Position numbers and translations under genes: made by a program. The notes beneath the pieces are model-generated. The model was not told the DNA's origin. It ran no database searches and worked only from the letters and a program-made list of their open reading frames with translations. 34,573 nucleotides of DNA from IMG/VR virus record IMGVR_UViG_3300042868_001841, positions 1-34,573 of that record; one strand, 5' to 3'. This DNA is from a virus. This document shows positions 1 to 34,573 of the stretch, piece after piece (within the stretch, counting starts at the first letter, position 1; each line of letters starts with the position of its first letter).

Positions 1-150
1 CGCTATCCCTTGAAAAGTTTTGTTTCTCTCTCTCTCTCTCTCTCGGCTGCATACAACTTGTATCGTAATACCATTGACTCATACGCTTCCCACTTTTAGC
101 TGTCCAAATAGATCCTTTATCTACTATATTTGTAGGCTTTAATGATGGCA
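1..150. repeat. Left copy of terminal redundancy
   Basis: These bases recur at 34420-34573. The copies appear identical except that the TC microsatellite at 25-44 has 10 units here and 12 in the right copy. An open reading frame (the methyltransferase) crosses the joint and gains a family-typical C-terminus when the ends are joined. The repeat is therefore best read as assembly overlap of a circular or circularly permuted genome. A T7-type direct terminal repeat would leave this gene cut at the left end. Confidence 0.9.
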
Positions 151-562
151 ATTCTTTTAACCATAAGCAAGTAGCTTTTGTAACGCTATGTCCATATTGC
201 CAAGGATTAATTATTTGGTTAGGTTTTCGCCATTTGCTGCTCATAATTCCTATTGGGTTTTCAATTGCATATCTAGGTATGTTTGAATTTGCAATCGTCA
301 TAAAAAAATCAATACCTTGTTGCTGTCTACCATCGGCAATTTTCTTAGCAAAATGTCTAGCTCCACTTACTGCTAAATGAGTACATGGTGGATGAGCTAT
401 CATTAAATCCCAGTTTTCATTAATAATGTCCATAACATCACCTTGATAATGTTTCCCATCTTTAAGCGTTGGTTCTAAATCACAAGACCAAGCATCATGG
501 CCTAGTTTTGCAAAAGCATCTCTTACAGTACCGCTAAACTCACAAGCAATTAATACTTTCAA
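1..562 (-). CDS. Small DNA methyltransferase (m5C-like), N-terminal part; continues across contig end
   Basis: About 187 codons are present before the contig edge; the gene finishes at 34387 on the right end. It resembles the short phage family annotated as DNA cytosine methyltransferase. I see a Rossmann-like start (VLIACEFSG, residues 3-11), the motif IV-like HPPC (57-60) and the motif VI-like ENP (101-103), then WQYG and KATCLWLK. These would fit an SAM-binding cytosine-C5 enzyme that marks phage or host DNA; no separate target-recognition domain is evident. The start is TTG at 562-560, overlapping the upstream gene's TGA as TTGA, which suggests translational coupling. A TC repeat at codons 173-180 breaks the frame as assembled in both copies. 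The family call is fairly firm; the target base and sequence cannot be told. Confidence 0.75.
   Translation of the reverse strand, partial: MKVLIACEFSGTVRDAFAKLGHDAWSCDLEPTLKDGKHYQGDVMDIINENWDLMIAHPPCTHLAVSGARHFAKKIADGRQQQGIDFFMTIANSNIPRYAIENPIGIMSSKWRKPNQIINPWQYGHSVTKATCLWLKELPSLKPTNIVDKGSIWTAKSGKRMSQWYYDTSCMQPREREREKQNFSRDS
25..44. repeat. TC dinucleotide microsatellite, 10 units, inside methyltransferase gene
   Basis: Ten uninterrupted TC units read as alternating Arg-Glu codons on the minus strand. Following the frame from the methyltransferase start, unit numbers of 8, 11 or 14 keep the frame into the conserved GIADAMA-type C-terminus. Ten units shift into a different frame with a longer unrelated tail. 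The right copy of this sequence has 12 units. Confidence 0.95.
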
Positions 563-945
563 AGTTGCTCCTCAAGCTGCTTGATTCTTTGGCTAATCCT
601 TGCTCGCCATTGCTGCCATCCTTCTCCAGCATAAGCCTGGACTCCTATTTCTTTTGCTTTGTTTATTGTTGCTTCTTCTGAACTGTACCAAGGCAACTCA
701 GGCCGTTTATTTACTTTTGGTTCTTCTATTACGATTTCATCCTCAAAACGATATTGCCCTATCCAGGTACTTGCATGGGGTATGTACTCCATCTCTGTAT
801 CCTTTGATTTCCAATAAGCAATATGGTTTGGCAAAGCCTCTAGCGCTTGTTGCTGTTCATCTTTTCTAAGAGCCTCAAACTTACGCTGGGCTACACGCTT
901 ACTTACTTTTCTTGGATAAAGCGCCCAGAATGTTTCAAACATCAT
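559..945 (-). CDS. Replication-protein-like (DnaT / O-protein C-terminal type)
   Basis: 128 residues. The opening FETFWALYPRK (residues 3-13), a run of basic residues, and IPHASTWIGQYRFEDE (about 54-69) match the module found alone or at the C-terminus of phage replication initiator or helicase-loader proteins. The expected role is bringing host helicase to the phage origin, by family resemblance only. The C-terminus is Gln/Glu-rich and helical. Tandem ATGs (945 and 942) follow a GGAG-like ribosome site; either may start it. It is followed by the methyltransferase with a TTGA overlap and preceded by a small membrane protein 10 bases upstream. Confidence 0.65.
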   Translation of the reverse strand: MMFETFWALYPRKVSKRVAQRKFEALRKDEQQQALEALPNHIAYWKSKDTEMEYIPHASTWIGQYRFEDEIVIEEPKVNKRPELPWYSSEEATINKAKEIGVQAYAGEGWQQWRARISQRIKQLEEQL

Positions 946-955
946 CTCTCCTTCA

Positions 956-1168
956 CTAGAAATAATAGGTTATCACGCCATAGGCATAGAAAGCAACTGC
1001 CACAGCTTCTACAAGAAACAATGGTATATCCCTTTGGTATATACCAGCAAAAGCCCATATAGCGCTACCAACAACTCCAAACCAAATATTAGATGGATAG
1101 ACATTTATGCTAGTTAGGAATATTCCTATCAGACATAGTATTGTTCCTGTCCATTTAACAAGTGTCAT
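956..1168 (-). CDS. Small multi-span membrane protein
   Basis: 70 residues, mostly hydrophobic, with about three possible membrane segments (residues 6-24, 28-43, 49-68). The spacing of NVYP and WFGVVGSAIWAFAGI resembles short phage membrane proteins of the DUF6552 type; that assignment is from memory of the pattern. The ATG at 1168 overlaps the upstream stop as ATGA, so it is probably translated with its neighbour. The function is not known; inner-membrane location is inferred. Confidence 0.6.
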   Translation of the reverse strand: MTLVKWTGTILCLIGIFLTSINVYPSNIWFGVVGSAIWAFAGIYQRDIPLFLVEAVAVAFYAYGVITYYF

Positions 1169-1449
1169 TGCTCTTGTGCCTTTCTTAGTATTGCTAATTC
1201 ATCCCTTAACTGAATAATTGTTGCTGCTCCTATTTCCATAGCAGTCACCCATCGGTCAGGTGTATTAGCTTTTTGATTAAGTTCATGCACAACTTTGGCA
1301 ATTTCCTCATCTGTTAGTGTCTTTACTGGATGAGTGTAGAGTGGAATAAGACCATCTTTTCCATACTCGTCTAAATCTTCATAATCATATCGGCTGTAAA
1401 CAAAACATCCTGTTTCCTTATCCATCCACGCTACTGGTTCATTGTTCAT
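1165..1449 (-). CDS. Hypothetical phage protein with EPVAW...LYTHP motif
   Basis: 94 residues. The N-terminus EPVAWM (4-9) and the later IPLYTHP (35-41) form a pairing very common in small phage proteins of unknown function, which usually occurs at protein ends or linkers. The second half (45-94) is predicted helical and Glu/Lys-rich. Start ATG 1449 directly follows the preceding stop (TAA-ATG), and its own stop overlaps the next start, so it belongs to a tight leftward operon. There is no catalytic motif. Confidence 0.6.
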   Translation of the reverse strand: MNNEPVAWMDKETGCFVYSRYDYEDLDEYGKDGLIPLYTHPVKTLTDEEIAKVVHELNQKANTPDRWVTAMEIGAATIIQLRDELAILRKAQEQ

Positions 1450-1782
1450 TTAAGCCCCCATCGCTTTAGTTCTTTTTGTTAGCAGCTCTTTTGCTAAACC
1501 ATTTTCTTCTACAACATCTAGCAGCATTAGGTGGTCAGAAGTTTTACAAATACCATCTTTGTATAGCGACCCAGTTATGCAGTCCATCATGTAGCTTGTT
1601 TTGTCCATGTCTGTAGCAATAACAACTGGGGTAACAACTATCTCACCATCGTTAGTTATTCCTCTATACAACAAACAATCTTTAAGCCATTTTAATTTGT
1701 GTGATTTTACTTGCCAGGAAGGAAAGCAACTACTTGAATCAGCGCACATATAGTGCATTGCTTTTTTAATCTTTTTGTCCAT
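1450..1782 (-). CDS. Hypothetical protein, Cys-containing
   Basis: 110 residues, not recognised. It has a basic start (MDKKIKKAMHYM), scattered cysteines (residues 13, 19, 36, 69, 79) that do not form a clear zinc pattern, and a predicted mix of strands and helices. It sits 36 bases downstream of the DUF268-type gene and abuts the next gene, so it is probably co-transcribed. Its position between accessory genes argues for a non-virion role, but nothing in the sequence names one. Confidence 0.55.
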   Translation of the reverse strand: MDKKIKKAMHYMCADSSSCFPSWQVKSHKLKWLKDCLLYRGITNDGEIVVTPVVIATDMDKTSYMMDCITGSLYKDGICKTSDHLMLLDVVEENGLAKELLTKRTKAMGA

Positions 1783-1818
1783 TTATAAATACTAAACGAG
1801 AACTCTACATAAATGCAA

Positions 1819-2469
1819 CTACTTTTTTACAAAATGAAAGCATCCACAAGCGTAGGGTAGATCTAGCTCTTTAACCTCTGTAACTACAGGGCTTCCCCCA
1901 TCATTAGGAATAAGAAAAAACTCGCAATCATACTCACTAAACAGATCACGAATATAGACAGGACTATAAATGCGGTGTGCGTTAAACGCAACAAGTGGCC
2001 TTCCAACTGGTACAACAAAAAGCAGATGTTTGTCTGCCATCTTTTTAAGATTCGCAATTGCTTTGAGATCGCCTTCGTTGTCCAGATCATCTCCGTACCT
2101 TCCTAGTCCTATGTGTTCTACAACATGACAGCAAGAAATACATTCTGCTGGCGCTAATGGAAATGCAGTCAAATCGTACTGAGCTACTAACAAATTTGGT
2201 ACTACTAACTTTGGCGCTCTAAAATCATAGAATGTTGTAGGCACTAGAGCTGCTGCACAAGTAGATAAATGTAGACTAGACCCAATATCTATATGGTTTC
2301 TAGGGTTTATCTCTTTTATCTTTCTAAGCGCCCAGGCTACATGATAAATGTAGTGTTCATCAAACCCATGACCAGCATCATCCTCTAAGCAAGGATAGAA
2401 ATTTAGGTTAAACCTACTTTCATGCTGCATGAATTGGGCAGCTTGGTCTATGTATTCTTGTCTTATCAT
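1819..2469 (-). CDS. DUF268-like (SAM methyltransferase fold) protein
   Basis: 216 residues. IDIGSS (60-65) corresponds to a Rossmann glycine motif, and CCHVVEHIGLGRYGD (113-127) plus LLFVVPVG (about 149-156) are hallmarks of the DUF268 family, proteins with a methyltransferase-like fold often found in glycan or sugar clusters. Substrate unknown; modification of a surface sugar is possible given the three glycosyltransferases elsewhere in this genome. It begins at ATG 2469 just 8 bases after a perfect TATAAT (minus strand), so its mRNA may be almost leaderless. It is the first gene after the long gap 2470-2946 and heads the leftward accessory operon. Confidence 0.65.
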   Translation of the reverse strand: MIRQEYIDQAAQFMQHESRFNLNFYPCLEDDAGHGFDEHYIYHVAWALRKIKEINPRNHIDIGSSLHLSTCAAALVPTTFYDFRAPKLVVPNLLVAQYDLTAFPLAPAECISCCHVVEHIGLGRYGDDLDNEGDLKAIANLKKMADKHLLFVVPVGRPLVAFNAHRIYSPVYIRDLFSEYDCEFFLIPNDGGSPVVTEVKELDLPYACGCFHFVKK

Positions 2470-2477
2470 GTCTTAAA

Positions 2478-2483
2478 ATTATA
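2478..2483 (-). promoter_or_regulatory. Promoter -10 (TATAAT) for the leftward 2469 operon
   Basis: A perfect TATAAT on the minus strand ends 8 bases before the ATG at 2469. No good -35 hexamer sits at 16-18 bases; AGGACA at about 19 bases is the nearest. If used, transcription would start at or next to the start codon. Confidence 0.35.
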
Positions 2484-2513
2484 TACAAATATCGGATAAC
2501 AATGTCCTATTTT

Positions 2514-2542
2514 TGCATGACTTTTTATTTAAATTTCATGCA
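2514..2542. repeat. Inverted repeat with A/T spacer
   Basis: TGCATGA (2514-2520) and TCATGCA (2536-2542) are perfect inverted copies separated by 15 bases that are almost all A or T. This is the layout of an operator or an unwinding element near an origin. It lies upstream of the 2469 gene promoter. Confidence 0.5.
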
Positions 2543-2669
2543 CTTACAAGCGTTTTTAAAATAGGCTTTTATTTCCTAATCGGGAATAATGTAAGAAAAA
2601 GTAGCGTATATTACACAAAAATTCTTGATCGGGTCATTTTGTAAGGTTTAGTCATGTCTATACTTTTTG

Positions 2670-2863
2670 TCAATAAATGTACACATAGGTATCAATATGT
2701 ATAAGTAATAGACATTGATAGGTATTAAGAAGGTTACTGCTCTTTCGGTGAACGAACCTAGCCCTACCTAGGTTTGCTTTCATCTGCTCCATCGGAGTTA
2801 CAGAACCCGTCAGTCGTTCAAGGAATAGGCACTAACCTCACCACCTATATTGCGCTGTTTCAT
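2670..2863 (-). pseudogene. Small CDS split by a -1 frame change
   Basis: An ATG at 2863 preceded by GGGGGTAAAGG starts a 17-codon frame ending at a TGA (2810-2812). Reading on from that point one base back (-1 frame) gives LTGSVTPMEQMK and further protein-like sequence to a stop at 2670-2672, about 57 residues in all. The G+C-rich composition and good ribosome site support an original gene. It could be a decayed gene, a sequencing or assembly indel, or a -1 recoding site, although no standard slippery heptamer precedes the stop. The last 15 or so codons are AT-rich and may not be authentic. Function unknown. Confidence 0.35.
2755..2774. other. Strong hairpin in non-coding or decayed region
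   Basis: AACCTAG (2755-2761), loop CCCTAC, then CTAGGTT (2768-2774); two further pairs, one of them G-U, extend the stem. No T-run follows on either strand, so it is not a typical intrinsic terminator. Confidence 0.45.
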
Positions 2864-2946
2864 CCTTTACCCCCTAGTAGCGCTGTACTACTCCTGTATC
2901 GCTACGATGTCGTTAGAGCCGCCAATACAAGAACTTATACTATAAA

Positions 2947-3258
2947 CTAAAATTCAAATTCTTTGTAGTCGTATCTGCCATTTTCTTTTTTATACCATCC
3001 AATTACGATAATTCGCCATCCAGACCTTACGATTTCGGTAAAGAAGTCCGAGTCGGTAATTTTCTTTATTCGGCTGGACATATTGCTTTTGGATGTGAGC
3101 TGTATACCTAATGTTTCTCCGTTTCCAATAGCCACTATGTCGAAAATTCCAAATAAGTCTTTTTTTCGTCTGCTAAATGAATTGTAGCTTTCGACTATAT
3201 CGCACTTATAGCCCTTGGACTCGTATAAAGCGATTGTGCGGGCATTATTACTAACCAA
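2947..3258 (-). CDS. PD-(D/E)xK-like nuclease-fold protein, probably degenerate
   Basis: 103 residues. The layout (a Lys-rich segment, DLFGIFDIVAI at about 34-44, then LGIQLTSKSN at about 50-59) matches a phage family with the restriction-endonuclease-like core, where D...(E/Q)xT follows the usual strand order. The typical ExK is replaced by Q-L-T, so catalysis is uncertain; a DNA-binding or regulatory role is possible. The start is TTG at 3258, overlapping the HTH gene's stop by 8 bases, which places it as the second gene of the repressor operon and under the same operator control. No closer ATG lies in frame near the beginning. Confidence 0.5.
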   Translation of the reverse strand: MVSNNARTIALYESKGYKCDIVESYNSFSRRKKDLFGIFDIVAIGNGETLGIQLTSKSNMSSRIKKITDSDFFTEIVRSGWRIIVIGWYKKENGRYDYKEFEF

Positions 3259-3436
3259 GGTGTTCTGCCGTCAATCTGCCTTCGGAAGCCTCTATGATCG
3301 CTGTATGCCATTTCTTAGGGATTCCGTTACGCATCTTCCAAGCATAGGCTGTAACATACTTAACGCCAATCTTGTCGCATAAGTTCTTGATTGAGCCAAA
3401 CTCTGCCATAAGGTTATCAAATGCTGTTTTTTCCAT
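3251..3436 (-). CDS. Cro/YdaS-like helix-turn-helix repressor
   Basis: 61 residues. The pattern FGSIKNLCDKIGVKYVTAYAWK (about 13-34) has the typical helix-turn-helix spacing. IPKKWHTAIIEASEGRLTAE (39-58) is the ending seen in YdaS/Cro-type phage regulators. It should bind DNA as a dimer in the cytoplasm and control the divergent promoters beside it. AGGAG sits 6 bases before ATG 3436. Copies of TCTACATT lie in the adjacent promoter region, one overlapping its own -10 hexamer, suggesting autoregulation. No CI-like partner or integrase is visible, so true lysogeny is not implied. Confidence 0.75.
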   Translation of the reverse strand: MEKTAFDNLMAEFGSIKNLCDKIGVKYVTAYAWKMRNGIPKKWHTAIIEASEGRLTAEHLG

Positions 3437-3458
3437 GATTTCTCCTAGTTGATTGTTT

Positions 3459-3541
3459 ATTCTACATTAGTGCGTAAAACCAACAGTTGCTAAAAAGCGA
3501 CAAATAAAAATATTTCTACATTCTGTTGAAAATCTCTACAT
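3459..3541. promoter_or_regulatory. Candidate repressor operators (three TCTACATT copies)
   Basis: TCTACATT begins at 3461, 3515 and 3535, all in the same orientation; the last two are 20 bases apart (about two helical turns). The first overlaps TAGAAT, the likely -10 of the leftward repressor promoter (3459-3464, minus strand). The third lies in the spacer of the rightward promoter. This is the expected geometry for a Cro-like autoregulated switch; binding is inferred. Confidence 0.5.
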
Positions 3542-3555
3542 TTATGGATTAGTAT
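3526..3555 (+). promoter_or_regulatory. Rightward early promoter
   Basis: TTGAAA (3526-3531), 18-base spacer, TAGTAT (3550-3555), about 45 bases before the first rightward gene. A candidate operator copy lies inside the spacer. It would drive the 3601-7101 operon. Confidence 0.5.
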
Positions 3556-3600
3556 TTATCCATGCAGTAAATTTTATTAACACTCGTGAAGGAGTAACAA

Positions 3601-3696
3601 ATGAAAGACTTTATCTTAGGTGGCATACTAGGTTTCTTTATTGCAGTAATAGTTGTTGGTACATACGGCTTTCGTATTGGAGTGTATTCATTATGA
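3601..3696 (+). CDS. 31-residue membrane protein
   Basis: A very small ORF with GAAGGAG 7-13 bases before ATG 3601. Nearly all of residues 3-22 are hydrophobic with Gly spacing, giving one membrane span. Its stop overlaps the next start as ATGA (3693-3696), so it opens the rightward operon and is coupled to the next gene. Function unknown; the strong ribosome site and coupling argue that it is real. Confidence 0.65.
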   Translation: MKDFILGGILGFFIAVIVVGTYGFRIGVYSL

Positions 3697-3971
3697 ACAA
3701 CAACTCCTACTATGAAGCACCTTGGGATGACCAAGAAGATGCAGAGCGCATCGCAGAGGAAGCATACTGGCTGGTCAAGAACGATCCACGCTATGATCCT
3801 ACAAATCTTTCCAAACTTGGAGAAGCTATTGGACAAGACTGTGATGATGTAGAGTTTCAAGAGTTTATTCGTGATTGTGTAGAGCAAAAGGATTGGGCAA
3901 AACTTGGTCTAAAGATATACACAAAATCGTTTGAGTATTGGGAAGATGCAGCAAAATTTAACCTTGAGTGA
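3693..3971 (+). CDS. Acidic hypothetical protein
   Basis: 92 residues, strongly acidic and Trp/Tyr-rich (APWDDQEDAERIAEEAYW at 9-26). Predicted helical throughout, with no known motif. Acidic early phage proteins are often inhibitors or DNA mimics, but there is no specific evidence here. It is coupled to the 31-residue membrane gene upstream and its stop lies 11 bases before the start of the annealing-protein gene. Confidence 0.6.
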   Translation: MNNNSYYEAPWDDQEDAERIAEEAYWLVKNDPRYDPTNLSKLGEAIGQDCDDVEFQEFIRDCVEQKDWAKLGLKIYTKSFEYWEDAAKFNLE

Positions 3972-3982
3972 AGGAATTAAAA

Positions 3983-4534
3983 ATGACTAGCTATATAGAA
4001 TTACGCAAGATAGATGTATCGGACAAGATAGAGAAGAAGAACAATCTTAGCTACTTGTCCTGGGCATGGGCTGTAGATACATTGTTGATACATGACCAGA
4101 GCGCTACATGGACTTATGGACAGCCTATTATGTTTGGTGAAACCATGATGGTCTTTTGTACTGTTACAGCGTTTGGCAAGTCTATGACTGCCCAGCTTCC
4201 AGTAATGGATTATCGCAATAAGGCTATACCTAACCCAGATGCGTTTGCCGTTAATACCGCTATGCAAAGGGCTTTGGCGAAAGCAATTGCCTTACATGGT
4301 CTAGGATTAAGCCTGTATGTAGGAGAGGATCTCTGGGATGATATAGACACAGGAGATGCGTTAGATGCCGATATTTTGGAAATCAAGACGCAAAAAACCC
4401 CTGCCGAACTCAAGGTGGCCTTTGCTAAATTATACAAGAAGTATCAGGCTAAACCAGCTCTATTACCCCCAATAACCAACGCTTACAACTTGATGAAAGA
4501 TAAATTCAATGAAGTTAGCACAGGAGCAGCCTGA
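3983..4534 (+). CDS. Single-strand annealing protein, DUF1071 (Sak-type)
   Basis: 183 residues from the ATG at 3983, which has AAGGA at 3971-3975. A longer frame begins with GTG at 3968 but lacks a ribosome site. IDVSDKIEKKNNLSYLSWAWA (10-30) is the signature of DUF1071 annealing proteins, and the NPDAFAVNTAMQRALAKAIALHGLGL region follows. It should bind ssDNA and anneal complementary strands in phage recombination, working with the YqaJ exonuclease (5589-6200) and the SSB-like protein (6200-6457) in the same operon. The C-terminal third (from about 130) is a helical variable tail. Confidence 0.85.
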   Translation: MTSYIELRKIDVSDKIEKKNNLSYLSWAWAVDTLLIHDQSATWTYGQPIMFGETMMVFCTVTAFGKSMTAQLPVMDYRNKAIPNPDAFAVNTAMQRALAKAIALHGLGLSLYVGEDLWDDIDTGDALDADILEIKTQKTPAELKVAFAKLYKKYQAKPALLPPITNAYNLMKDKFNEVSTGAA

Positions 4535-4691
4535 TAATGTTTGCTCTGAATGTGGAGCTAAATGGGGTATTCATAGACCTAAAAATCATGAATATCGTAT
4601 ATGGATAGACAAGTGCGATGTGTGTTCCGATATGAGAGCCGTAAGCGATGCCTCAGAATTTGGATATTTAAAGGAAGGTTGGGATGCTTGA
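4509..4691 (+). CDS. Small zinc-binding protein (two CxxC pairs)
   Basis: 60 residues. VCSECGAKWG (11-20) and KCDVCSDMRAV (35-45) supply two CxxC knuckles, a layout common in short phage zinc-ribbon proteins; DNA or protein binding is likely but unproven. The start overlaps the annealing-protein gene by 26 bases and the stop overlaps the next small ORF (start 4684). The ribosome site is weak, so translation may depend on coupling. Confidence 0.65.
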   Translation: MKLAQEQPDNVCSECGAKWGIHRPKNHEYRIWIDKCDVCSDMRAVSDASEFGYLKEGWDA

Positions 4692-4848
4692 AAGGAAATG
4701 GTGTGTTAGTTGTCAGGTTTCTAGACCGATTGAAGGTTTTAAATTGGTAAGAATGAAAAACACAAGTAGATGGAAATGTGCAATTTGTTTAAATCGTAAT
4801 GCAGAACCAAAATATAGGAGCAAAAAAGATGAAGAAAAAACTAAATGA
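4684..4848 (+). CDS. 54-residue zinc-ribbon protein
   Basis: An ORF beginning ATG 4684 with AAGG 6-9 bases upstream. CVSC (7-10) and CAIC (32-35) form two CxxC knuckles separated by 21 residues with a basic linker; the C-terminus is Lys/Glu-rich. It overlaps the preceding zinc gene by 8 bases and the following gene by 20. Two consecutive zinc-ribbon ORFs of different sequence suggest an accessory set of nucleic-acid-binding proteins. Function unknown. Confidence 0.6.
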   Translation: MLERKWCVSCQVSRPIEGFKLVRMKNTSRWKCAICLNRNAEPKYRSKKDEEKTK

Positions 4849-5041
4849 TTACATTTATAGCAAGGCTGGAACAGACATTACTGTTCGCTGGAAGAAGCTA
4901 TATAGCTATGTGCCAGCAAGTGAGCAAGCGCAGTACATTAAGAAGTGGTCTGATTTTAGAGAGATGTGTGCTAGAACCTTAGATGATGTTCAGCCGACAT
5001 TTAGCCAGGATGTTGTTAATTTGAGGTTTAAACAAAAATGA
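4829..5041 (+). CDS. Hypothetical basic protein
   Basis: 70 residues from ATG 4829, chosen because AGGAG lies 7-11 bases upstream; an in-frame ATG at 4799 has no such site and would lie deeper in the zinc gene. The protein is Lys/Tyr-rich and helical (KKWSDFREMC) with no recognised domain. Its stop overlaps the next start as ATGA at 5038-5041. Confidence 0.6.
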   Translation: MKKKLNDYIYSKAGTDITVRWKKLYSYVPASEQAQYIKKWSDFREMCARTLDDVQPTFSQDVVNLRFKQK

Positions 5042-5241
5042 TTAATAAACATTGCCTAGAGGCATTTAATAGTTTAGATAAGCCTGTGTATCATCCGCAA
5101 GAATACTTTATGCTAGGATGGAACGCTGCCATTGATGCTATGTCTGCTGAGTTTGCTCGCAAGTGGGAACTGAACGAACTTGCAGATAGGCCACTAGGAC
5201 AAGGTTATATTGACCCAAATATGGAAGAAGATAAAGAATGA
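5038..5241 (+). CDS. Hypothetical small protein
   Basis: 67 residues. The segment HPQEYFMLGWNAAIDAM (19-35) is a pattern seen in many small phage proteins ('GWNAA'), with the remainder acidic. ATGA overlaps at both ends (5038-5041 and 5238-5241) lock it into a coupled chain of early genes. No function is known. Confidence 0.6.
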   Translation: MINKHCLEAFNSLDKPVYHPQEYFMLGWNAAIDAMSAEFARKWELNELADRPLGQGYIDPNMEEDKE

Positions 5242-5396
5242 CTGACTATTCACAAATTTATATAGAGATTAACCAAGTCCTTAAAAGCTACTACAACTAT
5301 GAAACAAAGAATAACCATGAACAAGCTGCTCAAGCTGCAAACGATGTAGCTACATTGGCAGAGCATTTAAAGTTCTTAGCAGAGGCTAAACTATGA
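5238..5396 (+). CDS. 52-residue helical protein
   Basis: Starts at ATG 5238 inside the upstream stop (ATGA) and ends at 5396, itself overlapping the next ATG. It is Asn/Gln/Ala-rich with heptad-like hydrophobics (AAQAANDVATLAEHL, about 30-44), so a short coiled coil is plausible. Unrecognised; coupling on both sides is the main support. Confidence 0.55.
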   Translation: MTDYSQIYIEINQVLKSYYNYETKNNHEQAAQAANDVATLAEHLKFLAEAKL

Positions 5397-5608
5397 AATC
5401 ATTTTTAGAAGAAAACAACCTTATTGGGCCAATAGAAATGAATTTGCGTGATTATTTTGCTGGTAAAGCTATGCAAGGAATATGTGCTGGAGATTGGAAG
5501 TTTGATCTGAAGGATGGTACACATTCTTGGATTGAAGTTGCAACATTAAAATCTTATGAAATTGCTGATGCAATGATAAAGGCTAGAGATGATTCAACAG
5601 GGGAGTAA
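5393..5608 (+). CDS. Hypothetical protein with LRDYFAGKAMQG motif
   Basis: 71 residues. LRDYFAGKAMQG (18-29) followed by an acidic segment and a [12 protein letters not shown] helix is a very common phage protein of unknown role, typically near recombination or replication genes. The start overlaps the previous stop by 4 bases; the end overlaps the exonuclease gene by 20 bases. Confidence 0.65.
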   Translation: MKSFLEENNLIGPIEMNLRDYFAGKAMQGICAGDWKFDLKDGTHSWIEVATLKSYEIADAMIKARDDSTGE

Positions 5609-6200
5609 TGAATGGCATCTAAGTAGGCTGGGCAAGGTTACTGCCAGCCGTATAGCAGATGTGCTTTCTAAGGGGAAATCTGGGGAGTCTGCCAGCCGTA
5701 AGAACTACAGGACAGAATTGGTAGTTCAGAGGCTTACAGGAGTGCCAGGAGAGTTGTTTACCAATGCAGCAATGGAATGGGGTACAGCAACAGAACCTTT
5801 TGCGAGAATCGCTTATGAATCAGAAATGGGAATATTCGTTAATCAAGTCGCTTTTATTGACCACCTTAGTATCAGTAATTTTGGTTGTAGTCCTGATGGT
5901 CTTATTGCTGACGATGGATTGCTTGAGATAAAGTGTCCTAATAGCAGTACGCATATAGAGTATTTGACGGATGATAAACCGCCATCTAAGTATGTCCCAC
6001 AGATGCAATGCCAAATGGCAGTAACAGGCCGTCAATGGTGCGACTTTGTATCATTTGACCCTAGACTACCAGAGGACTTGCAATTGTTCGTAGTGCGCCT
6101 TAATAGGGATGTAGAGTATATTAAGGCTATGGAAGTAGAAGTAGAGAAGTTCTTGAGTGAAGTTGAGGAAATGTTTACAAAATTGAAAGAGAGAAAATAA
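5589..6200 (+). CDS. YqaJ / lambda-exonuclease-type viral recombinase
   Basis: 203 residues. The opening [17 protein letters not shown] is typical of the YqaJ family. Likely catalytic residues of the PD-(D/E)xK core are Glu69 (GTATEP), Asp103 (SPDG) and Glu113/Lys115 (LEIKC); the following QMQCQM segment (138-143) is also conserved. It should degrade one strand of dsDNA 5' to 3', producing ssDNA for the DUF1071 annealing protein encoded 1 kb upstream. Full length for the family. The start overlaps the preceding gene by 20 bases; the stop overlaps the next gene (TAATG). Confidence 0.9.
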
Positions 6201-6457
6201 TGGCTTACGAAATGAAGGAAGGTAGCGGATCGCTATTTAAGAACACCAGGAAAGAAAAAGACACGCATCCAGACTACGCTGGCTCAATCATGGTTAATGG
6301 AAAAGAGCATTGGCTAAGTGGATGGATAAAAGAGGGCAAGAATGGTAAGTTCTTTAGTCTTGCTATTGGGAAAGAGAAAGAGCGTAGTAACTTTACGCCT
6401 AAAGGCAATGATGAAATGCCTAAAAATACCATCGTAGATGACGATATTCCGTTCTAA
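6200..6457 (+). CDS. SSB-like single-strand DNA-binding protein candidate
   Basis: 85 residues. The core ([36 protein letters not shown], in parts between 26 and 62) looks like the three-strand face of a small OB-fold. The C-terminus DDDIPF closely resembles the acidic, Phe-ending tail with which bacterial SSB recruits partners. It immediately follows the exonuclease with a 1-base overlap, which supports a role in the recombination module. Related phage proteins are mostly labelled hypothetical, so the SSB role is inference. Confidence 0.6.
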
Positions 6458-6467
6458 GGAGAACAAG

Positions 6468-6605
6468 ATGAAAAAAGCACTATTAGCAGCAGTAACATTT
6501 ATGTTATTAAGCGCAACAGCTTATGCTTGCCAGACACAGACAATTATTGTCAATGGAAAGATAACTGTGTGTACGGTGTGTGGAAGCGTAGTTAATTGCT
6601 TCTAG
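6468..6605 (+). CDS. 45-residue secreted Cys-rich peptide
   Basis: AAGGAG at 6456-6461 and ATG 6468. MKKALLAAVTFMLLSATAYA is a classical Sec signal, with a signal peptidase I site after Ala20 (AYA-C). The mature part is about 25 residues with Cys at 21, 36, 39 and 44 (CTVCG pair). Position -3 is not Leu-like, so a lipoprotein is less likely. It would act in the periplasm or outside the host, perhaps disulfide-bonded. Similar tiny exported peptides occur in other phages; function unknown. Confidence 0.65.
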   Translation: MKKALLAAVTFMLLSATAYACQTQTIIVNGKITVCTVCGSVVNCF

Positions 6606-6627
6606 GTAAACCCCAAGAGATCTGCTG

Positions 6628-7101
6628 ATGTCCTTCACAAGGAGCGCCACCCCCTACAGATCAGGTGGCATTACTAAGAAGTTTAACCAGCAACTCCACG
6701 ACCAGTACGATCCCCCAGCTAGGAAGGCTGTATCCGATTGGGTACACATGAAATGGGGAGCAGACTGTATTCCAAATCCTAATGAGTTTGGAGTAGATTT
6801 AATCGTGCTTCGAGAAGGCAAGCCAGTTGGGTATATTGAAGTTGAAGTGCGGAGCTGGAATTATTGCCACTATAGCACCATCCATGTAAGCCACCGCAAA
6901 GAGAAACTATTTCAGCAAGATCTGCCTGTACTATTTTTTGCACTAACTCAGGACTTAGCTCATGCGTATTGGTGTCATGCAAAGGTAGCAAAAGGTTACC
7001 CCTTAATAGAAGTGAAGAACTTTGAAGTTCCTACAGGAGAGATGTTTTTTGACATCCCTGTAGAGAAGTTTAAGTATGTAGACCTTACCGACCAGTTTTA
7101 G
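6628..7101 (+). CDS. PD-(D/E)xK nuclease-like protein
   Basis: 157 residues. PPARKAVSDWVHMKWG (29-44) followed by GVDLIV (54-59), GKPVGYIEVEVRSW (64-77) and LPVLFFALTQDLAHAYW (98-114) is a recognisable phage family. The D...(x)ExE arrangement on consecutive strands matches a restriction-endonuclease-like fold. The usual ExK lysine is replaced (E-V-E), so activity is uncertain. It is the last gene of the rightward operon and overlaps the convergent Rz gene by 17 bases. An 11-pair imperfect hairpin (CTACAGG...CCTGTAG, about 7030-7065) lies inside its 3' part. Confidence 0.6.
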   Translation: MSFTRSATPYRSGGITKKFNQQLHDQYDPPARKAVSDWVHMKWGADCIPNPNEFGVDLIVLREGKPVGYIEVEVRSWNYCHYSTIHVSHRKEKLFQQDLPVLFFALTQDLAHAYWCHAKVAKGYPLIEVKNFEVPTGEMFFDIPVEKFKYVDLTDQF

Positions 7102-7504
7102 AAACTTCTATAACCCATTCCTGTAGAGATACTAATTGTTGCGTAGAACTGGCGCAAGCAAGTTCAAGGTTGGGGGTTTCTGCATTAATACTGATGGAGG
7201 AATTGGGTAAGGTGGACAGACTTGTACTGGACTGCTGGCGCACCCCATTATAATAGTGCTTAAGAGCAGATAGCTTATTTTCATAATCAGACCTTATAGA
7301 TTTACCGATAATATCTTGTTGTTTCTTGGTTGCTTCATTGATTGCCTCTTGTGCCTTTACTTGTGCCTCTATATCGGCTTTATAGGTATCAAAGCGCTGT
7401 TTTTCACCTGAGTAGCCCTTGTAGTAGCCAAACCCAAACAAAGCGCCTATAAGCACGATTACGCCAATGATTCTAGCAAATGGGGATATTAGGATGTCGA
7501 GCAT
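7085..7504 (-). CDS. Rz: Rz-like inner-membrane spanin
   Basis: 139 residues. One N-terminal membrane span (about residues 8-27, short basic positions either side) is followed by a long charged helix (32-90, Gln/Glu/Lys-rich, coiled-coil) and a Ser/Thr-rich end. This is i-spanin topology: anchored in the inner membrane with the body in the periplasm, linking to Rz1 to fuse inner and outer membranes at the end of lysis. It overlaps the endolysin gene by 16 bases and encloses Rz1 in another frame. Last gene of the late block. Confidence 0.8.
   Translation of the reverse strand: MLDILISPFARIIGVIVLIGALFGFGYYKGYSGEKQRFDTYKADIEAQVKAQEAINEATKKQQDIIGKSIRSDYENKLSALKHYYNGVRQQSSTSLSTLPNSSISINAETPNLELACASSTQQLVSLQEWVIEVSKTGR
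7132..7284 (-). CDS. Rz1: Rz1-like outer-membrane lipoprotein spanin, nested in Rz
   Basis: 50 residues read in a different frame entirely within Rz. ATG 7284 starts a basic-hydrophobic signal (MKISYLLLSTIIMGC) with the lipobox IMGC at residues 12-15; lipidated Cys15 would begin the mature protein. The mature part is Pro-rich (CPPYPIPPS at 23-31, KPPT at 36-39), the hallmark of o-spanins. The nested arrangement matches lambda Rz/Rz1. Combined with Rz and the holin/endolysin genes it completes a Gram-negative lysis cassette, confirming a host with an outer membrane. Confidence 0.88.
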   Translation of the reverse strand: MKISYLLLSTIIMGCASSPVQVCPPYPIPPSVLMQKPPTLNLLAPVLRNN

Positions 7505-7950
7505 TTTATGTATTCTTCCTGTCTACGCTTGGTTAGCCCAGGAAGTCTTTGGCCTTGGAATTTATCCCATCTAAGGATTTCTTGACACGCTCCTTGGTAG
7601 TCTTGTTGGTTGAGCTTCTTAACCAAAGTGCTACGGCAGAAATTACCAGAGCCAATATTATAAGAAAGACTAATATATCCATCGTATTCTCCTTGTGTGA
7701 GTGGCACTTTTACACATTGTTTTAGTGCTCCCTCGAACTTCTGTATATCTCTTAATGCAGCCTGGAGAGCTTTTTCTGGAGATGTTTTATCTCCCAGCTT
7801 AACTCCAGTTGTAGTTCCAAAGCCAATTGTAGGTACATCACCAGCCAAGGGTAAATAAGCATTTTCTTTATATCCTTCATGCAATGCAATAGCTACTAAT
7901 GCTGATGCAGATAAACTAATAGCTGCTATGTCTTTACGACTAAATGTCAT
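7489..7950 (-). CDS. Endolysin, GH24 lysozyme
   Basis: 153 residues from ATG 7950, which overlaps the holin stop by 11 bases; a longer frame to 8031 would place a Leu-rich, non-family stretch in front and is rejected. HEG (Glu25), GDVPTIGFGTT (37-47, with Asp38 and Thr46/47) and SLSYNIGSGNFC are the GH24 phage-lysozyme signatures. It cleaves the glycan strands of peptidoglycan. The weakly hydrophobic N-terminus (8-23) could be a signal-arrest-release segment, though short. It closely resembles endolysins of Burkholderiales phages, by memory. Confidence 0.88.
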   Translation of the reverse strand: MTFSRKDIAAISLSASALVAIALHEGYKENAYLPLAGDVPTIGFGTTTGVKLGDKTSPEKALQAALRDIQKFEGALKQCVKVPLTQGEYDGYISLSYNIGSGNFCRSTLVKKLNQQDYQGACQEILRWDKFQGQRLPGLTKRRQEEYIKCSTS

Positions 7951-8143
7951 GTTGAGCCACAAGCCTAGCAAAAAAAGCAGCAATAATAATTCCAAAAGTA
8001 ATAATCGCAAATTGATCCCTTGGGAACTCATCCATGTATAAAGGAAGAATTGCCTCGCAAGCAGTTAGTAGCGCTGCAATAACAATAAACTTTAGCGACC
8101 AAGACTTTCGGAGAATAGTTCTCCAATTATCATAGAGCTTCAT
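7940..8143 (-). CDS. Putative holin
   Basis: 67 residues. A basic N-terminal segment (MKLYDNWRTILRKSW) is followed by two membrane spans (about 17-36 and 44-63) with a short polar loop and the end AQHDI, class II holin topology. The KLYDNWR... opening is seen in phage holins of the DUF7940 type. It lies directly before the endolysin (11-base overlap) and after a coiled-coil membrane protein (ATGA overlap), the expected place for the pore former that times lysis. Confidence 0.75.
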   Translation of the reverse strand: MKLYDNWRTILRKSWSLKFIVIAALLTACEAILPLYMDEFPRDQFAIITFGIIIAAFFARLVAQHDI

Positions 8144-8415
8144 TTTTTCATTAGATCAAACATAAAAGCTAAAGCTATTCCAGCTATCAGCCAAATAGAA
8201 CGATTGATAACGCTAAAAACAGAATCTTTACCAGCATCTTCTTTTTCTATTTCTGTAACTCGTTCTTCTATCTTTTGCTGTCGTTCTTCGTAATTTTCTA
8301 TACGCTTGAATATGGTTAGCATCCGTTCTTCCATACGAGCCAGACTTACGACTGCATCTGCTAATTTATCTAGTTTGGACTCTATCCTACTTAGTCGTAA
8401 ATCTTCCATGCTCAT
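8140..8415 (-). CDS. Coiled-coil protein with C-terminal membrane span (XhlA-like)
   Basis: 91 residues. Residues 5-58 have clear heptad spacing (RIESKLDKLADAV, RIENYEERQQKIEERV), then a C-terminal span (about 69-87) ends in LMKK. The architecture matches XhlA/haemolysin-type proteins that partner holins, and also some spanin or anchor proteins. Its position immediately upstream of the holin with ATGA overlap supports a lysis-related or membrane-anchoring role. Confidence 0.6.
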   Translation of the reverse strand: MSMEDLRLSRIESKLDKLADAVVSLARMEERMLTIFKRIENYEERQQKIEERVTEIEKEDAGKDSVFSVINRSIWLIAGIALAFMFDLMKK

Positions 8416-8421
8416 ATCCTG

Positions 8422-8844
8422 TTATGGAGCTATCTCTATCCAGGACTGAGTAGCCTCATCCCATCCGTATTTTTTTCCATCTGTGGGACAAGGAACAGGA
8501 GGAGTCCATAACCATGTAGGAGCGCCAACAGTCCAGCTATTACATACTTGACCATACATATCTAATGGTCTTTCAGAATAAAAGACATCATTTACAGAAT
8601 CGTATGTATAACCAATTCCAGCATAATTTGCACGAAGTGGAGTTCCTCCATCTGGGGTCATTGGTTCTGCTGGAGGAGATGGAGCGTAATGCACATTTCC
8701 ATGAGTATTGTAAGAAGTTTGTACCCATAATGTAGGATCGCCTACAGCACCAGAATCAATAAATAATTTATCAGCAGCAATTACATCTGTAACTGTAAAA
8801 ATTGATGCGTTATTAGTAGGTTGAATTTTTGCAAAATATGACAT
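8422..8844 (-). CDS. Tail-associated protein of cyanophage/podovirus type
   Basis: 140 residues. SYFAKI (2-7), DPTLWVQTSYNTHGN (37-51), PLRANYAGIGYTYDSVNDVF (70-89) and PVPCPTDGKKYGWDEATQSW (117-136) form a pattern widespread among tailed phages of aquatic bacteria, usually next to fibre genes. No enzymatic motif. It could be a fibre tip, a fibre assembly factor or a minor virion protein. The family recognition is firm; the role is not. Confidence 0.65.
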   Translation of the reverse strand: MSYFAKIQPTNNASIFTVTDVIAADKLFIDSGAVGDPTLWVQTSYNTHGNVHYAPSPPAEPMTPDGGTPLRANYAGIGYTYDSVNDVFYSERPLDMYGQVCNSWTVGAPTWLWTPPVPCPTDGKKYGWDEATQSWIEIAP

Positions 8845-8853
8845 ATTAATTTC

Positions 8854-10488
8854 CTAACATTGAAATGTTGCAGATGAGGTAAATGTGTGGATAGTTGAAC
8901 CACCAGAAGAAGTTACAGTACCTCCAATAGCTCTTTGTGCGCCAGTATAAGAGATAATAACAATTCCAGATCCACCAGAACCGCCTGTAGCGCTCCATGA
9001 TCCACCACCACCGCCACCAGTATTAGCTGTACCTGATGTAGCATTTCCAGCAGCAAAAAGCGCTCCAGCGCCACCACCACCAGAGCCACCAGACCCTGCT
9101 GTTCCACTAGACCCGCCACCACCACCACCGCCAGCATAAGTTACTGACGAGCCTGATATAGATGAAGATACGCCAGATCCACCATTACCGCCATTGCCTG
9201 CAGAGTGATCTGCTCCTACTGCACTTGCACCGCCACCACCGCCACCACCATCTAGATTACCAGCTCCACCATTGTTTCCTTGTCCAGATGTACCTAATCC
9301 ACCAGAGACATCGGTTGAATTAGCTTGCTGTCCAGTACCGCCTCCAGATCCACCAGTACCTCCAACATTGCCAAACCAAGAACCATATCCACCACCAACT
9401 GAAGCAGTTAAACCAAAAATTGTTGAGTTTGATCCAGCAGTACCATTAGCATTAGAACCGCCAGTACCTCCAGCACCAACTGTTACTGTATAGCCTGTTC
9501 CCTTAGAAAAAGTTGTAGAGCTAGAAATATAACCACCAGCTCCACCGCCAGCGCCACCATTTCCACCACCGCCACCTCCACCAGCAACAGTAAAATAAGA
9601 AGCACTAAATGTTGCTGTAGTATTAGCTAAACTTCCGCTACTTGTAAATGTATGGATAATATTTCCACCAGAAGAAGTAATGTTTCCTCCAGACCATTGA
9701 GGTATATTGCTAGGATAGGAAATAATAACAACTCCTGATCCTCCAGAGCCACCATTGTAGTTATTGCTATTACCAGGTGCAGCAGCAGATCCGCCACCAC
9801 CGCCACCAGTATTTGCAGATCCAGCACTTCCATTTGCATTACTATTAGCGCCAGCGCCACCGCCTCCAGATCCACCAGCACCTCCTGTGCCTCCATAAGC
9901 GCCACCACCACCACCTCCAGCGTATGTTACTGACGATCCTGTAATTGACGAAGCACTACCAGCTCCACCAGCAGCTCCATTATTACCAGAAGCATTTGTT
10001 CCACCAACAGCACTTGCACCGCCACCACCGCCAGCGCCATTAGAAGTGCCTGTTGTTTTTCCACCATCATTACCTTGCCCAGAAGTTCCAGTACCAGCAG
10101 TTCCAAAAGAATTTGAACCACCGCCTGAACCACCATTACCAGCAGCACCAGAACCTCCTCCACCTTTACCGCCACCGCCACCGCCAGTTGCAGAAGAAAT
10201 TGTATCTAAGGAAGATGTATTACCATTTGTGCCAACTAAAGAACTTACTCCTCCAGCGCCACCAGCACCAACTGTAATAGTATAGGAAGTTACAATAGCT
10301 AAATTTGCTGTGCCTGTTAAATAACCTCCAGCGCCACCACCGCCAGCTCCAACTGTATCTCCACTAAGACCGCCACCACCACCACCGCCAGCAACAGTAA
10401 GATAACTGGCAGCGTAAATACCAGGTGCGCCTTGAGCAAACCCAAAAGCACCTATAGCAGCAGCGCCAATTCTAGATAAACGAGGCAT
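8854..10488 (-). CDS. Glycine-rich tail fibre/adhesin with two tandem domains
   Basis: 544 residues, dominated by Gly, Ser, Ala and Asn. A short Ala-rich lead (1-27) precedes two homologous units. Unit one runs about 28-295 and unit two about 296-544. Each starts SYLTVAGGGG or SYFTVAGGGG, passes through many poly-Gly segments, reaches SGVVIISY or SGIVIISY, and ends GG..IHTFTSS. Poly-Gly stretches punctuated by such strands resemble adhesins with polyglycine-II helix bundles (as in phage S16 gp38), which carry host-range loops. It should sit at the tail tip and bind the cell surface. The opposite strand shows Pro-rich open frames only because of this composition. Confidence 0.7.
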   Translation of the reverse strand: MPRLSRIGAAAIGAFGFAQGAPGIYAASYLTVAGGGGGGGLSGDTVGAGGGGAGGYLTGTANLAIVTSYTITVGAGGAGGVSSLVGTNGNTSSLDTISSATGGGGGGKGGGGSGAAGNGGSGGGSNSFGTAGTGTSGQGNDGGKTTGTSNGAGGGGGASAVGGTNASGNNGAAGGAGSASSITGSSVTYAGGGGGGAYGGTGGAGGSGGGGAGANSNANGSAGSANTGGGGGGSAAAPGNSNNYNGGSGGSGVVIISYPSNIPQWSGGNITSSGGNIIHTFTSSGSLANTTATFSASYFTVAGGGGGGGNGGAGGGAGGYISSSTTFSKGTGYTVTVGAGGTGGSNANGTAGSNSTIFGLTASVGGGYGSWFGNVGGTGGSGGGTGQQANSTDVSGGLGTSGQGNNGGAGNLDGGGGGGGASAVGADHSAGNGGNGGSGVSSSISGSSVTYAGGGGGGGSSGTAGSGGSGGGGAGALFAAGNATSGTANTGGGGGGSWSATGGSGGSGIVIISYTGAQRAIGGTVTSSGGSTIHTFTSSATFQC

Positions 10489-10498
10489 TTATAAATCC

Positions 10499-11236
10499 TT
10501 AAGCGAATTTAGTAACAGATGCAAAAACAGTATATGTAGCAGAACCAGTTTTTACAATGACATAATTATAAACATCTACAGAACTAGCATTACCGCTAGT
10601 AGGAGCTGTTCCACCTTGCCATTTAGGAGTTACTGAAGTTCCGTCTACAGTAACAGCAGAATTGTAATAAGCAGTTGATCCATTAGTTACTAAGAAATTA
10701 GCAGCAATAGACTCGCCTGTAGCCATTAAAGTGTTTAATGAAGTAGTACCATCACCTCTAAAATTGACTGTAAAGTTAGCAGAAGCATTAGTTGTGTAAT
10801 ATAGAACAGATTGTGTAATTACATCTAAATTGATTGTTCCTGTAGCAGCCGTAGCAGATACAGTAGCAGTTTCTAGAATATTGGGGAACTTAGAAGAACC
10901 GCCTGTAGAGTTGCTAAATGTCTGTTTTGCAGTAAATGTATTTGCTACAGCAGTACCAGGAACAGCTAGATTTGTACGAGCATCAGCAGCGCTAGAAGCG
11001 CCTGTACCACCATCAGCTACGGCTAGATCGGTAATACCAGTAATAGTACCGCCAGTAATCTTAACGGCAGTCATGGTATAAGTACCATCACGCAGACCAT
11101 CGCCACAATCACGAATCTGCGCCATCATATCACGCATAGTATCGTTTACGGCTGATGGGAGCATCCCTTCTGGAGCGCCATCTGGAGGAGCAGCATTGTT
11201 ACTTGCTGGGGTAAGGGAGTATTTTGTATATGCCAT
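10499..11236 (-). CDS. Tail fibre protein
   Basis: 245 residues. The N-terminus (SLTPASNNAAPPDGAPEGM, then SAVNDTMRDMMAQIRD) is the virion-attachment region of many podovirus fibres. ITGGTITGITDLAVADGGTGAS is the classic fibre motif before ARTNL. The C-terminal half (about 110-245) is predicted all-beta, probably the trimeric shaft and head. It is preceded by a good leftward promoter (11247-11275), so fibre and lysis genes may be boosted separately. Confidence 0.75.
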   Translation of the reverse strand: MAYTKYSLTPASNNAAPPDGAPEGMLPSAVNDTMRDMMAQIRDCGDGLRDGTYTMTAVKITGGTITGITDLAVADGGTGASSAADARTNLAVPGTAVANTFTAKQTFSNSTGGSSKFPNILETATVSATAATGTINLDVITQSVLYYTTNASANFTVNFRGDGTTSLNTLMATGESIAANFLVTNGSTAYYNSAVTVDGTSVTPKWQGGTAPTSGNASSVDVYNYVIVKTGSATYTVFASVTKFA

Positions 11237-11246
11237 GATTATTCCT

Positions 11247-11275
11247 ATTATATCTATATTGCGTTATTCTGATAA
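11247..11275 (-). promoter_or_regulatory. Internal late promoter before fibre and lysis genes
   Basis: On the minus strand TTATCA (11270-11275), a 17-base spacer and a perfect TATAAT (11247-11252) sit just before the fibre start at 11236. A small inverted repeat AGCCAA/TTGGCT (11275-11288) lies directly upstream; it has no T-run, so it is a weak terminator at best. It would allow fibre and lysis genes to be transcribed independently. Confidence 0.5.
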
Positions 11276-11289
11276 GCCAAAATTGGCTA

Positions 11290-12864
11290 CTATTTTAAAA
11301 GTCCTTCAATTTGACCAGATTGGTATAAAGCGTTATATAGTCGTGGATCTGCTACTGGTGGCACAATTTCGCCAAACTTTCTACCAACACGAGATCCCAA
11401 TCCAGTTGCATAAGCAGCCTCTCCCATAAGTCTTGGAGATGTAGTTGCTGCTGTAATTGCTGCTGCTGGTAATCCTCCAACTCCATAGGCAAGATAACCA
11501 GTAGGAAGTGATGCAGCGCCTTGTAAACCTCTTGGCATTATGTTTGATAGAGCTTGTCCAGCAAGACCAGGCATGAACTCTTGGCCTCCAGCAGCCTCTA
11601 GTTCTTTGCCTAATTTTGTTCTTTGACCATAGTTTGTTTGTACATTATCACGCATTAAACTTTGCAATTTACGCATAGATGTATCAGCAGATGCCTTTTT
11701 ACCAAGACTTAAGCTACGCTCTATCTCTCTAATTTGATCTGTAGCATCAGAATATGATTTCATAGTCTTAGCATAAGTTGGAGCTTGTTTCTGAATTGTA
11801 GATTTAACAGAGTTATATATATCACCAATAGAAGATCTAGCTACTTTTTGCTCAAATGGGATTGATTCTAAAACATCTCCAACCCTTTTCTTAAGAGCAT
11901 CTAAGCCTTCTGGAGTGTGAAACTCTACAGGGTCAAGGCTTTTCCATTCACTTATGATTGATTTTGCTTCTTCCAAATTTTTAGCTGCACCTTCATTAAC
12001 AACTTTACCTTTATAGGTAACTTTGTTTAATGAGTTTTCAATAGACTTATCAATATCACCAAAATCCAATATAGATTTATCGTTTTTAATATTTACCATG
12101 CCAGAGCGATATTCTGCTTGTTTTGTAGCATTTAATTGCTGTAAGTTTGCTTTTGCAATATCTAAAACATCTGTTTGATCTGCCCTACCAGATATATTTG
12201 CTCTAAATTGATCGGCAGTATCTCCACCTTTTGCGCCAGCTCTAAATGCTTGAACAATTGATTCTCTGCCAGCACCAGTAGTGCTTCCTAAAATTGGAGC
12301 TATAACTTTTCCACCTAATACATTGGCAGTTTTTGCAGTAGCTCGTGCAGCAAGAGATACTGGGTCAATATTTGATGCTATTTTTGCTAATGGAGCTGCT
12401 ACTGCTCTTGGAGCAATCATAGATCCAGCAGAAAATACTGTAGATAAATCAGCTAAAACACCTGCGGGATCTTCTGCAATAGCCTTTTTAGCGCCTTCTA
12501 CAGAACCATATCTGTCTGCATAAAACTGTCCTACTGTATTGGCTACTTCACGAGATGGTCTATCTTCTCCAATTGCTTGAACAAGTCTTTCTGGCAATAC
12601 ATTTTGCAATGCACCAGCACCAACATCAAGAACTGCTTTACCAGTTTGAAGTGGACTTGAAATGGCATCAATAAGATTGCTAAAAAGATTAGCAGTAGAT
12701 GATGGTAAATTTCTAATTGCTGATCCAGCTACCTCTTTAGCAGACATTGGTTTTTCAGCAACATTAACCTCATCATATAACTTTTTAGCAGCAGCATTAA
12801 TTTCCTTTTCAGACATCGAATCTGGAAAATCAACTTGCCCTACTTTTGGAATATCAATAATCAT
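11290..12864 (-). CDS. Putative DNA-ejection / internal virion protein A
   Basis: 524 residues. VGQVDFPDSMSEKEINAAAKKLYDE (in parts, 7-31) is the short N-terminal module found at the front of many podovirus ejection proteins. The body is Ala/Lys-rich and helical (SLAARATAKTANVLGG; EAKSIISEWKSL). The C-terminus is Gly/Ala-rich and mildly hydrophobic (LPTGYLAYGVGGLPAAAITAATT), as in proteins that insert into the host envelope during DNA entry. It follows three other such genes, matching the ejection-protein group of short-tailed phages. Confidence 0.6.
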   Translation of the reverse strand: MIIDIPKVGQVDFPDSMSEKEINAAAKKLYDEVNVAEKPMSAKEVAGSAIRNLPSSTANLFSNLIDAISSPLQTGKAVLDVGAGALQNVLPERLVQAIGEDRPSREVANTVGQFYADRYGSVEGAKKAIAEDPAGVLADLSTVFSAGSMIAPRAVAAPLAKIASNIDPVSLAARATAKTANVLGGKVIAPILGSTTGAGRESIVQAFRAGAKGGDTADQFRANISGRADQTDVLDIAKANLQQLNATKQAEYRSGMVNIKNDKSILDFGDIDKSIENSLNKVTYKGKVVNEGAAKNLEEAKSIISEWKSLDPVEFHTPEGLDALKKRVGDVLESIPFEQKVARSSIGDIYNSVKSTIQKQAPTYAKTMKSYSDATDQIREIERSLSLGKKASADTSMRKLQSLMRDNVQTNYGQRTKLGKELEAAGGQEFMPGLAGQALSNIMPRGLQGAASLPTGYLAYGVGGLPAAAITAATTSPRLMGEAAYATGLGSRVGRKFGEIVPPVADPRLYNALYQSGQIEGLLK

Positions 12865-14105
12865 TATTCAACCTTACGAGTAACTGGATTGTATTTTTTA
12901 ATTGGAGCAGTAGGAGAAGGCAAACGATTTATTTCATAAAATGGTGCTAATTGTGCTGTGTTTGGGTCTTTTTTTAGTACATCTAGTTTACGATTGTATT
13001 CACCCAAATTAAATTCTGCTGCTCGTTTAGAAGCGTTTGCAAGTTGTTTAATTTCACCAGGGGTTAATGAATCAATATCACCAGAGAAGGCTCTTTCAGC
13101 TAGTGTGCCTTCAGACTCAGTAATAGATCCTTCTCCACGCATAGATTTACGACCTTGCAATGTAAGTTCGGCAAAACCACGAATAGCTTGACGAGTATTG
13201 GCAATAGTTTCTGCTGTATCTTTTCCTGTAATACCTAAAACTGAGCCAACTTGTGCTAATCGTAATTGAGCACTAGCTGTTGGGCCAGTAATAATTTTAT
13301 TGGTATTTACAGCTTGAATAATACGATCTGAGGCATCAATTTGATTTGCTGCACCTTGCGCCTGTATTCTTTCATCTTTAAGCATTGGGCCAATTTGTGC
13401 AGCAATGCCCTTATCCATTGAAACGCTGACATTGGTAGATGGAGTTCCAGACCTAATAAAATCTGTATAACTGCCTTTAAACCCACCGCCTTCTGGAGTT
13501 ATTGCAAATTGGTATTGTTGAATTTTGTCAGGAATACTAACAGCTTTTGGAGTTGTTAGTTCAATAAACTTAGCTGGATCTGTTTGGCGTAAATAATCTA
13601 ATGCTGCTTGATTTGCTCTGCCTGTATCTACAACATCTCTCATTGGCAAGTTAGCCCTTAAAGCTGCACCAGTTTCAGTTGCAGCCATATCTCCACCAAA
13701 CTCAGGTCTAGATAGCATCTCTAACTGAGATCCTTGGCCTTGAGCCATTGGCATAGCTATTGGCTGTCTTGTAGTCGCACCAGCAATAGCTTGCTCATAC
13801 TTTTTACGAGCATCAGCTTTAGATTTGTATTCTTGCATTTGCTGACCAGCAATCATCTGTTTAAGCGTATTATCAAATGACCCTTGATATGCTCCAGAGC
13901 CAGCTCCTAATGCAGCTCCTAGAGCCTGTCCTGTGCTTACTGGTACTCTTTGATTGCCAGACATACCAAGCATGGTTACAGCACTAGCTAATAGTGCTTG
14001 TTTAGCAGCGTTGTTCTGTAATGCTTGTATTTGTTCTGGGGAAAGTGATCCAGACATATCAGGAAATTGTCCGAATACTCCAGGTGCGATATCTTCAAGT
14101 GCCAT
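12864..14105 (-). CDS. Putative DNA-ejection / internal virion protein B
   Basis: 413 residues, Gln/Ala-rich and largely helical. The first part (20-85) has SPEQIQALQNNAAKQALLA and a Gly-rich ALGAALGAGSGAYQG; the second (230-360) has helical segments such as RAFSGDIDSLTPGEIKQLANASKRAA. Homologous-looking phage proteins lie between tail and fibre genes and are packaged in the head. It overlaps the next gene by one base. No lytic motif is visible. Family level only. Confidence 0.55.
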   Translation of the reverse strand: MALEDIAPGVFGQFPDMSGSLSPEQIQALQNNAAKQALLASAVTMLGMSGNQRVPVSTGQALGAALGAGSGAYQGSFDNTLKQMIAGQQMQEYKSKADARKKYEQAIAGATTRQPIAMPMAQGQGSQLEMLSRPEFGGDMAATETGAALRANLPMRDVVDTGRANQAALDYLRQTDPAKFIELTTPKAVSIPDKIQQYQFAITPEGGGFKGSYTDFIRSGTPSTNVSVSMDKGIAAQIGPMLKDERIQAQGAANQIDASDRIIQAVNTNKIITGPTASAQLRLAQVGSVLGITGKDTAETIANTRQAIRGFAELTLQGRKSMRGEGSITESEGTLAERAFSGDIDSLTPGEIKQLANASKRAAEFNLGEYNRKLDVLKKDPNTAQLAPFYEINRLPSPTAPIKKYNPVTRKVE

Positions 14106-14109
14106 TTTC

Positions 14110-15756
14110 TTATCCTAATAATGATGATCTAGTAGATGTTTTTGGTGCTAATAAATTAAGGATTCCAGAGTAATCTACCATTCCTTTGGGTACAAATGAG
14201 CCACCAGCTTGTTGTGGAACTCTAGCTCCAGAAGCACCACCAGCACCTCTACCTAAACCTCCTAAAGCGCCCATGCCTAATAAAGTGCCAAGGTTTCCAA
14301 AACCACTTAACCAACTTCTAGAGTCTGGTGTGTAATAGCCACGACCTTCCTGTATATCTTGATTAATATATTGTTGGTCTAATGGAGTATCGGTATATAA
14401 AGGCATATTGATTCCAGCCTCTCCAGCCTCTCCAATTGTAGATCCATACTTCATTTCTATAGCTCTTGCACGATCATAAGCCTCTATGCCTGATGCGCCA
14501 TCTATTGTATTTTCGTTTAAATAGCTTTCTATTTCTGATCTTGGCATAGTTGCTACATTAACTGCTGCTGGCTCAAAGCCTTCATCAATCAGTTGCATCC
14601 TTTGTTGCTCTAATGGAATTTCATCAAGGCGAGTTACCCAATCTGCCATCTCATAATTACTAGCTCGTTTTAAACCATACGCTCTATCGTACTCATTCAT
14701 CAATTCCATGTTGGCAATTTCTTGGCTCATATCGCCACCAACAACTTGCTCTGGTTTAACTCCTTGAGTAGGTGCGGATGGAAAGAAATACTCTGCTCCA
14801 GCGCCTAATGCTCCACCACTTACACCACCATAAAGAATGTTTGTTTTTAAATCACCACCGCCTAGCAATGTATTAATTGCACCACCAGCAGATCCACGAG
14901 CAGCTCCCAATAAACCAGCATTTGTTATTGGATTAGATGCTAATGTAATACCACCTGGGAATAGTGCAGCTTCGCCACCACCTAAAATACCGCCTGTAGC
15001 ACCACCAATTAAAGCACCTTTAAGCGCATCTTGACCAGTTAAGGCAGATGTAACACCGCCAGTTAGAGCGCCATATCCAGAACCTTTTAATGCAGCCAAA
15101 ACTAAAGGATTAGATAATAATCCTACTTCTCCTGTAGAGGCCAATGCTGGAGCACCTAAAGCAGTACCACCAGCAGCACCAGCACCAATTAAACCAAGAG
15201 CACCTAATCCAGTACCAGCAGCACCAGCAAAAAGTAATGCTGGAATTGCTTTTTCCATAAAGCTATCAAACGCACCAGATTTACTTGGCTCTCTTGGTAC
15301 TGCAATTGGGTTACCAGACTGATCTAATATAAATCTACCAGTATTAGGGTCTACAACATATTCACCAGCACTTTCACCAGATGCGTTAAAAATACCAGCG
15401 TAAGGTGTGTTTTGAAATCCATAACGAATATTCTCAGGATTTACAGCAGCAAGAAGTTGCTCTCTAGTATATGGAGCAGCATACCCCATACTTACATAAG
15501 CATCTGGACTTAAAAAGTTCTCGGCATAATATGTTTGCCCATCGCCACCTGTATAGGCCTTTAGTCCTGAGTTCCAATATGTAGGATCTTCATATATAGG
15601 ATTATCAATAGCCTGTGGAGGAAGTCCTCCACCATATTCAGCTTGACCAGCATTAACTTGTGCAACATAATTATTATAATCAGCTACCGCTTCTGGATTA
15701 GTCGCAATGGTAACTTCATCGGGTGGCCCCGTCATCTCCCAATTGTAATCTGCCAT
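14110..15756 (-). CDS. Putative DNA-ejection / internal virion protein C, Gly/Ala-rich
   Basis: 548 residues. After a polar N-terminal 160 residues, a long stretch (about 165-320) is Gly/Ala/Leu-rich with GxxxG-type packing (FAGAAGTGLGALGLIGAGAA), compatible with transient membrane insertion. A second Gly-rich patch (about 490-520) precedes the end. The composition and the place next to a similar 299-residue protein support a role in the DNA-delivery channel. Long open frames on the other strand here are compositional shadows. Confidence 0.55.
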   Translation of the reverse strand: MADYNWEMTGPPDEVTIATNPEAVADYNNYVAQVNAGQAEYGGGLPPQAIDNPIYEDPTYWNSGLKAYTGGDGQTYYAENFLSPDAYVSMGYAAPYTREQLLAAVNPENIRYGFQNTPYAGIFNASGESAGEYVVDPNTGRFILDQSGNPIAVPREPSKSGAFDSFMEKAIPALLFAGAAGTGLGALGLIGAGAAGGTALGAPALASTGEVGLLSNPLVLAALKGSGYGALTGGVTSALTGQDALKGALIGGATGGILGGGEAALFPGGITLASNPITNAGLLGAARGSAGGAINTLLGGGDLKTNILYGGVSGGALGAGAEYFFPSAPTQGVKPEQVVGGDMSQEIANMELMNEYDRAYGLKRASNYEMADWVTRLDEIPLEQQRMQLIDEGFEPAAVNVATMPRSEIESYLNENTIDGASGIEAYDRARAIEMKYGSTIGEAGEAGINMPLYTDTPLDQQYINQDIQEGRGYYTPDSRSWLSGFGNLGTLLGMGALGGLGRGAGGASGARVPQQAGGSFVPKGMVDYSGILNLLAPKTSTRSSLLG

Positions 15757-15769
15757 ATATTCTTTCTAA

Positions 15770-16669
15770 TTAACTAAAGCCACCCAATAAACCACCGCCT
15801 AAAGCACCTATACCAGCACCTAAATTTGGAAATCCAAATGCACCACCAATAGATGATCCTAATAGACCACCACCTAATGCACCACCGATAGCGCCCACAG
15901 TAGGATTAGTAGACATATTCTGGCTAGTAGAACCATAGCTTGCAGTAGGAGAGCCATAAACAGATGACAGATAACCTGATAACTGTTGGTATGGTAATTG
16001 CTGACCAAAGGAATAACGACTCATAGCCTCTTGTAATGGCTGCATTGCAATTGCTTCTCTTTGTGCGCCAATTTGAGCTAATTGCTGAGAAGGAAGATAT
16101 TGTTGTCCGTAAATGCTTGGAGCAGCTTGAGCTATGTTAGTTAAACCCATCATAGCTTGCTGCTGTCTTGCTCTTTCTTGATCGTATTGTGTTCCTACGA
16201 TATTAGCTGAAACATCGCCTAAAGCACGACCATACTGTTCTGTAGCTTGACCTAATGCGCTTTGCATAGCACCAGAACCATAGCGACCAGACTTAGAGTA
16301 AAGACTAGCAATACCTGGCAATACTTGATTGCTATATTGACTTACCAATGGTCTTGTAGCAGCTTCAATCATCTGTTGCTGATAAGGGTTTCCTTGTAAG
16401 AATCCACCAGCAGCAGTATTGGCTAAACCACCATAAGACTGCAAATAAGCATTTTGACCAACTTGTAATGAAGGGCTTGCTTGCGTAGCAATGTTTTGCT
16501 GTTGTTGCAAAGCAGTCATTGTTTCCTCAGACGGACTTACATAAGTCTGCCCTGGATACATTGATGGCTGTTCACCGCCCAAGAATAGAGTTTTTGCTCG
16601 CTCTAGACCAGTTGTGATATAGGGCAATATGCCTGGATCAATTGACGATGTTGTGCTTACTGTTGCCAT
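15770..16669 (-). CDS. Putative DNA-ejection / internal virion protein D
   Basis: 299 residues. The N-terminal half is Gln/Ser/Tyr-rich with helical segments. RYGSGAMQSALGQATEQYGRAL (about 129-150) and QERARQQQAMMGL recur in a common phage family of this size. The last 45 residues (GAIGGALGGGLLGSSIGGAFG and beyond) are Gly/Leu-rich and could form a hydrophobic hairpin or pore. It lies directly after the jelly-roll tail protein and starts the four-gene ejection group. Confidence 0.6.
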   Translation of the reverse strand: MATVSTTSSIDPGILPYITTGLERAKTLFLGGEQPSMYPGQTYVSPSEETMTALQQQQNIATQASPSLQVGQNAYLQSYGGLANTAAGGFLQGNPYQQQMIEAATRPLVSQYSNQVLPGIASLYSKSGRYGSGAMQSALGQATEQYGRALGDVSANIVGTQYDQERARQQQAMMGLTNIAQAAPSIYGQQYLPSQQLAQIGAQREAIAMQPLQEAMSRYSFGQQLPYQQLSGYLSSVYGSPTASYGSTSQNMSTNPTVGAIGGALGGGLLGSSIGGAFGFPNLGAGIGALGGGLLGGFS

Positions 16670-16680
16670 GACTTTTCCTT

Positions 16681-17463
16681 TTATCCTACTATTACATATT
16701 TATAAGTTTTGCTTGCCGTACTGTTGGCAAAATGAGTAATTACTGCGCTTCCGTTTGTTTGCGAACTAATGTATACATTGTCCATAGCATTAGGAGCTAC
16801 ATACTGCATAGTTGCTATAACTGATGGTGTTGCTGGTCTTGTTGGGCTAGATTCTGCTGGTGTTTGTTCTAATGTAACGCCTGTATTTTCTGTTCGCCAT
16901 ACAATCTCTACATAATCATTTGCTGCTAGTTCTACAAAATAATTTATAGCTCCAATAACATGACCATAAACACCAGCACTTTTTCTTGCTGGAACAGTAA
17001 ATTTACTATTCGATGCTGTAATATTAGTGCCGTTTTTTCTAAACCAAATATCTATATCATGCTGTGCATTATCTGTATTTTCTAGTTGTACACTAAATTG
17101 CAGATTGTAAATACCAGCATTTCTGACATTTAAACGACTGCTATTAGATAAATAAACACCATTAGAAAAATCTGTAGTGTTAAATGTCATTGGATACGCA
17201 ACTGTAGTGCTTGCTGCCGATTGATCTGTAGAGTCTTGAAACGCACCATAAGGAGCAGTATCAGCAAAAGCAGCAGCAGAATTTGGAGCTAATAATATAA
17301 CAGAATCTATACCAATACGAGCATCCGTAATAGTAGTTGTTGTTGCATTGCCTGTTGCTAGTGTTACAGAGCCAGTATTATTGGTCTTGCCATCCATAAT
17401 ATTATTAACGACTTCAGCGACTGATCGCTGATCTCCACCAAACGGAGGTAATCGTCTAAACAT
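16681..17463 (-). CDS. Tail-associated protein with C1q/TNF-like jelly roll
   Basis: 260 residues. The first 70 residues (VAEVVNNIMDGKTNNTGSVTL) are a module common in podovirus tail genes. Residues about 110-225 (RNAGIYNLQFSVQLEN, DIDIWFRKNGTNI, VELAANDYVEIVW) show the strand pattern of phage C1q-like jelly-roll domains, usually trimeric. It could be a fibre, a decoration or a receptor-binding subunit. It follows the gp10-like nozzle gene, overlapping it by one base. Confidence 0.65.
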   Translation of the reverse strand: MFRRLPPFGGDQRSVAEVVNNIMDGKTNNTGSVTLATGNATTTTITDARIGIDSVILLAPNSAAAFADTAPYGAFQDSTDQSAASTTVAYPMTFNTTDFSNGVYLSNSSRLNVRNAGIYNLQFSVQLENTDNAQHDIDIWFRKNGTNITASNSKFTVPARKSAGVYGHVIGAINYFVELAANDYVEIVWRTENTGVTLEQTPAESSPTRPATPSVIATMQYVAPNAMDNVYISSQTNGSAVITHFANSTASKTYKYVIVG

Positions 17464-18905
17464 TATCTAGTTCCTAAACCATTAAGCTCTATGTCCATTC
17501 CAATCGCAGTAGACCACGATCCTGTAGGTGATAATTGTAAACGATGAAAGCGACCTACGCTACGAATACTTACACGATTTTCTGCATCAGAAGATGCTGC
17601 TGTTCCATAAGTAATGGCTTCATTTAATAACCTACGAGTTGCTACTGCCACATTAGCAGAGCCATTATCTACAAGTGGCTTAACCATAGTAATAGCAGAT
17701 GTAGCCCCTGGCACTTCAATATCACCAGTTTCTAAATAGGCCGTTGCATTAGCTCCAGTAAATGTAACAATCTTTGTACCATTTACGCCAGCTAACTGTA
17801 ATCTACCGCCTAACCATAGACGGCTATCAAAGCTAGTCATAATGGTGTCTAAATTGCCGTAAGCATCCATACCTTCTAGCGTTACTGCTGGTGTAGAAGT
17901 TGTTGCAATGCGATCTGCTGTTGTAGTGCCACTAGACCATTTTTGAGTCTGAAAATTGTAGATAATTAACTTATTTACTGTTGCTGAGTTTTGAGAAGCA
18001 TAAGCCCAAATAATGAGCTTTTTAGCTGGATCTACAGCAGCAGACATTAAATAAATACTGCCTTGATCTACATCGTTAAAAAAGAAACGATTTACTTTTT
18101 CGTTTCCAATTGGCAATATAGTTTGTCCATCACAAGCATAGAATCCATCATCACCTAAGAAGAATGTCATTCCAGCGTACTGTATTACAGAATTAGCCTC
18201 ATAACAGCCTAAGTTACGAGTAATGTTATCAAACTGGAATACTAATGGGCTACCAACATAAGACATACGATAGATAGAGCGATCCATTAGAATCAGTCCA
18301 AATTCGCCACCAGTTATGCCAACTACTGATCCACCATCAGGTATTTCTTGAAAGTCTGCCTGAGTTGTTGCGCTTGTAGTCCAGCTTGTTTCATCATTTA
18401 ATGCTGACCATTGAACCCTATTAGGATGATCTGACTGAATATTTCCAGTTACTACGAAATCACGCACAATCGTTACATATCGTGCTGTAGGAGCATCGGC
18501 AGCCAAATCAGCAAATAAAGATGCTGAATTAACATTAAATCCTTGTAACTTGTCATATCCATTAGCAGCAATCACTACATCACCAAACTGGGTAAAACGC
18601 CATCTTTGGTCTGTAGGAGTTGTATAGTTTCCAGACTTAGACACATTGTCTAATGATAAATCTGCTTGATCTAGCTTAAATAGCTTAGTAGCTCCACCAG
18701 CAAATAGAATAGTACCGCCAACAGTAGTACGACCAGCCACTACATTATTAAGTGTTTCAGAAGCAGCAGCAGAATAATCTACTACAGTAGGTACTGCACC
18801 ATAACCATTTGCTTGAGGAAATACATTTTCAGCTCTTTGTAAGCCATTTGTAAGACCTGGCTGGTCAGGAGTCCATTCTCCAAAAGCAATTCTACTTAGC
18901 GCCAT
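17463..18905 (-). CDS. Tail nozzle / P22 gp10-like beta-propeller protein
   Basis: 480 residues. The start (RIAFGEWTPDQPGLTNGLQRAENVFPQANGYG), repeated blade-like strands in 60-330 (GEFGLILMDRSIYRMSY; MTFFLGDDGFYACDG), and the all-beta C-terminal part match the gp10-like closure/nozzle proteins of short-tailed phages, which attach under the connector and hold packaged DNA. Length is close to P22 gp10 (472, from memory). MDAYGNLDTIMTSFDSRLWL (about 346-365) is shared with the next tail gene. Confidence 0.65.
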   Translation of the reverse strand: MALSRIAFGEWTPDQPGLTNGLQRAENVFPQANGYGAVPTVVDYSAAASETLNNVVAGRTTVGGTILFAGGATKLFKLDQADLSLDNVSKSGNYTTPTDQRWRFTQFGDVVIAANGYDKLQGFNVNSASLFADLAADAPTARYVTIVRDFVVTGNIQSDHPNRVQWSALNDETSWTTSATTQADFQEIPDGGSVVGITGGEFGLILMDRSIYRMSYVGSPLVFQFDNITRNLGCYEANSVIQYAGMTFFLGDDGFYACDGQTILPIGNEKVNRFFFNDVDQGSIYLMSAAVDPAKKLIIWAYASQNSATVNKLIIYNFQTQKWSSGTTTADRIATTSTPAVTLEGMDAYGNLDTIMTSFDSRLWLGGRLQLAGVNGTKIVTFTGANATAYLETGDIEVPGATSAITMVKPLVDNGSANVAVATRRLLNEAITYGTAASSDAENRVSIRSVGRFHRLQLSPTGSWSTAIGMDIELNGLGTR

Positions 18906-19849
18906 GTTTCGCTTCCAATATTATTATTTGTCCAAGTATCGCTAGATGTTGTAACTGGAGTCCATTCTTCTGATCCAGCAGTTACTAATGTCCATGTATC
19001 TGTACTTGGCGTAACGCCTGTCCAAGATTCTGATCCAGCAGTTTCGTTTGTCCAATTATCACCTAATCGGATTCCAGCGCATACTATTGATGCCGTAACA
19101 TCTATTGTGCCATTTCCAGCATAGATAGCTTGAGCTTCTGCATCTACATAAGCATCGCAAACAATATAGCCTTCACCAGAATACTCAACACCTCCGTTAG
19201 CAGTTACTAACGCATTTGCCTCTATTATTGCTTCGGCTGTTCTTTCTCGAATGGCATCTGCGCTAACTGTTCCACTTGCCTCAATTGCACCGACAGAAGT
19301 GCGTATCCGTATGCCAGTTGATTCTGCATCCGCTTGACAGTTGATAGTGCCTGTTCCTGAAAATACTGCGACTGCTGCTGCAACAACGCTTGCTGATCCA
19401 TTTATTTGTCCTTCGCCTACCGCTACCCTAGCTCCAGCAGCTACAACGCTTGCAGAGCCTTCTATTGATCCTGATGATGTTCTGATTGCATAAGCCTCAG
19501 ACTCTACTTGAGCATTGCCAGTAATAACTGCTTCTGCCATTGCCACTCTAATGCCTTGGGCTACGACTGTTGCATCGGCAGCAACAGCAGCCTCACCACT
19601 TCTTATACGAGATCCGTCAGCGACCACATCTGCGCTTGCAGATATAGCAGCGCCTGGGAACTTAACGCATAAAGTAAGCCATACTGGGTCATCAAACGAT
19701 ACTGTAAGAGTGTCTAGATTCCCTAAAGAATCCATATCCTCTAATCGCCAATCACCACATACTTCGTCTACTTCCCAATTATGGTCAAACGAATATGGTA
19801 CTTGCTCTAAAGTCCCGAACTGATCTAACTGTTCGAGTGTTAAAGCCAT
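18896..19849 (-). CDS. Repeat-built tail protein: ten 20-residue repeats plus Trp ladder
   Basis: 317 residues. Residues 12-57 hold two units of G.L(E/D)...SFD...W. Residues 67-264 are ten tandem repeats of exactly 20 residues, with Ile/Val at 69, 89, 109 and so on to 249 and a Gly/Ala-Glu-Gly/Ala end. This register suggests a beta-solenoid or stacked-strand rod. The last 52 residues carry Trp at 266, 276, 286, 296, 306 and 316, a strict 10-residue ladder within the same 20-residue period (WT.VT..S). It lies between the nozzle and a small tail protein, so a virion rod or spike is likely. The family is otherwise unrecognised. Confidence 0.65.
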   Translation of the reverse strand: MALTLEQLDQFGTLEQVPYSFDHNWEVDEVCGDWRLEDMDSLGNLDTLTVSFDDPVWLTLCVKFPGAAISASADVVADGSRIRSGEAAVAADATVVAQGIRVAMAEAVITGNAQVESEAYAIRTSSGSIEGSASVVAAGARVAVGEGQINGSASVVAAAVAVFSGTGTINCQADAESTGIRIRTSVGAIEASGTVSADAIRERTAEAIIEANALVTANGGVEYSGEGYIVCDAYVDAEAQAIYAGNGTIDVTASIVCAGIRLGDNWTNETAGSESWTGVTPSTDTWTLVTAGSEEWTPVTTSSDTWTNNNIGSETWR

Positions 19850-20235
19850 TATGCCAATGTAACAGTTAAGCTACCTGATGCAATCTTGAAAATATCGCCA
19901 GAATCAATGGTCTTTGATGTTGTCAAAGGTGTGTGATATAGCATATTGCCTGTAGTTAAAGCATCCCAAATACCAATATGGGTAATTGTTCCCCATGATG
20001 CAGTAGCTTGGTCAAAGGTTACATCGGCAGAAGTCGCAGATACACCATTAGAAGGAGCTGCAAAAGTAGCTGATTTACGAGCATAAGATCCACCGCTAAC
20101 TTCTGCTCCTGTACCAGCATCAGTAGGATCAGCAGTATGCAAACTAACATAAACTGTAGTTGGGGATGTGTATGATGTGTTTCTCAAAGTTACATTGATT
20201 AATGCATTTTCGAGGTAGTTTGACATTTCAGCCAT
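19849..20235 (-). CDS. Small tail protein, beta-rich
   Basis: 128 residues. YLENALINVTLRNTSYTSPTTVYVSLHTADPTDAGTG (in parts, 7-43) and WGTITHIGIWDALTTGNMLYH (80-100) are signatures of a widespread phage family annotated as tail-fibre or tail-associated. All-beta, no catalytic motif. It sits between the connector and the repeat protein and shares one base with the latter's start. Likely a structural adaptor in the tail. Confidence 0.65.
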   Translation of the reverse strand: MAEMSNYLENALINVTLRNTSYTSPTTVYVSLHTADPTDAGTGAEVSGGSYARKSATFAAPSNGVSATSADVTFDQATASWGTITHIGIWDALTTGNMLYHTPLTTSKTIDSGDIFKIASGSLTVTLA

Positions 20236-20244
20236 TTTGATTCC

Positions 20245-20865
20245 TTATCTAGAGGTAACACGCATTGTTAATGGAACACCTGAATATTCCGAATTTTGAT
20301 CTGAGCTATTGATATTCTGAATGGCTCTATTATATAAGTCTGCCCATGTAGCTGTGCGAGCATCATTAATAAGGTATGGCTCTGCTTCTAACAAAGAAGC
20401 GTATAGCAAAGCATCAGGATAATTAGCCAAAAAAGCATTAGAACTAACGCTATCAGACATAGCTGTGGGTTTAGCAAAATAAAGAATCTCCAATACATAA
20501 GCTGTATCAGGCTTTGGCGCAAACTCAAACTCATCACCTAATACTGTATAGAATACTGGCAGTCCAGACTCATCAGCTCTAGCATCACGCATAAATGCGC
20601 TAGGAGATAGATAAGTAACAGGCATACGAGGAGTGCCTTGAGTGTAGATATTACGCATCTCTAGGAAATCTGCTGGTAATGCTACTTTGCTATCACCAGC
20701 CGTCATTGTAGAAGTGGCAGATTCTAACATTTTACGAGTACGCAAATCCCTAGATAAGCGCAGCTCTGCCAATGTAACAAATGTAGGAATCTTGCTAGTT
20801 AGGTCTGTACGGCCTAAATAATCAGCAATCTCCGTTTTTAAATTGGAATAGCTAGTGAATGACAT
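20245..20865 (-). CDS. Head-tail connector / adaptor protein
   Basis: 206 residues. SYSNLKTEIADYLGRTDL (5-22) followed by FVTLAELRLSRDLRTRKM (29-46) is the hallmark of the phage adaptor family that docks under the portal. FEFAPKPDTAYVLEILYFAKP (about 112-132) is the conserved middle. It should bridge portal and nozzle. In P22-like phages the equivalent (gp4) lies in the same place in the gene order. It is separated from capsid here by a three-gene glycosyltransferase insert. Confidence 0.75.
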   Translation of the reverse strand: MSFTSYSNLKTEIADYLGRTDLTSKIPTFVTLAELRLSRDLRTRKMLESATSTMTAGDSKVALPADFLEMRNIYTQGTPRMPVTYLSPSAFMRDARADESGLPVFYTVLGDEFEFAPKPDTAYVLEILYFAKPTAMSDSVSSNAFLANYPDALLYASLLEAEPYLINDARTATWADLYNRAIQNINSSDQNSEYSGVPLTMRVTSR

Positions 20866-20873
20866 AATCGCCT

Positions 20874-21506
20874 TTAATCTTTACTGATGTTTTCCCAGCT
20901 ATAAACATAGCTACCAATGTGCTTAATGCCTATAGATAGTTCGTGATCTACCCAAGTATCTATGCCAGCATCTTTAGCTTTGATACAGAAATAGATGTCC
21001 TCGCCCAAAATCTTCTCATTTTGCAATTGCTCAAAGTAGAAGTAAGGCCGTTCAATCTTCTTAAATACTGATGTCTTAATTAAAACTACGCCACATCCAA
21101 TGCCGTCTACCTTGCTAATACCTTTTAGCTTATTAGAATAAACAGGAAGCCAGGTTATAGAACCATCTTCGTTAATCTGTATATTCTTAGCTGTAGGGAT
21201 TACAGGCTCAGAACGAGTTGTAGCGTTTACACCGATAATATCTTTGTTATGCGACATTAGGATCTTTAAGGTATCTTTTGGGAACCTCATATCAGCATCT
21301 ATGAACAATACATAGTCTGCTTTATTCTCTATTGCCGTCTTAACTAAACTATTGCGCTGGTCAAATATAAGCGTTCCAGCAGCCGTAAAGATGTCTAGAT
21401 CGTGTTTAGAAGTCTTAATGGTGTAACCCACTAGCGCTGCTAAATCAAACGCTGTAGCCACCTCCATTTGACCCCTAGCTGGTATACAGATAGCAATTCT
21501 GCTCAT
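20874..21506 (-). CDS. GT-A-fold glycosyltransferase (family 2-like)
   Basis: 210 residues. RIAICIPARGQ (3-13) is the opening strand, QRNSLVKTAI (50-59) the typical basic helix, and DYVLFIDADMRFP (64-76) holds the DxD metal-binding motif (Asp70-Asp72). GEDIYFCIKAKDAG (about 176-189) is the acceptor-side acidic motif. It would transfer a nucleotide-activated sugar; the acceptor (virion protein, host glycan or DNA) is unknown. Placed between the capsid and connector genes, overlapping its neighbour by 4 bases. Confidence 0.75.
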   Translation of the reverse strand: MSRIAICIPARGQMEVATAFDLAALVGYTIKTSKHDLDIFTAAGTLIFDQRNSLVKTAIENKADYVLFIDADMRFPKDTLKILMSHNKDIIGVNATTRSEPVIPTAKNIQINEDGSITWLPVYSNKLKGISKVDGIGCGVVLIKTSVFKKIERPYFYFEQLQNEKILGEDIYFCIKAKDAGIDTWVDHELSIGIKHIGSYVYSWENISKD

Positions 21507-21832
21507 ACCTTACCGCCACGAGTACGAAATACGCTGTTATCAGGATCATTTAGCCATTTCTTCATCGCCTTTTGATCCATGATGTAATAGCCTCGCATAA
21601 TGCCTTTTACATTGAGTTCATTAATGATCTCTGTGGGCAAGGATGCAATCTTGTTCTTTCTATCAATGGGATTATCACCCCATCCAGTAGTTCCGCTATT
21701 GTCGTTGAACTGAGCTTTTGTATGCTCAATAAAGTCTGTTAGATCGGTAGAGTGCTTAATAATTAAGCCACCATCACCATCATCGTATGCAGTCCTTACA
21801 ACGCCATTCTCTACATCTATAATCTTTTTCAA
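21503..21832 (-). CDS. Conserved hypothetical phage protein
   Basis: 109 residues. KHSTDLTDFIEHTKAQF (26-42), IASLPTEIINELNVKGIM (62-79) and KKWLNDPDNSVFRTRGGK (91-108) form a family common in podovirus head-gene regions. No known activity. It overlaps both glycosyltransferase genes by 4 bases (ATGA), so all three are co-translated, but this gene is probably the original neighbour of capsid with the glycosyltransferases inserted around it (inference). Confidence 0.65.
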   Translation of the reverse strand: MKKIIDVENGVVRTAYDDGDGGLIIKHSTDLTDFIEHTKAQFNDNSGTTGWGDNPIDRKNKIASLPTEIINELNVKGIMRGYYIMDQKAMKKWLNDPDNSVFRTRGGKV

Positions 21833-22527
21833 ATTCTAATCCACCTATCAGGAATCAAATCCGTTGTATCAAGGCCGTTAGTAAACCAATCTCTAGGAGC
21901 TACTACTGTATCTCCATCGGCTAACCATGCACCCCACCAGGCAAAACTACTATTCGCTATTATATGATTTTTGAATGATGCCAGTAAAGCTAAATCTACA
22001 ATTGCTGGATTGCCTTTTACAACTACATCTGCCCACTCTAGGTTTTGTTCGCACCAATCAGGATCATCAGAAAATACTACAAAAGTAGCATCAGGAAACA
22101 CCTCTCTGGCATCCCCATAATATTCTTCATCTAGATTGTGGAACACATCGCCAAGCGCTAAGTAATCTCCACGCCTTACGGATACTGCGACCATATCCGA
22201 GTCAATGTCATGTTTTGGCAGTTTGAACTCATTTCTAATTTTGTCTGATATGTTTTGAAAATACTTTTCAGACTGCCAATAACCTAACATAGTCCCAGAT
22301 TGGGATATTTCTTGAAATTTAAAGCCCTTTTCTAATATTGGCGTACCTATTTGCTGCGCTATTTGTGCCGATATTGGGAAAGAATCTAATTCGTACTGCC
22401 TTTGCTTATGGTGATTGTAGAAACTGTTGTCAATAAACAACGCTTCTTTTAATCGTTCTGCTACCCCTAGTCCAGAAGCATACTGGAACATTTGGTTGCC
22501 TAAACCACCTTGAAGATAAGTAATCAT
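21829..22527 (-). CDS. GT11 fucosyltransferase-like glycosyltransferase
   Basis: 232 residues. GGLGNQMFQYA (7-17) is the diagnostic N-terminal motif of family 11 (alpha-1,2-fucosyltransferases). VSVRRGDY (115-122) is the HxRRxDY-like donor motif, FSDD (152-155) and NSSFAWWGAWL (192-202) the conserved C-terminal blocks. It would add fucose or a similar deoxyhexose from GDP-sugar to a galactose-type acceptor. It is the first gene after the capsid terminator, so its expression depends on read-through. Confidence 0.85.
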   Translation of the reverse strand: MITYLQGGLGNQMFQYASGLGVAERLKEALFIDNSFYNHHKQRQYELDSFPISAQIAQQIGTPILEKGFKFQEISQSGTMLGYWQSEKYFQNISDKIRNEFKLPKHDIDSDMVAVSVRRGDYLALGDVFHNLDEEYYGDAREVFPDATFVVFSDDPDWCEQNLEWADVVVKGNPAIVDLALLASFKNHIIANSSFAWWGAWLADGDTVVAPRDWFTNGLDTTDLIPDRWIRI

Positions 22528-22528
22528 A

Positions 22529-22556
22529 GAAAAAGGGGTGAGTTATCCCACCCCTG
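22529..22556 (-). terminator. Intrinsic terminator downstream of capsid
   Basis: On the minus strand AGGGGTG and CACCCCT (plus-strand coordinates 22549-22555 and 22534-22540) form a 7-pair G+C stem with an 8-base loop, followed by a run of five T. It lies between the capsid stop and the GT11 start, so it would limit read-through into the glycosyltransferase genes. Confidence 0.85.
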
Positions 22557-22576
22557 ATTCTACTTAAAACTACTGC

Positions 22577-23524
22577 TTATGACAAGTCAAATGCACCGCC
22601 ATGAGCAGCTTCGTTACGAACTTCGAGTGTTAATTCAGCCAAGATTTGTGTCTTGTCTGCATCGCCAACTTTTGCCAATTCATTTGTTTGGAATGGGCGC
22701 AAGTATGCCAAAGCTGCATACTCTGGATCGAGTACGAGGGCATCACGAGTACGCATAAAGCGATTTGGAACGATCTGCAATACACCGAAATCAGATTGAT
22801 ACAAATCAGCACCAGCTAGGATAGTAGCTTGACCGCTTGTAGGAACTTGATAACGCTGTGCTGATAGACCAGTAAAGCCACTAACTACTTGCTTGAGAGC
22901 TGGGCTAACAAACAAAGTTGTAGGTGTACCACCTGATGTAAACACTTGAGAAATAACATCTTTGAGGATGGTTTCTGTGAAAGTGCGGGTTGTACCATCA
23001 GTACGAGTAGAAACACCGATAGTTACTGGATCTACACCAGCAGTTGTACCAGCGCCTACATTCGTATTGGTCTTGATGTAAGATAGGAGTGTACCCATTT
23101 TACGAGCTGTAGAACCGCTTGAACCAGCAGACTGACCTTGGTTAGCTGTGATAATAGTTTCAATATCACGCTTGATTTCAGCAGATGCTTTAGCCAATTG
23201 ATAAGCCTTTTCAGACTTACGACCAGCTTTGTCTACTGCTTCCAAAGTACCAGAGATCATAATGGTTTTGCCAACGATCTGTGTGTAGTTGCCTAAACGA
23301 GTTGTTGGTGTAAGAGTAGCTTCAGATGCATCTGCACCTTCAACTAATGCGTTTGAAGTGGTAGCTGCTGCAAGAGCATCAGTCTGAGATTCGTGGTAAA
23401 CACCAGTAGCCTTAGTCTTGCCAATAGATGACATGATGGGCGTATCTGTTGGCGAGATATCATAGATGACATCTGTCAAGTTTTCCCTAGCTCCAATAGC
23501 TGTATAACGATCATAAGCTGCCAT
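22577..23524 (-). CDS. Major capsid protein, DUF5309 / SU10-like
   Basis: 315 residues. YTAIGARENLTDVIYDISPTDTPIMSSIG (7-35, in parts), NYTQIVGKTIMISGT (79-93), GRKSEKAYQLAKASAEIKRDIE (101-122), and the C-terminal LDPEYAALAYLRPFQT match the SU10-type (DUF5309) major head protein, an HK97-fold capsid subunit. Full length for the family. Preceded by the scaffold gene and followed by a strong terminator. A perfect TATAAT on the minus strand lies just upstream at 23541-23546 with AAAGGAA as ribosome site. Confidence 0.88.
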   Translation of the reverse strand: MAAYDRYTAIGARENLTDVIYDISPTDTPIMSSIGKTKATGVYHESQTDALAAATTSNALVEGADASEATLTPTTRLGNYTQIVGKTIMISGTLEAVDKAGRKSEKAYQLAKASAEIKRDIETIITANQGQSAGSSGSTARKMGTLLSYIKTNTNVGAGTTAGVDPVTIGVSTRTDGTTRTFTETILKDVISQVFTSGGTPTTLFVSPALKQVVSGFTGLSAQRYQVPTSGQATILAGADLYQSDFGVLQIVPNRFMRTRDALVLDPEYAALAYLRPFQTNELAKVGDADKTQILAELTLEVRNEAAHGGAFDLS

Positions 23525-23540
23525 GATTTAATTCCTTTAA

Positions 23541-23546
23541 ATTATA
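23541..23546 (-). promoter_or_regulatory. Candidate capsid promoter -10
   Basis: TATAAT on the minus strand overlaps the scaffold stop and lies 17 bases before the capsid ATG; no good -35 is seen at 17-18 bases. With the terminator after capsid it could create a short capsid-only transcript. Confidence 0.3.
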
Positions 23547-24513
23547 AAAATCGTTCAAATAACTTAGCTGCATCACGCTTGTTGCCTGTTTTGCGTAACT
23601 GAGCAAAGTCTTTCTTTTGTGCTTCTTGTTCGGAACTCTGCGGATTAGATGTTCCTGGTTTGAGTGTTTTAGGTGCTGATGCTACCTTTTTGGTTGCTCC
23701 AGCTTTACCAGCTACCAGCTTCTCATACTGCATAGCCTTATAGAGCGTTTGTACAGCACGACTGTCATAAACCTGAGAAAGCTCTTGGTCAGAGAATCCA
23801 ATGGATTTTGCGTAGCTACGAATATCCCTACGAATTACATCTGCCTTGGCCTCATCCTTAAAGTCAGGGATAACGCTCTTTAGCTTTTCTTGCTCAGATT
23901 GGATGTGCTGATGCAAGCGCTGTCCTTGTAGAGCTTGTTGTTCTTGTGAAACACGCTGGCGCTCTGCTTGAACTGCTTGTAACTGCTTATCCCTTTCACT
24001 ACGCTCTGCTACCTTAATTGCATAAGCAATAGGATCTGATTCCTTCAATTCTTGTAGGTTTTCAGTATCCTGGGTGCTTAACAACTGTTCGATAACTTGG
24101 AGTCGTTGTGCATAAGTATCTCTAGTCTTTGCTGCTTCATCAATCTTTACACGATCTGCTTCCACAGATTTGCGTTGTTCCGCTAAAGATTGAGTCTTTT
24201 TCTGATAGTCGGCAGTTCTACTGTAACCATTCAAAAGCTCATCAAGGCTTACCTCCAGTTCTTCACCATTAGCTTTCACTCGGTATTTTGGAGATTCCTC
24301 TACTGCTTCTTCTTGGTATTCAGTTTCTTCCGCACTTACATCTGATTCCTCGCCCTGTGGCTCATCATAGCTTTCGCTATCTGAATCATCTGCACGAACC
24401 TCTGGGTCAGCTTCCGCTTCCTTGGTTTGTGGGTCAAGTATAGACATAAATGCGTTAGCTGCACCGCCTATCGTGTTATCTACACTCCCGTCTGGGTTGG
24501 TGTTTTCGCTCAT
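23542..24513 (-). CDS. Scaffolding protein
   Basis: 323 residues. A strongly acidic N-terminal third (DPEVRADDSDSESYDEPQGEE, about 36-56 and beyond), a YRVKANGEELEVSLDELLNGYSRTADYQKKT block (about 76-106), a long Gln/Glu/Arg coiled-coil (105-220) and a basic C-terminal end (KKDFAQLRKTGNKRDAAKLF, from 300) are the composition of phage scaffold proteins that direct capsid assembly and leave before DNA packaging. It lies between portal and capsid as expected. No protease gene is seen, so scaffold may exit intact. Confidence 0.8.
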   Translation of the reverse strand: MSENTNPDGSVDNTIGGAANAFMSILDPQTKEAEADPEVRADDSDSESYDEPQGEESDVSAEETEYQEEAVEESPKYRVKANGEELEVSLDELLNGYSRTADYQKKTQSLAEQRKSVEADRVKIDEAAKTRDTYAQRLQVIEQLLSTQDTENLQELKESDPIAYAIKVAERSERDKQLQAVQAERQRVSQEQQALQGQRLHQHIQSEQEKLKSVIPDFKDEAKADVIRRDIRSYAKSIGFSDQELSQVYDSRAVQTLYKAMQYEKLVAGKAGATKKVASAPKTLKPGTSNPQSSEQEAQKKDFAQLRKTGNKRDAAKLFERFL

Positions 24514-24533
24514 GTTTTACCTTTTATGGGTAG

Positions 24534-24764
24534 TTAAAAAACCTTAAATCGCCTCTTGTCGATTTCTTCTTGCTGCAAGATTGATCGTAAAGATGCTTCA
24601 AAATCTTCAATAGCTCTTAGTTTTACTAAGGCTCTTTCTCTGCCTTCTACATCATGCTCTGGCGAGTTAAATACATAAGACTTGTACAAGTCCTTCTGAG
24701 CTTGTAATAGCTCTACAAAGAACTCATCGTTTAAATAGTTTCTTGCTCGTTCTGCTCTATTCAT
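24534..24764 (-). CDS. Small head-region protein
   Basis: 76 residues, helical and charged (NRAERARNYLNDEFFVELLQAQKD, in parts of 2-25). Similar short helical proteins lie between portal and scaffold in many podoviruses and are unassigned. It overlaps the portal stop by one base (TAATG). A minor scaffold-like or assembly role is possible. Confidence 0.6.
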   Translation of the reverse strand: MNRAERARNYLNDEFFVELLQAQKDLYKSYVFNSPEHDVEGRERALVKLRAIEDFEASLRSILQQEEIDKRRFKVF

Positions 24765-26797
24765 TACATCATTCCCTTAGATGCAATCTCAGCAGCCTTT
24801 AATCTTGTATCAGCTTGCAACTCAGCAGACTTCAATTCAATTTGAGCAGCAGCTTTATCTCTTGCTAATTGAATCTCAGCAGCAGCCTTTTCTCTAGCTA
24901 ACTGAATATCTGCTTGAGCTTTAAGCTGATCGCCTTGGATTTGAGCCTGTATCTTAGCTTGATCTCCTTGGATCTGTGCTTGAGTCTGAGCCATGTAAGC
25001 CTGTACTGCTGGATCTACTGGCATTTGCTGTGGAGGTTGTGGCTGAGAAATTGCAGCATCCAACTCAGGGCTAATCTCTTTAAAGAACTCGTTAGAGTCT
25101 TTGTAACCAGCAGCCTCAATAAAGCGACCAAGCGTATTGCGATATTGTCCTACTGTTACTAACGGATTAGCAAAGCCTTGAGTAGACAAGATCTGCTCTT
25201 GTTTTTGCAGAACCATTGCAGCCATAGCCATTTGCTGATCTTTATTGCCAGTACCTAAACCAACATTGATAGACACATCGTAATTAGTTTTCCAGTTACG
25301 AGGATCTACATTTACATATTTACCACGCAAACGCAGTACACGCTCTTTGTCTTGGTATTTGCATAACAAGTGGAAGATACCAGCAAACAAGTCTTTTACG
25401 CCTGTATCAGCAAAGATACGAGCAATCATTTCTAAACGGCCTGATCCAGCTTGTTGCATTGCTGCAATCGCTGTAGCAGTTGTGTTTTGTAGAATGTTTG
25501 CATCTAAGCCCTGGCTAGTTTGTGTAACGCCAGAACGCTTCTGTAACACTTGATCCATGTAATCGAGCATTGGGAACGACTGAGCAGCAGTAGGAGGAAC
25601 TGTAAGGGCTTGTACTGCACCCTGAGTTTTCATACGAACTACTCCGTTAGGAGCAACAGTTAGCAAGTCATCCATGTTTACTTGACCATCAATTGCCGTC
25701 ATACGAGGCATATTTGTTAGGTACAAGTTATCTAGAATCTGACGAGTAATCGTAGACTTGATTAACTGGATGTCCATTGCACGATCAGCCAAAGACTGTC
25801 CAAAGAACTTGTGTGGCATTGGGATTGGGCAGATAGAAGCAAACGGAACATGATCTACTTCTTCTTGATCTAGAATCTCAGTCATGCCAGCATAGGTTAC
25901 TTTTAGTAACTCAGCCATGCCATCACCATCTACATCGGTACGGATATAGCACTCAAACACTTCAATCTCTTGCATAGAGAAGTCTAAAGACTGAGTTTCA
26001 TCAGGCATCTCACCACGATCAAATCGAGCAACACGCTCTGGAGAGTATGTCAGATCGCTATAAGATGGCAGATTATCTACAACATCTTTCTTATATCCAG
26101 CAGCAATTAAGTCTGATCTAGACATCATTACACGATGAGCGCAAAAACTAGCGTTTTTAATGCTCTTATCACGCTTGGAGATTAAGAACTCCTCTGGAGG
26201 AACGCACTCAATCTTTACTCGACCAGCTTCTTTTTTCTTCTTGATTGTTACATCGTAAGCCATCAAAGGCATACCCATTGGGTCTACGCCTACTGGAGTA
26301 ATCTCTTGGCTAATCACTTCCATTTGCCCATCTGAGAGCAATAGGGTTAATTCATCTGCGTTTAGATTCTTATACTTTTCCTTGATAGGATCTTCGCTAT
26401 CTTCCCACCAGTATTTAACAATGCCATTCTTTTGTAAAAGCGCATCTTTAAACCAGTTGTGCATCAAGATAACGCCATCGTTATCGTTAAAGAATACTAG
26501 ATTGCAATAGTCTGTGGCTTGTTTAGCGCCTTCTTCATCGCCCATGCCTTTAGGCTCAAAGCGTACCAACTCATCTGATTGAGTAAAGATACGCAGTAAT
26601 TGTGGCAATGCACCATCAACTACTTCTGCAACTTCACCAGTAACAATAGATGAACGGCCTTCTACCTCATTGCCGTATGGCTCACGATTGTAGTAGGTCA
26701 AAGCCTTTCTACGAGCCTCACTTGTTTCGGTATCTACAAAGCCAATAGAGTTCTCTATCTCGCTATCTAATATACCTTTTAACTTATTGTCATCCAT
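24764..26797 (-). CDS. Portal protein, P22-like
   Basis: 677 residues. The N-terminus (GFVDTETSEARRKALTYY, about 19-36), NEVEGRSSIVTGEVAEVVDGALPQLLRIF (in parts, 40-68), the middle (KFFGQSLADRAMDIQLIKSTITRQILDN) and GVTQTSQGLDAN match the P22-type portal family. Residues about 605-677 are a long helical barrel of near-repeats (IQLAREKAAAE / IQLARDKAAAQ), comparable to the P22 portal barrel that extends into the head. It forms the dodecameric DNA channel and docks terminase and connector. Confidence 0.88.
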   Translation of the reverse strand: MDDNKLKGILDSEIENSIGFVDTETSEARRKALTYYNREPYGNEVEGRSSIVTGEVAEVVDGALPQLLRIFTQSDELVRFEPKGMGDEEGAKQATDYCNLVFFNDNDGVILMHNWFKDALLQKNGIVKYWWEDSEDPIKEKYKNLNADELTLLLSDGQMEVISQEITPVGVDPMGMPLMAYDVTIKKKKEAGRVKIECVPPEEFLISKRDKSIKNASFCAHRVMMSRSDLIAAGYKKDVVDNLPSYSDLTYSPERVARFDRGEMPDETQSLDFSMQEIEVFECYIRTDVDGDGMAELLKVTYAGMTEILDQEEVDHVPFASICPIPMPHKFFGQSLADRAMDIQLIKSTITRQILDNLYLTNMPRMTAIDGQVNMDDLLTVAPNGVVRMKTQGAVQALTVPPTAAQSFPMLDYMDQVLQKRSGVTQTSQGLDANILQNTTATAIAAMQQAGSGRLEMIARIFADTGVKDLFAGIFHLLCKYQDKERVLRLRGKYVNVDPRNWKTNYDVSINVGLGTGNKDQQMAMAAMVLQKQEQILSTQGFANPLVTVGQYRNTLGRFIEAAGYKDSNEFFKEISPELDAAISQPQPPQQMPVDPAVQAYMAQTQAQIQGDQAKIQAQIQGDQLKAQADIQLAREKAAAEIQLARDKAAAQIELKSAELQADTRLKAAEIASKGMM

Positions 26798-28051
26798 TTA
26801 TACGATCCATGAAGTTTTAACATCTAATGCCTTATCCCAGGTATAAGGCTTCTCGTCTAACCCTACAGCCACATAACGCCAAGCATCGGCAGCATGGCTG
26901 TTTTGGTCATGTAAAGGCTTGTCGCTGAACATCTTTGTATCAGGATCTACTGCATAACGATAATGTCGCAATGCTTGTAGTCCTTCTGCACATTTGTTTT
27001 GATCGAAATAACAACGATTCATCAACATACGAGCAGCGTTAATACCATCAGCAATGGACAGTTTAGGAGTGATCCTAACTGGTAATCCCATTGCTTCAAT
27101 AATCTCTTTTGTGCTACGCCCTGTCATATTCTTGTGCTCTGCATCATGTGGCAGCCAATGATCTCTATAAGTGTAGCCTTTTTCTTTCAATAGGTTTACA
27201 TAGAAATCTATTGTCTTTTGGCAATTTTGGTAGAAATCTATGATCCTTACCTCACCGCCTGGCAATGTCTGCACAAACCAAATGCTAGTCATATCAGACC
27301 AGCCTAAGTCCCAGAATGTAGAAACCAATATTGCTTTGTCTACAGGGACATCTTTGATCCTAGTTTCTTCCATTGCCTTACGCAGCTCTATAGCATATAC
27401 AGCGCCATCTAATACTTGTCTTGTATTGCCTTCCCATACATTGAGATAAGCATCTACATCTCGCTCTTTAAGATCTTCCATCTCTGTTCTAAGTACCTTT
27501 GGAAACCAAGGATTGTCAGACCAATTTACTTTTGCTACTTTAGCAAAGCTAGGAGGATTTACTACAAAACGCTTATAGGTTTCATCCGTATCCAACTCAG
27601 GATTAAATGTTACCCAGATCTCTGATCCTTCTTTACGGATCGTAGGGATTAATACATCCCAAGAAGATTTAGATGTAGTTTGGGCTTCTTCTACCCAAGC
27701 TATATCTACACCCTCAAACGACTTAATTTTAGTAATGTTGTGCTTTAAACCAGCAAACAGGAACTCAGTCCCATTTGTACCAAAGATACTGGTGTTTTGT
27801 ACAGTATAGAAATCCTCTAACCCCATGCCTTTGATCTGATCTGCTAATAAAGCATGAACAGAGTCGGAGATAGAGTTCTGGAACTCACGAGCACAAAGCA
27901 CCCTAAGTTTCTTCATCCTACCTAATACTAATAACACTCTGGCAACTGTCCAAGACTTAGAGCTGCCTCGCCCACCATAGACTATCTTCATTCTATGGGG
28001 TTCTAGCAAACACTCTAACTTCTCAGGGATCTCAATACTAAACTTTGTCAT
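26798..28051 (-). CDS. terL: Terminase large subunit (terminase_3 / PBSX type)
   Basis: 417 residues. The Walker A GGRGSSKS (26-33) and Walker B VDIAWVEEA (115-123) form the packaging ATPase. A C-terminal RNase H-like nuclease has Asp248 (FWDLG), Asp303 (PHDAE) and Asp389 (HAADAW) as likely metal ligands. It cuts concatemers and pumps DNA through the portal. Start ATG 28051 overlaps terminase small by 4 bases (ATGA). The type suggests headful (pac) packaging, consistent with a circularly permuted genome. Confidence 0.92.
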   Translation of the reverse strand: MTKFSIEIPEKLECLLEPHRMKIVYGGRGSSKSWTVARVLLVLGRMKKLRVLCAREFQNSISDSVHALLADQIKGMGLEDFYTVQNTSIFGTNGTEFLFAGLKHNITKIKSFEGVDIAWVEEAQTTSKSSWDVLIPTIRKEGSEIWVTFNPELDTDETYKRFVVNPPSFAKVAKVNWSDNPWFPKVLRTEMEDLKERDVDAYLNVWEGNTRQVLDGAVYAIELRKAMEETRIKDVPVDKAILVSTFWDLGWSDMTSIWFVQTLPGGEVRIIDFYQNCQKTIDFYVNLLKEKGYTYRDHWLPHDAEHKNMTGRSTKEIIEAMGLPVRITPKLSIADGINAARMLMNRCYFDQNKCAEGLQALRHYRYAVDPDTKMFSDKPLHDQNSHAADAWRYVAVGLDEKPYTWDKALDVKTSWIV

Positions 28052-28368
28052 TCTGGCCGTTTGATAACGAACTCAATCTGACTAATCTCTATGGCATTGC
28101 CATCTGCACCACTAATCTCTGTAGCCTGTACAGCTTTGCCGTCTACTCTATCTATGACTTCTTTGATAGCCCAAGGCTCACCCTGTTCAGCAGCATCTAC
28201 TAACTTTTGAGCGATAGTGCGTAACTTACGGCTATCCTCTTGAACCAAAGCTACTCTGAGCTGGTTGTAGAACAGCTTTCCCTTCTTGCCGTTCTGATTG
28301 CCTACTGGTGCTCCACCCTTATTAGTTGGAGCAACTTCTAAATCTTTGTTTTCTGTAGAACTTTCCAT
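28048..28368 (-). CDS. terS: Terminase small subunit candidate
   Basis: 106 residues. TNKGGAPVGNQNGKKGKLF (15-33) is a basic, flexible N-terminal segment typical of DUF5681-like small terminase proteins. The helix block YNQLRVALVQEDSRKLRTIAQKLVDAAEQG (in parts of 34-63) and IKEVIDRVDGKAVQ (68-81) follow, and the last 25 residues are strand-like. It would recognise the packaging site and load TerL. The ATGA overlap with terL supports the call. Confidence 0.8.
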   Translation of the reverse strand: MESSTENKDLEVAPTNKGGAPVGNQNGKKGKLFYNQLRVALVQEDSRKLRTIAQKLVDAAEQGEPWAIKEVIDRVDGKAVQATEISGADGNAIEISQIEFVIKRPE

Positions 28369-28461
28369 TCCATTCCCTATGGGTTGATGGTTGATGATGT
28401 TGCTATTCTACAACAGTATTTTAATATGTTCCATAGTAAAATGTAGAACTAAGGAGATTAT
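28369..28461. promoter_or_regulatory. Divergent promoter region with two operator-like motifs
   Basis: Between leftward terS and rightward 28462. Rightward elements are TTGCTA (28400-28405) and TAATAT (28422-28427) with a 16-base spacer. TTCTACA lies in that spacer (28406-28412) and an inverted TCTACATT copy lies at 28440-28447. The arrangement mirrors the rightward early promoter at 3526-3555, so the same repressor may act here. Confidence 0.45.
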
Positions 28462-28650
28462 ATGAAACCACTTGTAAATGTAGATGTTCCTATGCCACAA
28501 GATATGTTAGATGCCCTATCAATATTTGAGGCTTTTTGCATAGGGTCAAAGATAACTTCTGTATCTATAAAAGATGTTTCTTCTTTCCTATCTAACAAAT
28601 ATGATGGTGAATTAGCATCTCAATTTAAACCAGAATACCTATATCAATAA
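28462..28650 (+). CDS. Isolated rightward gene inside late block
   Basis: 62 residues with AAGGAG at 28451-28456 and ATG 28462. Sequence (VNVDVPMPQDMLDALSIFEAFC, about 5-26) is predicted helical with no recognised domain. It reads against the surrounding late genes and its 3' end overlaps the convergent 431-residue gene by 7 bases. Its own promoter and operator-like motifs suggest early, repressor-linked expression. It could be a moron-type accessory gene; function unknown. Confidence 0.6.
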   Translation: MKPLVNVDVPMPQDMLDALSIFEAFCIGSKITSVSIKDVSSFLSNKYDGELASQFKPEYLYQ

Positions 28651-29939
28651 CCAAGAGATTTAAGCAACTCTGCGTCTAGTATTCCGTAGTACGGCTTCAT
28701 TTGTAATGCTCTTATGTCTGTTTGACCAGGCATTGTTGGATCTACAATTCCACGCTCTTTTGCTGCGTTTGGTAAAAGCTCATATATACCACGCTGATCT
28801 TCTAACATTCCTAAACCTTGTCCAGGGACTCCCCTTGGATAAGACGGATGACCAGACTGCATAATCATAGGTTGATCTGCAAATATTTCTCCAATGTTCA
28901 TTATTCCAGCATCTGGAGAAAGCAATTGCTTTTTATCTGCAACAGATAACCTAGCTTCGCCAATATTGAGGCCACCAAGATCTCTAAAATTAACATCCAT
29001 CTCATTCATTACAGATTTTCTTATTGCGTCTGGTGCATCTCTAAATTGCTTAATGCTTTCTGGTGAATCTACGCCTTTCCATTCTGGAATAAACTCTTTA
29101 ATTGTTTTATTTAATGCTTTTTTTTCTGCTTTACCCATTGCGCTTTGTGCATACGACAGCATTGTTTCGCCTGTCATGGTTGCAAAATCACCGCCTGTCG
29201 GAGCCATTCTCCAAGGTATATATAAAGGATTTTGTCCTGTAGTTTGTTTTAAAACATCAGCAGCTTGCATTAATTGTTTTACTGGAGCTTGAGCAGATGC
29301 CCAAACTTGCCCAGGATTATTAAACATATAGTCTTGACCGCCAAGCAATCCAATTGGTCTATTTAACTCAACATCATTAATTTTAAGCAAATCTCCACCA
29401 GCAGCAGTCCTATCAGACATACTTGTAATAAATGGCCTTCCTTCAAAATCTACAAGAGATACTTTTGGTGCATCAACTTTTTGTGTAGACTCTACAGTAG
29501 TTGTAAGGTTTTTTAATCTTTCTTGTTCTTTTGCTCTAGGGTCAAATCTAGGGTCAAAATCACCAACCTTGCTTGTAGATTTAGATACATTGCTAACTGG
29601 CACAATGTCAGCAATACCACCAATAGAACGCAGATAATTCTCAACCATTTGCCCAGCTTTAGGAGCTAATGATTTTGCTGCTGGCCCTGCCATAGGAGCT
29701 GCCATACTAGCCAAAGCTAAAGGTAATGCTAATGGCTCACCTTGTGCATATCCTTTTTCTGAGCCATATTTACGATCTATGCCCATTGCGCCTTCTACAA
29801 AACCAGTTTCATTAGGCAGTTTGTTTTGTCCAAGCAAACCCATAAATGATTGTGGGCTGTATAAAAAGCGTTGCAATTCTGTAGGGATATTTAACAATCC
29901 CATCAAGCGCCCTTGCGCTGTATCCAATAAGCCAGCCAT
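28644..29939 (-). CDS. Large conserved phage protein, possibly virion-associated
   Basis: 431 residues. The N-terminal part (LLDTAQGRLMGLLNIPTELQRFLYSP and a Pro/Ala-rich LALPLALASMAAPMAGPAAKSLAPK) resembles the front of podovirus ejection proteins. The rest (about 160-431) has conserved-looking blocks such as YIPWRMAPTGGDFATMTGE (about 240-258), YPRGVPGQGLG and TDIRALQMKPYYGI near the end. Phages of this kind often carry such a gene near the terminase; a packaged effector or protein of the 'polyvalent' class is possible. I cannot assign an activity. Confidence 0.5.
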   Translation of the reverse strand: MAGLLDTAQGRLMGLLNIPTELQRFLYSPQSFMGLLGQNKLPNETGFVEGAMGIDRKYGSEKGYAQGEPLALPLALASMAAPMAGPAAKSLAPKAGQMVENYLRSIGGIADIVPVSNVSKSTSKVGDFDPRFDPRAKEQERLKNLTTTVESTQKVDAPKVSLVDFEGRPFITSMSDRTAAGGDLLKINDVELNRPIGLLGGQDYMFNNPGQVWASAQAPVKQLMQAADVLKQTTGQNPLYIPWRMAPTGGDFATMTGETMLSYAQSAMGKAEKKALNKTIKEFIPEWKGVDSPESIKQFRDAPDAIRKSVMNEMDVNFRDLGGLNIGEARLSVADKKQLLSPDAGIMNIGEIFADQPMIMQSGHPSYPRGVPGQGLGMLEDQRGIYELLPNAAKERGIVDPTMPGQTDIRALQMKPYYGILDAELLKSLGY

Positions 29940-30100
29940 TATTTCTTATAGCGAGCCATCTTGCTTGCTTCTGACATAGCAATAGCAACTGCTTGTTTAG
30001 GATTCTTTACGACCTTACCGCCCTTACCAGAATGTAGAGTGCCTTCTTTGTACTCGCCCATGACTTTACCGAACTTGGCTTGCTTTTTGCTCATCTTCAT
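29939..30100 (-). CDS. 53-residue basic protein, DUF6496-like
   Basis: Starts at ATG 30100 with AAGGA about 5 bases upstream; a second in-frame ATG is at 30094. QAKFGKVMGEYKEGTLHSGKGGKVVKNPKQAVAIAMSEASK (in parts, 7-47) is the pattern of small basic proteins of the DUF6496 kind found in phages and bacteria. Probably nucleic-acid-binding, unproven. It overlaps the glycosyltransferase end by 35 bases and the next gene by TAATG. Confidence 0.7.
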   Translation of the reverse strand: MKMSKKQAKFGKVMGEYKEGTLHSGKGGKVVKNPKQAVAIAMSEASKMARYKK

Positions 30101-30818
30101 ACATTTCCTTTAGATCGTATTTGCACCATATCAACGGAGCTTCTTCGCCATCTGCTAATCCTTTAGCAGTATGCTGTTGTATATTTACAACATTAGCTTC
30201 TAAGTTACTTAAGCCATCTGTCATGTTAGGGTAAACCCTATTACTAAATCTTTTGTGATTTTCCTTGCTTGCTTCTGTTTCACCATTGGCATCGTAGCCG
30301 TTAGAATCGTGATCCAAGGCAATAAAAGTACCATCCCTATATCCTAGTGGCAAACCAACAGATTCGAGCCTCTTGGCTAGGTCTGTGTCCTCGTAACCCC
30401 ATCCCCAATAAGTATTGGAATATCCGTTACAGGCTTCAAAGTGCCACTTCTTCATCAGCGCTACAGCAGCTAAGCCATATCGTTGGGCATTAACTACCTG
30501 ATCTGTTCCATGCCCTACTGGTCTAGATTCCATCCCATGCCAGATAATTCTGCTTGGCAAACTGGGTTCTGAGTAATCTGCCCACATCGGCATATAGTCT
30601 ACATCGTTAAAACAAACATAATCTACAGTTCCAGCAATTGCTGCATAAGCATGATTAGCTAATGCTCCACGATTAAATGGGCTATCGTCTACTTGTTCTG
30701 CGATACAGAACAAAGGCTCTATTTTGGTGTTTCTACGGAAAAAGCTAACTGTATGAGGAAGCATCTTAGCTAGATGCTGTTCTCTATCTCTATAGGGGAT
30801 AATTATCCCTAATCTCAC
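30066..30818 (-). CDS. GT7-like (beta-1,4-galactosyltransferase-type) glycosyltransferase
   Basis: 250 residues. LGIIIPYRDREQHL (3-16), FNRG (48-51), FNDVDYMP (70-77, the DxD equivalent) and WGWGYEDTDLAKRL (138-151) are the canonical sequence blocks of family 7 galactosyltransferases. It would transfer Gal or GalNAc from UDP-sugar to a GlcNAc-like acceptor. The start is GTG at 30818, overlapping the preceding stop (GTGA). It lies upstream of the terminase genes, separate from the capsid-side glycosyltransferases. Confidence 0.85.
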   Translation of the reverse strand: MRLGIIIPYRDREQHLAKMLPHTVSFFRRNTKIEPLFCIAEQVDDSPFNRGALANHAYAAIAGTVDYVCFNDVDYMPMWADYSEPSLPSRIIWHGMESRPVGHGTDQVVNAQRYGLAAVALMKKWHFEACNGYSNTYWGWGYEDTDLAKRLESVGLPLGYRDGTFIALDHDSNGYDANGETEASKENHKRFSNRVYPNMTDGLSNLEANVVNIQQHTAKGLADGEEAPLIWCKYDLKEMYEDEQKASQVR

Positions 30819-30967
30819 TTTTTCTTAGGCTTTGCCGTTTTAGCTGCTTGTTTAAAATCTTTAGCACTAGGAGCAGCCTTGCTACCAACTTTGTTCATCT
30901 TCTCGCCAGATCCAGCCTTGATCCTAGCCCTTTTAGCGTTGATATTGGCATAAAGTCCAGTTTTCAT
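30815..30967 (-). CDS. 50-residue Lys/Ala-rich basic protein
   Basis: ATG 30967 overlaps the previous stop (TAATG), and its stop lies within the GTGA start of the glycosyltransferase gene. KTGLYANINAKRARIKAGSGEK (2-23) followed by a Lys/Ala tail is a recurring phage protein of unknown role; the charge suggests DNA or RNA binding or packaging with DNA. It and the 53-residue gene at 29939 flank the GT7-like gene. Confidence 0.7.
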   Translation of the reverse strand: MKTGLYANINAKRARIKAGSGEKMNKVGSKAAPSAKDFKQAAKTAKPKKK

Positions 30968-31401
30968 TAGTCTTGTTCCTGTTCTTCAGCTTCTTCCCAC
31001 GATTCGCAAACACGCAAATTATGGCAAATAAACTCATATTTATGGCAGAAACCACGCCCACCACCATTACGATCAAACTCATTCTCTGAAACAACTTTCA
31101 TTGCTTTTAATGCTTTAGGGCTATTGTCGAAATATTCGCAGTTAGCGCAGTAACGATTTGCCGTCATTTCCTCTGGCAATCCCCAAAACTCTACTAATTT
31201 AACCCAAAAGTCCCCAGCATTGGCTGGATCTTTAGCACCAAAATGCCGAGTTTCCATCAAGGTCTTGGTCATTCTATCGTTAGACTCTTTGGTAACAGGG
31301 TACTTAGACTCATCTACCATTGGATCTTCTAATAAACCCATGCCTTCTGGCATTTCATGGTCATCTTCTTTGGGAGCTAATAGTCCGATAGCAATTTTCA
31401 T
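30967..31401 (-). CDS. Cys-rich conserved phage protein
   Basis: 144 residues. The C-terminal half has Cys at about 85, 88, 119, 126 and 132 (YCANCEYF, GFCHKYEFICHN, VCESWEE), a spacing suited to a metal or iron-sulfur site, though the fifth residue leaves the ligand set open. The N-terminal half is acidic and Met-rich (EDDHEMPEGMGLL). Proteins of this kind occur in other aquatic phages with no assigned function. The second gene after the Q-like regulator. Confidence 0.6.
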   Translation of the reverse strand: MKIAIGLLAPKEDDHEMPEGMGLLEDPMVDESKYPVTKESNDRMTKTLMETRHFGAKDPANAGDFWVKLVEFWGLPEEMTANRYCANCEYFDNSPKALKAMKVVSENEFDRNGGGRGFCHKYEFICHNLRVCESWEEAEEQEQD

Positions 31402-31448
31402 TTAGTAGCCTTAATACAGAAATTTTGGGCAAAGTTTCCCTAGCCAAA

Positions 31449-31628
31449 TTATAAATGTGTTTTTCGATCTGCACAAGATTTGCAGATAAATCTTTCATTC
31501 ATGCCATTATTGTAAATTTCGTACATTCCTTCAGCTGTTGTCTTTTGCATCTTGCATTTTGAGCAAGTCCGAATAGTGTGCTGATTTTGTTTTTTTATCC
31601 AGTTCGTGCTGGAGTCGTTTCTTTGCAT
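31449..31628 (-). CDS. 59-residue zinc-ribbon protein overlapping the Q-like gene
   Basis: The +1 frame from ATG 31628 gives TCSKCKM (21-27) and FICKSCADRK (47-56), two CxxC knuckles (Cys22/25 and Cys49/52) separated by 23 residues with YEIYNNG between. It overlaps the last third of the Q-like gene by 98 bases. The Cys half is convincing; the start is uncertain, since the next ATG (at the second Met of KM) would lose the first knuckle. Possible nucleic-acid binding. Confidence 0.5.
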   Translation of the reverse strand: MQRNDSSTNWIKKQNQHTIRTCSKCKMQKTTAEGMYEIYNNGMNERFICKSCADRKTHL

Positions 31629-31938
31629 TGTCTAAATCTACTTCTAGCCGATGAGGGGAAATTCTAAGAGCATGGGCTAGTTGTCCTGTAGAAGCGTAAG
31701 GATGGCTTACATAGCGCATTTTAAGAGTTCTACGCAACTCTAGTGGTAAATTCTTAATTGCCTGTTCTATGAGATCTCCGTCTACATGGTCTGGCTCATA
31801 GTGTGGCTCAGACTCAGCATACAGATTACCTAGTTCTGGAATGTAGTTCTTTTCAAAGCTACGGCAAGTAGTATCTGGCTGTGGAGCTACCACGCCATAC
31901 GATACATACCACGCCCAGTTCTTAAGACGAGTTTCCAT
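31531..31938 (-). CDS. Q-like antiterminator candidate
   Basis: 135 residues. LKNWAWYVSYG (5-15), CRSFEKNYIPE (25-35), DLIEQAIKNLPLELRRTLKMRYV (55-77) and the HTH-like TGQLAHALRISPHRLEVDLDNAKKRL (84-109) resemble phage antitermination proteins of the Q type. These bind near the late promoter and load onto RNA polymerase so it reads through terminators. The position at the head of the leftward late operon fits. The alternative is a sigma-like or other HTH regulator. Starts at ATG 31938 after a short AT-rich region. Confidence 0.6.
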   Translation of the reverse strand: METRLKNWAWYVSYGVVAPQPDTTCRSFEKNYIPELGNLYAESEPHYEPDHVDGDLIEQAIKNLPLELRRTLKMRYVSHPYASTGQLAHALRISPHRLEVDLDNAKKRLQHELDKKTKSAHYSDLLKMQDAKDNS

Positions 31939-32011
31939 AAATTGTCATATTAATTTAATAGAATTTATTGTATTATATTCAACATCTTAACGCAATAACC
32001 GAAAGCGCTTA
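31939..32011. promoter_or_regulatory. Divergent AT-rich intergenic region
   Basis: Seventy-three bases, nearly all A/T. A leftward pair TTGAAT - 16 bases - TATTAA is possible; the rightward side has TATTAT/TATATT with no good -35. Both flanking starts have weak ribosome sites. It should hold the late (Q gene) and the 32012-33105 promoters. Confidence 0.35.
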
Positions 32012-32755
32012 ATGAAAATCTTACTTTTAGACATAGAGACCTCTCCTAATGTGGCTCATGTTTGGGGTATTTGGCAACAGAATGTAGGTCTTTCGCAGCT
32101 CCTAGAGTCATCTTACACTATGTGCTATTCAGCCAAGTGGCTTGGTGATAAACAAATTTATTTTGATTCAGTTCAAAAAAGTGAACCTAAAGCTATGCTA
32201 GAAGGAATACATGGTTTACTAGAAGATGCAGATGCCGTAGTTCACTACAATGGTACTAAGTTTGATATGCCAACTCTTAATAAAGAGTTCTTGGTGCATC
32301 ACATGACACCACCACCACCAATAAAACAAATAGACTTGCTTAGAGTGGTTAAAAGCCAATTTAGGTTTCCAAGCAATAAATTAGACTATGTAGCCCAGCG
32401 CCTAGGTCTTGGCAAGAAAAACCACCATGAAGGCCATATACTTTGGATTAAGTGTATGAACAATGATAAAGCAGCATGGAAGGTTATGGAGGAATACAAC
32501 ATCCAAGATGTAATACTTCTTGAAAAGCTATACAAAAGGTTATTGCCTTGGATTAAGCAGCCTGTCAATCAGTCATTAATGAAAGACAGAAAAGGGTTTG
32601 TATGCCCTACTTGTTCTAAGCCACATTTAATTAGCAAAGGTTTAAGATATACAACTACTGGTGCATACCAGCGCTATCAATGTAAAGCCTGTGGAGCTTA
32701 TTCTGTAGATACTAGGTCTTTAATCCCACATTCAAAAATTAAACATTTAGCATGA
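32012..32755 (+). CDS. DEDD 3'-5' exonuclease / RNase H-like with C-terminal zinc ribbon
   Basis: 247 residues. LLLDIETSP (4-12; Asp7, Glu9), HYNGTKFDMPTL (78-89; Asp85) and YNIQDVILLEKLY (162-174; Asp166) are the ExoI-III motifs of the DnaQ-like fold. The end carries a zinc ribbon, CPTC (198-201) and CKAC (224-227). A common phage protein, probably trimming RNA or DNA ends or proofreading. Start ATG 32012 lacks a strong ribosome site. It overlaps the SprT-like gene by 4 bases. Confidence 0.8.
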   Translation: MKILLLDIETSPNVAHVWGIWQQNVGLSQLLESSYTMCYSAKWLGDKQIYFDSVQKSEPKAMLEGIHGLLEDADAVVHYNGTKFDMPTLNKEFLVHHMTPPPPIKQIDLLRVVKSQFRFPSNKLDYVAQRLGLGKKNHHEGHILWIKCMNNDKAAWKVMEEYNIQDVILLEKLYKRLLPWIKQPVNQSLMKDRKGFVCPTCSKPHLISKGLRYTTTGAYQRYQCKACGAYSVDTRSLIPHSKIKHLA

Positions 32756-33105
32756 GATTAAATTCAGAGGTTGTTCGCAATCTTTACGCCTCTATTTATT
32801 GCTGCTATCCATTTACTAAATGGAAAATGCCGTTGCCAGATGAGGTTGAGTTTATAGTAACTCCAGACCCAGAGGTAATGGGAACATATTTACTAGATAC
32901 TGGTGGAGATTATGAGCATACCATTACTATATCTTCTGCCAGGTGTGGGCATTATTACACTCTGTTAATTACCCTTTGCCATGAAGCGATCCACATGAGT
33001 TTCCATAGACAAAAAGGTGATAAATGGATGCAACATGGAAAAGCATTTAGAACTAGGTGCAAAATGGTAGGGCATGAGCTTGGTTTAGATCCACTAGAGC
33101 TTTAG
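32752..33105 (+). CDS. SprT-like metalloprotease-fold protein
   Basis: 117 residues. The HEAIH at 77-81 (CHEAIHMSFH) is the HExxH zinc site, preceded by ISSARCGHYYTLLITL and followed by HGKAFRTRCKMVG (95-107), typical of SprT/WSS1-like proteins. It may act on DNA-bound or DNA-crosslinked proteins. The stop overlaps the convergent 33102 gene by 4 bases. Confidence 0.8.
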   Translation: MRLNSEVVRNLYASIYCCYPFTKWKMPLPDEVEFIVTPDPEVMGTYLLDTGGDYEHTITISSARCGHYYTLLITLCHEAIHMSFHRQKGDKWMQHGKAFRTRCKMVGHELGLDPLEL

Positions 33106-33278
33106 TGGTTACCGCCATCAGTTGTTTTACTGGGCAATAAAGACTTATACAGCTTAGACTGATCCTCTAGATCATGTATTAGTTTTATTGCTCTGTATAG
33201 CACCTCATTTTCATTTTGAGTCATTACCTTGCCAGTAAACAAATCTATTAGCTCATTAACAATTTTGTTCGTTTCCAT
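33102..33278 (-). CDS. 58-residue hypothetical protein
   Basis: From ATG 33278 to TAA 33102, with AGGA about 8 bases before the start. Predicted two helices (NKIVNELIDLFTGKV, VLYRAIKLIHDLEDQSKLYKSL). No recognised motif. It overlaps the SprT-like gene's 3' end by 4 bases. Last gene of the small leftward operon crossing the contig junction. Confidence 0.5.
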   Translation of the reverse strand: METNKIVNELIDLFTGKVMTQNENEVLYRAIKLIHDLEDQSKLYKSLLPSKTTDGGNH

Positions 33279-33280
33279 AT

Positions 33281-33397
33281 CTAATTCCTATGATATTTAT
33301 CTTTGGGGTTATTAAGCATAGATTTAATAAGTTTATCTATATTAAAGAACCATTGAATAACTTTCATGCCTTCATGCGTATATATAGTAAAACTCAT
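33281..33397 (-). CDS. 38-residue hypothetical peptide
   Basis: ATG 33397 within the upstream TGA (ATGA overlap), TAG at 33281. Amphipathic, Ile/Lys-rich, with Trp-Phe-Phe in the middle. Main support is the coupling to its neighbours; no function can be named. Confidence 0.4.
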   Translation of the reverse strand: MSFTIYTHEGMKVIQWFFNIDKLIKSMLNNPKDKYHRN

Positions 33398-33561
33398 TTT
33401 TTTTTAACGCAGTATTCATAATATTCTTTGAGTAACATACGCATATCACTTTTTAATGTTTCTATTTCAGTCTGTTGCTGGCGTAACACTTCCGCAGCCT
33501 TTTGGATGTGTGAGCCAGAATAAAATTGCTCTAATCTATCAGCTAAATCATTTGCGTTCAC
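33394..33561 (-). CDS. 55-residue coiled-coil peptide
   Basis: GTG start at 33561 overlapping the HNH gene stop (GTGA). Residues 5-50 (LADRLEQFYSG...LRQQQTEIETLKSDMRMLLKE) are helical with heptad spacing; the end is Lys-rich. The combination is typical of small lambda nin-region-like proteins. The non-ATG start and overlap suggest expression by coupling. Confidence 0.55.
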   Translation of the reverse strand: MNANDLADRLEQFYSGSHIQKAAEVLRQQQTEIETLKSDMRMLLKEYYEYCVKKK

Positions 33562-33848
33562 TTAGATCCCTTTCCAAGTTTCTGATCGACTCGCTCCAAC
33601 AGCTCCTCACAGGATATTCCCCATTTTTTTTCAAAACCTTTGACACCCAATCCGTGAACCCCAGAGTTTCCCCGATGATGCTCTGGGCATAGAGGCAAGC
33701 ATGGGGATGTAGCTCTGACAGCCCCATATCTCCTAACATGATGGAGTTCCGCATCCGTAAAGACTTGTTCCCCAAAGACTTCGGAGCATAAAATACATCC
33801 GAGTTCTGCAATCTGGTTAAGGCGCTTTTTTTCATCTCTCGTAGCCAT
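33558..33848 (-). CDS. Ref-family HNH nuclease
   Basis: 96 residues. LGCILC (16-21), ELHHVRR (34-40) and CLPLCPEHHRGNSGVHGLG (50-68) are the zinc-bound HNH signature of the P1 Ref/DUF968 family. Likely ligands and catalytic residues are Cys18/21, His36/37, Cys54, His57/58 and His65. Ref enzymes nick DNA at recombination intermediates (RecA-directed in P1). Full length for the small form. Start ATG 33848 overlaps the 25-residue gene's stop (TAATG). Confidence 0.8.
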   Translation of the reverse strand: MATRDEKKRLNQIAELGCILCSEVFGEQVFTDAELHHVRRYGAVRATSPCLPLCPEHHRGNSGVHGLGVKGFEKKWGISCEELLERVDQKLGKGSK

Positions 33849-33925
33849 TATTTAAAGGTTATCCAAATAGAAAATATAACAATAGCAATTATTACCAAAC
33901 CAAAATAGTAAGGCAAATCACTCAA
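33848..33925 (-). CDS. 25-residue membrane peptide
   Basis: TTG start at 33925 overlapping the preceding TGA (TTGA) and a TAATG stop overlap at 33848-33850. Residues 8-22 (FGLVIIAIVIFSIWI) form one hydrophobic span. No ribosome site, so coupling would be needed. The small size makes the call tentative. Confidence 0.4.
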   Translation of the reverse strand: MSDLPYYFGLVIIAIVIFSIWITFK

Positions 33926-34248
33926 TGGGTAGCCCTGTCTATAGTACGATTAGTAGCCTCTTGGCTTCTCCATATTTCTATTCTGGCTTGTGCAGCTATT
34001 AATTGCCATCGTAATCTTTCTTCTATTTCTACTGCTTCTTTTAGCCCTTGTAATAAATCTATATAATCATCTGTAGCGTAGGCTTCCATTTCTTTGGCAG
34101 CAATGCTAGATGCTGTAGATTCCATCATTAGTTTGCTTTTAGCTGATCGCAGATAGTTCTCTATATAAGTTCTATTTGCTTTGGCTGCTGCAAAGATACT
34201 TGATTGCTTGATGATGAACTCAACTGCTTTATTCGGGCTAATTTCCAT
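33922..34248 (-). CDS. Conserved hypothetical helical protein
   Basis: 108 residues. YLRSAKSKLMMES (32-44), KEAVEIEERLRWQLIAAQARIEIWRSQEATNR (69-100, in parts) and the TIDRATH end form a family common in Burkholderiales phages near recombination and replication genes. Predicted all-helical. Overlaps the preceding gene by 88 bases in another frame, which is unusually long, so the preceding gene's C-terminus may be variable. Confidence 0.65.
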   Translation of the reverse strand: MEISPNKAVEFIIKQSSIFAAAKANRTYIENYLRSAKSKLMMESTASSIAAKEMEAYATDDYIDLLQGLKEAVEIEERLRWQLIAAQARIEIWRSQEATNRTIDRATH

Positions 34249-34418
34249 AATCTTTCCATTTCATCCTGTAGATCTAATCTAGCTTGCCATCCTCGCTTTT
34301 GCTGTACTAGGTCTAATTGCTTTCTGCGTTTATCTAAAGGCCAACTGAGTAACTCTCTAGCCTCACATTCTTTGCGCCATTCCTCGCTATAGGTTTCCCC
34401 ATTGTTCTGCCATTGCAT
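34161..34418 (-). CDS. Hypothetical protein, EEWRKECEARELLS motif (DUF7696-like)
   Basis: 85 residues. EEWRKECEARELLSWPLDKRRKQLDLVQQKRG (in parts, 12-43) is a recognised small phage family with alternating charged helices; the last 20 residues (SSSSSNQ...) are low complexity. It begins at ATG 34418, inside the end of the methyltransferase gene in a different frame (overlap 32 bases). Confidence 0.6.
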   Translation of the reverse strand: MQWQNNGETYSEEWRKECEARELLSWPLDKRRKQLDLVQQKRGWQARLDLQDEMERLWKLARIKQLSSSSSNQVSLQQPKQIELI

Positions 34419-34573
34419 CCGCTATCCCTTGAAAAGTTTTGTTTCTCTCTCTCTCTCTCTCTCTCTCGGCTGCATACAACTTGTATCGTAATACCATTGA
34501 CTCATACGCTTCCCACTTTTAGCTGTCCAAATAGATCCTTTATCTACTATATTTGTAGGCTTTAATGATGGCA
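34387..34573 (-). CDS. Methyltransferase C-terminal part (right copy)
   Basis: The same minus-strand gene that leaves the left end at base 1 continues here and ends with TAG at 34387-34389. The last residues in the correct frame, NKTFQGIADAMAEQW then GNL, match the standard ending of this methyltransferase family. In this copy the TC repeat has 12 units, and the frame from upstream stops early at 34422-34424. With 11 units the whole gene would read through as about 198 residues. Confidence 0.75.
34420..34573. repeat. Right copy of terminal redundancy
   Basis: Matches 1-150 except for two extra TC units in the microsatellite (154 against 150 bases). Trimming either copy gives a circle of about 34.42 kb. 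Confidence 0.9.
34444..34467. repeat. TC dinucleotide microsatellite, 12 units
   Basis: Twelve uninterrupted TC units; the matching site at 25-44 has 10. The methyltransferase frame needs 11 (or 8 or 14). Confidence 0.95.

Follow-up and report, generated by a model that had tools for sequence, protein, structure and literature searches.

A probably slippery GA tract in a phage DNA methyltransferase gene, assembled as 10 units at one end of a circular genome and as 12 at the other

The window, that is, the whole 34,573-nt stretch of viral DNA analysed here, carries a methyltransferase gene from a known phage family, with a pure dinucleotide tract inside its coding region that has 10 units in one terminal copy of the locus and 12 in the other. 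In our view this tract is probably an accidental slippery coding microsatellite with a functional length of 11 units, whose slipped copies arose either in real genomes or in library PCR, and for which no evolved switch is needed; phage-encoded phase variation has a low probability but can be tested. If the variants are real, the tract is a natural hypermutable site toggling a phage methyltransferase and offers a cheap test of bet-hedging against restriction. Should they be artefactual, the locus shows by example how circular viral assemblies come to be opened at dinucleotide tracts, with spurious frameshifts at their ends. The features concerned are the following.

1–150, no strand: terminal repeat, first copy, 150 nt
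25–44, minus strand: contig-start copy of the tract, (GA)10 on the coding strand, out of frame
45–562, minus strand: 5′ part of the phrog_757 DNA methyltransferase gene, up to the tract, with a TTG start at 562 preceded by GAGGAG
34161–34418, minus strand: next gene, phrog_11642, its start overlapping the methyltransferase tail in another frame
34387–34443, minus strand: 3′ part of the methyltransferase gene, NKTFQGIADAMAEQWGNL and stop, read only with 2, 5, 8, 11, 14 and so on units
34420–34573, no strand: terminal repeat, second copy (154 nt), ending in the same 126 nt as positions 25–150
34444–34467, minus strand: contig-end copy of the tract, (GA)12 on the coding strand, out of frame, with a stop after KLFKG

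Positions 1–150 and 34420–34573 represent one locus: the 24 nt before and the 106 nt after the tract are identical in both copies, and the sole difference is (TC)10 (25–44) versus (TC)12 (34444–34467), which confirms the counts given in an earlier, sequence-only reading. From the tract to the contig end, the two ends share an exact stretch of 126 nt; the last 127-mer is unique. The window, a circular phage genome, is opened within the methyltransferase gene, which runs on the minus strand from the TTG at 562 through the joint to 34387, with the tract read as (GA)n. Because the closest relative is collinear across the joint, the joint is the opening of a continuous gene, as had been proposed; the span of 1–562 originally assigned to it covers the 5′ part and omits both the 3′ part (34387–34443) and the second tract copy. 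In dinucleotide-preserving shuffles (n = 300) the longest pure dinucleotide run was 7 units, placing the real tract far beyond chance, and a search of the whole window found no other long microsatellite or pure dinucleotide run.

When the gene is translated with 1 to 15 units, only n = 2, 5, 8, 11 and 14 read into ...RNKTFQGIADAMAEQWGNL and its stop, and the 11-unit product has 198 aa with this family-typical ending. With 10 units the product is 215 aa long and acquires a foreign tail; with 12 it has 187 aa and ends in ...ETKLFKG, so that the predicted early stop and altered tail, like the recovery of the family ending at 11, are all borne out. Both observed lengths break the frame just ahead of a C-terminal tail conserved family-wide; a change of one unit in either direction shifts the frame and removes this tail, presumably inactivating the enzyme. 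Since an independent relative has exactly 11 units, in frame, the functional state of the gene is 11 units. The gene thus has the pure coding tract with frame-setting unit number of a repeat-controlled phase-variable methyltransferase, while conservation of such a tract at the same site was not found among its homologues. The 12-unit stop sits 3 nt before the ATG of the minus-strand gene at 34161–34418, and tract length might also alter translational coupling to that gene.

The assignment to a DNA methyltransferase family holds. Read from the window start, the 187-aa product matches the phrog_757 (DNA methyltransferase) profile with an E-value of 9.2e-60 over residues 1–159, and P0001, the 11-unit relative, matches it over its full length (E-value 1.5e-68, residues 2–200). 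Across a family alignment of 44 sequences, P58, P59 and C60 as well as E101, N102 and P103 are invariant, corresponding to the PPC and ENx signature of cytosine-5 enzymes, and we take them to be the catalytic loop and motif VI expected of such methyltransferases. G186, A190, M191 and Q194 in the tail after the tract are invariant in the same 44 sequences; the role of this tail is read solely from its conservation. Isolate homologues are annotated as DNA (cytosine) methyltransferases. Named phrog_757 members from Burkholderia phage Bcep1 (Bcep1-12) and cyanophage NATL2A-133 (gp12) show 63% and 62% protein identity over the core, and share the whole-length profile match seen for P0001 and the invariant PPC and ENP; in contrast to them, the window gene encodes the segment before the C-terminal tail with a pure GA tract. 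No Pfam or NCBIfam model matched the product, and the family profile matched no solved structure. The neighbours searched yielded no restriction partner, so the gene looks like an orphan enzyme, and it is probably an ordinary phage orphan DNA methyltransferase with predicted cytosine-5 activity.

The closest relative, L083 (the same contig as L003, IMGVR_UViG_3300039018_000266), has about 94% DNA identity near the gene and exactly 11 units, in frame, encoding PRERERERNKTF. Upstream of the tract, 26 synonymous and 5 nonsynonymous differences separate it from the window gene (pS 0.26, pN 0.012), and therefore the enzyme is under strong purifying selection. Three further contigs, representing two distinct sequences, carry shorter tracts in frame: 6 units in L086, with the segment PREREKMRNKTF, and 8 units in L084 and L085, with PRERERMRNKTF. 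Most close relatives instead encode P-K-E-R-E-K-M-R-N-K-T-F with mixed codons and without a repeat. A collection-wide viral scan for at least 6 GA units adjoining the tail motif returned four contigs with three distinct sequences (6, 8 and 11 units), L083 included. The same pattern was absent from 84,980 bacterial and archaeal genomes (one per species). The suggested check for a GA tract at the same codons of related phages was therefore positive for these three sequences, but most relatives have no tract. Pattern scans for the exact tract context found only L083 and those for the variant tail found no matches; no near DNA match to 24 kb of the window was present in the phage collection, which hence supplied no unit counts from isolates. 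With a single close relative at hand, within-species variation in length has barely been sampled.

The distance from SGKxM to QGIA was 32 residues in 54/54 scored members of the close subfamily, so the codon count across the tract is invariant. Constant protein length argues that substitutions or compensated changes built up the tract inside a segment of fixed length, as opposed to unconstrained expansion. At least 90% of aligned sequences have R176 and R180 conserved, which allows AGA codons in the segment. The tract lies in codons for a conserved P-R-E-R-E-R-E-R-N-K-T-F and would have become a perfect repeat without net change in length; judged from these sequences, it looks like a by-product of PRERExxRNKTF codons. 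Sporadic nine-base homopolymer runs (G9, A9, T9) occur elsewhere in the gene in four relatives (L008, L015, L025 and L340), and suggest that simple repeats arise and disappear at random in this gene.

Adaptive phase variation is the one rival that contradicts an accidental tract outright. Here the tract would be kept so that each burst mixes ON (11) with OFF (10 and 12) phages, hedging on whether to carry a modification that escapes restriction. AG dinucleotide repeats do phase-vary bacterial methyltransferase genes, the mod gene of Mycoplasma mycoides being OFF at 12 AG and ON at 10 AG (PMC3498834). The tract is also far longer than chance and persists in a sister lineage at a pS of 0.26, and both non-11 states abolish the conserved tail. 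Set against this, no broken form was seen among viral relatives. The viral relatives were complete in 79/80 cases, with the tail in frame in all 79 and the remaining one cut by a contig end (residual list judged by eye). Nor did an out-of-frame form appear among 94 distinct contigs chosen by a tail DNA pattern blind to the upstream frame; these had long open frames where the upstream region was full, and seven of the listed remainder hit a contig edge. Among genome relatives, the tail was present in 79/80, with one (L353) interrupted near its start (residual list again judged by eye). Observed unit counts are 10 and 12 in one assembly and 11 in a relative, with no OFF relative seen. Tracts of at least 6 units are confined to the four viral contigs described above, and the codon count does not vary. 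The absence of recurrent tracts or OFF alleles among relatives is unlike what is expected of an evolved contingency locus such as Mycoplasma mod (PMC3498834). We thus regard adaptive maintenance of the tract as improbable, and the proposal that it is an evolved switch finds no support among the relatives, which have either no tract or an in-frame number.

M.MmyCI, a type III methyltransferase of M. mycoides that is OFF with (AG)12 and ON with (AG)10, shares with the window gene a coding AG/GA tract of 10–12 units in which one unit shifts the frame (PMC3498834). It differs in being a bacterial type III mod gene with its tract early in the gene (nt 320), in having several Mycoplasma homologues with tracts and frameshifts, and in the demonstrated activity of an in-frame clone (PMC3498834). 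The window gene, on the other hand, is a small phage orphan with the tract near its 3′ end and no out-of-frame relative. Phasevarions (ModA, ModM and others) have in common with it the idea of methyltransferase control by repeat length, but their conserved repeats are not seen in the relatives of the window gene, and neither switching nor a regulon has evidence here. A limited literature search, covering titles and the openings of abstracts, found no description of a repeat-switched methyltransferase of a free phage. That this phage bet-hedges its own DNA modification, with tract slippage yielding bursts of methylating and non-methylating particles as a phage-encoded analogue of phase-variable methyltransferases, is in our view improbable.

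Among 31 whole, unrelated viral IMG/VR contigs with (GA)10 or longer, six have the tract within 150 nt of a contig end, against 1.27 expected (P = 0.0014), whereas a control motif lay near the end in 1/62 contigs, against 2.74 expected. An unrelated 4683-nt contig, L221 (IMGVR_UViG_3300020415_000110), has an exact 77-nt terminal repeat with its joint inside a (GA)10 tract; its positions 1–79 and last 77 nt provide another circular assembly opened at a dinucleotide run. From this end enrichment and from L221, we conclude that it is ordinary for an assembly to be opened at a tract of this kind, and gene truncations at contig ends near (GA)10 or longer tracts should not be taken as biology. For the window, a pure 22-nt dinucleotide run would slip by single units, and reads with 10 and 12 units would have forked the short-read assembly graph, so that the circular genome was opened at the tract. 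Under the accidental-tract explanation, we infer that slippage by one unit caused the 10- and 12-unit copies and that the variants were present in phage particles.

A purely technical origin, in which all genomes have 11 units and the assembler retained 10- and 12-unit stutter from PCR or sequencing where its graph forked, draws on the same general enrichment of contig ends at GA tracts, and is a real if minor possibility. The exact overlap of 126 nt equals k-1 for k = 127, and the start copy, at 150 nt, has the length of a read; a read of this length contains 24 127-mers, as many as there are bases ahead of the tract. Together with the unique last 127-mer, these lengths fit a k = 127 graph fork leaving a 10-unit tip that may come from a single read, a fit that is suggestive only. 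Circular contigs of the SPAdes type normally overlap by exactly k, as L221 does by 77, and the overlap of 126 nt is thereby weakened as proof of a k = 127 assembler.

Stutter at this level is expected to some extent. Slippage is common at dinucleotide repeats of this size, a 26-nt CA repeat having given 83% on-target reads (PMC9723644), and PCR-free preparation reduces stutter (PMC5309709), so some reads should be one unit off. Stutter from an 11-unit template should nevertheless still assemble as 11. In a read-majority model with all templates at 11, the probability that 12 equals or outnumbers 11 while some 10 is present is at most 0.003 at 5 reads and about 0 at 10, for a model that ignores assembler behaviour and uses assumed stutter rates, one set being scaled to published values (PMC9723644). 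The assembly is better matched by a 10/12 mixture, or by a genome of 12 units, than by pure 11. Because an 11-only genome poorly explains an assembly with 12 and 10 and no 11, genuine out-of-frame phage genomes in the sample are plausible, with moderate support; a true subpopulation with 12 units is no less probable than a purely technical origin, and part of the length variation may be biological. The disagreeing copies, offered in the sequence-only reading as direct evidence of length variation, biological or technical, are then weak evidence for biology, given that the ends of unrelated contigs are GA-enriched, but not worthless, given that pure 11 would assemble as 11.

Alternatively, 12 units could be the common genome in the sample, a recently truncated methyltransferase (187 aa) heading for loss. 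The full path round the circle carries 12 units, and the simple read model prefers 12-unit over 11-unit genomes given the assembly. Yet this reading depends on one assembly, and the gene in other respects shows strong purifying selection, with every viral relative examined having it intact, making a fixed or majority frameshift unlikely. The technical and the majority-frameshift explanations both overlap with the accidental slippery tract, of which they are sub-cases differing on the origin of the 10 and 12.

Elsewhere in the window, the minus strand at 8854–10488 encodes a 544-aa protein that is rich in glycine and strongly repetitive internally (direct-repeat families D1–D6); its second half matches phrog_2295, a family of unknown function, and it is perhaps a virion or tail-tip protein. 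At 2947–3436, also on the minus strand, a small Cro/CI-like regulator lies beside a 103-aa protein that appears nuclease-like by eye and has no PHROG match, a pair hinting at a lysogeny or moron module.
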